Assembly (NCBI GenBank): GCA_024741835.1
Contig: JAENRP010000038.1
Span: 116,020-180,019 of the forward strand
Length of the DNA stretch: 64,000 nucleotides
Direction of reading: 5' to 3'
Source: Diplocarpon mali
Lineage: Eukaryota; Ascomycota; Leotiomycetes; Helotiales; Drepanopezizaceae
Positions 1-64,000 of this stretch are shown in pieces (within the stretch, counting starts at the first letter, position 1; each line of letters opens with the position of its first letter). The position numbers and the translations under genes are program-made. The notes below the pieces were generated by a model that saw nothing but the letters and a program-made list of their open reading frames with translations, made no database searches and had not been told where the DNA came from.

Positions 1-799
1 CCTACGCCATGCCTAGACTCATCGTCGCACACAGGGCGATCTTCTCGATACGTCGCATCTCGAGATTCCACGTGATCCACCACGGGAAGGCGGCAAAGAC
101 AAAGTCCATGATGATGTTGTATACTGTCGCGCGTCAGCCTGCCTGCTTCCCCGGCGCCCCCCGCGGGAAGGCAACGTACCGTTCCCGCCCAGCTTGAAGC
201 GCTGGACGACGTCGTAGTCGACGCAGGGCCCGTCGAGGCGGAAGTACTGCTGGTAGTCGGGCCGGTTGCAGAACTTGACCCAGATGAAGAAGTACTTGAC
301 CAGCGTGTAGGCGTTCATGGTGAAGATGCAGAACCAGAGGATGGCGCTCTGCTTGCGACTGGACATGCGCAAGAGGGTGAGGCCCAGGGCCGTCTTGGAC
401 AGGGCCTGGCCCCAGATGGTATTGCCGGATGAGATGTTGATCAGGATCTGCATGCGATCGTCCCATTCAACTTTGGCATAGCCGGTGGCGTACTGGACGG
501 TGATGATCACATCGTTGGTGAAGAGGAGCAACTGGATGCCGAGGAGAGGGTGGTCAGCCGCGGACGACGCGAGGGGGCGCGATTCCTCGCCGAGGGGGGC
601 TTCTACTCACGCAGGTGAAGATGAGCAGGTGGTCGTCGTACCACAGGCCGTTGCGCCGCGAGAGCTTGGAGTAGATGCGCAAGCCGAGGAAGAGAAAGGC
701 GCCGGCGAACAAGGTCCACAGGCCGACGGCGACCTCAACCTGAGGGGAGATGTAGTCGACCTTGCCGTCCGCGTCGGTGCGTGGAGCGTTCATCGCCAT
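1..799 (-). CDS. Rhodopsin-domain (PTH11/SAT4-like) integral membrane protein, 5' part
   Basis: Multi-pass fungal membrane protein; the 3' end lies beyond the window start. Three exons can be joined in frame: 799-611, 531-180 and 123-6. Donors are GTGAGT and GTACGT, acceptors CAG. The 6/5 boundary looks like another donor (GTAGG), so at least one more exon is missing. The N-terminus has a short outer segment, then a first hydrophobic helix and the family-like stretch RIYSKL...WYDDHLLIF (Arg, then paired Asp after TM1). Later parts contain EWDDRMQ, hydrophobic helices and the FPWWITWNLEMR region typical of the fungal rhodopsin-domain family (pfam20684). ATG codons at 799 and 793 are both possible starts. 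The family includes PTH11-like candidate receptors, but no ligand or role can be read from the sequence. Confidence 0.85.
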
Positions 800-3700
800 C
801 ACATAGTGATCTCTGGCAGAGGGGGGGGGAGGGGGAGGGAGGGGGGAGAAGTAGGAGAAGAGGGAGGGGGAGGATGAAGCCGGTGAGGTGGTGACGGGGA
901 GCTGGCCGGGACGAACATGCTTCTCCCCGTCGCGATTAAGTAGCGGGCGAGTCGAGCGAGAGGAGGGGAGTCTGCGGTAGGGTGGCGATGGAGGTGGACG
1001 TGCAGCCGGGGGGACATGTCGTCGAGGTTGATGGCATTGCATCGACATGGGGCCGGTTGTCCCAAGATCAATTCATCTCGCCGGTCTCCATCGGCCCCTC
1101 GACCTCGTCTACCTGCGACGGGGCCCTGCGCTCGTGGGCTCCGACATCACGGCACGCGTCGGCCACCGCCCTCCGCGGTCACGTGGACCTGACTCGGCTT
1201 GACCTCTTGTGCCGCCGCCGCCGCATCGTCGTCGCCGTCGCCCTCTCGTGCTCCGGCTTCCTCCTCGGCCTCCTCCTCGGCCTCTTCCTCTGCCTCCTCC
1301 TCGGCCTCCTCTGCAGTCTACCGCCGACCATCCCATCCCTCTGCCGCCCCGGCCCGCCCGCCGGGACTTCTCGAGCGTCGCCTGGTCCGCCCGTCGCAGC
1401 GTTTCAGGCCCCCCTTCTTCTCCCTCTCCTCTCTTCCCCGGCAAGCCATCTAGGACGAGGCCCCTCCCCTTTTTCCCCGAGGACTGGGGGGGGGGGGAGG
1501 CGGGCCCAGAACCCGCCATCCGCGTGCGGCAATCAATCATGCTTTCAGATGGCCGTTAGGGCGTCGAAGGGGGGGAGGCTGCATACGGGAAGCCGACGAG
1601 CTAGAATACTGTCGGATGCGCCATCTGCTGCACTCGGACATGGAGACGCGCGCGTGGGTACCGGTGCTAGGGTGGACGGATCTGGATTTGTCGGCGTGTT
1701 GGAGAGAGATGGATGCGTATTATAGACAAATGACAGATACATGGCAGATACTTGACAGGCAGACAGACAGACACTGTAGACGGACAGATGGACAGATCAT
1801 GAACATGTACCATACGGATACACGCCCTCCTCAACTCTCGCCGCGCTCGCCACATCCCACGTCCGACGCCCCAGCAGCCCGAATGCCATATTCTTCAGAT
1901 CCGGGGCCTTCCTCTGGCGCTCCAGCAGCCCGGAAACCCAGCTCAGAACCCAGAAGCGAGAGACAGCCAAAAGATGGAGGCGTCGCGCGCGCGAGACCTT
2001 CCCCCCAAGCGAGGGGTGCAAGGAGAACTCGACCATCGTCGACCCTCACCGTGCAAGCCCCCCTTCCCCCCCCCCCCTTGGAGCCGTCAACTGGTGCGGT
2101 GTGTCCTGCCTGGCGCCCGCGACCTGACAGAGTCCGAAGTGCCCATACGCACGAGCATGGAGCCTGGGCACCCTTACACTTCCATGGGGGGAGAGGAAGA
2201 GGATGGGGATGGGATGTTTCTTGACTCACCCCGGCCAGCCCACGACCCGTACGACGCGATTCTACTCCACCCTCCCCTCTTCGGCTCTTCTCTTCCCTGC
2301 CCTCCCCCTTGACAACCCCCCCCTTGTGCATGCACGGTATATGTAATGCCATGTACGGCGACAGGAGCCAAGGAGGGAGCGCTGCGGCGCTCGGTTCCGA
2401 ATCGCGGTGTCGCCCTGGCGGTGGGGCGGGGAAGTGGGTGGGAGTACGTGTATGAAGATGGTCTTTGCCCTTCTGCATGCGACTCTACTGCATCGGCGAA
2501 GGGGGAGGGGCGAGGAAATAAGAAGACGGGGTCAGGAGGCGTGTTTGTTGACTCTCGCCTCGGCAGCACCGTACCAGCGTCCCTCCCTCTGCATGCGGGA
2601 TCGGATCAGATCGGATCGGGGTGTTTGACTTTCCTCTCTCTCCTCTCTTCTCCTCGAGCTAGAGCTGGAGCTGGAGCTGGGCAGCAGGTAAGGTATCGGG
2701 GGCGCAGAGGCGGCTGCCAGGTCTGGGCATGGTGGTTTGTTGACATCGACCCCGAGGAACGCGGCGGGTCGGCCAGCGCCTCTCGCCAGCTCCGATGCTA
2801 ATCTCTGCTTCTCTCCCGGCGGGCCGGTGAGATCGCGAACTGGACGCCCTGGCCCGCGCGTGTCCAGGGCGTTCGGGGAGAGGGGATGGCTTGCTGCAGG
2901 GCCGAGGCGCTGCTGACATCGCCGGCGCTCGAGGATCCCACGCCACGCCACGCAGCGCCGCGGAGGGCCCGTCAGAGGGACGAGGAGCTTGACAGGTGGG
3001 AGGTGGGAAGTGGGAGGTGTGAAGATTGGAGCGCGCGTGGGCAGCGGGCGTCCCTGGCTCTCTGGCTGTGGAAGCTGGTCCGGAGAGGCGCGAGGACGCA
3101 TGCGGTCCGTCGCGACGCCCGACGCCCGACGCTCGACGCTCGACGCTCGACTCTCGTCCCCAGACTCCCCGACCCCTGGTTCCCCGCCTCGGTGGCTCGT
3201 TGCAGCTTTCTACTCTGGACGGCAAGCGACCTTGGCTTTCACGATGCAGGACGAGGACTTGTCCAAGAAGCGCTTGTGAAGCTCGTAAAGGACTTGAATA
3301 TCTTGTAAAGTACCTGTATATTTTGTGAAGTGCCTGTACAGCTTGTAGGGTACCTGTATATTTGGTAAAATACCTGCATATCTTGTAGAGTGCCTGTACA
3401 TCTTGAAAATACCTGCATATCTTGTAAAATACCTGCATATCTTGTCAAGTGCCTGTACATCTTGAAAATACCTGCATATCTTGTCAAGTGCCTGTATATC
3501 TTGTTAAATACCTGCATATCTTGTAAAGTGCCTATATATGTTGTAAACTACCTATACAACCTGTAGAGTACCTACACATCTTGTAAAATGCCTGTATGTC
3601 TTGTAAACTACCTATACAACCTGTAGAGTACCTGCACGTCTTGTAAAGTACCTGCACATCTTGTAGAGTACCTGTACAACTTGCAATACTTGTACAGTCC

Positions 3701-4677
3701 TTGTACAAGTACTCGCACACGACCTCCGGCAAGGACCCGTAGTCTCGACGCCGTCAAACCAGCCGACTTCACGATAGCAACCTAGAGTGTAAATGCGACA
3801 CACCCAGGACCTCCAACGCCACCCGGCGTATCTACCTTTCGGGCCAGAAGGAAAACCACCACCCAAAACATGCTGTCCAACACCGCCTCCGTGATGGCTT
3901 CCCCACGCTCACCACACCCCTTTCGACTTCGCTTGGCAGACCGAGCTCACGTGCCTTTCCCGCGTCGGCGGAATCCGCACTCTGCGGCCGCGGTCACGCA
4001 CCAGCCGCCGCACTCGAGATGCGGACCCGAGCCGGCAGAAGAGGAGGCCGCGAGAGAAACCGGCAAGGGAGGGGATGAAGAAGAGGTCATAAGATAGTAC
4101 TGGCCCTGGCCCTCTCGCGATCAGAGTCGCAGGGAACGACGACGCAGTCCTCATATGCGGTGTCTCACGCGAACTTCTAGGTTGTCTTCTCAAGTGAGTC
4201 GCTTGTGTAGAAGTACTCGACGCTTGGAGGGAGCTTAGCGAGCCGAAACCAGTTGTATTGATGAGAGGAAAGGCTTTCCTATAGCCCGACTGTCAAGATA
4301 ATACTAAGCCCCTTTCAAAATACGAGCGATGCAAGTATAGAAGAAGAAAAAATGACAATCGCAAGATGAGATGGAAGACTACAGCTGTCGAGGCCTTGTG
4401 AAATCTCGGTATCTGCTACTTCCTAGCAGGCAAAACGCTGATTACCTGACGTCGAGCCCTCTTGCACCCCTCTTGGAGTACTCGCTCCGCGGGACCCTGT
4501 CATCTCTCTATGCTCTGTAGCCGTCCTGCTACCAAGAAAGCTCTCCGGATCACCAGGCCTAGAGCGTCCTATGCCAAGGGGGCAGGCGCCGGTGACGTCA
4601 AATCCAGGCCCGGCATCTCTCGTACGGGAGAAGAGAGCAGGGAAGATGCGGTCGGGGATAATCAATCTTGCAATCTA
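800..4677. other. Intergenic, GC-rich, no convincing gene
   Basis: Open frames here are short, overlap on both strands and give low-complexity Pro/Arg/Ser translations from C- or G-runs (for example the CCTCCTCGG-type stretch near 1255-1312). No domain, splice-consistent gene or RNA gene was recognised. It includes short tandem runs (GACGCTC-type units near 3110-3160) and the 20-bp minisatellite listed separately. The proximal part presumably carries the promoter of the rhodopsin-domain gene. Confidence 0.5.
3281..3700. repeat. 20-bp minisatellite, about 21 copies
   Basis: Tandem units of the form CTTGTARARTRCCTGYAYAT run head to tail, with a few 19-bp units. The unit length is not a multiple of three, so the long Tyr/Gln-rich open frames on the minus strand are a by-product of the repeat. 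The copies vary at fixed positions, so the array is partly diverged. Confidence 0.9.
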
Positions 4678-4953
4678 CTTAGTACATGGGGAAATAATCT
4701 GAGGTTTTCTGTCTGTGCGCTATACTAAAACTTTCTTTTGTGCAGGGGTTTCGATAGGGGGTACTTGAAGCTTAGGAATCAATAACAGTTGAGATAATTA
4801 GAGATTTGATTAGGGAAATGCCAAATGGATGTAAAGCGGTGATTGACGCAAAAGGTGGCTATATAAAATACTAAGGAATTTAACAAAAGCAGCATTGCCA
4901 AGAATCTAGTGTGCACAGACAGAAAACCTCAAATTATTTCCCCAAGTACTAAG
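4678..4953. mobile_element. MITE-like element with 43-bp terminal inverted repeats and TA target duplication
   Basis: Left terminus 4678-4720 and right terminus 4911-4953 are inverted copies beginning CTTAGTAC, with 3 mismatches in 43 bp. Each end is flanked by a TA dinucleotide (4676-4677 and 4954-4955). The 276-bp element is AT-rich inside and has no open frame of note. Terminal inverted repeats plus TA duplication are the hallmark of Tc1/mariner-type non-autonomous elements. It is much less decayed than the RIP-affected DNA elsewhere in the window. Confidence 0.85.
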
Positions 4954-6621
4954 TACTTGGTCAGGGTCTTTGCCGGTGCACGCAACACGCCTTCTCTGAT
5001 CCGGGTCGCGCTCGCTTGCGGTACAGGAAAAGGGGGGGACCCGCTTTTCCTAGCAGCGCGGTGGTACGATCACACGCTGCCCGTGCCGATTTCTGCTTCG
5101 GAGATGAAGTATAGCACGCAGCGCTGGCGTGGAGGGGAAAAGGGGGGGGAGGGTTGGCGAGCTGGGAGTGCAGAGGAGAATAGAGCATGGCTAACCACCC
5201 CCCTCTCCGCGAGGTGCAACGGATGGAAATGATCCCCGGTCATACAGCTGGCCCAGCGCACCCAGATCACGACTGCTACTCCTCCACGCCTCAGCCCGAG
5301 CGCGATGACTTCTCGGTAGATTCGCCGCATGTTTTTCGGACATCATGGTCCTCGGCTCGGTTTCACGTGTGGTGGCATCTCAGCCACGGAGCATGAATCA
5401 AAACACCAGGTCAGTTCTGGCCTCCGGTCGTGATTTGCGTCGGGGAAGGGGAGCTTGGCCAGCCTTGCATTAATACGTGAATGGTTGGACTCCGTGATCC
5501 GCCGTCCGCCGACAAGAGGTTGCCGTGTTTTACTTTAAGCGAGCGAGGCCCGTGGGGCTCGGGGAACACGGCCACGGCGACGGTATATTTATATTGCTGC
5601 CGGCACCGCACGCGTGCTCGGGACGGGTTGGGGCTGCTTAGACAGCACACATTCAACTCCATCTCGACCCCAAGAGCCCTCAACTCTGTTGCTAAGGGGG
5701 GCTCGTATAAAGCCAGTACCTGATCCCCGGCCGAGGTGCCGCTCCTGGTTTCAGCAGTGAACAAGTCGAATGGGTCATTCTCCACTTCCCTCCTAGGGGC
5801 TGGGCTGGAGGGCCCTGGAGCAGAGGAGAGAGAACAGGCGCTTTCGTACCAGGTCGGCATGTCGCATCTCGGCGGCGCTGTCCTACAAAGTCGGAATGTC
5901 GCATTATCGTCAGCGCTGGCGGCTCGCCATCCCCGGGAATCCTCCCCTCCGCAGTTACGGCGGCTGATCCAGTTCGGAGGGGGCTGCTCGGCTGCTTGGG
6001 TCGCCGTCGCGGCGCCGGCGGGCAGGGTCCAGCACGTCTGCCCACCTCGGCGGCGAAAGTAGAAACCCGCCCCCTACGTGGGCGAGCCCGTTCTGTACGA
6101 GAGGGGGACTGCTCGGTGGAGACTCGCGCCCCCTTTCCGGACGACGAGACGCATCGGAGGTATGCGGAGAGGGCGGCTCTGGTAGATATCCGATCCCCCG
6201 ATCTCTGGGATACACATCGCCGCCATCCCAACTCCCGGCTCCTCCGCCCTCGAGCATGAGAGATCTCGCAAACCCCGCCGCAGCGCATTCCACTCCCAGG
6301 GAAACGGAGCAGATGCGTTTGAAGATCACTTGCCAAGAGCTCGGTTGCGCAAGGCCTCTTCGTCGCTATGCTATGATTGGAGGAAAGAGGCAATCTACGT
6401 GGGAGGATGAGATGCGCAAAGACGCGAAGCATCCATAGGGTGGTCAAACCTCAAGCTTTACAAGCGTTTGACGAGTTGGTCTTGTCGTTGTGCAGAGCCA
6501 CAACTCTCTCTGCCATGGTTTGAGAACCTCTATACGAGAGAAAAACAAGAGCACTCGGGTAAACGGAGGCAGACAGCGGGGGGGACTCACTGACAGACTT
6601 TTTGATACTAGTTCAGTAGAT

Positions 6622-6795
6622 CTATCTACCACAGACGTGCAGCAGTTCAGTCTTGTCACCGTCTGGCAGATAGGTCGTCCGGGGTGAGCTCCACAAGATA
6701 GCAACTCCCAAAGGCACCCACCACACGTTTTGCTCTGTAACATGGAGCCATGGGACGATAGAAATGTTGGCGACGTCGGCAAGGATGCAGGCCAT
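6622..6795 (-). CDS. Small open frame, 57 residues, doubtful
   Basis: Starts at ATG 6795 and stops with TAG at 6624-6622. The product begins MACILADVANISIVPWL and contains a Trp-rich hydrophobic stretch ending ILWSS, which could be one or two membrane segments. No family is recognised. It could be a small membrane protein, an exon of a longer spliced gene, or chance. No flanking exon with good splice signals was found. Confidence 0.2.
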   Translation of the reverse strand: MACILADVANISIVPWLHVTEQNVWWVPLGVAILWSSPRTTYLPDGDKTELLHVCGR

Positions 6796-9195
6796 GATGA
6801 GATACCAAAAAGATGCAAAAGGAGGAGAATAAGATGAAGAATCACTTGGATTGACCCTCGGCTATATCTCATCACATCAATATCCACGCGAACGCGTCAT
6901 CAATCCATTAAAAGGATATTACTCGACCAAGTTGCGCTTTCATCTCTTCTCAGCCCGGGGGCGATGAGCAAGGTACCTCGAGAATTCTCCGCAGGTAACG
7001 GTCGGCTCGCCTCCGGCCTGCGCGAGCCCCTGTCGGAGACTTCCCCAGTCGAGTTTCGCTCGAGCCCGAGCATCTCCACATCTGCTACTCGTACAAAAGT
7101 ATGTCGAGAGCACACATGGTAAAACGTCCATCCTCTTGATCGCCACCCTGCTGCTCGAGAGACGCGCGCCTGTGTCACATCTCCCACGCAGCGGAGGCAT
7201 CAGGTCGGCTGGTCCATCGAAAGCCCAGCGTAAGTCACGTGACACGCATATCTATCTCGCCTGGCCGATGCGCTCCAAACCTTCCTCCCCCCGGACACCG
7301 ACGCGGCTGTGCCGTGGCCTGGCCTGCAGCCAAATCCCCTGGCTCTCTTCACCCGACGGCCGTCGACTGGGGTCCGGCCTCTGCTTTCGGGGGACGGGCA
7401 GGGCGCGTCGGGGAGCTCGAATCCAGGATCTCGAGAGGGCTTATGGCGCCTGCTCCCCCCCCCGAGCACGGCAGCTCAGGAACCCCGGGCGAAGAGCACG
7501 GGTCTCCGAGACTGGGAATGATAAACGAGGCCGGTCACGGAGAGGAGAGCTTCCAACGTCGCATTGCCAAACTCGAGAAACAGACCAGAGCGGGTCGCGC
7601 CGGATGCGCTTTTTCTCTGTTTCGAGGAGAGCAGATCGAGCTCGGGATGGCTCTTTGGGGCTCTTCATTGCGAGGCGTTGGCCCAATGCATAGCTGGAAT
7701 AGAGTTGGTGCCCTTGCGAACTTCGATGAGAAGTGTGGGTCTACGACCATCGAAAAGGGATAGGGGCTGGGATGCATTCGCAAAAGAGGTATGTAGTCCT
7801 AAACATGAGCTTGGCAAAGTATCTTGGGTGAAACCAGCCGGAGTTGCATTGGGTTTGCGACCCGATTTGACGTCCCTAGAGGTAGGGGAGTACACCTCCG
7901 TCCAGGTCAGAAAGACACGCATGCAAAGTACATCCAGTCTGGCTGGTGCACTCGAGACGAGCCTGTCAAGTACGATAGCATAGTATCTGTTTCGCCTGAG
8001 GCGGAGTGGAAGAGTTGAGTATTCAGATCTTGGTGCTGAACCTACACATCGGGGCCTGGAGATCCTGGCCGCATCACGCAAGGCTCCCCATGCGGGAACG
8101 CTCGAGGATGCTTGATTGTATGATTCGTCACCACGGCAAGGAGGGTGACTCATGTCCCGCGCTCTCTCGGTATCTAATATTCCCCTGGCATATCAGATAT
8201 GCAGCGGAGAGAAAACCAAGAGACTACACCGGGGATTGAGATCGATGCGGGGGGTCACCAGATATTTTTGGTCCTATCTATAAAGAATTGCAGGAACTTT
8301 AAAGTGTTGAAGACAGGTATCCAGGAGCCCTTTGTCAGCAGGTGACAAACGGGCTGAATGGTAGAGCGCGAGGAGTTTCTCATATTACGTCTCCTTCGAA
8401 ACTAATACGGCTACAGCGTTTCCCGCTCGAGCTGCAAGGTTTCGAACGCATTCAGGATATGACAAGGGAAAAAAGAACAGGAGACAAAGATACGCACTGG
8501 ATTACAGTAAACAAGGGTAAGCGACCCTCAGTATCAACTTCTAGTTTGGCAAAACTCGACATTATATATCTGACCAGCCCTATCGGAACCGAAACGAGGA
8601 ATTTCAACCTGCTGCGTCATACTCACCCTTTTCAGTAAGATGCCATATCCATGCCACGGACTTGGCTTGCCAGAACCCCACTTGCCTTCAGAAACCAGAG
8701 ATCGATGGTTGCAGCCCAGCAAAAAGTGAGTGGTGTTTTGTCGGAACTGTATTGCAAAACGGTATTCGAAAGTCAATCCGCCTTGCTAAGCGGCACCCTA
8801 GACTGCAGAGCAGGCAGAGCAGGGGTATTTAACGAGTCAGGAAAGCCCGGCATGGTTGCGCAACGTCAAAGTACACATCAAACATCCGACGAGTGGGCCA
8901 AGTACTAAACCTTGATAACGCCCGAGATTAATATCGGATTACCTTGGTTCTGGGTCTCCTGTCTAGGCGATGGCGTGTGCTTTTGTCCCGGCCTGAGGCT
9001 TCGCAAACAGGCTTGGTCGGTACGGGTTGCAAGCCAAATCCATTCCGTGTGAGTGCGTTGTCGCCCCCCCGTATCCACTCGATCTGCTCAGCGCTGGGTG
9101 GTGGAAAGGGAGATGCCTCCAGTTGGCCTCTCGTCTTGCTGCGTTGCCCTCGCAACCTCGAGGCTCCAAGGCGGGGAAGCACGCACATCAGCTTT

Positions 9196-9293
9196 TGGAG
9201 ACTGGAGACTGGAGACTGGAGACTGGAGACTGGAGACTGGAGACTGGAGACTGGAGACTGGAGACTGGAGACTGGAGACTGGTGACTGGTGAC
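9196..9293. repeat. 7-bp satellite (TGGAGAC)n, 14 copies
   Basis: Fourteen head-to-tail copies of TGGAGAC, the last two varied to TGGTGAC. The run is nearly perfect, which implies recent slippage. It lies about 450 bp upstream of the first ATG of the Spt10-like gene. Frames across it (WRLETGD repeats) are artefacts. Confidence 0.95.
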
Positions 9294-9744
9294 ACCAAGG
9301 TGCCGCGAGCAACTCAATTCGGAAGCCCGTGCCGGGTGCAAGGACAGGCAGGACGCGTACTATGTGTTGTGTCGATGGAGAAAATATGCGCCGCGACGCC
9401 CTTGCGAACATGACATTTGCTCGTCCCCGGCCGAGAGAGAACCTTCCGATATGATGTTCGACGTCCGAGTAAGCGAGTCCGAAAAAAGGGGGCTTGGGGC
9501 TAGCCTGATGCGGTGAGGGCGCCGGGCCAGATCACGTGACGCATCGCTAAGAAGCCCACGATGTTCGTGGGAACTTCTCAGAACTTGCACGCGAAGTTTC
9601 CATCTCTCTCACCACACGCTCGCGCCGCGCCACGAGGATATCCTCAATCGTCCCTCTCTCCATCCGTCGTGGCCATCGAGGGGACTCTGATAGCGACGCC
9701 TTCAAGCGTCTCCCGGGCTCTGGGGCAGAAGCAAGGCAAAGACT

Positions 9745-11568
9745 ATGCGCCCGCACCCTCCTGGGGCTCATTGGACGATTCTAGACCAGAGCGGTGAGAT
9801 AGACTTTGGCGAAAGTAAACAGATGCCCCTGAACCCGTCTCTGAGGTCCGCCAGGATGCCTGCCATGCTGGACGACCCCTCTAGCCCCACGATATATCGT
9901 ACTTCAGGCTCTGCCCCTTTCCCTTCCGCCCACGAGGCTCCGGCTCTGCCCCCCGAAGTGTACTCCCGACAGGTCATTCTGCGCGACCGGGTCACGACCG
10001 CAACCATCGTGCCGTTCTCCTCGCAGCACCAAGTCCCGCGTAGCTTGCTCCATTATCTCAGCGACCAGCTGAACCGGGAGATTGACAATGGCGACACGTA
10101 CCCCATGGAGGAGACGATGTCTCCCGACAAGTTCGCCGCGTACTGGTTCCAGAACTTCGCCGCGGTCATGCTCATGGGGAGCATCGAGAGTGCAGCGGAT
10201 CTGATCGGAGCGAAGGACTGGAGTGCGGACTGCCTGGGCAGCTACTACATCAAGCCGAATTACCCGGGGAGAAGCAGCCATATCTGCAACGCCGGATTCC
10301 TGGTCACGAATGCCGCGAGGAACAAAGGTGTCGGACGTCTGCTGGGAGAGAGCTACCTCGACTGGGCCCCGAAGCTGGGATACACCTACTCGGTCTTCAA
10401 TCTTGTTTTTGAGACCAACGTAGCCTCATGCCGCATATGGGATGCCTTGGGCTTCAAGCGGATCGGTAAGGTCAAGGGAGCCGGCAACCTGAAGAGCTAT
10501 CCAGGCCAGCTCATCGATGCCATCATCTACGGTCGAGATCTCGGGCCGGAAGGGGAAGACTTCGTCAGCGAAGAGCGCTTCGACAAGATCAAGTTCTACC
10601 TCAAGTACGGAAAGTACCCAGCCGGGGCCGATAGAGCGGAGAAGAGTCGGCTCCGGAGCGCCGCCACCCATTACAAGCTCATCCCCGAGTCCGACCAGCT
10701 GATGCTGAAGGACAAAGAAGTCATCTCCGACCCGCAGAAGCAGTACGTGATTGCGCGCGACGTGCACATGGTGCACCACGGCGGCATCAACAAGACCACG
10801 GCTACCATCGCCGAGAAGTACCACTGGGTGCGCATCAAAGAGACCGTCTCCCTGGTCATCCGAAACTGCACTTCGTGCAAAGAGCTCGGTAAGGCCCCGG
10901 TCGTCCGAGCAGACGGAGTGATCAGACCCGCCCCACGCCATCCGCAGCCCTCCTCGTCCGGCCAAGGCGGCGTCAGTGCCGCCGGGCGTGTCTTGAGTCT
11001 TCCGCATGCCGACCACTCGCCCGTCGCTGATGCCGGATCTGGATTTGAGCATGCCGGCCAGGGGTCCGTCTCTCCCCAGGCCTTGAGTAGCCGGGATCTA
11101 CCCGGCCGGAATCTGAATCACATGCCCTCCATGCAGCAGCAGCAGACCGCGCCCATAGCACGCATGCAGAACGACTACATGCCGCTCGACCCTCAGATCA
11201 TGGACGACGCGCTGATGCGCCATCATCTCGGCAGTTATAATTCTGCCTCGCATTCGGACCCCCACAGCCACTCTCTCAAATTCAATAGCCATCACTACGA
11301 AGGACACGACCAGCATGATTCTGATTCATTCCAGGCTATGCTAACCGGCGGCGGGCACGAAGGTAGGGATGTCAGCGGTCACCATGGTGACGAGAATGAG
11401 GATCTGGACATGCTGATTGACCACGAGGAAGATGGTGACGGGGAGGAAGACGACATGGGCCAGGCTGGTCCGTCGTCGGTTGTCCAAGCTCGCACGACGG
11501 TGGCGGCGAGAGCTGCGGACGAAGCTCTGAGGACGGTTGGGAGGGAGTACGCTGCGAAATTTGAATGA
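9745..11568 (+). CDS. SPT10: Spt10-like GNAT acetyltransferase with integrase-type H2C2 zinc finger
   Basis: Single exon, 607 codons from the first ATG. In-frame ATGs at 9823 and 9856 may be the real start, since the conserved-looking part begins after 9856. Residues about 80-270 form a GNAT acetyltransferase domain: NAGFLVTNAARNKGVGRLLGE is the acetyl-CoA loop (R/Q-x-x-G-x-G/A pattern), followed by FNLVFETNVASCRIWDALGF. Residues about 335-380 form a His2-Cys2 zinc site (H341, H345, C375, C378) with the GGINKTTATIAEKYHW spacing seen in retroelement integrases. Fusion of GNAT with this zinc domain is the Spt10 architecture; yeast Spt10 binds histone gene upstream elements. The tail is disordered and His/Asp/Glu-rich. 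A role in histone gene control is inferred. Confidence 0.85.
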   Translation: MRPHPPGAHWTILDQSGEIDFGESKQMPLNPSLRSARMPAMLDDPSSPTIYRTSGSAPFPSAHEAPALPPEVYSRQVILRDRVTTATIVPFSSQHQVPRSLLHYLSDQLNREIDNGDTYPMEETMSPDKFAAYWFQNFAAVMLMGSIESAADLIGAKDWSADCLGSYYIKPNYPGRSSHICNAGFLVTNAARNKGVGRLLGESYLDWAPKLGYTYSVFNLVFETNVASCRIWDALGFKRIGKVKGAGNLKSYPGQLIDAIIYGRDLGPEGEDFVSEERFDKIKFYLKYGKYPAGADRAEKSRLRSAATHYKLIPESDQLMLKDKEVISDPQKQYVIARDVHMVHHGGINKTTATIAEKYHWVRIKETVSLVIRNCTSCKELGKAPVVRADGVIRPAPRHPQPSSSGQGGVSAAGRVLSLPHADHSPVADAGSGFEHAGQGSVSPQALSSRDLPGRNLNHMPSMQQQQTAPIARMQNDYMPLDPQIMDDALMRHHLGSYNSASHSDPHSHSLKFNSHHYEGHDQHDSDSFQAMLTGGGHEGRDVSGHHGDENEDLDMLIDHEEDGDGEEDDMGQAGPSSVVQARTTVAARAADEALRTVGREYAAKFE

Positions 11569-14512
11569 GCGGCTAGGACCCAGAGCGGGATTGGATTATA
11601 TGGCGTTGGGCGTGGACAGGATCTGGCGCTCTTGGGTTGGCATTTCTATCGAATGACTGTCCTGTGGAGAACGAGGGATTGGGTATATTTTTGAGGATGC
11701 CTGAATCTAGATTTCTTGCTCTGCTGAATCGCAGTATCTTTCCTCGACCCGGCTTTAACATCCAAACTTCACGGCACGCTCGACAGATCCGTCCAGGAAA
11801 CCTCAGAAGAGCCCTGCTGGAATCTCTTCCAAACTTTGGTGCCACACCATGTCCCCTCGCAGCTGGCACTGATTTGGAAAGGGAAAGCCTCCTAGAATGT
11901 CAGCCTGGGTTTACGGATACGATGCCAGGTCCGGGGAGGATATGCAAATCACGTTGAGTGTGAATACGTAAAATTTTGATCATGTCTCTATTCTATTCCA
12001 CTCTCTTCTCATCTCTTGGCTGCTCTCCAGCTCTCGCCTGCTGCCTGCTGCCTGCTGACTGCACTCCTGCGGGGAATCAAAACAATGCCAAGCTGAACGG
12101 CCTCAACTACAGTAGCAACCTGAGCTTCTGCGCTGTTCAAACTCGGAACAAGAGATCTGTAGTGCATTCTCCTGCTCCGGCGACGCGGCTGGATGGCTCC
12201 CTGCTTACTCGCTTGAGACGGGATTTTGCTATCCGCATGTTTCCTCGCCAGCTGCTGCCTCTGGTGGCTGGTGGTTGTGGCTGGTGCCGCTGAGTAGTGC
12301 AGATCCGGGGGTGGAAGTGGATGGTGGATGTGGATGGTGGATGTGGATGTGGGTTCAAGAGGCTATTCAACTCGAGTGTTTTAAAGTATAATCAAAGGGG
12401 GGGGGGAACGCACCCCATCCTAGCCTTCCGTGGTGCGTCCTTTTTGGATTTTCGTTAACATCAAATGAAACATCCTTCTTCGATATGTATGCCTCTTCCT
12501 CTCAGTTACCCTACTCAAAATCATCACCCGTGAGAAACCTATGCCATGAGCTGAGAATATGTCCATCCAACTTCACACGAAACAGCAATGACATGTTGCT
12601 ACAGAGATTCCGGCCATCATACCTCTACGCTCTCCACCTGCCCACGTGCATACGCTATACGTCCTCTAATTGATATCCCTCCTAGTCGATACTCCATCCT
12701 GCATGCAGAGCTCGAGCTTTGAGCTTCGAAACCGAGGCTGCTGATACAGCACCGCTAGGTGCTATCCGTTTCTCTCCTTCAGACACAGAGTCAGAGGCTA
12801 TCGCAAGGGAGCCTTTGCTATTCGTCTATAGTAGCGAGGAGCTCCACCTCTTGTGAGAACCGCGTACTGTTTTCCAGAGAGCGCCATCGGAGACTCTCCC
12901 TCGCCGGGTCGGAGATGGCAGTGGGAACAAGCTCAACGTTCATATCTTTTTTTCCTTTCGTTGTTTCCTCGCTAGAGAGTGTGCAGCCAACCTGCTACCT
13001 GTCGGTAAACAAGCGCAGAAACAGAATTCCTGAAGTAGAAATACTTCAAGAGCTTGTTTAGTTGGAAACTAGCAGTTGAAAGGATTCAAGAGACGGTAGG
13101 TATGTCTAGGGATAGGGTAGCTAAGTCTCTGCGGCAGTAAGATAAGACGTACCATAGAACAATACCTCTGGCTGCGTGTTAACTATTGCTTTGCTGCCTG
13201 GGAGGTCTCACACTGGAAACAGAGAGATAGAGGTCGAGGTAGAGCTGTACCATCAAATACCATCCTTGAGCTCGGCTCAATAGCAGTGGGGTCATTTTCG
13301 ATAGAATAGGAGGGAGAGAAATTGTCCGAGGGAGGTAAGAAGAATAATCACATGATGAGAACAATAACGAATCGAGTACCTGGAGCGATACCCAGTGTGA
13401 CTACGAGTTGCTCAGCGGTCGGATTCAACTGAGTTATTACTAGGTATCCATCTAGCATCTCTCAAATGCTTCAAGGATCTTACTCATATAGGCACAATCA
13501 GCTTCAACGTTTACTTTCCTCATCCTCATATCTCGGATTTACAAGAATGCCAAAAGTAAAGCTTGGCTTACTCGACTCTTCTGCTTGCATAGATTACTAC
13601 TGACAAAACTAGGCCGTGGCTTGTAGTCCACGTTGGTGCACGCGCTGTCTAATCAAGAACCCTTGTTACAGTATCAAGCGATTAGTTAACAACTAATTAG
13701 TTCCTCTACTGCAACTAATTTTGCGAGACGGCTTGAAGAAAGTTGACTATGATTTCATCATTGGCGGGTAATCACATCAAATAGTACCAACTCTAACGCT
13801 GAAGAAGATGAAGCGATTGTATGACTAGAGGAAAGGCTTCATCGTAGATTTACCTGTGAGGAAGCCGGTTATAGTATGTAAGGAAAAGGAAAAGAGGAAA
13901 GGATATAACTCGACGCCCAATAGCTTTTAAAAGTTTCTCTAGAAGCTAAAGTAAATAAGAATTATAATCAATAGCTGTCGCCAATTAGTAAGAAGCTTAA
14001 TATAATCAAGTATATGGTCGCATTAACAATGAGGGCTTACTACATGATAAGAGAGCCTACAGCAACTCGATCTATGCACTTATCTAAGAATATATTCGCC
14101 TGAAACCTAGAGAGAATTACCATCAACCAAGTTATAGGCTAGACTTTTAAAGGGATTAGGTTCGATGAGTATAATAAACTATACTTAACACATAAAGGGT
14201 TTCTGTACTGGTTTTTCCTCATGATTGATTTGACTAAAGCGTTTTTCGCTTATGCTATATAATCTAGAACTAGTATAGTCTCTTATAATAAAAAAATAAC
14301 CACTGAACCGAAATAGAAGGTAAGCGCTAATCAATGCGCATCAATTATAGGTTTACACGCATATAAGCGTCAAGACCCAGTTCCATAAAAGAACCTATTA
14401 AAGTAATCTACACAAGCGAGCAAGTTCTCAAGGTAGCTTGACCATCTCTCAAGGAACAAGTTTTCAAACCACCGCCATATCCATCTCACCAAATCACTAT
14501 AACAGGCCGCAC
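11569..14512. other. Intergenic; AT-rich, probably RIP-affected from about 13.4 kb
   Basis: 11569-13400 holds only short unconvincing frames plus a small GGATGTGGATGGT-type repeat near 12310-12350. From about 13400 the base composition turns AT-rich with frequent stops in all frames, as in mutated repeat DNA. No transposase or reverse transcriptase motif could be made out. Confidence 0.5.
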
Positions 14513-15642
14513 TTAGCAATTAGTAGGAAAAGCACCAAAACACCAATTGAAATCCCCCTCCCAGTCTGGTGAAAAGGCATGATCATACCCCTCCATAGCA
14601 AACTGAGCATTATAACTCGTACCCCTATTATCATGTACATTGCTGACCAGACTGTGTCCCACAAACGTACCCACGCTCGCCATCGCAGACACATAGTCGA
14701 ACGGGCTGAATCCGCCGTCCTCCGTAGGTGAATTTAGCCACGTCGTTGTGTCGTCCCACGTCGCTACCGGGTCTGAGTTGCCAAGGAGCTTGATGCCGCC
14801 AGCACCGACGTGGTTGTAGCCGTTGTAACCACTTCTGGCCTGCAGCCTCTCGGCACCAGAGGTGACAACGAGATGTTCCAGGGTCTTGACGTGTGTCAAC
14901 CACATTCTCGAGCCGTCAGTCGCTGCGAACATGGGCACGCTGTGCTGTTCCGTCTCGTTCATGCTCTGGGTCTGGTGATGCACCATGAAGGTCAAGGGTA
15001 GCGAGCCATTGTAGAAGACGTTGATATCATAGTCGCCGGCATTGCGACGCCGGAGATGGACCGAGCGGCTTCTTGGGGAGATGGCGAGAGTCGTGCCTTG
15101 GATCTTGATGTTGGAGATGGAGAGGTGGTCTGGGAGTCGAGAGAAAAAGTCGTCTGTCGCTTCCAAGGCGCGTTTATTGTTACCGTGGGGGCCGAAAGCG
15201 CCGGCCCAGTAGTTTGTTGATCGGTAAGACAACTACCGCCTCTTGTATCAGCCCGATTCCAATCTGAATCCCAGATCCAAAGTCCAGCCCTGCTCTTTTA
15301 TTTCTTCCTCCGCTTATGAAGAGCCAACATAAGGCCTAGTAAGAGAAGATCATAACTCACAGCAGCCAAGCCCATGCTAACCCCCACGCTCAACACACTC
15401 CTCTGACACTCTGCCTTCAGCACAATACCACCCTGCTGATTCTTACAGGTGCCAATTATATCATTTAAATGCGGCGTGTTGTTCGCCGAGCCAGCGACGA
15501 GAATCGAAGGGGAGCTGTCGACCATGCGAGAAGTGTTTGTTGGCGTGCGGGGTGTGATAAGAAAGGACCATGACAAGGGCGTGCGTGCGTAGGCGAGACC
15601 CAGGATGAGTAGAAGCAGGGAGGAGAAGAGGGAGAAACGCAT
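14513..15642 (-). CDS. Secreted protein of unknown function
   Basis: Two exons, 15642-15361 and 15232-14513, give 333 residues. The donor is GTGAGT directly after an Ala codon and the acceptor is TAG at 15235-15233, which hides an in-frame stop. The first 19 residues (MRFSLFSSLLLLILGLAYA) are a clear signal peptide. Next come a Cys-containing block (GTCKNQQGGIVLKAECQ) and a dibasic KR that could be a processing site. The C-terminus is Gly/Asn/Trp-rich and ends WCFGAFPTNC. The few, spaced cysteines suggest disulphides in an extracellular protein. No family is recognised with confidence. Secretion is well supported; everything else is open. Confidence 0.65.
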
Positions 15643-16395
15643 CTCGGATGTCGAGGAGGGTGATGAGGATGAAGAAAGGGGGACAAGAAAGAAAAGTGAG
15701 GTTAAGAATCAAAGAAGAGAGTGACATCGGTAAGAAGAGGCGATGTGGAGAAACTTAGGTGAGAACTAGTCAAAGAACAAATAGGCAGGAAACATCGTCA
15801 CAGACTGTACCTTCCTACTGCTCTGATCCTATGTGGACAATTGCCTGACAAGGAAGTGGAAGTTGAGATCACATGACTATATATTTTGACTAGAAAAAAA
15901 ATTATAATAATGATGGAAAAACAAACAAATCAAGAAATTAGAAAGCCTGGGAGCGTGAAAGGTCTACGATAACAGAGAATGAGAAGAACTCTATGCAAGT
16001 CTCCTTGAGACGGATGTAAAGACGGGATTGCACAGTCGGTGAGGAGCAAAGGCGCAAGAAAGGGCCGATCAGGGGTTGCACAGCAGAGGCGAGAGGCATC
16101 TAGCCGAGCTGTTTGGCTTTCCGAATGCGAGGTTCAAACAACAAAAAGCCAAGATGAAGGAGATGAGATAACATTAGCTGGCTATGAAAGCAGACAGACC
16201 AATCGACAGGCCGGGACAGGGAGAAAAGCAAGAGCATATGTTAGGGGGAAGAAGAGGGAAAGGGTAGTGAAAAACAGGTTGCAAAGTATCAAGACAACAT
16301 CTGAACAGAGTAAATAGTCCAGACGCCATTGTGCCATGCATTGCACACACACATATTTATTTACATACCTATCTATACAAGCCTTCCTTCTAGGG
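15643..16395. other. Intergenic, no feature seen
   Basis: Lies between the start of the secreted-protein gene and the 3' end of the uS2m gene. It is moderately AT-rich, with only short overlapping frames. Confidence 0.5.
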
Positions 16396-17726
16396 CTACA
16401 GCTCATCAAGCAGCTTTTCCAGATCACCACCCTGCTCATTCAGCCTTGCATCTTTTTCCCGCTCAATCTCCTGCGTACGGTTCTGGGCTTTGAGAACAGC
16501 GGCAGCTTCCTTCGCTTTCTCTTCCTCTTCATTGAAAGGTTTACCAAGCCCAGGTGTCGGAAGCCATGTAACCTTGCCTGTCTTGGCGTCCTCGAGACGT
16601 TTTCGCTGCCCTTCTTCACCGGCACGGCCGAGGACTCCGGCGATCACTTGAACGCAGCGCAAACTATCAGATAATATTAGCATATTTCACGTGCAGGGAG
16701 ATGTTGAATCATATAGGTATCTAACGAAAGAGAAAAAAAGCGTTTGGGGGAGGGGGGCACTTACCTATCGTCGTTGGCAGGTATTGGATATGTAACCCAC
16801 GTCGGATCCGCATCCGTATCAATCAGCCCAATAGTCGGGATGTTGTTAAGCCCACATTCATGAAGCAGTATGTAATTTTCCAACGGGTTTAGACACACCA
16901 CTAAATCCGGCTGCAGCGCCCTCCACTCAGCAATCTTTTCCTCAAACCCATCAATATGCTCATCGTTGATACCAACAGCCCGTTTTTCGCATTTGGCCAG
17001 TATTTGATCCCCGTTCGTGATGGATCCAGGAACCCAGTTCTCGAAAAGATGGCAGCCCTTCGACATCTTCGCCGCGCTCACCACACAGGGACCTTGCCCA
17101 GGCCTCGTACCCACGAACAAGATCAGACCGCCGGCGTAAGCAACGCCTTCTACGACTTTGGCAGCTCTGCGGAGATGCGCAGCCGTGGTTTCCAACGAGA
17201 TGATATGCACGCCCTGCCGTACTCCAAAGATGTACCGCTGGTTCATAGGGTTCCACAGACTGGTGCTGTGGCCCAGATGGCTCTGTGATGCCATCAGCAG
17301 CTCTAGCGTTACATCCTCTGGTCTCGGGGGGTCGACCAGCACAGAGTGTGGCGCATAAAATGGCTCGATTTTGGCGCCCAGCTGGGATATCGTGCGGCTG
17401 ATTCGTCGTCGGATAGCGTAGTCGCGCTTCACTTCACGATTCGAACGGCGATCGCTGGTGGTTTTGGGGGGGGGCGGTTTGCGGGAAATGTTGCTGGTGA
17501 TCTTAAGCTGACTTTGCGACGGCGATGCTGCGGACTGGTTGGGAAGCTCGGGGGGACTGGCGGCGGGTTCGTGAGGAAGTGTTTCGTTGGTGAGGGATCG
17601 GACAGACGAGTACTTGAAGGGAGCTGCGAGAGCCTTCTGGCCTGTAGAAGATCAGTTAGCTGAAATTCTCTACGCTTCAATCCAAGAAGACCTACCATTT
17701 CGTATGGCTACATTTCGGAGAATCAT
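16396..17726 (-). CDS. MRP4: Mitochondrial small-subunit ribosomal protein uS2m
   Basis: Component of the mitochondrial 37S ribosomal subunit. Three exons (17726-17696, 17641-16765, 16663-16396) join in frame to 391 residues. Introns are 54 bp (GTAGGT...CTACAG) and 101 bp (GTAAGT...GATAG). The first exon encodes only ten residues plus one base. The N-terminus is basic and Ser/Pro-rich as in a mitochondrial presequence. The S2 fold follows: LMASQSHLGHSTSLWNP, RYIFGVRQGVHIISLE, the GGLILFVGTRPGQ segment, and PTIGLIDTDADPTWVTYPIPANDDS near the C-terminal splice. The C-terminal extension is charged and helical. Splitting the conserved NDDS motif by the second intron supports the model strongly. 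Confidence 0.93.
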
Positions 17727-20468
17727 GGTGGTGGCGGAGCGAAGAATAGCCTTAAGGCCTGTGAAATTTTGAAGCTGAAGATATTCCCAGCCCGCTAGAG
17801 CAACCATACGCTATTCCCATTTTGGACATCAAGCATCGTACGAAATGCGAGGCTGAAAAATTGACAAAAGCATTGCGCAATAGTCACAACGCAAAATTGT
17901 TCAACCATGGGATAATCGAATGAAGTAAAAATATCTAGTGAGAATAAATGAGTACTTAAAGTCAATTTCTTTACCGCCGCCAGCTAAATATTCATCTCAC
18001 TCGATTTTGCTCTTTAAGCATGCTTCCCTGCAATGGAATACTGGAAAGCAGCGACAGGCTCAAGCCGAAAACCTAGACATATATGTATCCTATTATCATC
18101 TTTGTAAATATAATTCATAATAGACCATGGATAAATATATATGCTCGAAGCGGTCAGTCTCAGCTATCACTTAGACCAATGTTTCCAAGGACTGATAGTC
18201 TACACTTGGGTCTGCTCAATAAATAGAATGAATCTTCAACCCATAGTATTGACTCTGATTCTCGCCCTATCTCTTATTCTTCTTATCCATGTAAAATCTG
18301 TTAGATGAATGAATATTCGTAGATATTTGTATTCCCGCCAAGAACGCTGCTAAAGCCTGGATTTTCAATTGATCCGCTCCTAGAATTAGTTTACTGCAGA
18401 CAAAAAAACTTTCGCAGATATATCAGATTCTATCCAGTATGTTTTTGTGGTTCTGATCATTAAGTGAATTTAATATTTGATACATATCTCACCCGTGGAT
18501 TTCCGAGCAATATTATTCTTATAAAATTACTAACTTGACGCCTTCTTAAGACTGAATTTAATCAATAAGACAAGAAATTAAAAGAGAGTAAGTTAGTAGC
18601 GAATTCAGCCTCAAGCCAATAAGGAAGCTGCTCATGGACTTCCCTGCGTTGAATGCTGGCAAGTTTATAAGTAGAAAGCTAAAATGGAGTAGAGGAAAGC
18701 ATGGGTTAATTACATATTAGGATCAGATTAGACATCCCAAGATCGGCTTATATCATGTATCTTTTGTATACTTACTACTGTGTGAAATGAATCGGGTCCT
18801 TTATCAACGATTCTCAGGTACTAGTTTCATAATATTACTCTTGACTCGTATATAACCATTCATATATGTCCAGTCAGACAATATCCCTATTCTCGTATTC
18901 ATTAGGCAGCCCTATCCATATTTTTTACCTTACACTGCAACAACCTGGGATATGACGAACTCGTTCTGCAACTTTGCAGTCAAGACAATGACCGGGTTCG
19001 AAAGCCTTGGAAGGTTTGGGCTGGATTTGAGCGTATCAAGAGGTCGATGCAGCGTTACGTGCGAATGAGGCATGAACGTACTTGATATTTCATACATCTG
19101 AGGACTAGGGACTGACTGTTCCAATAGGCCGTTGTGCCAATCGTCTCTTTCTGCAGAATAGATTTTGTTAAATGAGTAACAGTGACTCCTGAAACCTGGG
19201 AGACAATCACTAGATTTTATTATGGGTATTGGCATTGGAAGTCAAGCTGTAAATTCAAAGTGAAAAAATGGAGCTTCTGGTCCAAAGTAGTGGCCGAAAG
19301 ACCAGAGCAACCTTTGGGTCTGACTTGGGCCGTACGGTTTATGATTTACTGGTCGGTGAGCTGGGAGCCCAAAACAAGTGGAAAGTCGTTGTTTCAAGGG
19401 CTCCGGACTTAGTGCTGCTGAAAAATTAGTATAGATAGAGTATCCCGCAAGTAATAGCTGAAACAAGTCCGCGATTTCAAAGACTTCTGCATACTGATCT
19501 GCTGGCCAGTCTTAGAAATTCAATCGTCACCTTTGATTCTTCCTATCGAAGAATTACTTGGACGGGCATTTGAAGCTTTGGCTAGATCATGTATCGCGGT
19601 CCATAGCCTGATAGCCCATTTCAGTCTTTCTCGCGAGTTTATTTCGGCAGAGAAATCTGTGATGGTTTGTTCTTTGACAGGAAGGCCTCGACGCATCGTG
19701 CCTTTATCATCGCCAGACCGCCTGATCTCCTGCTCAACTCGAAGTTGGAAGTCTTGCGATAAAATATCAAACCAAAAGCGAAAGAAGCCAAGCAATTTTA
19801 ATATGTATTATAATCTCGATTACTTGAACCATGAACATGTCTTACTTTGTGCGGTGGATATTCCCGGGGAAATGAATCGCCGATGTGGTTGCTGGTGGCA
19901 ACCATCCGCAACAGGCCGGTCATATTTACTTCGTCGCAAGTTACGATTGCACCCGCATTTCTCAAGAACCCCCCCCTACAAATCCAAATTCATCAACTCT
20001 ACTGCAGAAAGAAAGAAAGAAAGAAAAACCCACAAGACCCAAATCAAACTTCCTCTGGTCGCGAGTACACAAATATCTAAGAACTTCTTCGTCCTCTACC
20101 CAAGGCCTGAGGAAGGCCCAACCTAACCCACGACGACTCCAAGAGTCAACAACTACTGAGCAGCCCTACGTTCTCAACTTGCCCGGCCTAACGGCTTGCG
20201 CTGCGTGAGGTATGAAAATAGTTTCATTTCGCAGACTCTCTGGTTCTTCAACGCGATGGAATACTCTGAGCCATGGGCTTGGGAGCAGTAAAGAGGAAGC
20301 AGCCTGATGTTTACATTCGCATGAGATTCGCTTGTATCTTTCTAGCTCTTCTGAAAATTGCCCAGATGCTCCAAAACAAAAATACTAATGAATCTCAGTT
20401 TCGGAACCAGGTGTGCTTAATTGCATTACTTTCAACGATAACTTTTCCGGACTCTTCGAGCACTCAAA
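17727..20468. other. Intergenic, AT-rich 17.8-18.9 kb
   Basis: 17800-18900 is AT-rich with dense stops and looks like decayed repeat DNA. 18930-20270 has scattered frames of 60-200 codons on both strands with no recognised domain. The last few hundred bases are presumably the promoter and 5' leader of the Ace2-like gene. Confidence 0.5.
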
Positions 20469-22841
20469 ATGCTGTCCAATCCTACCAATAACCTTCACAA
20501 TCGACAACGACAACACCGACGCCAACAATCGACCCCCAATGCGTTCGAAGCAGTGAAGGCTTCAACCCTGCCCACAATCCAAAGACGAAACACCCATCGA
20601 AGGGGGATGAGCTTGGATACACGACGACGACAATCACCACCGCAGGATTATATGGTAAGTAATACTAACCCAGGATATCAAACGACACAAACACAGCATA
20701 TTTTGCGAGAAACGCAGCAGCAAAGACTGGCACGCCCGGGCCAAAATTTTGCGCAGTTCGACAATGACGAGAATTACCTTCATTCCCCGAGCGTCACACC
20801 CCAGAGACAATCTTTTGATGCCGGATGTGCGACCCCTTTTGGTCAGCGAGTATCGCAGTCTCCGTACCAATATCCCGGGCCCATCAATACGATAATGAAT
20901 GTCGATCCCAACAACTACAGTGGGAACAACGACTTCAGCCTATATCAAGCCGAAGCTGTAATGGCTCCTTCGGCTTACCTGGATTTCTCGGCCGGCTTCG
21001 AGAATGCCAGCCAGGGCACGAGCAGCGCAAGTCATAGCAGAAGGAGTTCGGCCAGCAGGAGGATAAGTGGAGGAATAATAGATCGGGTTACTCAATTCGA
21101 GCATCTAGCACTCCAGTCGCCATGCCGCCCGACCACACCAAAGCAGAATGTTCCACGTACGTAGAGTGATGTAGATGTTTACGACTGGCTAACATCGACA
21201 GACTATTTCCCCCCAACACCGGTGGGAACTCCACACGATCGTATGATGAAGCAAGGGCATGTTGATCACAGATTCATGGACTCCTATGATACATCGATGG
21301 AGGAGACGATTAAACCGAGAAGCAATCAACGAGCTAGAGGTGTATTCGATGATATGAGGAAGACAGCCGAGATGAACTACATGCCCAGCACTCCTCGTAA
21401 AGGGCTGGTGGTCAACTCAAGCAATTTCGACTCGGCTCCTATGCCAACCTCCAACTTCATGAACATGTCAAACATTCACCTGGAATTTATGAAGGATGAG
21501 CAGCTCGATGTTCCACAACTTCCAGCAGAATTGAGCATCATCTCGCCTGCTGTCTCATTTCTCTCCTCCCATAATTCATCTCCTGCTATATCACAGGAGG
21601 TCATGTTTAGCGACCCATTCGTCAGCAAGTCATCCTTGGACACTCCCAATATGTCATTTGGCGAACCTTCTGCACAAAGTCTTCCAGTGTTAGCCTCACC
21701 GTCCCAACAGTCTCGACAGTCCCACCAGTCATCTTGCAGGAGATCGGAGTCTGTGGACAGCATCAATCTCGAGGAGTCGATCACCGACACTGGAATTACT
21801 ATCGACGATATCGCCAACTTCATCTCTGGACCAGACGCTCTTGACGGGAAATGGATTTGCTTGTATCCGGAGTGCAAAAAGCGATTCGGCCGCAAGGAAA
21901 ATATCAAATCCCATGTCCAAACACACCTCGGAGACCGACAGTTTCAGTGCCCTCATTGCCAAAAGTGCTTCGTTCGGCAACACGATCTGAAGCGACATGC
22001 CAAAATCCACAGCGGTGTGAAGCCATATCCATGCCAATGCGGGAATAGTTTCGCTCGCCATGACGCTCTCACTCGCCACAGACAGCGAGGAATGTGCATC
22101 GGCGCGTTCGAGGGTGTGGTAAAGAAGAACGTCAAGCGTGGAAGACCTCGCAAGAATCGGCCCGACAGCGAAGAACGCATCAGCAAAGCTTCCAGAACCC
22201 GCAGCAAGAACAAGGCCACATCATCTTCTTCTACCAGCTCTGGATCCGATAAACGTGGTGGACAATCTCCTTGCAGTGATCGTGACGTTCTCGACGAGAA
22301 GCCATTCGGAGACTTCGAGTATTCGCAACAGAGTCAATATGCTCACCAGCCATCTGTCGAGACGGCCATTTTCGATTTCCCCATCGACAGCCCCTCAATA
22401 TCAATTCGCGGCGTCTCACCTCACGCAATCCAATCATCTCACTCGCCCTCACAAAGTGTCTACTCGCAGCATTCGCAACGTGGCTCCGTTTCCGAGAGTA
22501 CGCACCTCCCCTCCGAGCCAACTTCGCCCGCCAAATCCATCCACAGTATGCACAGCTACCACTCCCCTCCAGGCCTCTGTGAGTCCTCGAGTCCCACAGC
22601 AAGTATCTATTACGACGTGGACACTGGCTCTCAACACGGCGACATGGATAACCTGAACGGGCTCGCGAATATCTCGGAACATGACGATGAAATGTTCCTC
22701 GAGGCGTTCGCGGCGGCTAGTTCAGGCGATATGACCACCGAGCCGGAGTTGTCGATGAGTAAATTTGGGGACGCGTATCAAAATGCAGAGGGGGCAGACT
22801 TGTTCGGTAATAGCGATGATGTGTTCTTTGGCAGCCCTTAG
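20469..22841 (+). CDS. ace2: C2H2 transcription factor, Ace2/Swi5 family
   Basis: Two exons, 20469-21156 and 21202-22841, give 775 residues. Donor GTACGT and acceptor CGACAG rejoin a conserved-looking PHYFPPTP motif. The long N-terminal part is Ser/Gln-rich and disordered. Three zinc fingers lie at about residues 446-525. The first is CLYPECKKRFGRKENIKSH, the second CPHCQKCFVRQHDLKRH, and the third is a shortened CQCG...H finger. They are followed by HRQRGMC and the basic stretch KRGRPRKNRP, which is typical of the family. The C-terminus is Ser-rich and ends in an acidic tail. In yeast Ace2 and Swi5 drive late-mitotic and daughter-cell genes; filamentous fungal orthologues affect conidiation and pigment. 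The exact role here is inferred from family membership. Confidence 0.9.
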
Positions 22842-25269
22842 GCATTCACTGCCTCGCTTTTTCTGAAAATCCCAACGATGAAAGTCGAAGTTTGACGAGT
22901 GGTGATGTATGCTTTGGCCGATCAGCAAAGAAGTGTCTTCGGGGATTTGCTGTTCAGCAGATCCTTGTTCCCTTTGGTACTCGGCACAGTGGGGAGCGAA
23001 TCAACCGCGATATTACAAATTTACCGTTTTCCTCTTTGAATGCGCACTTGGGATGTAAAACACAGATTGAACAGATGTTCGAATACTTGTCGGACGGTTT
23101 TCGTAGGATGGTTATGATGTGTGATTCTAGATTTCCATTCGTTTCTCACTAACTGTACATGTTTTTAATGCTACTCTTGTCTCATTTGGTTGCATTTCAT
23201 CCGGCGAACAAACATTGAAATGCACATGGACAGGAGATGTACTGTTATGGTGATATCAGATATTATCTGCGGGAACAATGGAGAGGGATGCGAGAAAAGA
23301 GCCTAGGGCAATGCTGAGGAAGATTTGCAACAAGCTACGAATGTTTAACAACTTTTACCTTGGAGTTTTCCACTGCATTCGATGGATATGTGCAGGGCCA
23401 CTGAGTTGATTTCTAGAGTTGAGGGGGTGTGAAGCCATCCTGAACTGTTAAGACTGTCTTAGTCTCAGTGGCCAATGAGAACGACCCTTCAGAGTCTAGA
23501 CGTCAGTTTGAACGAGGAACAGTTAGTATTTTTCGCAACTGAGAAGCGTGCGGTTCTAGTAATGGATCGGCAGCTGTATATCTTGCTGAGGATGCGCTCG
23601 AGTCTTGATTTCAACGACTATGTAAATAGACTCAATGGTATTTGTTATAGAGGGCACCACGAACTCTTACTCCTTCTCCAGGTGTGAGGCTTTGAAGTGG
23701 GCCGGGTTATTTGAGGCATCATTATGTGCATATATATTAGGCAGATGATATAATCTATCATGCCTCCACAGCGTCTTTATGTTCACGCGTGATACTCGCG
23801 CTCTAGCCTAGATCCTGCTCCCGCGATTATCCTTCCCGTCCATGCTTCTGGATAAGATCTGGGCTTCTTAATTCGCTAAGACGTGCATATCCACTCTCAG
23901 GGAATTTAAGGTCATTTATATGTTTTGGTCTAATGGATTTTGACGAGCTGGTTGTCCGTGTTTATATTTTCTCAGCTGAGCGGGTGTTTAGCCGGTTGCT
24001 AGGGATATTAAGCGAGGTTGTCAGAGCAGCCATACCAAAGTCAGGCGTAAACACGGGATCGATTAAAATGGCATGAGACCATAGGGCATACACGCATATC
24101 GAATACAAATGGACCCACGCTGCTTTTCAGTAAGTACCCCACTGTAGAGAATTTATCGGAGGTTACAGGATTGATACCACTATCTCATCATGTCAAGGCG
24201 GAAAATTCTACCATGAATTTTTTCGTAAATTAAAAGCTTGCCATACTAACATAAATTTGCACTGCTAGTGATTCGGACAAATAACATTGACGACTTCACG
24301 AAATATCTTTTCGTACTACATAGCTCCGAGAACCAGACCAAACTTCATATCGCTTCTCAACTATCTCTAGCCAACGACATAGAGCATCTCTAGCCGGCAA
24401 CAGCCCTACTAGCGCCTCTAAGTAGATAGCTCTCTTCCTCAAATCAGGTTTCAGAGCGAAAGATATATTAATCAAGTTCTCTAGTACCAAGGAGTTTGCT
24501 GTTAAAGTCTATGCGGGAGGTGTCAATGTGATTACAGAAAAGGGCTGGAAGGAAGCCCCTTCAAATCCCGGTTTGCAAGACTACATGGTCTCCCCTGACC
24601 AGATGTGGCTTGACGGAATGACAAAATCGAACGGCACAATTCCCAACTCCTTGCAGTTCCTATGGACTCTGGATAGCCCATCGAAGCACAGATTTCGAAC
24701 CAAGACTCAGTTGTGCTAAGGCTGAGGGGTGGAGGGACACTTGTAAAAGCAGTAAAGAGTCGTAGGATATAACGAAACAAGAACAAGCCAGAGCTACAAA
24801 GCAAGCAAAATCCGAAACAATAGCGACGCCAATAACTATTGCTCTTACATGTTCCATCCTGCAGACCTTCGTGTAAGACAGCACCAGACCCGAGCAGTAG
24901 GATACCGCAAACACCATAGTCTTCAACTTGTAACTCATCAATGCGACCGCCTTCTCAGCTCTGGGCCTCGAGGTTTCTGCTAATCCGGTCGACATTGAAA
25001 CTTACGCTCTTCGTGGACCTCTGTTCTTCAAGGTGTGCGAGGATGTGTGTTGTGTTTTCAACCTCATCGCCTTGAGGAGTGTTGGTGACATTTTCAGGAG
25101 GAAAAGATTACAACTGTGCTACTAAACTTTCTTCCATTGGATCAGCACAAAAGCAGCTCACTATCACAGTAACTTGTACCAATTAGGAGTCCGATGGCAC
25201 ATAGTCAGGAGCTGAGCTCATCATAATCTCGAAGTCTTTGTCATCGCTCGGAAGAGCTCATAGTCACCC
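22842..25269. other. Intergenic, no convincing gene
   Basis: Short frames occur on both strands, none with a recognised domain. A minus-strand frame at 24995-24660 is rich in hydrophobic residues (possible membrane segments), but it lacks a matching exon and is probably chance. Confidence 0.45.
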
Positions 25270-25740
25270 TCCGATAGCCGATGCTGTCATCTTCAGGGCG
25301 CAAGGCTATCCGAGTCACCTACAGCGGGGGTGACAAGCTCGACAATTCACTCCGCCAGGCGATTCGTGCGCCTGAACATCATATCCGAGAGAAATCTTTA
25401 CCTGACTGTGTTATCTCCCCACTCTACCCCAACGCGGAGTCCGCGAAGCAGCTCCCAAGGTAATGATTGGCAACAGTGGCGTCTTCGTCCTCGTCTACGG
25501 TATGCTGCCTTTCCATACGTCTCGGCAGGCTGATCTGACAGGCTTGGTAGAGCGGGAGGCTATATGGATGAACCTGAAATATCCCCGACCCTTCGCAGTC
25601 GGAAATTATGTTGACCTTATCGATATTGTCTCTGGCCAGCTGTGAAAGGAACGAGCTTTTACCTTAGCGGAGTGTCGAGCGCTTCATTACTCGAAGAGGA
25701 AGTCCATCCAGGACTACATTATCATCAGGGAACTCTGAGA
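25270..25740 (+). pseudogene. Decayed Ras-like small GTPase
   Basis: Pieces of a Ras-family protein appear in order but in different frames. Around 25290-25370 there is a beta1/P-loop-like stretch (RKAIRVTYSGG, continuing in another frame as STIHSARRFVR). At 25463-25500 the segment GNSGVFVLVYGM matches the strand after the switch II region. At 25530-25615 LVEREAI...RPFAVGNYVDL corresponds to the region up to the NKxD motif, with Lys replaced by Tyr. After a stop, ERAFTLAECRAL resembles the segment that follows NKxD. Stops, frameshifts and loss of P-loop and NKxD residues argue against a working GTPase. Identification rests on pattern recognition only. Confidence 0.55.
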
Positions 25741-26994
25741 TGCTCGTCATACGTGAAAATTTTCGAGCGCAAAGTTCCGAGATGCCGTTGTAACTAATGC
25801 TCTCGTATAGTACACCACCAGCATGCGCTTGAGCAAAACAGCTTTGTGCCCCATTGAGACTCTCGTTGGTGACACCAGCGTTTAATCCTACACATTACGG
25901 TCGACTGAAATAACAAGGCTTGCCAAATCCACCGTCCGGCATTTCCAGCTCTGATTTTCGCAAAGTCAAGAACGGCTATTTACAGTACCATTCGACTGAT
26001 ATTTGCCTTTTAAACGAAAAGATTAGAAAAGAAAACATTACAATTCGTTCGTATTTATCCTAATGGTGTAAGAACTACCAACCAAGAGTAAATAGAGATG
26101 ATATCAACGCAGATGCAAGTTTCTATCCTCTAATCTTACTTAATATAGCCATATTTCCATAGCCTATAAAGCTTAACATTCATATGCCATCTATGCGCCG
26201 CAATACATTCCGACGCGCCTCTCTTATTTATCATGATGCCAGTAAAGACTTCATACGATTAGAAATATGTAAGCTCCTACAGACAACAAACAACCCTTCC
26301 TCTGTTCTTTAATCTATCGAAAAATGAAAATCATAGAGTGCTTGAAAATAGGTTTTTCTCCCTAGTGGTAAGTAGAAGCTTGAATCTAGCTATATATCCG
26401 AGCTCCTTAAATAGGGTTACTCCTTGGCCCCTTCAGGGGCTGATTATATAAGCCAGTCCATAGAGCTTCAGGCTCTTCGCGGCGCAACATCTTTATAATT
26501 ATATAATCTTACGAAGTAATCTACCAGCGGGAGAGAATATGTATAAAGCCACTAGTAATCTCTGATGTGAGATCGAAAATGTCTAGTATCAGCTGGCTAG
26601 TTCTGAATTATCCTTCGCTAGCGGGATACGTCTTAAGTAAACATATGCAGGTGGAATTCAAAATGAATTTTTCTTTTCTTTTTTCCTTTCACCATCGCTA
26701 ATTCTACACATCTTCCTCCCCCTAATCACCCTAGCAGGAAGTCACTTATCACCACTTCTCTCGGAGCCGAATAAAAATGAAGCTAGAATGCAGTCAAAGA
26801 ACTCAAGCTGGAATAGTACAGAAGCGTTCCTATACTACCATTATGCCTAACACTCACCAGCGTTATATCTGATGCCGATCTACAAAAAAGCATAAATCCC
26901 CTTTCAGCCCACTTCTCATACATACATACATACATACATACATAGATGGATAGATGTATGTATGTATGTATGTACGCATATATATGATAAAGCA
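25741..26994. other. Intergenic, AT-rich, no gene seen
   Basis: AT-rich DNA with many stops. It ends in the CATA/TATG inverted repeat just downstream of the nitrate transporter stop codon. Confidence 0.5.
26917..26974. repeat. (CATA)n / (TATG)n inverted tetranucleotide repeat
   Basis: Six to seven CATA units are followed by GATGGATAGA and about five TATG units, so the strand can fold into a long hairpin. It sits about 20 bp beyond the stop codon of the minus-strand nitrate transporter gene, in its likely 3' untranslated region. Confidence 0.85.
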
Positions 26995-28606
26995 TCATTT
27001 GCCCAAAATCTGGCTCCTAGGTACCGGTCTGATCCACGCCACCGCCAGATTAACGCTAATAGAAATGGCGCCGATGATCCAGATCACCTGCCCGTAATCC
27101 TTGCCATTGTACCTGAAGATGACCGCAAAGATGATCCCGCCTAGATTCCCAGAGGCACCTATGACGCCGGATAGCACGCCGTTAGCAAAGGGATGCACGT
27201 GCGGCACGACGGCGAAGTTCGCGCCGTTGGCCGCTTCCATGAACACTGCTAAGCCTGCTACGAGGCCGAACATATTGGCCTCAGAGTACGGGTTCACGAG
27301 GCCGATAGCGAGCTCGAAGCAGCCCGTCGTGACCCCACAGAACACAATCCAGAGTTTCTTGCCCCAGACGGCGCCGGTGTAGTGGTAGATTATATCGGCA
27401 ACGACGCCTCCCATAGGGCGGCACACGACGTTTAAAAGGCCGAACATAGCGGCCCAGCGCCCGGAGCCGGTCTGGCCAAGCGCAGGAAAGTTCTTGAGGT
27501 AGTAGGATCCGAGGATGCTGTTGATGGCCAGCTCGCCGCCAAAGGAGCACGCGTACGGTGCGGCGAGGGCGAGGGTTTGGAGGGAGAAGGCGACGCGGAG
27601 GCTTTCTTTGATGGTGGGCGCTATGATGACTTCGCCCGTAGCGGTGTCGGCGGGGGTAGGATCTGCGGCCTCGGGGTCGGCTTTCTTGGCATCATTGCCT
27701 GGGGAACTTGGGGAGGCGATATTGCTCGTGGACGACTTCTCATTGATTGAGGGTGGAGGGGACGGATCTCCGAGCATTCGGTGTCGATCGGACCATTTGC
27801 CGGATGGGCAGTCTTCGCCTGTAAACAAGATGCCCAGGGCGACGGCGGTAATGATGATAAAGGGCACGATGAAGGATACCCGCCAGGCAACGGTAGGGCG
27901 GAGATGTTGGTCTCGAACGAGTGAGTCAAACACAGCAGGCATCATAAAGTACTGTAACAGTCAATATTTTATCCACATTTTCGTCGGACCGTCACAAGGA
28001 AGAAAGGGGAATACGAACGGTGATTCCGCCACCAGAATTTCCAAGCCCTCCAGTCAGTGCATTTGCAGTACCGACAATGTTCTTGTCAAAGAAACCCGTC
28101 GACCACACTTGACACGGCACGAACGACGCACCGAGGATCCCGACGAAGAATCTCAGCACGATAATACCGGTGGGTGTTGTTATAGTACCGGCGAGGGCAG
28201 TGGGAATAGCCCCTGCGAGGAGAATGCCGACGAAGACGTAGCGCGGGCCGAATCTATCGCAAAGCGGCCCAGCAATCAACCGAACGACGAGCGTGGCCGT
28301 CAGAGCCATGATGTTGGAATTGGCGTACTCATTCTGCGACATGCCGATATCTTTCCGGATCGTTAGAGTGAGAAGAGGCGGGAAGGCATACCTGCGGAGT
28401 GTTAGCAGTTAAATTTACCCGACATGATGCTGAGAAGGCAGCGCAGATACTGACCATGACAAGAATGCGACCATGAATCCAAGCCATGAGAAGAAGAATG
28501 TCCGCCCGTATTTATCAAATGGGTTTAGAAGGGGGATAGAGCGGGCCTTGCGATTGAGCGGGTTGACCTCTGGTGCCGACCAGAGGTGAGAAATCCTGAA
28601 TCCCAT
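26995..28606 (-). CDS. crnA: High-affinity nitrate/nitrite transporter (NNP family, CrnA/NrtA)
   Basis: Major-facilitator transporter that imports nitrate across the plasma membrane. Exons 28606-28455, 28391-28019 and 27951-26995 give 493 residues, the usual family length. Introns are 63 and 67 bp. The first junction restores FLSWYAFPPLL and the second [13 protein letters not shown]. The second donor is GTTCGT, a less common form. Visible motifs are [13 protein letters not shown] (the MFS loop 2-3 motif) and the two nitrate-signature helices, [12 protein letters not shown] and [12 protein letters not shown] hydrophilic central loop of roughly 90 residues rich in Ser/Pro/Asp lies between helices 6 and 7. 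No nitrate or nitrite reductase gene is beside it, unlike the clustered arrangement in aspergilli. NirA- and GATA-type sites occur upstream. Confidence 0.93.
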
Positions 28607-29742
28607 TGCGAGTCCGTTGTCGTGGCAAGAGAAGACTCGCCCGTGTTGGACAGACCTGGCGATTGTGACTCGATTTCAGCTCGCAAATGGGGTGAAGCCT
28701 GACGGTTGTCGGTCGCGAAGTCAGCGAGAGAGGCGAGTCAGCACTGTCGATGAGTTCCACCAAACGAAGCCGAGCAACAGGACCTGCAGTCTCCATATGC
28801 ATAAGATTCACCGCTGCCTTGACAAATGCTCCTGGAGATCCCTGAACCCTCGATTTCTTATCGCAAAACCTTGAACCAGATAAGATGGCTTGATCTCCGC
28901 GGCCGAAATGTACAGGAATAAATCATCCAGGCATTCGGTTCTTTGAACGCTTGCGGAGTATCTGTACTGCAGAGCCTGGTGGGATTGTCTGGCGTGGGAA
29001 GTATGAGAAGAGGCAGATGCTGATGCCCGAGTGTGTGCTTCTTCCACCGAGAAGTGGCAAGATGTCTGACCTGGATTCTCTCCCTGCATCACGACCATCT
29101 CGCAGGTGCATGGACAAGCCAAAGCAACGTGCGGTCATCGAGGAGTGCTGGGATTGAGTTATATCAGACAGCTTTCAGTCGGAAATCGAAATGGAAATCA
29201 CCTGCGTACTTCTCATCCACCTCTCGATCCCAGGCGTGCCTAGAGATAGCATTCTGTGCCGGTGTGGTCTCTCTCCATGTCATCCAAGGCCCCGACATAC
29301 AGCAGAGGCTTGTCTGGACGGTCGATTGGGCTGACTGCGAGCTCTGTCGACTTGGCTGCCACTTGGCGGGTGAGCGAGAGTTTGAAATGTCGAGATGCTC
29401 TGATATCTTGTACATACGGTTGATGTACAATCTGCCATGTCGCCCGCGGAGATGGACGGAAGTGTTTGGTTTTCGATCACGTGATGAGCCAAAGGAATTT
29501 GGTTTGATCTTGTTAGAATCTAAAGGTGCGTCTATTCAAGGGAGCATAGAGAACATAGATGAGTATATGGATGGTAGTGAGTTGAAATAATAAGTGGCTT
29601 AGCAGTGTTGTACAGGATAGCTATATACAGCCGGACCACCATTTCTGATATAGATTTCACGTGAGACGCGACACTCAATATCGAGCGGGCTGACAAGACT
29701 CACTACGATATCGCACGTATTGAAATTTTTGGATGCGTAAGG
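28607..29742. other. Upstream region of the nitrate transporter, no gene seen
   Basis: Frames on both strands are short and lack recognisable domains. The region holds the putative NirA/GATA pair and an ATCACGTGAT palindrome near 29466. No nitrate-assimilation partner gene is present. Confidence 0.5.
28878..28902. promoter_or_regulatory. Putative GATA (AreA) site next to a NirA-type site
   Basis: AGATAA at 28878-28883 fits the AreA/NIT2 consensus HGATAR. CTCCGCGG at 28895-28902 fits the NirA consensus CTCCGHGG. They are 11 bp apart and about 270-300 bp upstream of the nitrate transporter ATG. This pairing is what controls nitrate assimilation genes in Aspergillus. Function here is inferred from sequence and position. 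Confidence 0.6.
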
Positions 29743-29900
29743 TGTGCATACTAGAGGGAGAGAATCGATTCTTTTCTTAGGTGTATTCGTTGTTGATGAT
29801 TATCATAAAAGGAGGGAGAGATCTAATGTAAAGTAATACTGCCTATGCCAAGGCTTTGCATATGACTCTCTACGTGACCTATAATTACTATATTCTTGTA
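29743..29900. repeat. Left LTR-like direct repeat
   Basis: Aligns along its full length with 31639-31795, sharing blocks such as AAAGGAGGGAGAGATCT and TGCCTATGCCAAGGCTTTGC. Most differences are transitions, with this copy carrying more G and C. Confidence 0.8.
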
Positions 29901-29989
29901 CTAGCTCTATTCTCTTTTAAAGAAGAACCCTTGCATAAGAATAAATGATTTATATCTCTGCCTAACTATCTGACAAATTATCTTTGCTA

Positions 29990-30232
29990 TTAATCTATCG
30001 AATCTTGATAGAAGTAATTAAGAGCTTGTCCTTTGAGTATTATAGAGATAGCTAATAGCCATTGTTCTTTAAGAAGACCGAAGTTCTCGCAGGCTTTATA
30101 GAAAATCTTAAGAAAATTATGAAAGACCTTATACTCTTTACTACTATACTTCTTCTTCTTCGAAAGTTGAGGTAAAAGTAGAGGAGGGTGAGTATGAGTA
30201 TATAGTATAGCGTAGTGTCTCTGATTAACCAA
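29990..30232 (-). pseudogene. Gag-like retroelement fragment
   Basis: An 80-codon frame has the spacing of a retrotransposon Gag capsid piece: SSKEYKVFHNFLKIFYKACE, then a hydrophobic ILKGQALNYFYQ segment. It has no flanking protease or polymerase motifs. The assignment is a weak pattern match. Confidence 0.3.
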
Positions 30233-31638
30233 GAGGTCAGATTATAGGGAAAGAAGTAGTTGTCTTATTTCCTCCTTGATTTGTTAAAAATCTTATTTAT
30301 TGCCTCTTAATTCGTTATATTATCTCTTAAGTCTTTTGATATTCTTTGCAAATACTTAGCTCTTGCGCTATCCTAAGCTTGAATATATATTGTAACGACG
30401 CAGAACCACCTGCAATACGAGATCAAATGTGGTAGCAAGGAAGGGGGTGTATAGGCGGATTCTATAGGTCTAATACGAAGTAAGCTAAGAAACTGGAGAG
30501 CTCTTAATTGGAGAGAGCTTTTCTCTTATAAATACACAAGCCAGAGGCCCTATTGCTAGTTCACGTGATATCATGCAAGGATATCCTAGTAAACCTTATC
30601 GGGGTCGAATCTGGGTACCCCTGCCTCGATCGAGATTGCAAACCTTAACGCCATATTCCAAGATATCCAAAAACAACTCCGAGGAGCCATCGTTACATAT
30701 ATTTAGATCAAGTTGCTAAATATATAATTGTTATTAAGAGGTCTTACTAGCCTTAGAAGTAATATCTTCAACTCGAGCTTGATTGGTTAGAGTATAAGTA
30801 ACTTTGAAGGGAGGTGGTAGAGTTTGAGGGGCTTGAATCTTCTTTAAAGGTATCTGTGGCATATAATCTTCTCCTATAGCTCGCTCTTAAAGCTCTTTAT
30901 ACGTTTGAGCCTATTAGGGAAACTCGTCAGTAAGGAGCTTATATAGAACACCTGCATATAAAAAAGCTCCTTTTACTTCTTCACCGCAACTCGTCGAGTT
31001 ATTAAGTAAGCTCTCATTTAACGTAGAATCTGGTTTCCTACTACTTTAAATAACTCTATTAGCTAATTATAGAAATCTATTGTAAATATATTATATAACC
31101 TATAGCCTTTAAGGCTCTTATATATTATCTTATAGCATTAAAGCTAGCAAAGTATTTAACCTTATATAATCTTTATATTTATTATACAGGTTAGGTCGCT
31201 AATATCGAATTCGTCTTTGAGTAGCTTAACGCTCTTAATAATCCTCTTCTTTTAATAGTGTGAATATACTATTATCGATATATTATAAGGAATATAAAAA
31301 AACGAAGTTATAGGAGAAAACGCGGAAAAGATAGGTGAAAATTAGAGCAATCGAATATTACCTAATCTTCTCACTTAATAAAAGAGATTTATCAAGTCGC
31401 AATACTTTAGTGCGTAATAGGCGCGACTACTTTAATTCTTACTACCTGATAGAAGAGAACCTTAATAGCCTTTGAATACCGTTTAAATCGTCTGCCTAAT
31501 AGAGAAGAAGTAAAGAATATTCAATTGTATAATAAAGCAAAGGATCAGCTGACGCGTCTTTGCTATACTACCTCTTTTACCTTACCTAGCTATCTATAAT
31601 TATATATTCGACCACTAATCAGTTTTAGTTTCATAAGT

Positions 31639-31795
31639 TATACATACTAAAGGGAGAAAATCGATTCTTTTCTTAATTGTATTCGTGATTAATAATTATT
31701 ATAAAAGGAGGGAGAGATCTTGAGTAAGTAATACTGCCTATGCCAAGGCTTTGCATATGACTCTCTACGTGACTTATAATCACTATATTCCTACA
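31639..31795. repeat. Right LTR-like direct repeat
   Basis: Second copy of the repeat at 29743-29900. It carries A where the left copy has G at many sites (TATACATAC versus TGTGCATAC) and T where the left has C, the direction expected of RIP. Confidence 0.8.
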
Positions 31796-33126
31796 GAAAT
31801 AGAGTCAGTCGATTACTAACCTGGCTTTCTTTACACCGTTTGCGAGCCTTATTAATAGTCCAGATTCCCTATCGCTCAAGCCTACAAAGCATCGGAGCAT
31901 TACGGGCGATTCACAGTCCCCCAACTTGTACTTGTCATGCTCTACTGCTATTTGCCTACGAAGCCACGCATCCTTGTCAGTTCAGATTCTATTTACCAGG
32001 GCTAAGCTAATAAGTATCATGCGTCTTCAACATTCATGACAAGTCATATCTCGGGCCCTTCAGAAATTGCCTCTATATAGCCCTCTCCCTCACATAAATC
32101 ATATGCCACATCTCGTCTCCAAGCTAAATCCTCTGATCTAGTCACCTAGTCATCTACTCTTGCTATCGGTAAAGGGGTGTGGGGCTGTGAAGTTCGCTTC
32201 ATAAGACCCCTAGCTATGATATAATACTTGACCGAAAAGTCAGGAAGTATCAGATTTCGGTCATCGCTACAAGACATGCTTACCAGATCTCCGCATTTCG
32301 AAGCCTCGATTTGATACTCATAAGAAACAGAACAAGGAATGTATCTTACCGAGGTGTCTTCCTACCACTGATCTAGGCCAAGATACATCTTGGGGTATTT
32401 AGGGATATGCTATGTTGATGTATAAATCTGCCAATCACACAAAACGCTCTCGCTCTCTCACTCACAATCTATCCATTCTACTAACAAACCGATCATACAT
32501 TCCAGCTATGAAAACAAGAGAGTAATCGCACATATCCCTCCAATCAACCGCCAACCCTCAAACCCCAGAACCACGAATAATGATTTCTCCCCTCACTCCC
32601 TTCAATGTCTTGACATTTGGTTAACAATCAACCTCCATAAGACCAAGGTTCATACCAATCTAATACTTCAAAAAGCAAAGAAGAGAAGAAGAAAAGAGAC
32701 ACATCTCGCTTACCGACCAACCCCCTAAGCGTATAAGTCCTTTCACAAGTGAGAGATACATCATTCACAATCCTTTTGGTAAATGAATCCCAGTGTAGAC
32801 ACCGTATCATAGGAAAGCCACAATCGAGGAGAAATCGCGCAGGGAGCTACTTTCACAACTGTCAATCAAGCTCGACTTGACCTCCCGAGGCCTAGGAAAA
32901 TCTCCAATATTATCCAAGCTTCGTCTTGATACGCGTCAGTCCAATCATATATTTCAAAAGGATCACCACACGGCAGACTGTTGGCGAGAACATCATCCCC
33001 ATAAGACGCGAGACCGCCGACAAGTTCTTGAAAAGATCAACCACGCAACGAGAGCACCAGAGATGCCCGACGCGCCCGAGCCTCAAGGACGCATCTCCGT
33101 AGAGCGCTGAAATCGAACGGCTCTGC
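31796..33126. other. Intergenic, no convincing gene
   Basis: Leaves the LTR element and becomes less AT-rich toward the P450 gene. Frames are short and overlapping. Confidence 0.5.
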
Positions 33127-35241
33127 CTAGAGCGCCTGACTCTCCGGTCTTCTCAACCTCAAGCTCTCATACGCATCGACTCCTTTCCTCAGCGGCCCCG
33201 GACTCATCACGTCGTCCTGGACACTTCCGTGGCTGATCTCCCAGTCCCCGACTGTTTCCAGCAGGCAAGCCACCAGGACGGCGATGAGTCGCGGCCCGCC
33301 AGTTTTCCTCGAGGGGCACATCGAGATCCCCTTCTCAGACCCTGAGACCGCGGTCGCGACTCTTTTCCTGCCGAACGGGATGAAAGCAGGCTCCTCGTTG
33401 ACTCGTATGCGCAGCTCCGTCCACCGCTCTGGCATGAATCGCAGCGGCTTCGCGCCCCAGACCTGGTGCGTGCGGTGGATGCCTTCGATGTCGACGCCTA
33501 CCGGCTCTTGTGTGGTCGAGTCGCCCACCCACATGCGTGATGTCGACGGGTACAGTCGCAGCGTCTCGGAAACGATGTGCACGGCAGAAAGATCTTCGGT
33601 GCCCTTTTTCCAGGCAATGTCCTCGATCTCGCTGTCGGCGTTACGTGCGTATTCGCATAGTATACTGCTCCATCTCGCACGATTGTCCTTCTGCAGCAAA
33701 TCAGTAACGTGCGCAGCAGACTCGGTTCTAAAATCTCGCAACGCAGAAGTTACTGTAGTTATCCTCGAGCGACTCTAGCGAGCGAGCTCGCATGTAAGAT
33801 GTCCCCGACCGCTGTCTAGATACGCTCAAGGATTCGGGCAAGGGTAGGGATTTCAACACCTACGCTGCTGCGGTACTGGACTTCGATAAAACAACGGAGC
33901 GTTGCTCGGAAAAGCCCCAGATACGCGGGCAATATGACGTTGAGGGGGTTGGTTCGAGGCTTCATGCGATCGTACGCTACATGTGCGGGAGGTGGCATTG
34001 TGTTGGCGGAGAATATGGCTTCAAGTCTTCCCTGGAGACCCTGTCGGACGTGGTTTATGGCGTCCTGATCCAGGCTCCGATTCTTGGATGCGTACCACAA
34101 GAGGTTGACCCTGAAACCAAGAGAGTCGAGTTCGTGATCTGGCAAGGTCTGCAGCGATGGGAAGAAAATCTGCATCACTGACTGCATTACCCTGGTGAAA
34201 AATAAGCGGTGCTTAGATCTTCAAAGACGCATCTCTCCACAGGCACTTACAAGACACGGACAATTCTCAGCAGCATGTGAGTTTCTTGCTTTCTCAGGGT
34301 CTGGCGTATAACTGTTCAGTATAGCAAGGTTAGTTTCTGACTCGACGATTGGGATTTCGTATCTCCGGGAAACCCGATGGAGAATCAAGAATAACAATCA
34401 TCAGATTGACCCGTCGCCTACCTTCTACCCCCGCATCTCGGAGAGCCCTTCGCTTGTGAGCCTTATTGGACTCTGTGAGGCTGCTCACTATCTTTGCTCG
34501 GGATTTCGCGTAGTACGCGAAATCAGTCGTGGTGAAGATGTTGTCAATGCCAAAAGTGTCTTTGAGCCGCTGGTTGGGGCCTGCTCGCTTCTTGAGAGTA
34601 GTCGAGTTGAGCAGCGCTTCAGCTTCTTGCAGCTTTTTCCTGCTCCATTCATGTCGCTTCTCTGCTCGTTGGGCTCCACTCGGAGGCTCTTCCGCCAATC
34701 CGTCCATATCTGGGTGTCCAGCTCCTTTATCTTCCTTATTCTGCTCGTCATCTTCTCGTTTCTGCGCCTGTTCGTAGTCGAACCTAAGAATATGCTGCAC
34801 CAGCTTCTGACACATCGTGATCGGCGTACTTTGACGCAATTCTTGGCCCTCTTCCTTATCTCCATTCTTCTCTTGGTCGGATCTATCTTCGCCTTCAGCC
34901 GGCTTCGCTTTCTGTGCTACCCGGGGGTCACTTTTCTGCTTCACCTTCTGTTCCTGCAGTAGTACGTTATCATGCTTCCCATCAGACTGCACCGGTTTCC
35001 AGCTCGTCTCTTCCAGCGCTGCCATATATCTCGTCGCAAGCAGCTCTTGACATGATATCTCATGTGGACGCGATATTTCTTTAACGTTTTCGGGGGCAGG
35101 TTCAGAGAGTCGAGTATACAGCGAGTATCCATAGCGAGCTATGACAAAACAGACGTAAAAGAGGAGAAGTACTCGGATCTGGAGCCAGAGATAGAGGATG
35201 ATATTAGGTGCAAGTCCTACGGGATCCACTGCAAATTTCAT
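33127..35241 (-). CDS. Cytochrome P450 monooxygenase with altered haem loop
   Basis: Four exons (35241-34422, 34311-34251, 34191-33824, 33752-33127) join in frame to 624 residues, longer than the usual 500-550. Introns are 110, 59 and 71 bp. An N-terminal hydrophobic anchor (residues about 10-35) suggests ER membrane location. A strongly charged Lys/Glu/Gln stretch occupies about residues 70-195. Core P450 blocks follow: FGIDNIFTTTD, YDRMKPRTNPLNVILP, the K-helix SETLRLYP (E479-x-x-R) and PERW (524-527). The haem region starts FIPFG (540-544) but the next Cys-Pro is at residue 562. Eighteen residues separate FG from Cys, instead of about five. The substrate is unknown. No clustered biosynthetic genes flank it. 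It could be a diverged active enzyme or a gene losing function. Confidence 0.82.
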
Positions 35242-36624
35242 TGCAACTGATGAGTCTATATGATGAGGCACTGGCGACGGGAGAAACAAGTATCAATATA
35301 CTTGGAAACAATGCTGTGGAACAAGTGACGTGGATATATCATACTGAGCTGTCGCATCTCAGCAATACTTCTGTATAGCACCGGGAAGCTGCGAGGCGAA
35401 GTGTGAATTCAAAGGCGTTAGTGAAGAAAGATTCCCCGCGCTCGTGTTTTCTTCTTCATCGCCATGCTCTTAGAGGAGTTGTGATGTGGCATATCCATAG
35501 CGATAGGAAGAGATCGTACATATAACCAGACTAGTTCGTCCAGTCCGTGCGGTACAAACGGGAAAAGAAGCGGCATCACGTGTGCCGGGTGACATTTGTT
35601 TACAGAGGTCACCTCCTAAGCGAACGGAGAAGATCTCCCTAGCCACTCGAGATTCCTCGTGGCCAGATCCAGATTCTACGGTAACGCCGGAGAGAGGCGA
35701 ATCTGTGATGAAGCTGAAGTGCGCCGGCCGGCAGAGGAGGTGACATCCTCGTGGCCAGGCGATCTTTCGTAAAACGGCTCCTTCATCCTCGCGAGTGTCT
35801 GCTCGCAAGAGATGGAAAATTCTACGCTTGTAATGCTTCATATATCTTCTATGCCTCTCGGGTACTTCTGTTTAGATTATGGCCATCACTGTTACGCCCG
35901 CCGCCACGGCGCGAGCTGGTAACCGTCGTACTACCGCATGGCCCAGGGCTATTGTAGAGCGGCATTCGCGAGCGACCTGCACGCTGGGCTTGCGTCTGGG
36001 CTGGCGTCTGCAGGCCTCCGAGGCGAGAGGCCGTGGGTTGCCGAGCGAAAAAAAAAACAGATTTTCTAGTCGGGCGCTCTGACGGTGGAGCATTATACCA
36101 CTACTTCAGTCAACATCTGGGAAAAGCTGGGGGCCTGGTCTTGCTGGCGGGATACCCGGCTATCGAGAAAGTGAAGCACTCCTGAAATTCTGCCCTACGT
36201 GAACACAGGAACGCCGATTTACGAATACGATGAGAGCACTCGCCTCTACGTGAGCGAGTTACATGTGTACTAACCTAGTACTTCTATCAATATCGACTAT
36301 TATTCGGTGCCGTGCATGGGCTATAGGCTTTCGTGGGATATTACGTATAGCAGATATGGTATCCTCGAGCAGCGCCGCCGGCTCTTACATCTGACAGCCA
36401 GGTGCGCAAGGCAGGTATATTTCTACTCACGAGCTTCCGGTCAAGTAGATCAGAGATTCTGTGAAAAATATCCCAGAGTTCAGGTTTCGTTTTGGGTACT
36501 CGAAAGCAGAACGTTTGAAGTAAACTTGCCCGCTCCACTTCGAATCTGATCCGAGAGTTACCCAGGGATCATCCAGGATCAACACTGTTGCCCTCATTTT
36601 GATGGCCTCATTTCCTCCTGACTA
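35242..36624. other. Intergenic, no convincing gene
   Basis: Only overlapping short frames. A stretch near 36060-36110 has a Pol III A-box-like sequence beside a T-run on the minus strand, but no B box or tRNA fold. Confidence 0.5.
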
Positions 36625-37092
36625 TCAATGTAAAGTAGGATCATCACAAAACAACACCGCAACCCCATTCTCGACACCCTCGTCGTCCCTCAACCTCTTC
36701 TCCCCTTCTATGCCCCCATCCTCCCCTGCATTCTTAAACAACTTCCCATACACCTCTCTCTTCCCCAAGTTTCTCTCCCACACCTCTACCACCGCATCTA
36801 TCGATTTCCTGCCAGACCTGACACAGGTCTCGCAGCAGCAGTTGCTATGGATACAAATGAGTCTGCGCAATCGCTTGACCCAGGGAGTGCTGCACGGAAG
36901 ACGGTGGTACTCGATGTAGACGATCAACGTGATGAGGGTCGTAGGTAGAATGATCGAGAGAGAGATGACTAGGAGGACGAGGAGGTGTGTTTTGAGGATG
37001 GAGGGCGACTTTGGCGGCTGAGCTCTCGAGGGTGCCGGGGCCTCGGAGAAGCCGAGAAGGAGCGAGAGGAACTCGGAGAGGAAAGTTGGCAT
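36625..37092 (-). CDS. Possible small single-pass membrane protein
   Basis: Single-exon frame of 155 codons starting at ATG 37092. It has a Ser/Pro-rich N-terminus, one strong hydrophobic segment (residues about 36-58, LLVLLVISLSIILPTTLITL) and a hydrophilic, charged C-terminal half with a CCCETC cysteine cluster. No family is recognised. Length and composition make it better than the shadow frames around it, but without homology it remains tentative. Confidence 0.4.
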   Translation of the reverse strand: MPTFLSEFLSLLLGFSEAPAPSRAQPPKSPSILKTHLLVLLVISLSIILPTTLITLIVYIEYHRLPCSTPWVKRLRRLICIHSNCCCETCVRSGRKSIDAVVEVWERNLGKREVYGKLFKNAGEDGGIEGEKRLRDDEGVENGVAVLFCDDPTLH

Positions 37093-38795
37093 TTTTGATG
37101 GGGCTTTTAGGGGTGATTCTAAGTGTCTGTATGAGCGCCTGTATTTAAGATATGTACAAATCGGTTGGCTCTGACTTGGAGAGACTTACAAGCGTGCGGA
37201 GTACGAACTCGAGGGGAGACTGTAGGTTAGAGGCTTCGTTGAACGACTGATCTCGTACTTTCGAAGTTTCTTATACGTATTTCATTCTGTCTGATTTTGG
37301 GCTGAAGAAACAGGCCAGATAGAGGATGCCAATTCCAGAGGGTTCGTATCCGAGTGAACTTCGACGAGACGTCCATTTCTCGGGACAGGCAGGCACGACG
37401 CATGCTTTTGCCATGTGGGGACATGATGATAGCTTAGATTATTCATGGTGATGCTGGAATCATCCTTTTCTCTGCGCACTTTTGCATGCAAATATACTGT
37501 GTCTTGGAGGAAGTGGCGGCCTCGATAACTGGACATGTTTGTTGTGACTAGGAGCAGGTGAAGTCATATGAAAAGGCTCTGCATACTTTAGCAGTATTTG
37601 AAAGATGGCGTCTAGATGAAAAAACTTGATACCAGAGTATATCTCAAGCCACTGGATTCATACGCGTGATCATACATATCCCTTGTGGCCACGGAGAGCC
37701 GAGATCGCGTAGGTAGCGCTGTACTGACGAATACCCTCTCCTGAGCCTGACACATGGAGCATCCTGTTTGAAGCTGCACCAATAGGAATTATCATACAAG
37801 CCCATAAACTACATATCAGGCCAAAAAATGGAGGGATTCAGAGAACAGGCGTGAAAGGAAGATCTACCAAGGCCTCTAACACCTTGACGGGAACCAGTAG
37901 CTCAGGGCTCTCTACAGTTCCAAGCACCGTCCCTTTCCACATCGCAACGCGCCAGTTGCACTTCGCATCGAAGCGGCCACGGTGGGAGGCACCGTCGCGA
38001 AAGTGAGCTTTGCTGACGCGGGTCTGAGAGCGGCTTGTTCGGTTTGTTGACCTTCTAAGCGAATCCTGCAACTAGATCGAGGCTGGACCACAAGGACCCG
38101 TGCTAGCATCATAGGGCGGGAACTTTTCACGACGGAAAGATATGATGGGACTGATTGCAGTCACCGAGCCCTCTTTGGTTTCCTGGGCCGTTGATTTCGT
38201 CGTTAATTATGGATTATCTGCTATTGCTACGCGGCTCAGGATACGACTCGGAAAGGCATACGCAGGCGTAGGATCTGAAGGGAGTATCACCGCAGGCAGT
38301 TTATGATTCCTCTATCGGCAAACCGGACCAGACAGGACTTGCCGTCCCTAAAATCCAACTTTGAGGACCGAGGTTACCTACCCCCCTCTGATAGTCACAT
38401 GACATTGACGACTTGGAAATTCGAGCGCGCAGGATTCAGAGTAGTGGCAGTTGAGTCCGTATGGTCGTGATTGATGATGGCGAAGAGCAGTACAGAGTCA
38501 TCGGCGGCTCTTGGTGCTGCTACGGGGTGGGATGGGTTCTAAGCGCCAGGCACATTTTTGAAGATGGCCACGCTAATTTAGACGCGCTGGAGAAATTTCA
38601 TAGACGAGGAAGCTACTTTCCCCCACAGTTATGCAGAGTCGAAGGCTCGTCATTCACCACGACTCTGCCGTGTCTTTAAGGAACGTCAATCGCGGCCGCG
38701 GAATTCAGCGCTCGCCACATCGCAAAACATAATTCGAGGCGCGTTGAATACGAGGGCTTGAACGGGGGAAACACGAGGCAGTGAGTAGAGGCAAG
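37093..38795. other. Intergenic, no feature seen
   Basis: Short overlapping frames only. The last part is presumably the promoter of the SNIP1/Pml1 gene. Confidence 0.5.
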
Positions 38796-39845
38796 ATGGA
38801 AAGAGGCCGCGAGAGAGACGACCGACCTCGTCGCCGTTCACGATCGGTTTCCGACGATTCGGAAGAGGAGAGACGGCGCCGCAGACGGAGGAAGGAGAGG
38901 GAGAGGGAGAGGGGGGAGAGGGGGAAGGGTAGAGCTGAAGGGGACCGAAGAAGGCGGCGATCGCGATCGCGATCACGCAGTCCTGCGCACCAATCTTCGA
39001 GGAGGGGTCACGAGGAGCGCCAGTCGAAGCACGAGAGTACGCGAGAGCGATCTCCGTATCGCAGGTCGAAGGACAGAGAGGAGAAGGGGGAGAGGGAGGG
39101 TTCGGCACCGCAGGTTGGCCGGAGGGCTCAGGGGCCTCTGCCGTCGCAGGCATCGTCGTTCCAGGCGGGCGGGAACTCGGATGGCGCAGTAGTGGTTGCG
39201 GAGGTGAAGGATAAGCAGATGCCGAACTTCAATCCTTCGGGATTGTTGGCGGCAGCGTCGAATGTGAGTGTTGGGTTCTCTCTCCAGGCTGGGTTGGCTC
39301 TGGAGGCATAGGAAAGGCTCTCCTATCAGGAAAGCGTCACGTCTTCCAAGCCAGGCTCAGCGCTGTGAATCCATCGCTTGAAAACGAAATACTGACTTTG
39401 AGCTCTCCAGTCGGTGACACAGGCTGATGGGTCGGCGATCGCGCTCAAGTATCACGAACCCGCCGAGGCGCGGAAACCGCCTGCGAGGGACGAGTGGAAG
39501 TTGTTCGTGTTCAAGGGGGAGGAAATCTTGGAGACGATCAATCTCGGCCTGCGGAGTTGCTGGTTAGTGGGCAAGGAAGTGGCTGTCGTCGATTTACCCG
39601 CCGAGCATCCAAGTGTCAGTCGCCAGCACGCAGTCTTCCAGTTTCGGCATATCGAAAAGAAGAACGAGTTTGGAGACAAGACGGGCCGAGTCAAGCCGTA
39701 TATTCTTGACCTGGAATCGGCCAATGGGACGATGCTCAACAAGGAGATGATCCCGCCCAGTCGGTATCTGGAGTTGAGGGATAAGGACTTGATTCAGTTT
39801 GGCCATAGCACGAGGGAGTACGTGTTAATGCTGTCCAAGGCTTGA
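38796..39845 (+). CDS. pml1: FHA-domain RES-complex protein, SNIP1/Pml1 family
   Basis: Two exons, 38796-39263 and 39411-39845, give 300 residues. Donor GTGAGT and acceptor CTCCAG restore ASNSVTQADG. The ATG at 38796 (MERGRERDD) is chosen over an upstream in-frame GTG. The first half is an Arg/Ser/Glu-rich low-complexity domain with RSRSRSRS runs, typical of splicing factors. The second half is an FHA phosphopeptide-binding domain: CWLVGKE, the SVSRQHAVF serine-histidine pair, LDLESANGTMLN and LIQFGHSTREYVLM. SNIP1 and yeast Pml1 act in the RES complex on pre-mRNA retention and splicing in the nucleus. Confidence 0.92.
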
Positions 39846-41768
39846 AAAGCGCGACATCTCGGTGTCATGACTATCAGATACGCGAAGTATCTCAGGGCGG
39901 TACATCAATTCCGCATTCTCTGCCATCTCCAATGCACCGTCGTCTCCCATGGTCTCACAGCGTGTCACTGAAGAAGCCAAGTCCTCTGCAGTTACTTTGG
40001 AAAAGGCGAGGACAACAGCGATGCCCAGTCTATTTGAGAATCGTTGGGGAAAGCGCGGATCTGGGAGTCTTTGACGAGGTCTCACTTGTGTGTACAGCCG
40101 TCATTCATGCGTGTGTACGAGGAAATGTCCGGCTCAGGTGTCACCCAACGGCGAGGCCCGGTTGCCCCCCGAAGCCCAAGTCCCGCGCTACAATGTCGCA
40201 AAAGCTGGGGAATAATCACACATGTGAATCGGCGTGTTCGCGGATGACCCGAGTCATACCGTACAGTTCGCCTTGGTGGTACAGCCCAGCCACGGTCATG
40301 TAGTGTCCTCGCCTTGGATGTACAGCCTCATGTTTACCGACTTCGGTATCACCCACGCATCCCACGCGAGCTAGCCTACCTGTGCTTCTCGGTCACAGCG
40401 AGGATGTGCCTCTGCCATCCCCCGCACCGTGGCCCGGTTACTCGGCGCACCCCTGAGGCGCTTTTCCCGTCGCTCGACCTCTCATGCGAATGCCACAACT
40501 TCTCTCAAGCCACCTAGCAATAGGATTGGAGGACTAGCGCTCGGCGAGGCATTCAAGACCGGCGCTGCACTCTGTTATGTCCGTTGCGGGTGCGGATCCA
40601 CGGTGTTGTCCAGGAGGTCGAATGCGGTGGGCTTGAGCCTCAAGTCTGCCCCGGACACTCCCAGGCGCCTCCAGAGGGCGCCAGAAGGAAAGCCGGGTGT
40701 ACATGCAGGAAGCAGCGGCATCCGGACATGTTTCAAGCAACGCTCTCCTATGCAACGCAAGGCGTGCGCGGAAGTGCCGTGCGATGCGTCTCATGGCCAC
40801 GAGCGAACATGATGCGCCAAATCCGAGTGCCACCACGAGGGGGATGTCTCTCCCCGAGCTGCACGCTCCGTCCGGAATTCGAGATTCGCAGCGAGGGGAT
40901 GAGGGAGACGGTGCAAGTGTCTGCCGCAACACCAAGTTCATGGCTGCTGGTGCCGCTGGCGCAATGTGCACGCCGTCATGCCTGTCGGCACCCCCTGTGG
41001 CGTTGTGGCGTTGTGTCGCTGTGGCGCTGTGGCGCTGTGGCTGATGCCGGCAGCCCCCTGGACCTGCCGACCTGCCGACCCTCCACCCTCCTCGGCGACA
41101 CAGCCCGCCGGACGCTCATGCGCAGCCGCCATCCAGCTCGGCTCAGCTCAGCTGACCGGCTCATCAGTCATCACGTGTTGCGTTCCCTTGTCATCAGCCA
41201 TAGCAGCTCTTCGCTATATGCCCTCGTACCTCGACATCCCCTCGCACCTCAACATCTCCTCTCACCCCCCTCCCACCCTCGCCCCCATCTCAACTCTCTC
41301 CAGGGCCCATCGATCTTCGCCCCCCCCCTGCGGTGGTGAATCCTGTGGCGCACGAGTTGCCGCTGTCCCCCGTGTGACCGACTGCCTCCTATGCGCGTGC
41401 CACCTTCACACCGGGCTTCACACTGGCCTGGAGCCCACCGAGCTCTCCAACCGTTCCTCCGAAATAAAAGACTCGTCAGGCAGCCAGCCATGGCCCTCTC
41501 TACGTCCCTGACCTCTCTGTCGCCGTGCAAGCTCTGTGTCCCTCACTCGCACCATGCGCGCGACACCGGGTCATCTCCGCATACTCATATATCGAAGCTG
41601 CGTCTACGCCTGGGTGCAGAGGCCGGCTACCACAGGGATAGGAGAGGCAGGATCAAGAGCTCGCAGCAAGAGTTCGAAGCGCCCGGAGAATCTGAAGCGC
41701 AAGCATGGTATGTACTCGCAGCTGTCCCCCGCGGATCCGGGTACTGTGGGCGGGCGAGAGCAGAGCTG
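39846..41768. other. Intergenic, no convincing gene
   Basis: GC-rich DNA with many overlapping shadow frames. It contains an 8-bp repeat (TGTGGCGY, six copies at 40996-41043) and a C-rich stretch near 41260-41330. The last part is presumably the promoter and leader of the lipase-NB-ARC gene. Confidence 0.5.
40996..41043. repeat. 8-bp tandem repeat TGTGGCGY, six copies
   Basis: Six adjacent 8-bp units with single-base variants, ending TGTGGCTG. Located about 750 bp upstream of the lipase-NB-ARC start codon. Confidence 0.85.
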
Positions 41769-44700
41769 ATGGATTCCACGCAGGGCTCCGCGATCAATCC
41801 CGGCGACATCAAGCGTTACGAGGTGACCGAGGTGTACTGCCATCCCCGGGCCAGAGTCGACATCGTCCTCGTCCATGGCCTCAATGGGAACCCGCGAAAC
41901 ACGTGGACGGCGCCGAACGGCGTCTTCTGGCCGAGCCAGCTCCTGCCGGCGTCGCTCAAGGCGTGGCAGGCGCGGATCCTGGTGTATGGGTATAATGCAG
42001 ACGTCTATACTTTTGGGAGTGGGAAGGGAGGGCCGAGGTATGTCGTTTTCATTGGGTATATGGATCGTCTGGCTCACAGACGATATGGATGTGTGGACAT
42101 GCGGAGGAGATGTTGACTCTTCTTTTTCCACGTCCGGGGGATTTATCGATACCTTCACATCGAGGCTAGGTAGATTCTCCTGTACCGAGGCGTTCTGACA
42201 GGTATCAGTTCCGACATGATCCACCAGCACGCACAAACCCTGCTTACCAACCTGGCCTTGGAACGAAAGAGCGAGGAGGTGCAGGAGCATCCCATCATTT
42301 GGGTGGCCCACAGCTTGGGCGGAATACTGGTCAAGCGAGCCCTGGAGCTCTCATTCGATCTCCAAGGGCATCACGACGACGACCTGCGGTCCATCTTCGT
42401 CTCGACGTTCGGAATCATCTTCCTAGGAACACCCCATACTGGAGCCGACCCTGCCAAGTGGGGGCTGATGCTCCAGGGCATGGTCAGCGCCCTGGTCCCC
42501 AAGAAGCTGTTTGAGACCCACTCGCAACTTATCAAGACGCTGCAGAACAACAACGAGATCCTGCAGAATATCAACCTTCGCTTCCTCGACCTCTACCCCA
42601 ATCGTCTCCGGGTATGCATGGTCCACGAAGGACATCCTACGGATCTGAAAGGGACGAAGCAACTCATCGTCGACCAGGCAGCCGCCAGTCCTCAGCTTCC
42701 CGACGTGCAGTATTTTGGCATCGAAGCGACCCATTCGGGCATGTGCAAGTTCGACAGCAAGAATGCGCCCGGCTTTACCAACGTCTCGGTCACGCTCCGC
42801 TCGTGGGTTCAGGAATGTCCGGACTTTATCCAGACGCGGTGGGAGGCGGAGAGGATGTTGAGACGGCAGAAGAGGGAGGATGAGATTGCTCAGCTGCAGC
42901 GGCTGGTAGGTGACTCCATTGCGAGGAGATCTTAGAGCTGCTGCTGACGAGCAGCAGTCAGGACTGTTGCCGGGGACTCCGCAGATGAGCTCTCGCAACA
43001 CGCCTGGTAGGTCATCCCGTCCGTATCCCGCACAGCGACGCGAGATGTTTCAAGGCCCTCCAACCCCTCGCCTAGAGAGCTAGGGGGTCGTCTCTGGCGT
43101 GTTTCTGTTGATTTTTCCCTTTCAGATTCAAGAATGGCAAATCTGCTTCGCTTCCGGTGGCTTTGGCGTCTGCTTATTTTCCGCGTGGAGGGACCGGGCT
43201 GATTTACCTCGTAGAGCCCGAGTCGGTATATAGCTCAATGATCATAGCGAAATCAACCATCAGCATCGCACCCGTTGAGCCCGAGCAAGACGCTCCGTAT
43301 TTTATAAAACCATCCGGCTTCCGTCCCAACTCGCTCTTCATCGGTCGAGAGGCCGAGCTAGAGCAGATGCATAGGATGCTCTTCGACAAGAAGAAGCGCG
43401 CCGACGGCACATCTGCTGTTCTGTTGCAGTCCCTCCCCGGAGGGGGCAAGACGCATCTGGCGCGGCAGTATGTCTACAACCACAGAGACGACTTTCCCGG
43501 CGGTATCTTCTGGCTCCGAGCTAAGAGCGAGACCGAACTCGCCGCCGGGTTCTGGGACATTGCGCGCAGAGCAGCCTTGAAGCATCTCGTCGGCACGGAA
43601 GACGAGGGCTCGCTGGAGGATCCAGGCCAGTTCATCGACATGGTTCGCAAGTGGCTCGACAACCGCCACGAGTGGCTCCTGGTACTCGACGGTATCCACT
43701 TTACCGACTCGGCGGCCCTGTGGAAGTTCATCCCGGACAGTACTGATACGAGCCTCATCTACACCTCGACACAGAAGTCAGTCATCGGAGATCATCACTA
43801 CATGAATCCGCAGCTGATCAAGCTTCCACTCCTCTCTGCTAGGGAGGCCCAGAGAGCCTTGCTTCTTGAGCTCGGGAGGACGGAGCCGTTCGCCAAGGAC
43901 GACTTGCGATATTCCATGGAGCTGGTGCAGTCGATGGGCTTCTTGCCCGTGGTCATCCACGCTGTCGCGCAGCGGCTCAAGACGACGGACGAGCCCCTCA
44001 GCAAGTTCGCCCGGCACTATTCCGCAGAGCCCAAGCTGCGAGGTCTCGGGACCTATCGAGCTGTGGTTGACCAGTTGAAAGCCCAAGGGGCCGAGGAAGC
44101 GTTGAATCTCGTCAACATCCTCTGTTTCTTCAGCCAACACATCCCGGTTGAGATGGTCTCCCTCGGCCTGAAAACCCTCGACGTCCCAGTCAAAGCCTAC
44201 GAGCCGGTCTCGGGAAACTCGCTCAACAACACCTTCAAGATCCTCAACGCCTTTGCACTCATCGATCGGAATGAGCACGAGACCGAGATCCACTCATCGC
44301 TGAGCTCGAAAGGCAGCCGCAACATGCTTGCCGATAACGTGGACGTCATCCGGCTGCACAGTGTCGTGCAAGGCTTCTTCGCCGATACGCTGCATGCCGA
44401 CGGGACGCTCCTCGCCTGGCTCGATCGCGCGGCCAGGGTCTTCTGTTGTTCCTACGACATGGCGAGCGAGCGCATTTCCCGCAAGCCCAACGCCGGGCTG
44501 GTGGAAGATTATCGGCTGTACGAGATCCACGGGATCAGGATCAAGGAGCACCTAACCAAGCATACTTCCAAGCGTCTATCGAGAGAACAAAAGCAAACCA
44601 TGAAAGAGGCAGACGAGATGTTGGACTTGCGTCTGCGAGCGATCAAGGCGGAGATTGATCGCAAGACACCTGAATCGTCCCATGTCATCGCGAGGGGCAG

Positions 44701-46204
44701 GCCAGAGCAGTTCCAGCATTCGATCTTTGACCGCTCGAGCAGCTCATCGGATACAGGCCCGGAGACGCCGGGCGTGTGTGATGGCCTCCGGTTGAGGGTC
44801 TCCCCGTGGGGCATGGAGACTGGAAAGGACCAGCACCACTCTCCTTCAAGCCTGACGCGAGACACCGACTACATCCGCTATCTCGATGCGACGCGCATGG
44901 CTCACTTCCCGGTATATATGCCTGAGGACCCTGGGTACGACAGCGACGGAGAAGAGCTGGTCGCCGTGACGACCCAGCCATCTCCGCGGACCGTCTTTCC
45001 AGACCGGGTGAGTTCCGAGAGACCGTGGGAAGGGAACAGGACTAGACGACTGCGCCGGGCAGAGCCGTTACGGTCACATCGAAGAGTCAAGAATCTGAAC
45101 GTGTCACGATACCGAGACACTGCTGGGGCGTTTCGAGCCATGAGCGCAATCGGCCCCAGACTAAGCGGCGATAATGCTCAGGGCTACTTGCATGGAAGTT
45201 CCTCTCGGGCCCAATCCAGGGCCTGGCTATCTGCCCCATCAGGTGCTGAGGTTTCGCTCGCACACATCAGTCGGAAGAGTCCTCCACCAGCCAGGGGCGA
45301 AAGTATGACCCAGGATCGACGACCACCCTCTCTCAAGCCTGTCCATGGGAGTCATCCGACGTTAGGTCTCTCGTCCTACGCTGCTGCTGTTGCTGGCCCT
45401 ACACGAGATACGATCTTGGGGCTGAGAGAGCTGGTGCACCCTACCGAGCCGATAGTCAGCGAGACCGAGAGCATGGCATCTCTGGAACGGCCCAACAGCT
45501 CGGCGGTGGAGTCTCTTCAAAAGATCCCACTCACGCCTGTAACCATGCCTCCTTACCCCCCATCTCCCCCTATCGCCTCTGCTTGCAACAGTCAATACCT
45601 CCCAGCCGACGCTCTCAGCTCTCAGCATCATCTCTTACTGGGCTTCGAGCCCTTCCCACCGACAATATACCCCAGGCTCGAGGGTCTCCCGCCCATGGAA
45701 AGCCCCTCCAACTCGCCGCGCACCCCTCATCGGCTGTCGTCTCAGCGAGAGGGAGAAACCCCCCTGGAACCCACGCCCGCGCCCAGTTTTCTCTCGCGCT
45801 CTCATACGAGCGAGACAAACCTGCACATCCAGATCCTCTCGCTCTCCACGCCTAGTATCCCCGTCCAGCGCCCGCGCTCAACCTCGACGGATGCGCGTGC
45901 GGGTGCGTACTACCCCGGCAGACCGGAGCTCGCTGATGGGGAAGCGGGCGGCGGGTATGCGAGCCAACCCATGTCGAGAGAGGCATCCGGGCAGTCGGGC
46001 CTCCAGACTGACCGGAGGGAGAGGAGACGACCCAGTGTTGCGGCGACGGAACCTCAGCCGAGACTGCCCGGCTTCAGTCCGAGGGTTGCGCCGACTGGCT
46101 TTGGCTACTCTGCGTGGGAAAGCATGAGGCTCTGGGAAATCGCGCGTGAGAGTGCTGAGGGAGGGGAACGGGAGGATTACGGGAGGGGGGGCGGAGGGTA
46201 TTAG
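41769..46204 (+). CDS. STAND (NLR-like) protein: SesB-type alpha/beta hydrolase plus NB-ARC
   Basis: Exon 1 is 41769-42037. Exon 2 starts at 42209 and runs to about 42907, and the last long exon ends at 46204. One or two introns between about 42907 and 43250 could not be fixed. The N-terminal hydrolase has VDIVLVHGLNGNPRNTW (oxyanion region), WVAHSLGGILVKRAL (nucleophile Ser) and ATHSGMCKF (catalytic His), as in fungal SesB/LipA-type effector domains. The NTPase has a Walker A (LPGGGKTHLARQYVY) and Walker B (EWLLVLDGI). It is followed by a helical ARC-like part with the RLHSVVQGFF motif. Then come a charged helical segment and about 500 residues of Ser/Pro-rich disordered tail; no WD40, ankyrin or clear TPR repeats are seen. 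Such proteins are candidates for fungal nonself recognition and incompatibility; that role is inferred. Confidence 0.82.
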
Positions 46205-47974
46205 GCGCGCGGGTAAGGGTGGGGAGGAGTAGGTTGGAGGTTGTCAGAGGGAGACTGAGAAGGGGGCGAGGGCTCCAGAAGCAAGGTAGGAAGAAGGAGA
46301 AGGGTAGAAGAAGACAGCGGGGGGCAGAATATGTAATATTATAGAAGCCTAGGAATATATATGGCTTGATCTTGATGGAATACAAAACTCGCCGATGATT
46401 CAGAATGGAAAACGAAAACGAATATAGCATGGCAGAGGCGTAGTCTTTCTTTGAAGGGGGGGGGAAGGACCCCTCCCACATCCTCAGAGGCCCGAGACAA
46501 TACAGTATAGACAGCTTCTCCGAAGCGTTGAGCGCCGCGGTTACTGCAGGGCGCTTGCAAGAGTCGCGGGAGTTTTGCGCAGAGCTCACGCGGATACTGA
46601 TCGTTGATGCCATGGTAGCCAGAGACTGTGCGGCATCAGCTTGCGCGGGGAGTGTGATCTCGGGGGTGGACTCTGCGTGCACTCGTCTCCCGATTCCAAG
46701 TCCATCAAGAGCATGTGCGGATGGGATGGTGTCGCGCTGCTCCACCAATGCTTCGCGGCGTATCTCCCAAGATCCCCGTGCTGGGAAGACAGCCCGCGAC
46801 TTGATGTGCGTGGATTCGCCGATCGCTTCAGCGTTCTCTCCCGGGTCGTTGCTGTGCTCCAGCAGTGTCCTCGTCGTTGGCGTTGTTTTGCTTCCACCTC
46901 GTAGCCGGCTCGCTTGCCTCGCCTGGGCGCTTCCCTCCACTGAGCCCAGCGGGGCGAGTCTTCCGACGTGAATGAAGCAGCTCAAGCGGAGCTTCAGTGG
47001 GTTGCTATACCCCCGAGCTTGGTGGCTGCTGCCGAGACGTCGTGGAGCCGTTGGTCTTGGGGAATGGGGTTCGTAGGATGGAGACTTGGCCAAGTCTCCC
47101 GTCTGGTATCAAGGCCCTCGGGATGAGTAAAGCGAGCGTCGCGTCGGACATCCTCATCGTCAGAGTTCTGGGTGCAGCAAGACCGCCAGCGTCAGAGCAT
47201 GTGGGGGCACCGGAGCAGATACCGTCTCGAAGACATTTGATAAAGAGCCGGAGTCACGAACATCTCGAACAGGTCCTAAGCTGAGGTGCGATACCAGGAT
47301 GCAGTAGGTATGCGAGCATCGGATCATATGTGTTTACTCTTGTGTGAGAAGTGGACCTGGTGAAGAATTTCAAGGGAGAGTCTCGGTGGGACTTCCGAGA
47401 GACTCGAAAGACTTGACGCTGTTACTGATGGAACGACTGCGCGATACTCATCCGACATTGCCCCAGGGATGTAGTCATAGAGCTAGAGCTTGGTGCTTCT
47501 GTTCAAGTTTCGAGGAAGCTGATACTCGTGGCTTATGAAGGAATAAAACACGGATGCGAAATATGACGAGCGCTTCATTTCAGGACAAGTGCGGCAGTGT
47601 CGGGCGTAGTTCATGAAGAAAATCTGAGAGGAAGATGCAAAGTTGCAGACTCAGAGGTCTTTCGAGTCGTGGAGCTGTAAGCGCTCACACATAGCCCTGG
47701 CCTGAGAGGTACCGGCACCACTACTCTGCTGAGACATGTTGCGATTCAATGCTAAAGACTGACGTTGAAGATGTAGACGTACCGACGATTCCGAAGAATG
47801 CCGATCAGTGGTTTTCCCAGGCAAGCAAACGACTCGCCTTGAGTAGCACCATCAACAACCAGCAGCGTCGCGACGGCTCAGAGTTGTCACCTCACCATGG
47901 AATACGCAGCTTATACCAAGGCTTGAACTTCACTCGACTTGGACGAAAATACTGCCTCGAGAGTCTCAATTGTG
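46205..47974. other. Intergenic between convergent genes, no convincing gene
   Basis: Lies between the 3' ends of the lipase-NB-ARC gene (plus) and TSR3 (minus). A minus-strand frame of 339 codons overlaps the NB-ARC 3' end and has a chance-like composition. No domain was recognised. Confidence 0.45.
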
Positions 47975-49141
47975 CTACCATTTCTTTGGAGCTCCAACAA
48001 TTGACCTAGAGAAGACAGCACTAGCAAGCGGCACCTCCTTGCTCCTTTCCTTCGCCTTGATGCCTATCCGATCCGTCACCGGCGTAGCATCGATGATGTT
48101 ATCAAAATCATCATCATCCCCGTTATCTGAGTCGGGTTCAATATCCGAGTCAACCGCCAAAGCTGGCCGGGTTATCTTTTCGGGCTTCTTTTTGGTGCTG
48201 GTGTCTTGAGGATTGGAGAACGGCTTGGCGGCGAGAACCTTACGTCTCAGCTCGGCCATCTCCTCTTCGTCATCCTCGTCATCGGAGAGCTCGAACGGGT
48301 CTCGTTCTTCTTCCCGCTCGGTGTTTTCGGTTTTTGGCGACCTCTTGCCTAAGTATATCCCGTCGGCCTCTCCCTCGCCGTCCTCGCCGTCCTCGCCATC
48401 TGTGTCTTCGTCGTCGGAGCTGACGGGGGCTCGATGGTTTGAGTTTCCACCCTTCCACATATCCGTCTCTGGTCCGTTTTCGCCGTTTCCTCTGCTTTCT
48501 GCATACTCCTTCTCCAACCTTGCCATCCACAACTCTTGTGCCTTCTTGATCTCCGCTTCATCTTTGCAAGCCGCGTACCTCTTGAGAATAGACGAATTGA
48601 TCTCGAGGAAAGCCTCTCCGTACGTGAACGGCGCCAGGATCTGCTCGGCCCAGTCAGGGTGTCCGCATATGAAGAATGCCGCGGCCAGCGCCTCGACGCA
48701 ATTCAACCTCCACGGCTTGCCATAGTTGACACTATTCGCGGCAACAAGGTATGGTAACAGTCTCTCGCACTTCCCCCCGATCTTTGGCCACGGCACTTCC
48801 GCGATCCTGGCCCACGAGCATTCCACCACCGCTGCTCCGTACTGATCCATGAGCTCGCGGTCCGCCGGGGAGATGGTCTGCTTCGCGTTCGGACTGATGA
48901 TGACTCCAGAATGTTTCTGCCCCACGTGAAGCTCGCGCATGAGTCCTTGCCTCATGAGTTTCTTCCCCGAGCATCTTTTCGGATCGCAGTGTCCTAGATC
49001 CCAGCAGGCAGCCTTGAAGGAGGGGCGAGATGCGGGGTGCTCGTCCTCGTCGCCATCGGGGCGCGGGCCTTGTCTTCGGGGCGCGTTGCTGTGTCTCTTC
49101 CCTCCTCGAGACGAAAAGCCATCTTTCTTGTGCCGTACCAT
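47975..49141 (-). CDS. TSR3: 18S rRNA aminocarboxypropyltransferase TSR3
   Basis: Single exon, 388 residues. Transfers the 3-amino-3-carboxypropyl group from S-adenosylmethionine to the hypermodified m1acp3-psi base of 18S rRNA, late in 40S maturation in the cytoplasm. The N-terminal RLI-like motif ACWDLGHCDPKRCSGKKL is followed by the catalytic core: ISPADRELMDQYGAAVVECSW, the RLLPYLVAANSVNYGKPWRL block and NCVEALAAAFFICGH, then APFTYGEAFLEIN. These are near-diagnostic of TSR3. The C-terminal 150 residues are an acidic Asp/Glu-rich disordered tail, as in other fungal members. It is transcribed away from the GGA gene across a 272-bp shared upstream region. Confidence 0.95.
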   Translation of the reverse strand: MVRHKKDGFSSRGGKRHSNAPRRQGPRPDGDEDEHPASRPSFKAACWDLGHCDPKRCSGKKLMRQGLMRELHVGQKHSGVIISPNAKQTISPADRELMDQYGAAVVECSWARIAEVPWPKIGGKCERLLPYLVAANSVNYGKPWRLNCVEALAAAFFICGHPDWAEQILAPFTYGEAFLEINSSILKRYAACKDEAEIKKAQELWMARLEKEYAESRGNGENGPETDMWKGGNSNHRAPVSSDDEDTDGEDGEDGEGEADGIYLGKRSPKTENTEREEERDPFELSDDEDDEEEMAELRRKVLAAKPFSNPQDTSTKKKPEKITRPALAVDSDIEPDSDNGDDDDFDNIIDATPVTDRIGIKAKERSKEVPLASAVFSRSIVGAPKKW

Positions 49142-49413
49142 GGTGAGGTTGCGCGGGTGCAGTGCGGTGTCGTGGTTGAAGGAGGGAGTGGAGGTTAGAT
49201 ATATATTGCTCCCAAACTCTCAGGCCGCAAGAGTTCCTCGCTTGGTTCCAGCCAGCATCAGCCAAGACCAGCTTCTAATACTCCCGCCGTGTCCCCCCAC
49301 CAAAAACCTACTCATTCTGCGCCTCTCCTCCGCAACAATCTGCTGCGAGCACTGAGAACCCAAATCTGTCCCCTTTGTCCCCGCAGTGGTGATCATCATC
49401 CAGAGTCCTCCAG
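49142..49413. promoter_or_regulatory. Shared upstream region of TSR3 and GGA
   Basis: The 272 bp between the two divergent start codons must hold the promoters and 5' leaders of both genes. Pyrimidine-rich stretches occur near 49280-49330. No specific factor site was recognised. Confidence 0.5.
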
Positions 49414-51549
49414 ATGGAGGCAGCGTCCGCGCGGATGGCGGCTCGAGACCGCTTCAGCATGATGGGGGATCCAGGGCCTTCAACCCTACAGCGATACATC
49501 CAGCAAGCTTGCAGCCCCGAAAATTTCGAGCCCAACCTGGCCGTTAACCTCGAGGTAGCAGACCTGATCAATTCGAAGAAGGGGAACGCGCCCCGGGAGG
49601 CGGCCGTGGCGATCGTCAACTACATAAACCACCGCAACCCGAACGTCTCCCTCCTCGCCCTCAGTCTGCTGGATATCTGCGTCAAGAATTGCGGATACCC
49701 GTTCCATCTGCAGATCAGCACCAAGGAGTTCCTCAACGAGCTGGTGCGCAGGTTTCCTGAGAGGCCCCCTATGAGGGCCACGAGAGTGCAGATGAAGATC
49801 TTGGAGGCGATTGAGGAATGGCGGGGTACGATATGCCAGACGTCACGGTATAAGGAAGATCTAGGATTCATTCGGGACATGCACCGGCTGCTGAGCTACA
49901 AAGGATATGTGTTTCCCGAGGTCCGACGAGACGACGCCGCGGTCTTGAACCCGAGTGATGTGAGTAGGAGTGCCGAAGGCAGATGTGGCGGGGTATTGAC
50001 TAATTGATGTAGAACCTCAGGTCCGCTGAGGAGATGGAGGAGGAGGAGAAAGCTGCTCAGTCCGCCAAATTGCAGGAACTCATTCGCCGAGGCGGACCCG
50101 AGGACTTACAGGAGGCCAATCGATTGATGAAAATCATGGCGGGCTACGATACTCGGCAGAAGACCGATTATCGGGCCAAGGCAGCCGAAGAAGTCGGCAA
50201 GGTGCAACAGAAGGCTCGGCTGCTAGAAGAGCGTCTCGAGTCGTTCAAAGCCGGCGATGTGATGACAGAAGGCGATGTGTACGAGGAGCTGGCATCTGCA
50301 CTCCAGAGCGCCCACCCTAAAATCCAAAGGATGTGCGAAGAAGAGTCAGATGACACCGAGGCCGTGGCGAAACTTCTGGAGATCAACGATAGCATACATC
50401 GCACGGTCGAGCGGTACAAGCTCATGAAGAAGGGGGACGTCGAAGGGGCGGCCAAGATCGCAAAGGGGACGCTGGGCACCAGTACGGGGGTTGGAAAGAA
50501 TGCCGACAACGAGTTGTCCCTGATTGACTTTGATGCGGATTTGGAGACGAACGGGCGCGCTTCTGGGCTCGAGTCTGTGCCTAGTCAGCCCGGCGGTTTG
50601 GAGGATGACCTGCTGGGCCTCTCTATGGGTGAGAGTAGCTTCGGGCAAGGTGGTGGCATTTCCCTTGGGTTTGGAAACAATACGCGTACGTCTCTCGCAG
50701 AAGTGTGTCGAGGGCGACAGGACTGACTTGTACAGACCTCCCAAGCCCGTCGTTACTCTCTTCAACATCGGAGCACAGTACAGCAAGAGGACCAACTCCC
50801 TCCCGATCGCCAGCGCCCCCTCCCGCGCAGGCGACTCCCGACTATTCTTCCTTCTCAGCATTTGCTTCCTCCAATGCCACATCAAAAGCAACAACACCAC
50901 AGCCATCACTCTATCAGCAACCAGCAGCACTGCACCAAGCCCAGGTCACGAGACCCCTTCCCCAAGCCGATCCTTTCGCCGCTCTCGCCTCTCCACGACC
51001 AGCCGCATCGCCAGCCTCTCCTTCAATGTTTGATTTCGGACCCAGCCATGCTGCCACTCCAGCACCAGCTGCGGCCGCGCCAGCTGCTGACGACGACGAG
51101 TGGGCATTCTCCTCCGCGTTACCAGAAGGGCTCCCATCTTCCAATACCATCCAGGTCAGCGAGACCGCCCTCGGTATCTCGCTCCACGCAGCGCGGGAAG
51201 CGCAAACACCCACCGTCATCACGATGTCCATATCTTACTCCAATCACTCGGACCAAGCGCTCTCGGAACTGACATTCATGGCCGCCGTGACCAAGGTAAC
51301 CCCGTCGTCTCCCATCTCCTCTTATGCCAGCTAACGAGTGGTGTCAAGGGGTACTCGCTCAAACTGCAACCCCAGAGCGGACGGCTGCTACAGCCACGCG
51401 AGCAGGCGGGGGTGAAACAGGTCATCTACCTGCACGGCGTCGAGCAGGGAAAGGGGGATTCCGTGAAGCTGCGGTGGAAGGCTTCGTACAAGGTTGGGGC
51501 GCAGGTGGTGAACGAGCAAGGCGAGATCTCGAGCCTGGGGATTGTGTGA
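49414..51549 (+). CDS. GGA clathrin adaptor (VHS-GAT-GAE)
   Basis: Arf-dependent adaptor that sorts cargo from the trans-Golgi to endosomes. Four exons (49414-49959, 50013-50685, 50736-51295, 51349-51549) join in frame to 659 residues. Introns are 50-53 bp with GTGAGT, GTACGT or GTAACC donors. Residues about 25-165 form the VHS domain (LQRYIQQACSPENFEPNL, LALSLLDICVKNCGYPFH). A GAT domain follows at about 185-325 (LQEANRLMKIMAGYDTR, helical QKARLLEERLESF). The hinge carries acidic NELSLIDFD and DDLLGLS clathrin-box-like motifs, then a Pro/Ser/Ala-rich linker. The C-terminal gamma-adaptin ear has LGISLHAAREAQ, MSISYSNHSDQALSELTFMAAV and KLQPQSGRLLQP. Fungal GGAs correspond to yeast Gga1/Gga2. 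Confidence 0.95.
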
Positions 51550-53168
<1,619 letters not shown>

Positions 53169-54582
53169 CAAGTAAGGGTATCTCAAGCCGTGGACGCGGA
53201 CCAGGTGAGCGCCGTGGGTCTGGCGTAGGGACAAGCTGTAGCAACTCCCCATGTCAGTGGGAGCAGAGGCCCAACCCGGAGCGCGCCTTGTTCGCAGGAT
53301 CCGTCCTGATATCCGCTTGCTCGTGTCCTGGCAGGCCCGAGGCGTGTTTTTCGCGGGGGACGGAAATGGGTGGCTTCGCGACTCTGGCACTGCGCGGGTC
53401 GGAGTGGTGGGTGGGTGGTGTCTCGCTTTGGTGTTATCACCTCGAGGAGTCGGGGTTCGGGAGCTGGGTTCCCTGCCTCGCAAGCTGTCCATGCGATCTT
53501 GGGATGGTGACAGGCTGGGGGAGGCGTGTGGAGGGCGAATACACGGCCCCGCGGCGGGGTCCGCATCTCCATCCGGATGATTCTCCTGGATCTTGCAACA
53601 TTCGAGCAATTCTCGCGGACTCATGAGTCAACAGTGCACAATCGTCGCCGCGGAGGGTTGGCTTCTCCTCCACATTGCCCTCGGTTGATCCTCTGAAACC
53701 TGCCCGGGATAGACCGCCATATCCATATCGGCCGTAGACAGCCCGTCCTAGACATCGAGGCGCCCTCGTGTGTGGAGTTCGCCAGCGAGGGCTGTTTGAC
53801 TGCGTCGATGCCGGACTCGACAGCCGCCGTCGCTCGTGCAAGGCCGCTTATCCTCTCTCAGTCCTGACTACGCGTAGCGCGTCTTCCCGGCTTCTCGATC
53901 CACCCCCTCGACACCAACGAGACATGAGAGGAAATCGCGGCGGGCATCTTGTCGTATCTTTGCATCCGGGACTAGGAAACAAAGAGGAAAAGACTGGCTC
54001 CGCAGCTCTGGCTCGAACCCAACAGCGTTATCTGCCCACCAGGTTCGAGATCTGACGGAAGAGTATGAGATTGCGCCATGCCGGCTGCTTGAGATGCATC
54101 CGAGAATGAAGTCACCACAGCTCCGGTGAATCTTAAGCTGGGCAGAACATAAGAGAGCCTCGCATCTTGGTCTCAGCAGCCAGTGCCCGCGTATCAAACC
54201 AGGCGGCCGAGTCATTTGCGTAGCTGGAAACGGCTTGCAACTAGCAACCCTCTAGCTTTTCAATAAATGCAGCAACCAATCCATATATCCCCACCCAAGA
54301 AGATTTAGCCCGGCTCCATCCCAGAGATAAAATATTCGGTCTTCGTTCAGGGTGATGCAATCTCATGAGTTAGTTCGGGGCGGACTGTAGCAGCGAGCTC
54401 GGCTAATTCGCCAAGAAAAACAACACCAACCGCACTTGAGCACATTTCTCTGGCTCAGTCCGGAAGCAAATCCCCTTGCTATAAATCCATGGCCCCTCTT
54501 CGTGAAGACTCTCTCCACGGGATCACTCGTTCCATATCAAAGATACTGTGCTCTGTATTTCTCCGGCGCCACTTCAAACGTT
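53169..54582. other. Intergenic, no convincing gene
   Basis: Overlapping frames of 60-165 codons on both strands without domains. The 3' part is presumably the promoter of the one-TM protein gene. Confidence 0.5.
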
Positions 54583-55503
54583 ATGGCCCCAGCCCAGGTT
54601 CCCGGATCCACGAGCACGATCTTGAACGTAACCACGCAAGGATACACACCTACCCACGTCCCCACCACTCCTCCTGACACAGCAGAGCCGGCAGCTATCA
54701 AGCATCACGGTGTTCATACACCCGCCACGATCACCGCTCGCAGGATCATGGCCCACCGCGGCCATCTCCACGGCAGGATGACTCGTGAGCACCGTTTCAG
54801 GATGTACAATAGTCGAGGGCCACCTCTCCAGCAAATTGCCGATCCCAAGCCGGCCAGGGGATCGCCTTACATCCAACCGAATTCCTTGGAGCCACGGGAA
54901 GCTGGTCTTGAACACGCCGCCTCCAGCGACGCAGACTGGGAGGAAGTCAAGCCTGACAACAGAGCTGGAGTTCCTCGAGAAGAGTCGACCGAGGGCCCTC
55001 CCCGTCCCAGGCACGCATCTTCCCACCACACCAAGGCGACCGACTCCACCTCCGAGCAAGGTCTCGGGACCAAGCACAAGAACTCCACCAAGCTTGACAC
55101 CCTGCGAGCCTCCGACCACCGCCTCATCTTGCACAACGGCACCAGCATCCGCATACCCGAGATCGAGCTCCCGTTCAAGCGCATCCTGCCAGCCACCCCG
55201 CGCCTCCACACCGGCTTCGAGCCGATCCCCGCCCCCGCTCCAGCTCTCAGCACGCAAGCTGCCGACGACAACCTCCACGTCTTCATCAGCACTGCCGTGC
55301 CTGGACGCCCGACCACCACGGAGCATGGTGTCGACTGGAGCAAGATCAAGGTGCTCGTGCTTCTTCTTCTCGGATTCTGCGTCGTTGCTGGCGCTCTTTC
55401 CTACATCAGGCATGCGGCTGCGAAGCGTCTGATCAAGGCCCAGGCGGAGAAAGGGGAGGGGAGGAAAGGCTTCTTCGTGATTGATGGAGTGGCGGTCTCT
55501 TGA
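54583..55503 (+). CDS. Hypothetical single-pass membrane protein
   Basis: Open frame of 306 codons from ATG 54583 (MAPAQVPGSTST). The frame is open further upstream, but without an ATG. Most of the protein is hydrophilic, Thr/Pro/His-rich and probably disordered. Near the C-terminus is one hydrophobic segment (KVLVLLLLGFCVVAGALSYI), then a basic juxtamembrane patch and a short tail. The absence of a signal peptide suggests a tail-anchored or type II topology. No family is recognised. Length and composition favour a real gene over the shadow frames on the other strand. Confidence 0.55.
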   Translation: MAPAQVPGSTSTILNVTTQGYTPTHVPTTPPDTAEPAAIKHHGVHTPATITARRIMAHRGHLHGRMTREHRFRMYNSRGPPLQQIADPKPARGSPYIQPNSLEPREAGLEHAASSDADWEEVKPDNRAGVPREESTEGPPRPRHASSHHTKATDSTSEQGLGTKHKNSTKLDTLRASDHRLILHNGTSIRIPEIELPFKRILPATPRLHTGFEPIPAPAPALSTQAADDNLHVFISTAVPGRPTTTEHGVDWSKIKVLVLLLLGFCVVAGALSYIRHAAAKRLIKAQAEKGEGRKGFFVIDGVAVS

Positions 55504-57668
55504 GGCGGCAGCCGGGCGTGTGAGACTCCTCTCGATCGGTTGTCGAAGTGTGGGGATGTGGCTCTTCGGATCGCTGGAATTTCATCTGAGCGAGTTCTTT
55601 TTGCGGGATGGAGCTGAGTGGCAGAAGATTTGCATTTGCCGCGCCAAAAAAGAGGGTGTTTGTAAATTTAATCCCGAGTATCATTGCAGAGATCGTGAAA
55701 ATCTCCCGAACAGCAAGTTGGTGGATCGCATCCGTACCTCGTGACGCGGCTCTCAATCCCAGGCAGCGCCTGGTTGCACTGACATCAGAATCTGGCGGAC
55801 TCCGTACTCTGCCATACCAACGCATCCGGTCCCACGAGGCGAACCCGTCTCGTCATCGAGCTATCCAAGGATGTCAAGCTTCGATCAAAGCCCACCGGCC
55901 GTTGCGCAGCTAGCCAAGCTACTAACAACAGCCCGTCGGAGGTCCGCCGAAAAGCATCCCCACCGCCGAGGATCAATCTCCAGGGCGCAGACACAGAAAG
56001 AGGCCACAGGATCTCTCATCAAGGTCTAGATCCTAAGCCTGCGCACGAGTTGATCCCGACAAGGAAATGCTCGAGTGCATCCCCTCTTACTATGCCGACG
56101 CCCGAGAAGCCGACGCCCAGCCGACGAAGCGCACTGGTTGACGCAAGCACCAGATGCATAGGTTGCAATGACCCCATACCCACCCGGCGCAGAGTGCGCG
56201 GTCGTCCTGGCCGCCTCGATCTTGAAGGACGTTGTCGGTATCACGGGGGTTGAGGGAGGGCGAGGCACAATACAAGTAGGGGTTCCCGTATGTGTATTCA
56301 GTTGTGTCGAGTTTGTAGACCGAACGGCCTAAAGGGCCATGATATACTACTCGCCAAGGCTAGTGCTGAGGCTAAGCTACCTATCCACGTGACTTACACG
56401 TGACTTGTAAATGCATTCATTTCTCCAGATGTCAAGGCGGGTGTCGCAGATGAGGATCGTAGGAGGAGATAAAGATGACAGAGCCCGCCCATCTCAAGCT
56501 GAAACGAATTTCTCCCCAAAGGATCGGTGTTTATATTCCGGTTCGTGAGGCATGGTGCATCGCGTACTAGCCGTGTGCCTTGGCACCAACCTCCAAAGGG
56601 TGTCCGCAACCCTTCGTACGTTTTCAAAGTGAAGGCTTGTTACAACTCTTACTGTTGGTATCACAGTAGGCGATTGTGTGCACAGGGGAAGCCCCTCTAA
56701 TACATTGGATTATATTCGTGTGTAAAAACTTGCTCTCTAAGCTACTCCTCGAGAGCGTAGAGTAGATACAGTATCTGCCAAGCCTTCCTTATCATGTGAT
56801 TGATCACATGACCGTTGATCATATGATCTGTATGCCGACACTTACAACAGACAAAAAGCCTCTCGACAGGCCCTCAGTCGTCGCAGGCAAAGCTGCACAC
56901 AGCGGACGCGCATCTTCCCGGAAAGCCAAGATGCCAGAGAAGACTAGGACCTCGAGTAGTAGCAGTAAGAACAACCATCCGTCAGAACTGAGTATCTTCG
57001 AATAACACCAACGTTCTATACATCGAAAGAATCAGTGATGCTTCGCCTAGTTTGAGGCACGACGTCTTGGTTTGGATGTTTGACTCGGATACACATACGT
57101 ATCGAAGCACACTTCATGGAGCTCTCACAGAAGCGACCCGGGAGTCATCCAGCAGCGCGAGAGTGATGGAGAGTATCCATCGTAGCTCGCAGCCAAGGTG
57201 CGGAGGGATGACAGGTGCCATCTGCCATCCGATGTCAACATGCCTTTCGAGCCGTACGAGCCTGGATCTTCCCGGGGCTACGAAGCGACAGCGAGCTCAC
57301 CCCTTGCCTCGAGTGGCACGCGCAAGAAAAAGAAGAGCAGAACAAGAACAGATGGGGTCTCTGCCTCTAGCCACCAAGCCATGAGTTGTAGACGGAGAAG
57401 ATTCGTCGTAGGAGGATGGCGAGGACGTCATTTTTTTCGAGTCGACGGATATCTAGTGGGAAATCGAGGCCCGACGCCGGCTAGCCTGCACCCCAAACCC
57501 CGAGCATCAGACTCGACGCCGACGCATATAAGAACTCTCCCTTGGACTCGAGACTCATCCTTTCCGACCAACCCTTCTTCTTCTTCTTCTTCCGCCTTTC
57601 ATCCGTTCAACAAAGCAACCCGACGACCGCCAGACGACCGCCACAGCCCCGAACCCCAACCCATCATC
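55504..57668. other. Intergenic, no convincing gene
   Basis: Short frames only. Around 56790-56830 there are repeated TGATCA/ATCACATGAT-type palindromes. A CTT-rich run lies at 57570-57590, immediately upstream of the next locus, probably in its 5' leader. Confidence 0.5.
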
Positions 57669-58309
57669 ATGAACTCGCCAAACCCAGGTATGGTTCGAGC
57701 TGATCGCTACGCCAGCGGCCCTGCCCCAGCATCCCGTGCTGACTCTGGACAGCCCAGGGCCCCGCCGGTGTGCTGGACGACAAACTCGCGCGGATGTTCT
57801 CGGCGCTCGGTCTCGGTGACCAGAGCCTCTCCCCTAGCCAGAAACCCAAGTCCCGTCGCCGGAGCCTCCCCCGGTGCAAGAAGCTCGTGAGCTGCCTGTA
57901 GAGGCCCGCGGCCCCGGTTCAACCTGGCTGACCTGGGCGCAGCTGGGCATCTTCCAGGCCCTGGAGAGGGACATCGAGAGCAAGCTGGCGGCCGCCGAGA
58001 TATCGCCCCGCGACCTACAGCTCCTGGAGAGCCTGCCCGCCGTCGTGCCGATCAAGCAGAAGATGATTGTGCTCCTGGGAAGAGGCGGAACGCCCTGCCC
58101 GGGCGGGGACAACTTTGTACGTCCCAACCCCCCCGGCGCACGATGAGAGCAGCAGCGACGCTGGTGCCGGCGCCAGACCCGAGCTGATATTCCCGGCGAC
58201 CCAGGTTGAGGTCTTGAGAAGCTTCACCGCCTACCTGGAAGCCATGATCGCTGGCTTCGAGACGGGGGGCGATCGAGGTGCAGACCCGATGGATGAGTCG
58301 GGGGACTGA
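57669..58309 (+). pseudogene. Conserved-looking small gene broken by two frameshifts
   Basis: The likely start is ATG 57669 (MNSPNP), then a GTATGG...GGACAG intron and a second exon reading AGVLDDKLARMFSALGLGDQ. Near 57826-57845 the coherent reading moves to another frame: ETQVPSPEPPPVQEARELP, then GSTWLTWAQLGIFQALERD and LLESLPAVVPIKQKMIVLL. Near 58080 it moves again to EEAERPARAGTTLYVPTPP and ends with IFPATQVEVLRSFTAYLEA before TGA 58309. The three pieces look like one soluble helical protein of about 180 residues. No family is named with confidence. Either the gene is disrupted or the assembly has two indel errors; no intron of normal size explains the shifts. Confidence 0.6.
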
Positions 58310-59342
58310 GGTGGCGCGAGGTAGGAGATTCCCTCCCTGAAACTACCACGTCAAGACAATAACCCAAGGAACAGACGTATCCTTGCTCCATGCCCAACAG
58401 CCGCGGGAGGAAGTGCGCGAGGGGGGAAGCAGGGCGCCGAGAGCCAGCCAGAAGAACCTGACCTGTACCCTATGTCTTCTCTCTTGCTCAATCAATAGCG
58501 CCCTACTCTGCTTGGTGATTTTCCGTGCAACGCTTGAGCAGCCCTTGTATGAACCAGCCAGCATGAGAGGCGAAATGGCGTCACGAGCCCAAAGTGCAAT
58601 CTGCTCCGTAGCAACTCCAGAGCAGGCCGAGCTGCAGTCGAGAAGCCGGCATCGCGTTCTCGCCATCGTGCGAGCTAGGTAATCTGATCGCGTTATCCCA
58701 AGACGTCCTTCACGCGAGAAGTCCCCGCGGGCCTTGGCTGGTCATCACCGCCCCGAGAAAGACATCCTACTGCCCAGCCGCCACGGCCACCATACCGCCG
58801 GTCAGCCTCCCCCGAGAAACCAAACTCCCTCGGCGTCGGAGCTCCCTTGGAGCCAGGAAGACTCCCAACCCACGCCATTTTCCTTGCCACCGAGCTCTCT
58901 CCATCCCCCACTCCCTAGATTCTCCTTCCGACCAGGCCTCGGACGTGTCAGCCCAAGCTGCCAGAGCGAAACAAGCAGCCCAAGTATGGCTGCGCATCCA
59001 GCAAGGACGCCGTGAGGAAGATGGCCGATGCTACTATTTACCATGGGATAAGCGTCGTCCGGACGACTCGACGTAGCGCGTTCGATTGTCCCTGCAAGTC
59101 TTCCTTAAGCGAGCCCCCTTGTCAAGCGGATGCCGAACTCGTCGCTGGCCTAAGAGCCATTATGTATTCTCGAGCCTTTTACCAGACTAGCTGCAAGCGG
59201 AGAGGAAAAGAAGATCTTCTGGGCACTGTGTACAAGCCTGACTAACATCGCTGATTCGTTGAGATCTGTAGACAGTACATATGGTGCATATCTATTGTGT
59301 AGTGGTGGCATCTGGGCCTCAAAACATAACGGTCGCAGGCTC
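58310..59342. other. Intergenic, no gene seen
   Basis: Overlapping short frames on both strands without recognisable domains. Confidence 0.5.
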
Positions 59343-59355
59343 AAAAATAACAAAA
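59343..59355 (-). terminator. Pol III terminator of the tRNA-Lys gene
   Basis: On the minus strand, TTTT at 59355-59352 is followed by TTTTT at 59347-59343, starting 8 bases after the discriminator base. Runs of four or more T are the usual RNA polymerase III stop. Confidence 0.75.
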
Positions 59356-59363
59356 CTATATGT

Positions 59364-59520
59364 CGCCCGGTGAGAGGCTCGAACTCACAACCTTAAGCTG
59401 ATTTTGCATCAAGGTTCTATGACCTATCTGCTTAAAAGGCTTACGCGCTCTATTCATCCATATTAGAAATATCCCTTCCCTCGATCTGGGAGAACCTACA
59501 ACCAATTGTGCCAACCGGGC
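59364..59520 (-). tRNA. tRNA-Lys(UUU) with anticodon-loop intron and a D-loop insertion
   Basis: The 5' acceptor strand GCCCGGT (59520-59514) pairs perfectly with ACCGGGC (59371-59365); the discriminator is G at 59364. D-stem halves are GCAC and GCGC. Anticodon stem TAAGC/GCTTA encloses loop CTTTTAA, giving anticodon UUU (59436-59434). A 33-nt intron at 59432-59400 sits at the canonical position after base 37. T arm is GTGAG, TTCGAGC, CTCTC. An extra 50 nt (59499-59450) interrupts the D loop after GGTT. It starts GTAGGT, has CTAAT 15 nt before its end and ends TAG, like a spliceosomal intron. Removing both inserts leaves a normal-length tRNA. Mismatches occur at 12:23 (A-C) and 50:64 (U-U). 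The A box (TGGCACAATTGG) and B box are intact. It may be functional or a recent pseudogene. Confidence 0.8.
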
Positions 59521-60419
59521 ATGACTAACCCCCCTCCCGCATTACAATACATAATCCTTTCACAGCCTCCAGTCTGTGGCGAGCTTCTGCCGGCCCCGCC
59601 CTCCACACCCCAAGAAGCCACCCGCCACCCGCCACGCACCAGCCACCCAACCCAGCCCCTACCACGTCCTTCCCACCTCCGGGCGCGAGTAAACAAACCG
59701 TCTCGCCCAGACCCGACATCCTCTCTCCTACTCACTCTCGGCACGCCTGGCTTTTTCCACAGTCAAGACAAGGCGCTCCCCGATTATATATCCTTCGACG
59801 CGTGCCGTATCCCTCGACGCGTGCCGAGGTACGTAGCCAAGGCGGCGTCTGCCTCGGATCCGACCTTTCTCCCACCATCTCGACCTCGGCTTCGCCCACG
59901 GTACGCACCAGGCGCGAGGCAAGTTAGGATCAGGCACGGGTGTGGAGCAGGTCAATTGAGAAAATATATAGAAAAGTATGCAAGTAAAAGGACCCACGGC
60001 TCCCGGTGTTCGACCATAAGCCCCCCTCCACCCCCTCAATCCGCAGCCAAGCGCATGCGTCCTCATCGCCCTCCGCCGCAACGCAGAGAGGGAGGGGCGT
60101 GGATACCGTCGAGGCGCGCGTTTGTGAGGGATGTTAGTGCTGGTGTAAGCGAGGCTGAGGCGAGAAGGTGTCGGTTCTCTCGTCTGGGGGTGCCGTGCGT
60201 GGGTATGGAGACTCGGAGAGGGAGGAGAGTCGATCGATCCAGGGGGAAGACCGTAGTCACGGGGGTCTCTGGCTCCTCTCCCTGTGCTGCGGCTCGCGCG
60301 TCGCCGTTCGAGAATCTAGGCACAAAGCGTACATATATACATGAGAGTGGTGTAGCTACAGATAACAAGGCCGACATGACTCCCGCCGAGACGCCTCCCG
60401 TCCTCTACGCATACAAAAT
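59521..60419. other. Intergenic, no gene seen
   Basis: A plus-strand frame spans most of it, but its Pro/Arg-rich translation has no domain and is probably chance in GC-rich DNA. It lies between the tRNA promoter side and the 3' end of the IF-2 gene. Confidence 0.5.
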
Positions 60420-63400
60420 CTACAGGTATCTCTTCTCTTCCTTCTCCTCGTACGCCTGCACCTGATCACCGACTTGGAAATCGAACCACTCGTGGAAGCC
60501 GAGCCCGCACTCGCCCCCCTTCTTCATCTCCGCCACATCCTTCTTCACGTTCTTCAGCGAAGCAATCGTACCTAGACCCGTTAGCGATGCTCAATCAGAG
60601 AGGGAAAAGGGGGTGTACCATCAAACATCTTCACGCCACCCCGCATGACTCGGACCCTAGCAGTCTTGCTGATGGTGCCGTTCCGGACCTTGCACCCGGC
60701 AATCGACTTGTGCTGTCGGCCCTTCACTGTAATCTCAAAGATCTGGGCAATGTCGGCCTCGCCCAGCACACGTTGGGTGACCAGCGGAGCAAGATGCTTG
60801 CTCAGCTCCGCCCTGACATCGTCCACCAGCCGGTAGATGATGTTGTGATCGATGATTTGGACCTTGGCCCGCTCGGCCATCGTGCTAATGCTCGGCTCCA
60901 CTGGCGTGTTGAAGTTGATCAGGTGACCCTTGGCTCCAGATGCATGCTCGACATCGAACTCGGAAAGCTGACCCACGCCGTATCTCAGGATATGGGGTTG
61001 CACCTCCTGGTTACCGAGCGCCGAGATCTGGTCCGTGACAGCCTCGACCGACCCGCTGACATCGCCCTTGACGATAAAGTACACCTGTTTCGGCCCCGTC
61101 GGTTTCGCGTCCCGAATCTTCTCGGGGACTTCCTCGTCGGCGGCTTTCGCATCAGCCGCTGCTTGTGCCTCGGCCTTCTCGAGCTCTCTTCTCTCTTCCA
61201 CTGCCTTTCTGTTCTCATTGATGGCGTCCATGTCGTCGGCCAATCTGTCTCGCTCCTCCTTCTCGAGTCGGTACGCCACCACGCTCTTAGCCTTAGCCTC
61301 GTTCGGTGCTTGAAGCACTTCGTCACCGGCCAGTGGCTGTTCGCGCCACCCGTCAATCTCAACAGGCGTGCCCGGGCCGGCCTCCGCGATCTCGATGCCA
61401 GCTTCGTTCCGCAGGCAACGGATTCTGGCCCATGTCCTGCCCGCGACGATAAAGTCACCCAGTCGCATTGTTCCTCTCCGGATGAGTACCGTCGCAACCT
61501 TGCCCATGGACTTGATACTGGCTTCGACGACCCATCCTTCGGCTTGTCCGTCAGTCTCGGCTCGCATGTCGAGAATCTCAGAGAGGGTGACCGCAGCTTC
61601 TTCCAATTGCGGCATACCCGCGCCGGTCTTGCCGCTGACACACACGACCTGGGTATCTCCTCCAAAATCCTCGATATCAACACCGTGGCGAGCTAGATCC
61701 TGCTTCACGCGATCGATATTCGAGTCTTGCTTGTCAATCTTGTTGATGGCGACAATCATGGGGACTCTGGCAGCCTTCGCATGGTTGATGGCTTCGATCG
61801 TTTGCGGCTTCACGCTATCATCTGCGGCCACGACCAGGATAACAATATCCGTGATGTTGGCACCTCGCTGGCGCATGCTCAGGAAAGCAGCGTGACCAGG
61901 CGTGTCCAGAAAAGTGATGATCTTGCCGGAGGGCATAGGTACCGAGAAGGCGCCGATGTGCTGAGTGATACCGCCGTGCTCACTCGCAGCAACCGAAGAT
62001 TTCCGCAGGTAATCCAGCAGAGTTGTCTTCCCGTGGTCAACGTGGCCCATGATGGTTATGACGGGGGGTCTTGGGGGTAGTGAAGAAGGGTCCTCGGGAG
62101 GAGCTCTCGCTCTCAAGTCTTCAGACACTCCTCGGTCGATGATCGGCTCAAAATTATATTCTTGGGCAATCAGTCCCGCATTCTCAGCATTCAGGATAAA
62201 GTCGTGGCTGGTGTCCTCAAAGCCTAGCTCTTCCATCTTCCAGACAAAGTCCTCGTATCGTACCCTGAGCGCCCCAGCGAGATTGGAAACGCTGATAAAT
62301 TCGGGTAGGAGTATAGGAGTTGGCGCGGCACGCTTCGCGGCCTTCTTCTCTGCCTTTTCGCGTTGGCGCTGTGCTTTTGCTTCAGCACGGGCAGCTGCCT
62401 CTTCAAGCTCGGCTTCCTCTCCTTCACACATAATGAATTGTTCACGTCTCCTGGCCTTATCCCGGCCTTTACCCTTCGGCTCGTCTTCGTACATTGTTTC
62501 CGCGGCCTGTCGCCCTCGACCTTTTCGTTTCCGTTCTTTTGCCGGCCGTGTGCTCGGTTCATCCCCACCCTCCTCGCCGGTCCGTTCCCAATCTTTCCGT
62601 CCCTCTTTCCCAGCCGCTGCTGACGGTGTGTTCCTTTCCGGGATCTCTGCAGATAAACTCCTGAAGGCCCCCCGGCCGCCGAGACTCGGTCGTTGAGCAG
62701 GAGTAGTCTGTCCGTTTTGAATTTCATCGTTTTTGGAATGATGGAAAGGCTCGTAACGTCTAGGGTGATACTGTTCGACTCTGAGTCGTTGCTCTTGGCC
62801 ATTACTTTGGCGCGGAAGAAGTGGCGTATACCTCGCAAAGCCGGCCTGCTCTTCCCTTTCTGCCCGCCCTTGCGCAAAATCGATGCGTCTAAAGCTTCCG
62901 TCGTCCTCCGGTGAAGGTCGGGCAGTATCTCGCTGACGTTTCAACTGATTCCATCTCGAATCGTCCCTTTCGGTCGAGGGCCGAGCCGCCCATTGATCAT
63001 CTCCCAGGACGTGCCGTATCCTAGGGCCCGCACGGATACTTGCTTCATCACCTGGGAAGTTCCTGCTCGTCCGCTGAGGATCCATTGCTTTCCGTTTTGC
63101 AATCTCACTTTGCGCATATCTAATCCTTTCTTCTTCTGTCCGTGGCACGTATCGCCCGTCACGGCTGGATTGCGGCCTACTTCCGAAACCATCTGTCCCT
63201 TTCCTCTGCTGTGAACTAGCCTCCCTCTCGAGCATCTTTGCGCGTGCCCGCTGTTCATGAGGGTCGAGTTCCCTGCCGCCGGCGGCCTGTGCCGCTTTGC
63301 CCTCCTGTGACTTTCTCTCTCTTTCAAGCATCATTGCTCGAGCCTGCTGCTCATGAGGGTCGAGCTCCCTGCCAGCGGCCCCGATTCTCTCAGTGGCAGG

Positions 63401-63960
63401 AGTCGATGTCGCAACCGAACTTCGCCAACCCGGAGTCTTCAACTGCTGCTCCGCGTTTGATTTCCCCGGTGATATTGGGCCTTCTCGCGACCCTGTATCC
63501 TGTGGCGAATGGGCCCTGATCTGAGCCGGAGGAGTGGGTGCTTGACCACTCGACGACTCTGGTCGCAACCTTAGCTCTGCGGCTCCCGACTGTTCAATCG
63601 CTGGTCTTGGAACACCCACGCCAGGTATAGAGCTTCCGACTCCTTTTCCCCAGCTGGGCCCAGCAGCAGGAGCCCCCCAACTTGGACCTAGGCCTGCTCT
63701 TGCGGGACGCCCCCAAGTTGGCTGCGGTCCCCGAGCGCCATCATCGTGAGCCGTAGGAGTGACCTCTCCAGGCGGTCTCGCGACGGGTCGAGAAGATTGG
63801 AGGAACCTGCGTGAAACGTGAGAAGGTTGTCGAGCTTGGCCCAGTCTGTGGGCGCAAAAGGCGCATAGAGATGGAGTGCTTGGGTCCTGTATGAAGTTAT
63901 TATCCACGAGCTGAAACTGAAAAGACCTTGATATACCCGTAACAGACTGCGACCTCTCAT
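60420..63960 (-). CDS. IFM1: Mitochondrial translation initiation factor IF-2
   Basis: GTPase that brings initiator tRNA to the mitochondrial small subunit. Exons 63960-63937, 63886-60619 and 60571-60420 give 1147 residues. The first intron (50 bp, GTATAT...CATACAG) removes a region where frames disagree, joining MRGRSLLR to DPSTPSLCAFCAHRL. The second (47 bp, GTACAC...GTCTAG) leads to a 50-residue C-terminal exon. The N-terminus is basic, like a presequence. About 500 residues of charged low-complexity sequence follow, including two GRELDPHEQ-containing repeats. Then come the IF-2 N-domain and the G domain with GHVDHGKTT, DTPGHAAF and NKID. Last come beta-barrel domain II, domain III and the C-terminal fMet-tRNA-binding domain (VRVMRGGVKMFDG, KGGECGLGF). 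The order is typical of the bacterial-type family. Confidence 0.95.
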
Positions 63961-64000
63961 GGTGGATGGGATGAGGCGTTCACCTCGTCACCGGGGGATG

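Follow-up and report, generated by a model that had tools for sequence, protein, structure and literature searches.

Putative spliceosomal introns in nuclear tRNA genes of Diplocarpon mali

U6 snRNA is a Pol III transcript, and nucleomorph tRNA genes carry ectopic introns. In a 2017 survey, no small structured RNAs other than U3 and U6 were known to have frequent intron interruptions (PMC5832005). According to that survey, the fungal U6 snRNA gene (of S. pombe and others) holds a spliceosomal intron, and the introns of the fungal U3 snoRNA, a structured non-coding RNA, have a CTRAY branch site at a short distance from the acceptor; U3 paralogues may differ in having the intron (PMC5832005). 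For tRNA genes, one review described nuclear introns as lying exclusively between positions 37 and 38 (37/38), and it reported introns with a bulge-helix-bulge motif in the D loop and elsewhere in the tRNA genes of Cyanidioschyzon merolae (PMC3978253). Eukaryotic tRNA genes have further been described as limited to one intron (PMC8450103).

In this study, we analysed three nuclear tRNA genes on three contigs, each carrying an insertion with GT-AG ends: two tRNA-Lys(UUU) genes, interrupted at 20a/21 and 8/9, and an elongator tRNA-Met(CAU) gene, interrupted at 46/47. They belong to Diplocarpon mali, the apple-blotch fungus (Helotiales). The genome analysed comprised 49.4 Mb in 676 contigs, and the first Lys gene lies in what we call the window, a whole stretch of 64,000 nt on contig C38. 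As in U6 and U3, the insertion interrupts a short structured RNA gene, and as in the U3 introns a CTRAY branch stands close to the acceptor; U6 and U3, in contrast, are not tRNAs, and U6 involves no second splicing enzyme, whereas each gene studied here has an additional intron at 37/38. The canonical introns are present in these same genes, and the GT-AG insertions, with their mRNA-type signals, lie elsewhere. In position the insertions resemble those of C. merolae, but they have GT-AG ends and a branch site, and two of the three show little of the bulge-helix-bulge motif. Among the open-access papers searched, none was seen to describe introns of the mRNA type in nuclear tRNA genes, and a search of viral contigs for the 8/9 form of the intron returned nothing. 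Judged from the DNA, the best reading would be that nuclear tRNA genes acquired mRNA-type introns on several occasions and that the spliceosome removes them; we put the probability that the GT-AG segments are spliceosomal introns, in at least three cases, at about 0.75. Such introns would extend the occurrence of spliceosomal introns in short structured RNAs to tRNA genes that also bear tRNA-type introns.

The interrupted tRNA-Lys(UUU) gene of the window

The first-pass annotation had placed a 50-nt insertion in the D loop of a tRNA-Lys(UUU) gene at 59450..59499. These coordinates proved exact, and the gene lies on the minus strand with the following features:

59541..59555, minus strand: A/T-rich upstream stretch at -35 to -21, without a TATA match
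59365..59520, minus strand: tRNA-Lys(UUU) gene, positions 1-72 including both insertions, as read by ARAGORN after removal of the 50 nt
59500..59520, minus strand: exon 1, positions 1-20a (acceptor 5' strand, D stem 5' strand, GG of the D loop)
59502..59513, minus strand: A box TGGCACAATTGG, uninterrupted, read from the sequence by the general A-box consensus
59450..59499, minus strand: 50-nt GT-AG, mRNA-type intron in the D loop (20a/21)
59494..59499, minus strand: donor GTAGGT, read from the sequence; an intron of 52 nt, fitted to one of the window's protein genes, opens with the same hexamer
59462..59466, minus strand: branch-like CTAAT, whose A (59463) precedes the intron end by 13 nt
59450..59452, minus strand: acceptor TAG, read from the sequence
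59433..59449, minus strand: exon 2, A21-A37 (D stem 3' strand, anticodon stem 5' strand, anticodon TTT)
59400..59432, minus strand: ordinary 33-nt tRNA intron at 37/38, with a candidate central helix TTTT/AAAA (4/4)
59365..59399, minus strand: exon 3, from position 38 to 72 (anticodon stem 3' strand, T arm with U50.U64, acceptor 3' strand)
59375..59385, minus strand: B box AGTTCGAGCCT, read from the sequence by the general B-box consensus
59343..59355, minus strand: T4 and T5 runs, 9 and 17 nt past the gene, a likely Pol III terminator

Read in order, the 5' part consists of the acceptor strand GCCCGGT, U8, G9, GCAC and the D loop AATTGGTT, followed by the 50-nt insertion. After it come A21, GCGC, the anticodon arm UAAGC-CUUUUA and the 33-nt intron, and the 3' part continues with A-GCUUA, AGGUU, GUGAG-UUCGAGC-CUCUC, ACCGGGC and a G at position 73. 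The two promoter boxes, previously noted as intact, were both present in the gene sequence, the A box without interruption. With introns allowed, ARAGORN assigned the unspliced gene to a spurious Gly(CCC), and only without the 50 nt did it return Lys(UUU) with a 33-nt intron. At this locus, the Rfam search and the standard tRNA finder gave no match for the unspliced gene, and RNA folding of the whole unspliced gene gave an uninformative z of -0.70.

It had been stated that the gene folds as a normal tRNA once both segments are removed. The results showed that a UUU cloverleaf, as expected of a nuclear tRNA-Lys(UUU), was formed after removal, with the acceptor stem paired at 7/7, the anticodon stem at 5/5 and the D stem at 3/4; the statement needs correction in that two stem mismatches remained, A12.C23 in the D stem and U50.U64 in the T stem. 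For comparison, mismatches in the same three stems (acceptor, D and T) were counted in 36 other nuclear tRNA genes, with the GT-AG segment taken out of the Met gene. No mismatch was found in 21 genes, one in 13, two in one gene and three in one gene, so that 15/36 had at least one and 2/36 at least two. The pair of mismatches makes the case for the window copy weaker than that for the other two genes; it is the weakest of the three interrupted genes and could be weak or dead.

The excision point had also been called unique, and this did not hold. Under the constraints set for the D-arm test, 19 deletions of 48-52 nt restored an equally good D arm (3/4 pairs, A12.C23 mismatched). Two of these had GT-AG ends, and the 50-nt one yielded an ordinary D loop, AATTGGTTA.

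Two further interrupted genes and the intron signals

A hunt through the genome for other Lys(UUU) copies, as the first-pass annotation had proposed, led to a second interrupted gene. The Met gene was recognised among the tRNA loci of the genome. The two genes are:

C77:162169-162322: second Lys(UUU) gene, with a GT-AG intron at 8/9
C234:14179-14330: elongator Met(CAU) gene (locus L051), with a GT-AG intron at 46/47 in the variable loop

The C77 gene was found through a pattern search (anticodon loop, then B box) that matched at C77:162265, and reading upstream revealed the whole gene. It is composed of GCCCGGGT, an insertion of 65 nt between positions 8 and 9 that runs GTAAGT...CTAAT...TAG and ends in GGTCTAATTCAAAAAATAG, then AGCTCAATCGGCAGAGCGTGTGGCTTTTA, a 16-nt intron at 37/38 and the remainder. 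ARAGORN reported Lys(UUU) without the 65 nt and nothing with them. After removal, a UUU cloverleaf with intact acceptor, D and T stems was obtained, and only three deletions, one of them GT-AG, restored a cloverleaf whose D stem had 3 or more pairs. Downstream of the insertion, with the ordinary intron counted in, the gene was 75-78% identical to the three Lys(CUU) genes, and ten bases of 3' flank were common to it and two of the Lys(CUU) genes compared. A U.U mismatch in the anticodon stem was common to the C77 gene and Lys(CUU). Against Lys(CUU), the T stem carried a compensatory pair, G52-C62 to A52-U62, as would be expected if the gene is kept as a tRNA.

The genome gave 45 Rfam tRNA matches, of which 38 were read and 4 were covered via ARAGORN only; C137, C108:34642 and C75 were left out. 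L051 was spotted among the 38 loci by an overlong segment after the anticodon. Its variable loop is split into AGG, 49 nt (GTAAGATTGCC...CACTGACGCAAATCATAG) and TC, the insertion running GTAAGA...CTGAC...TAG. Without the 49 nt, ARAGORN returned Met(CAU) with a 29-nt intron at 37/38; the acceptor, D and T stems were perfect, and one U.U remained in the anticodon stem. The unspliced form gave an odd Met model in which the intron measured 71 nt and the loop was non-standard. We also found a second Met-like 5' half at C27:112171-112201 on the minus strand, in which two mismatches form a compensatory D-stem change. No B box was found for it in the range searched after the anticodon loop, since it was absent from the 13 places that this search returned, fewer than the 26 of its control; 6/13 places were read. 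The 3' half would therefore be displaced too, the cause being either an ordinary intron of great length or a GT-AG one.

All elements ascribed to the window insertion (GTAGGT donor, CTAAT branch-like motif and TAG acceptor) were present, and like signals stood at other positions in the two further genes of the same genome, which supports the earlier suggestion of an mRNA-type intron in a tRNA gene. GT/AG ends and the fungal donor consensus were found in all three genes: the donors are GTAGGT (window), GTAAGT (C77) and GTAAGA (Met), and the TAG end is present in 3/3. The branch sites are CTAAT, CTAAT and CTGAC, respectively, and their adenines precede the intron end by 13, 12 and 12 nt. Each insertion has a CTRAY branch within the 6-36 nt from the acceptor given for fungal introns (PMC5832005). 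The longer RCTRAY form described in the same survey was found in the Met intron (ACTGAC) and not in the two Lys introns (TCTAAT) (PMC5832005). The lengths of 50, 65 and 49 nt were protein-gene-like. As had been said of the window insertion, 50 nt is a length typical of introns in the window: among five fitted protein-gene introns, one of 52 nt carries GTAGGT and CTGAC and one of 47 nt carries CTAAC, the others in the first window gene, of 44, 101 and 171 nt, being less certain.

We then counted chance occurrences in 328 kb of the genome, with the window insertion and the second Lys locus left out. The combination of GTRNGT, an in-range CTRAY branch and YAG at exactly 50 nt occurred at 1 in 647,400 places (1.5e-6), at 49 nt at 1 in 647,576 and at 65 nt at 0 in 644,760. 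With the donor relaxed to GTRNG, the same set gave 15 (50 nt), 8 (49 nt) and 9 (65 nt), the highest rate being 15/647,400 or 2.3e-5. Multiplied by the 19 acceptable cuts, the chance for the window insertion was about 3e-5 to 4e-4. In the DNA sampled, 80 intron-like strings, both Lys insertions among them, were counted against 45 in the reversed control, and the branch distance was 9-14 in 43/80 and 14/45, respectively. Presence of the insertion elsewhere, as a recent element, had been named as a finding that would reduce the copy to a pseudogene. DNA searches with both Lys genes, with very common words skipped, returned no other copy of either insertion, and we rejected a repeated element or introner for the two Lys insertions.

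Search for uninterrupted Lys(UUU) genes, and related loci

Cytosolic AAA codons need a UUU anticodon. A protein encoded in the window matched a Diplocarpon mali protein at 100% (97% of the query), and the next gene matched IF-2 of D. coronariae at 100% over the searched region; we take D. coronariae and Diplocarpon mali to be synonyms. The IF-2 frame contained 19 AAA and 35 AAG codons, and one exon of a neighbouring gene 7 AAA and 27 AAG.

Intact Lys(UUU) genes elsewhere, together with silence of the window copy, had been named as a finding that would reduce that copy to a pseudogene, and our pattern searches found no uninterrupted nuclear copy. Four patterns were used: C32 with an intron of about 0-30 nt (50 matches), C32 with 31-61 nt (17 matches, only G being admitted at position 57), T32 with about 0-30 nt (75 matches) and intact 5' halves (60 matches). 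None returned an uninterrupted nuclear Lys(UUU) gene, within searches on a draft assembly that are blind to an unusual form such as an odd B box or a longer intron and to a gene in an assembly gap. Flanks were examined for 47 of the 67 C32 matches and 46 were parsed. A T stem of at least 4/5 together with an upstream 7/7 acceptor partner was present in 3/46, namely the window gene, the C77 gene and L096. The other 20 C32 matches (about 0-30 nt) and the 75 T32 matches were judged by eye from their strings and were mostly dispersed-repeat-like. Among the 60 intact 5' halves, D-stem pairing was 4/4 in 2 and 3/4 in 7; 32 were searched for a B box within 130 nt (or the shorter flank for L134 and L135) and 0/32 had one, and the remaining 28/60 were judged on the 5' half alone. 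Where tested, only the two interrupted genes passed, besides a mitochondrial-looking Lys(UUU). A published assembly of the same species is reported with BUSCO values of 97.7% and 99% and with 136 tRNA genes by tRNAscan-SE (PMC7864672).

Several related loci were seen in these searches. L096 (C91:16713-16795) has a UUU-loop-like string, a T stem of 4/5 and a 7/7 acceptor partner 150 nt upstream; no D arm was seen by eye, and the likeness is probably due to chance. The mitochondrial-looking tRNA-Lys(UUU) lies at C198:42979-43049, and the same 80-kb contig contains one member of the dispersed repeats (C198:24442). These repeats are A/T-rich and occur on many contigs (e.g. L069 and L078), with a T-arm-like hairpin CTAG-TTCGATC-CTAG and the end TTATTATTA; the family could be a decayed tRNA-derived repeat. 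For a Lys(CUU)-like gene (L136 and L137, C13:15830-16285), some 380 bases of upstream sequence contained no 5' acceptor strand that would pair; it is either a truncated copy or a gene with a longer insertion whose acceptor would be the TAG before ACTCAATCGG.

Transcription, removal and alternative explanations

The boxes and terminators suggest a Pol III origin for the three genes. T-run terminators directly follow all three, and a run of T4 or longer was present within 50 nt downstream in 35/36 other nuclear tRNA genes (L051 included). No TATA match was found in the 50 nt upstream of the interrupted genes (0/3), and we dropped TATA as support for Pol III; among 36 nuclear tRNA genes, 23 had a TATA-like match within 50 nt upstream and 13, including L051, did not. 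In the C77 gene, the intron parts exon 1 from the A box, which begins 73 nt into the gene, so a Pol III start spaced as usual from that box might leave exon 1 out of the transcript. The case for a Pol III origin is weakened by the absent TATA matches and by this displaced A box. T4 was absent from the insertions and present in 6/39 comparable window segments, a difference that was not significant, and we set it aside as a sign of selection by Pol III.

Two removers are known, the tRNA endonuclease and the spliceosome; since mRNA-type signals are present in all three genes, the spliceosome is the likely remover of the GT-AG segments. The insertions lie at 20a/21, 8/9 and 46/47, away from the endonuclease position 37/38, and each gene has a separate 37/38 intron, of 33 nt (window), 16 nt (C77) and 29 nt (Met). 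The interrupted genes would most likely be transcribed by Pol III, the spliceosome would take out the GT-AG intron first, the pre-tRNA would then fold, and the tRNA endonuclease would finally cut out the 37/38 intron. With an mRNA-type intron in their genes, these tRNAs would need the mRNA-splicing machine in addition to the usual tRNA-splicing enzyme, and the cell would rely on this removal for its AAA codons. We give even odds to the broader proposition that tRNA genes of this fungus gained spliceosomal introns repeatedly and that all decoding of AAA, perhaps also elongator Met, needs spliceosome and endonuclease on one Pol III transcript. Such gains may perhaps have occurred in related Helotiales as well.

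Four other accounts were weighed against or beside this reading. The window gene may be dead or dying, so that removal of its intron is no longer needed and AAA codons are read by the tRNA of the C77 gene or of an intact gene that escaped the searches. Its two stem mismatches and the draft state of the assembly point that way, as does the 5'-truncated Lys(CUU) relative, by which dead copies of the Lys family would exist. In a dead copy, however, nothing would preserve a GT-AG segment so precisely positioned and complete in its branch signal, and the anticodon stem (5/5), acceptor stem (7/7), both boxes and the terminator are all kept; at least one mismatch is also found in 15/36 other nuclear tRNA genes, and the C77 Lys and Met genes would be left unexplained. 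We consider this account unlikely. Also unlikely in our judgement is a variant compatible with spliceosomal removal, in which the genes are part of longer Pol II transcripts on which the spliceosome acts and from which the tRNA is released later. It would fit the lack of an upstream TATA match in the three genes and the C77 A box that starts 73 nt into the gene, but not the T-runs directly after all three genes or the retained A and B boxes of the window gene.

Removal by the endonuclease, as a non-canonical tRNA intron with a bulge-helix-bulge like those of C. merolae, would suit the D-loop position. We examined it with a simple, four-register test of the central pairs. The GT-AG junctions gave 3/4 (window), 1/4 (C77) and 2/4 (Met), and the ordinary 37/38 introns gave 4, 3 and 3 of 4, so that the window junction equals the 37/38 introns of C77 and Met. 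In the same test, 34.2% of random sequences gave 3 pairs and 6.8% gave 4, and because 41% reached at least 3 where the ordinary introns gave 4, 3 and 3, this low-power test alone decides little. The C77 and Met junctions, with 1 and 2 of 4, speak against the endonuclease, the yeast enzyme is described as cleaving strictly at 37/38 (PMC4033280), and donor, branch and acceptor of mRNA type would have to be a coincidence in three genes. We regard this account as very improbable. Chance resemblance or an assembly error is more improbable still: one case on its own, chosen out of a long window, might be fortuitous, but three genes on three contigs share one signal set, and across the lengths and donors tallied the fixed-length odds per position ranged from 0 to 2.3e-5. 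Given this control and the two further genes, we rejected chance.

If the genes are alive, a single pre-tRNA is processed by two splicing systems of unrelated kind, and tRNA genes are open to invasion by spliceosomal introns. Programs that search for tRNAs can then overlook or misassign such genes, as happened with the raw forms in ARAGORN. Spliceosomal removal, if true, would couple pre-mRNA splicing directly to translation capacity. The genes offer a natural test of whether Pol III transcripts besides U6 are good substrates of the spliceosome and of how short structured RNAs gain introns.

Two minor observations concern the same genome. ARAGORN reported an intron in 24/38 tRNA loci (L017-L054), with Thr, Arg, Gln, Leu and Lys(CUU) among them, which gives studies of tRNA splicing ample material. 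The window also contains, at 41490-46201, a large gene, conserved in Helotiales, whose product is LipA/NB-ARC-like (PF13191; its relatives bear the name DUF676).
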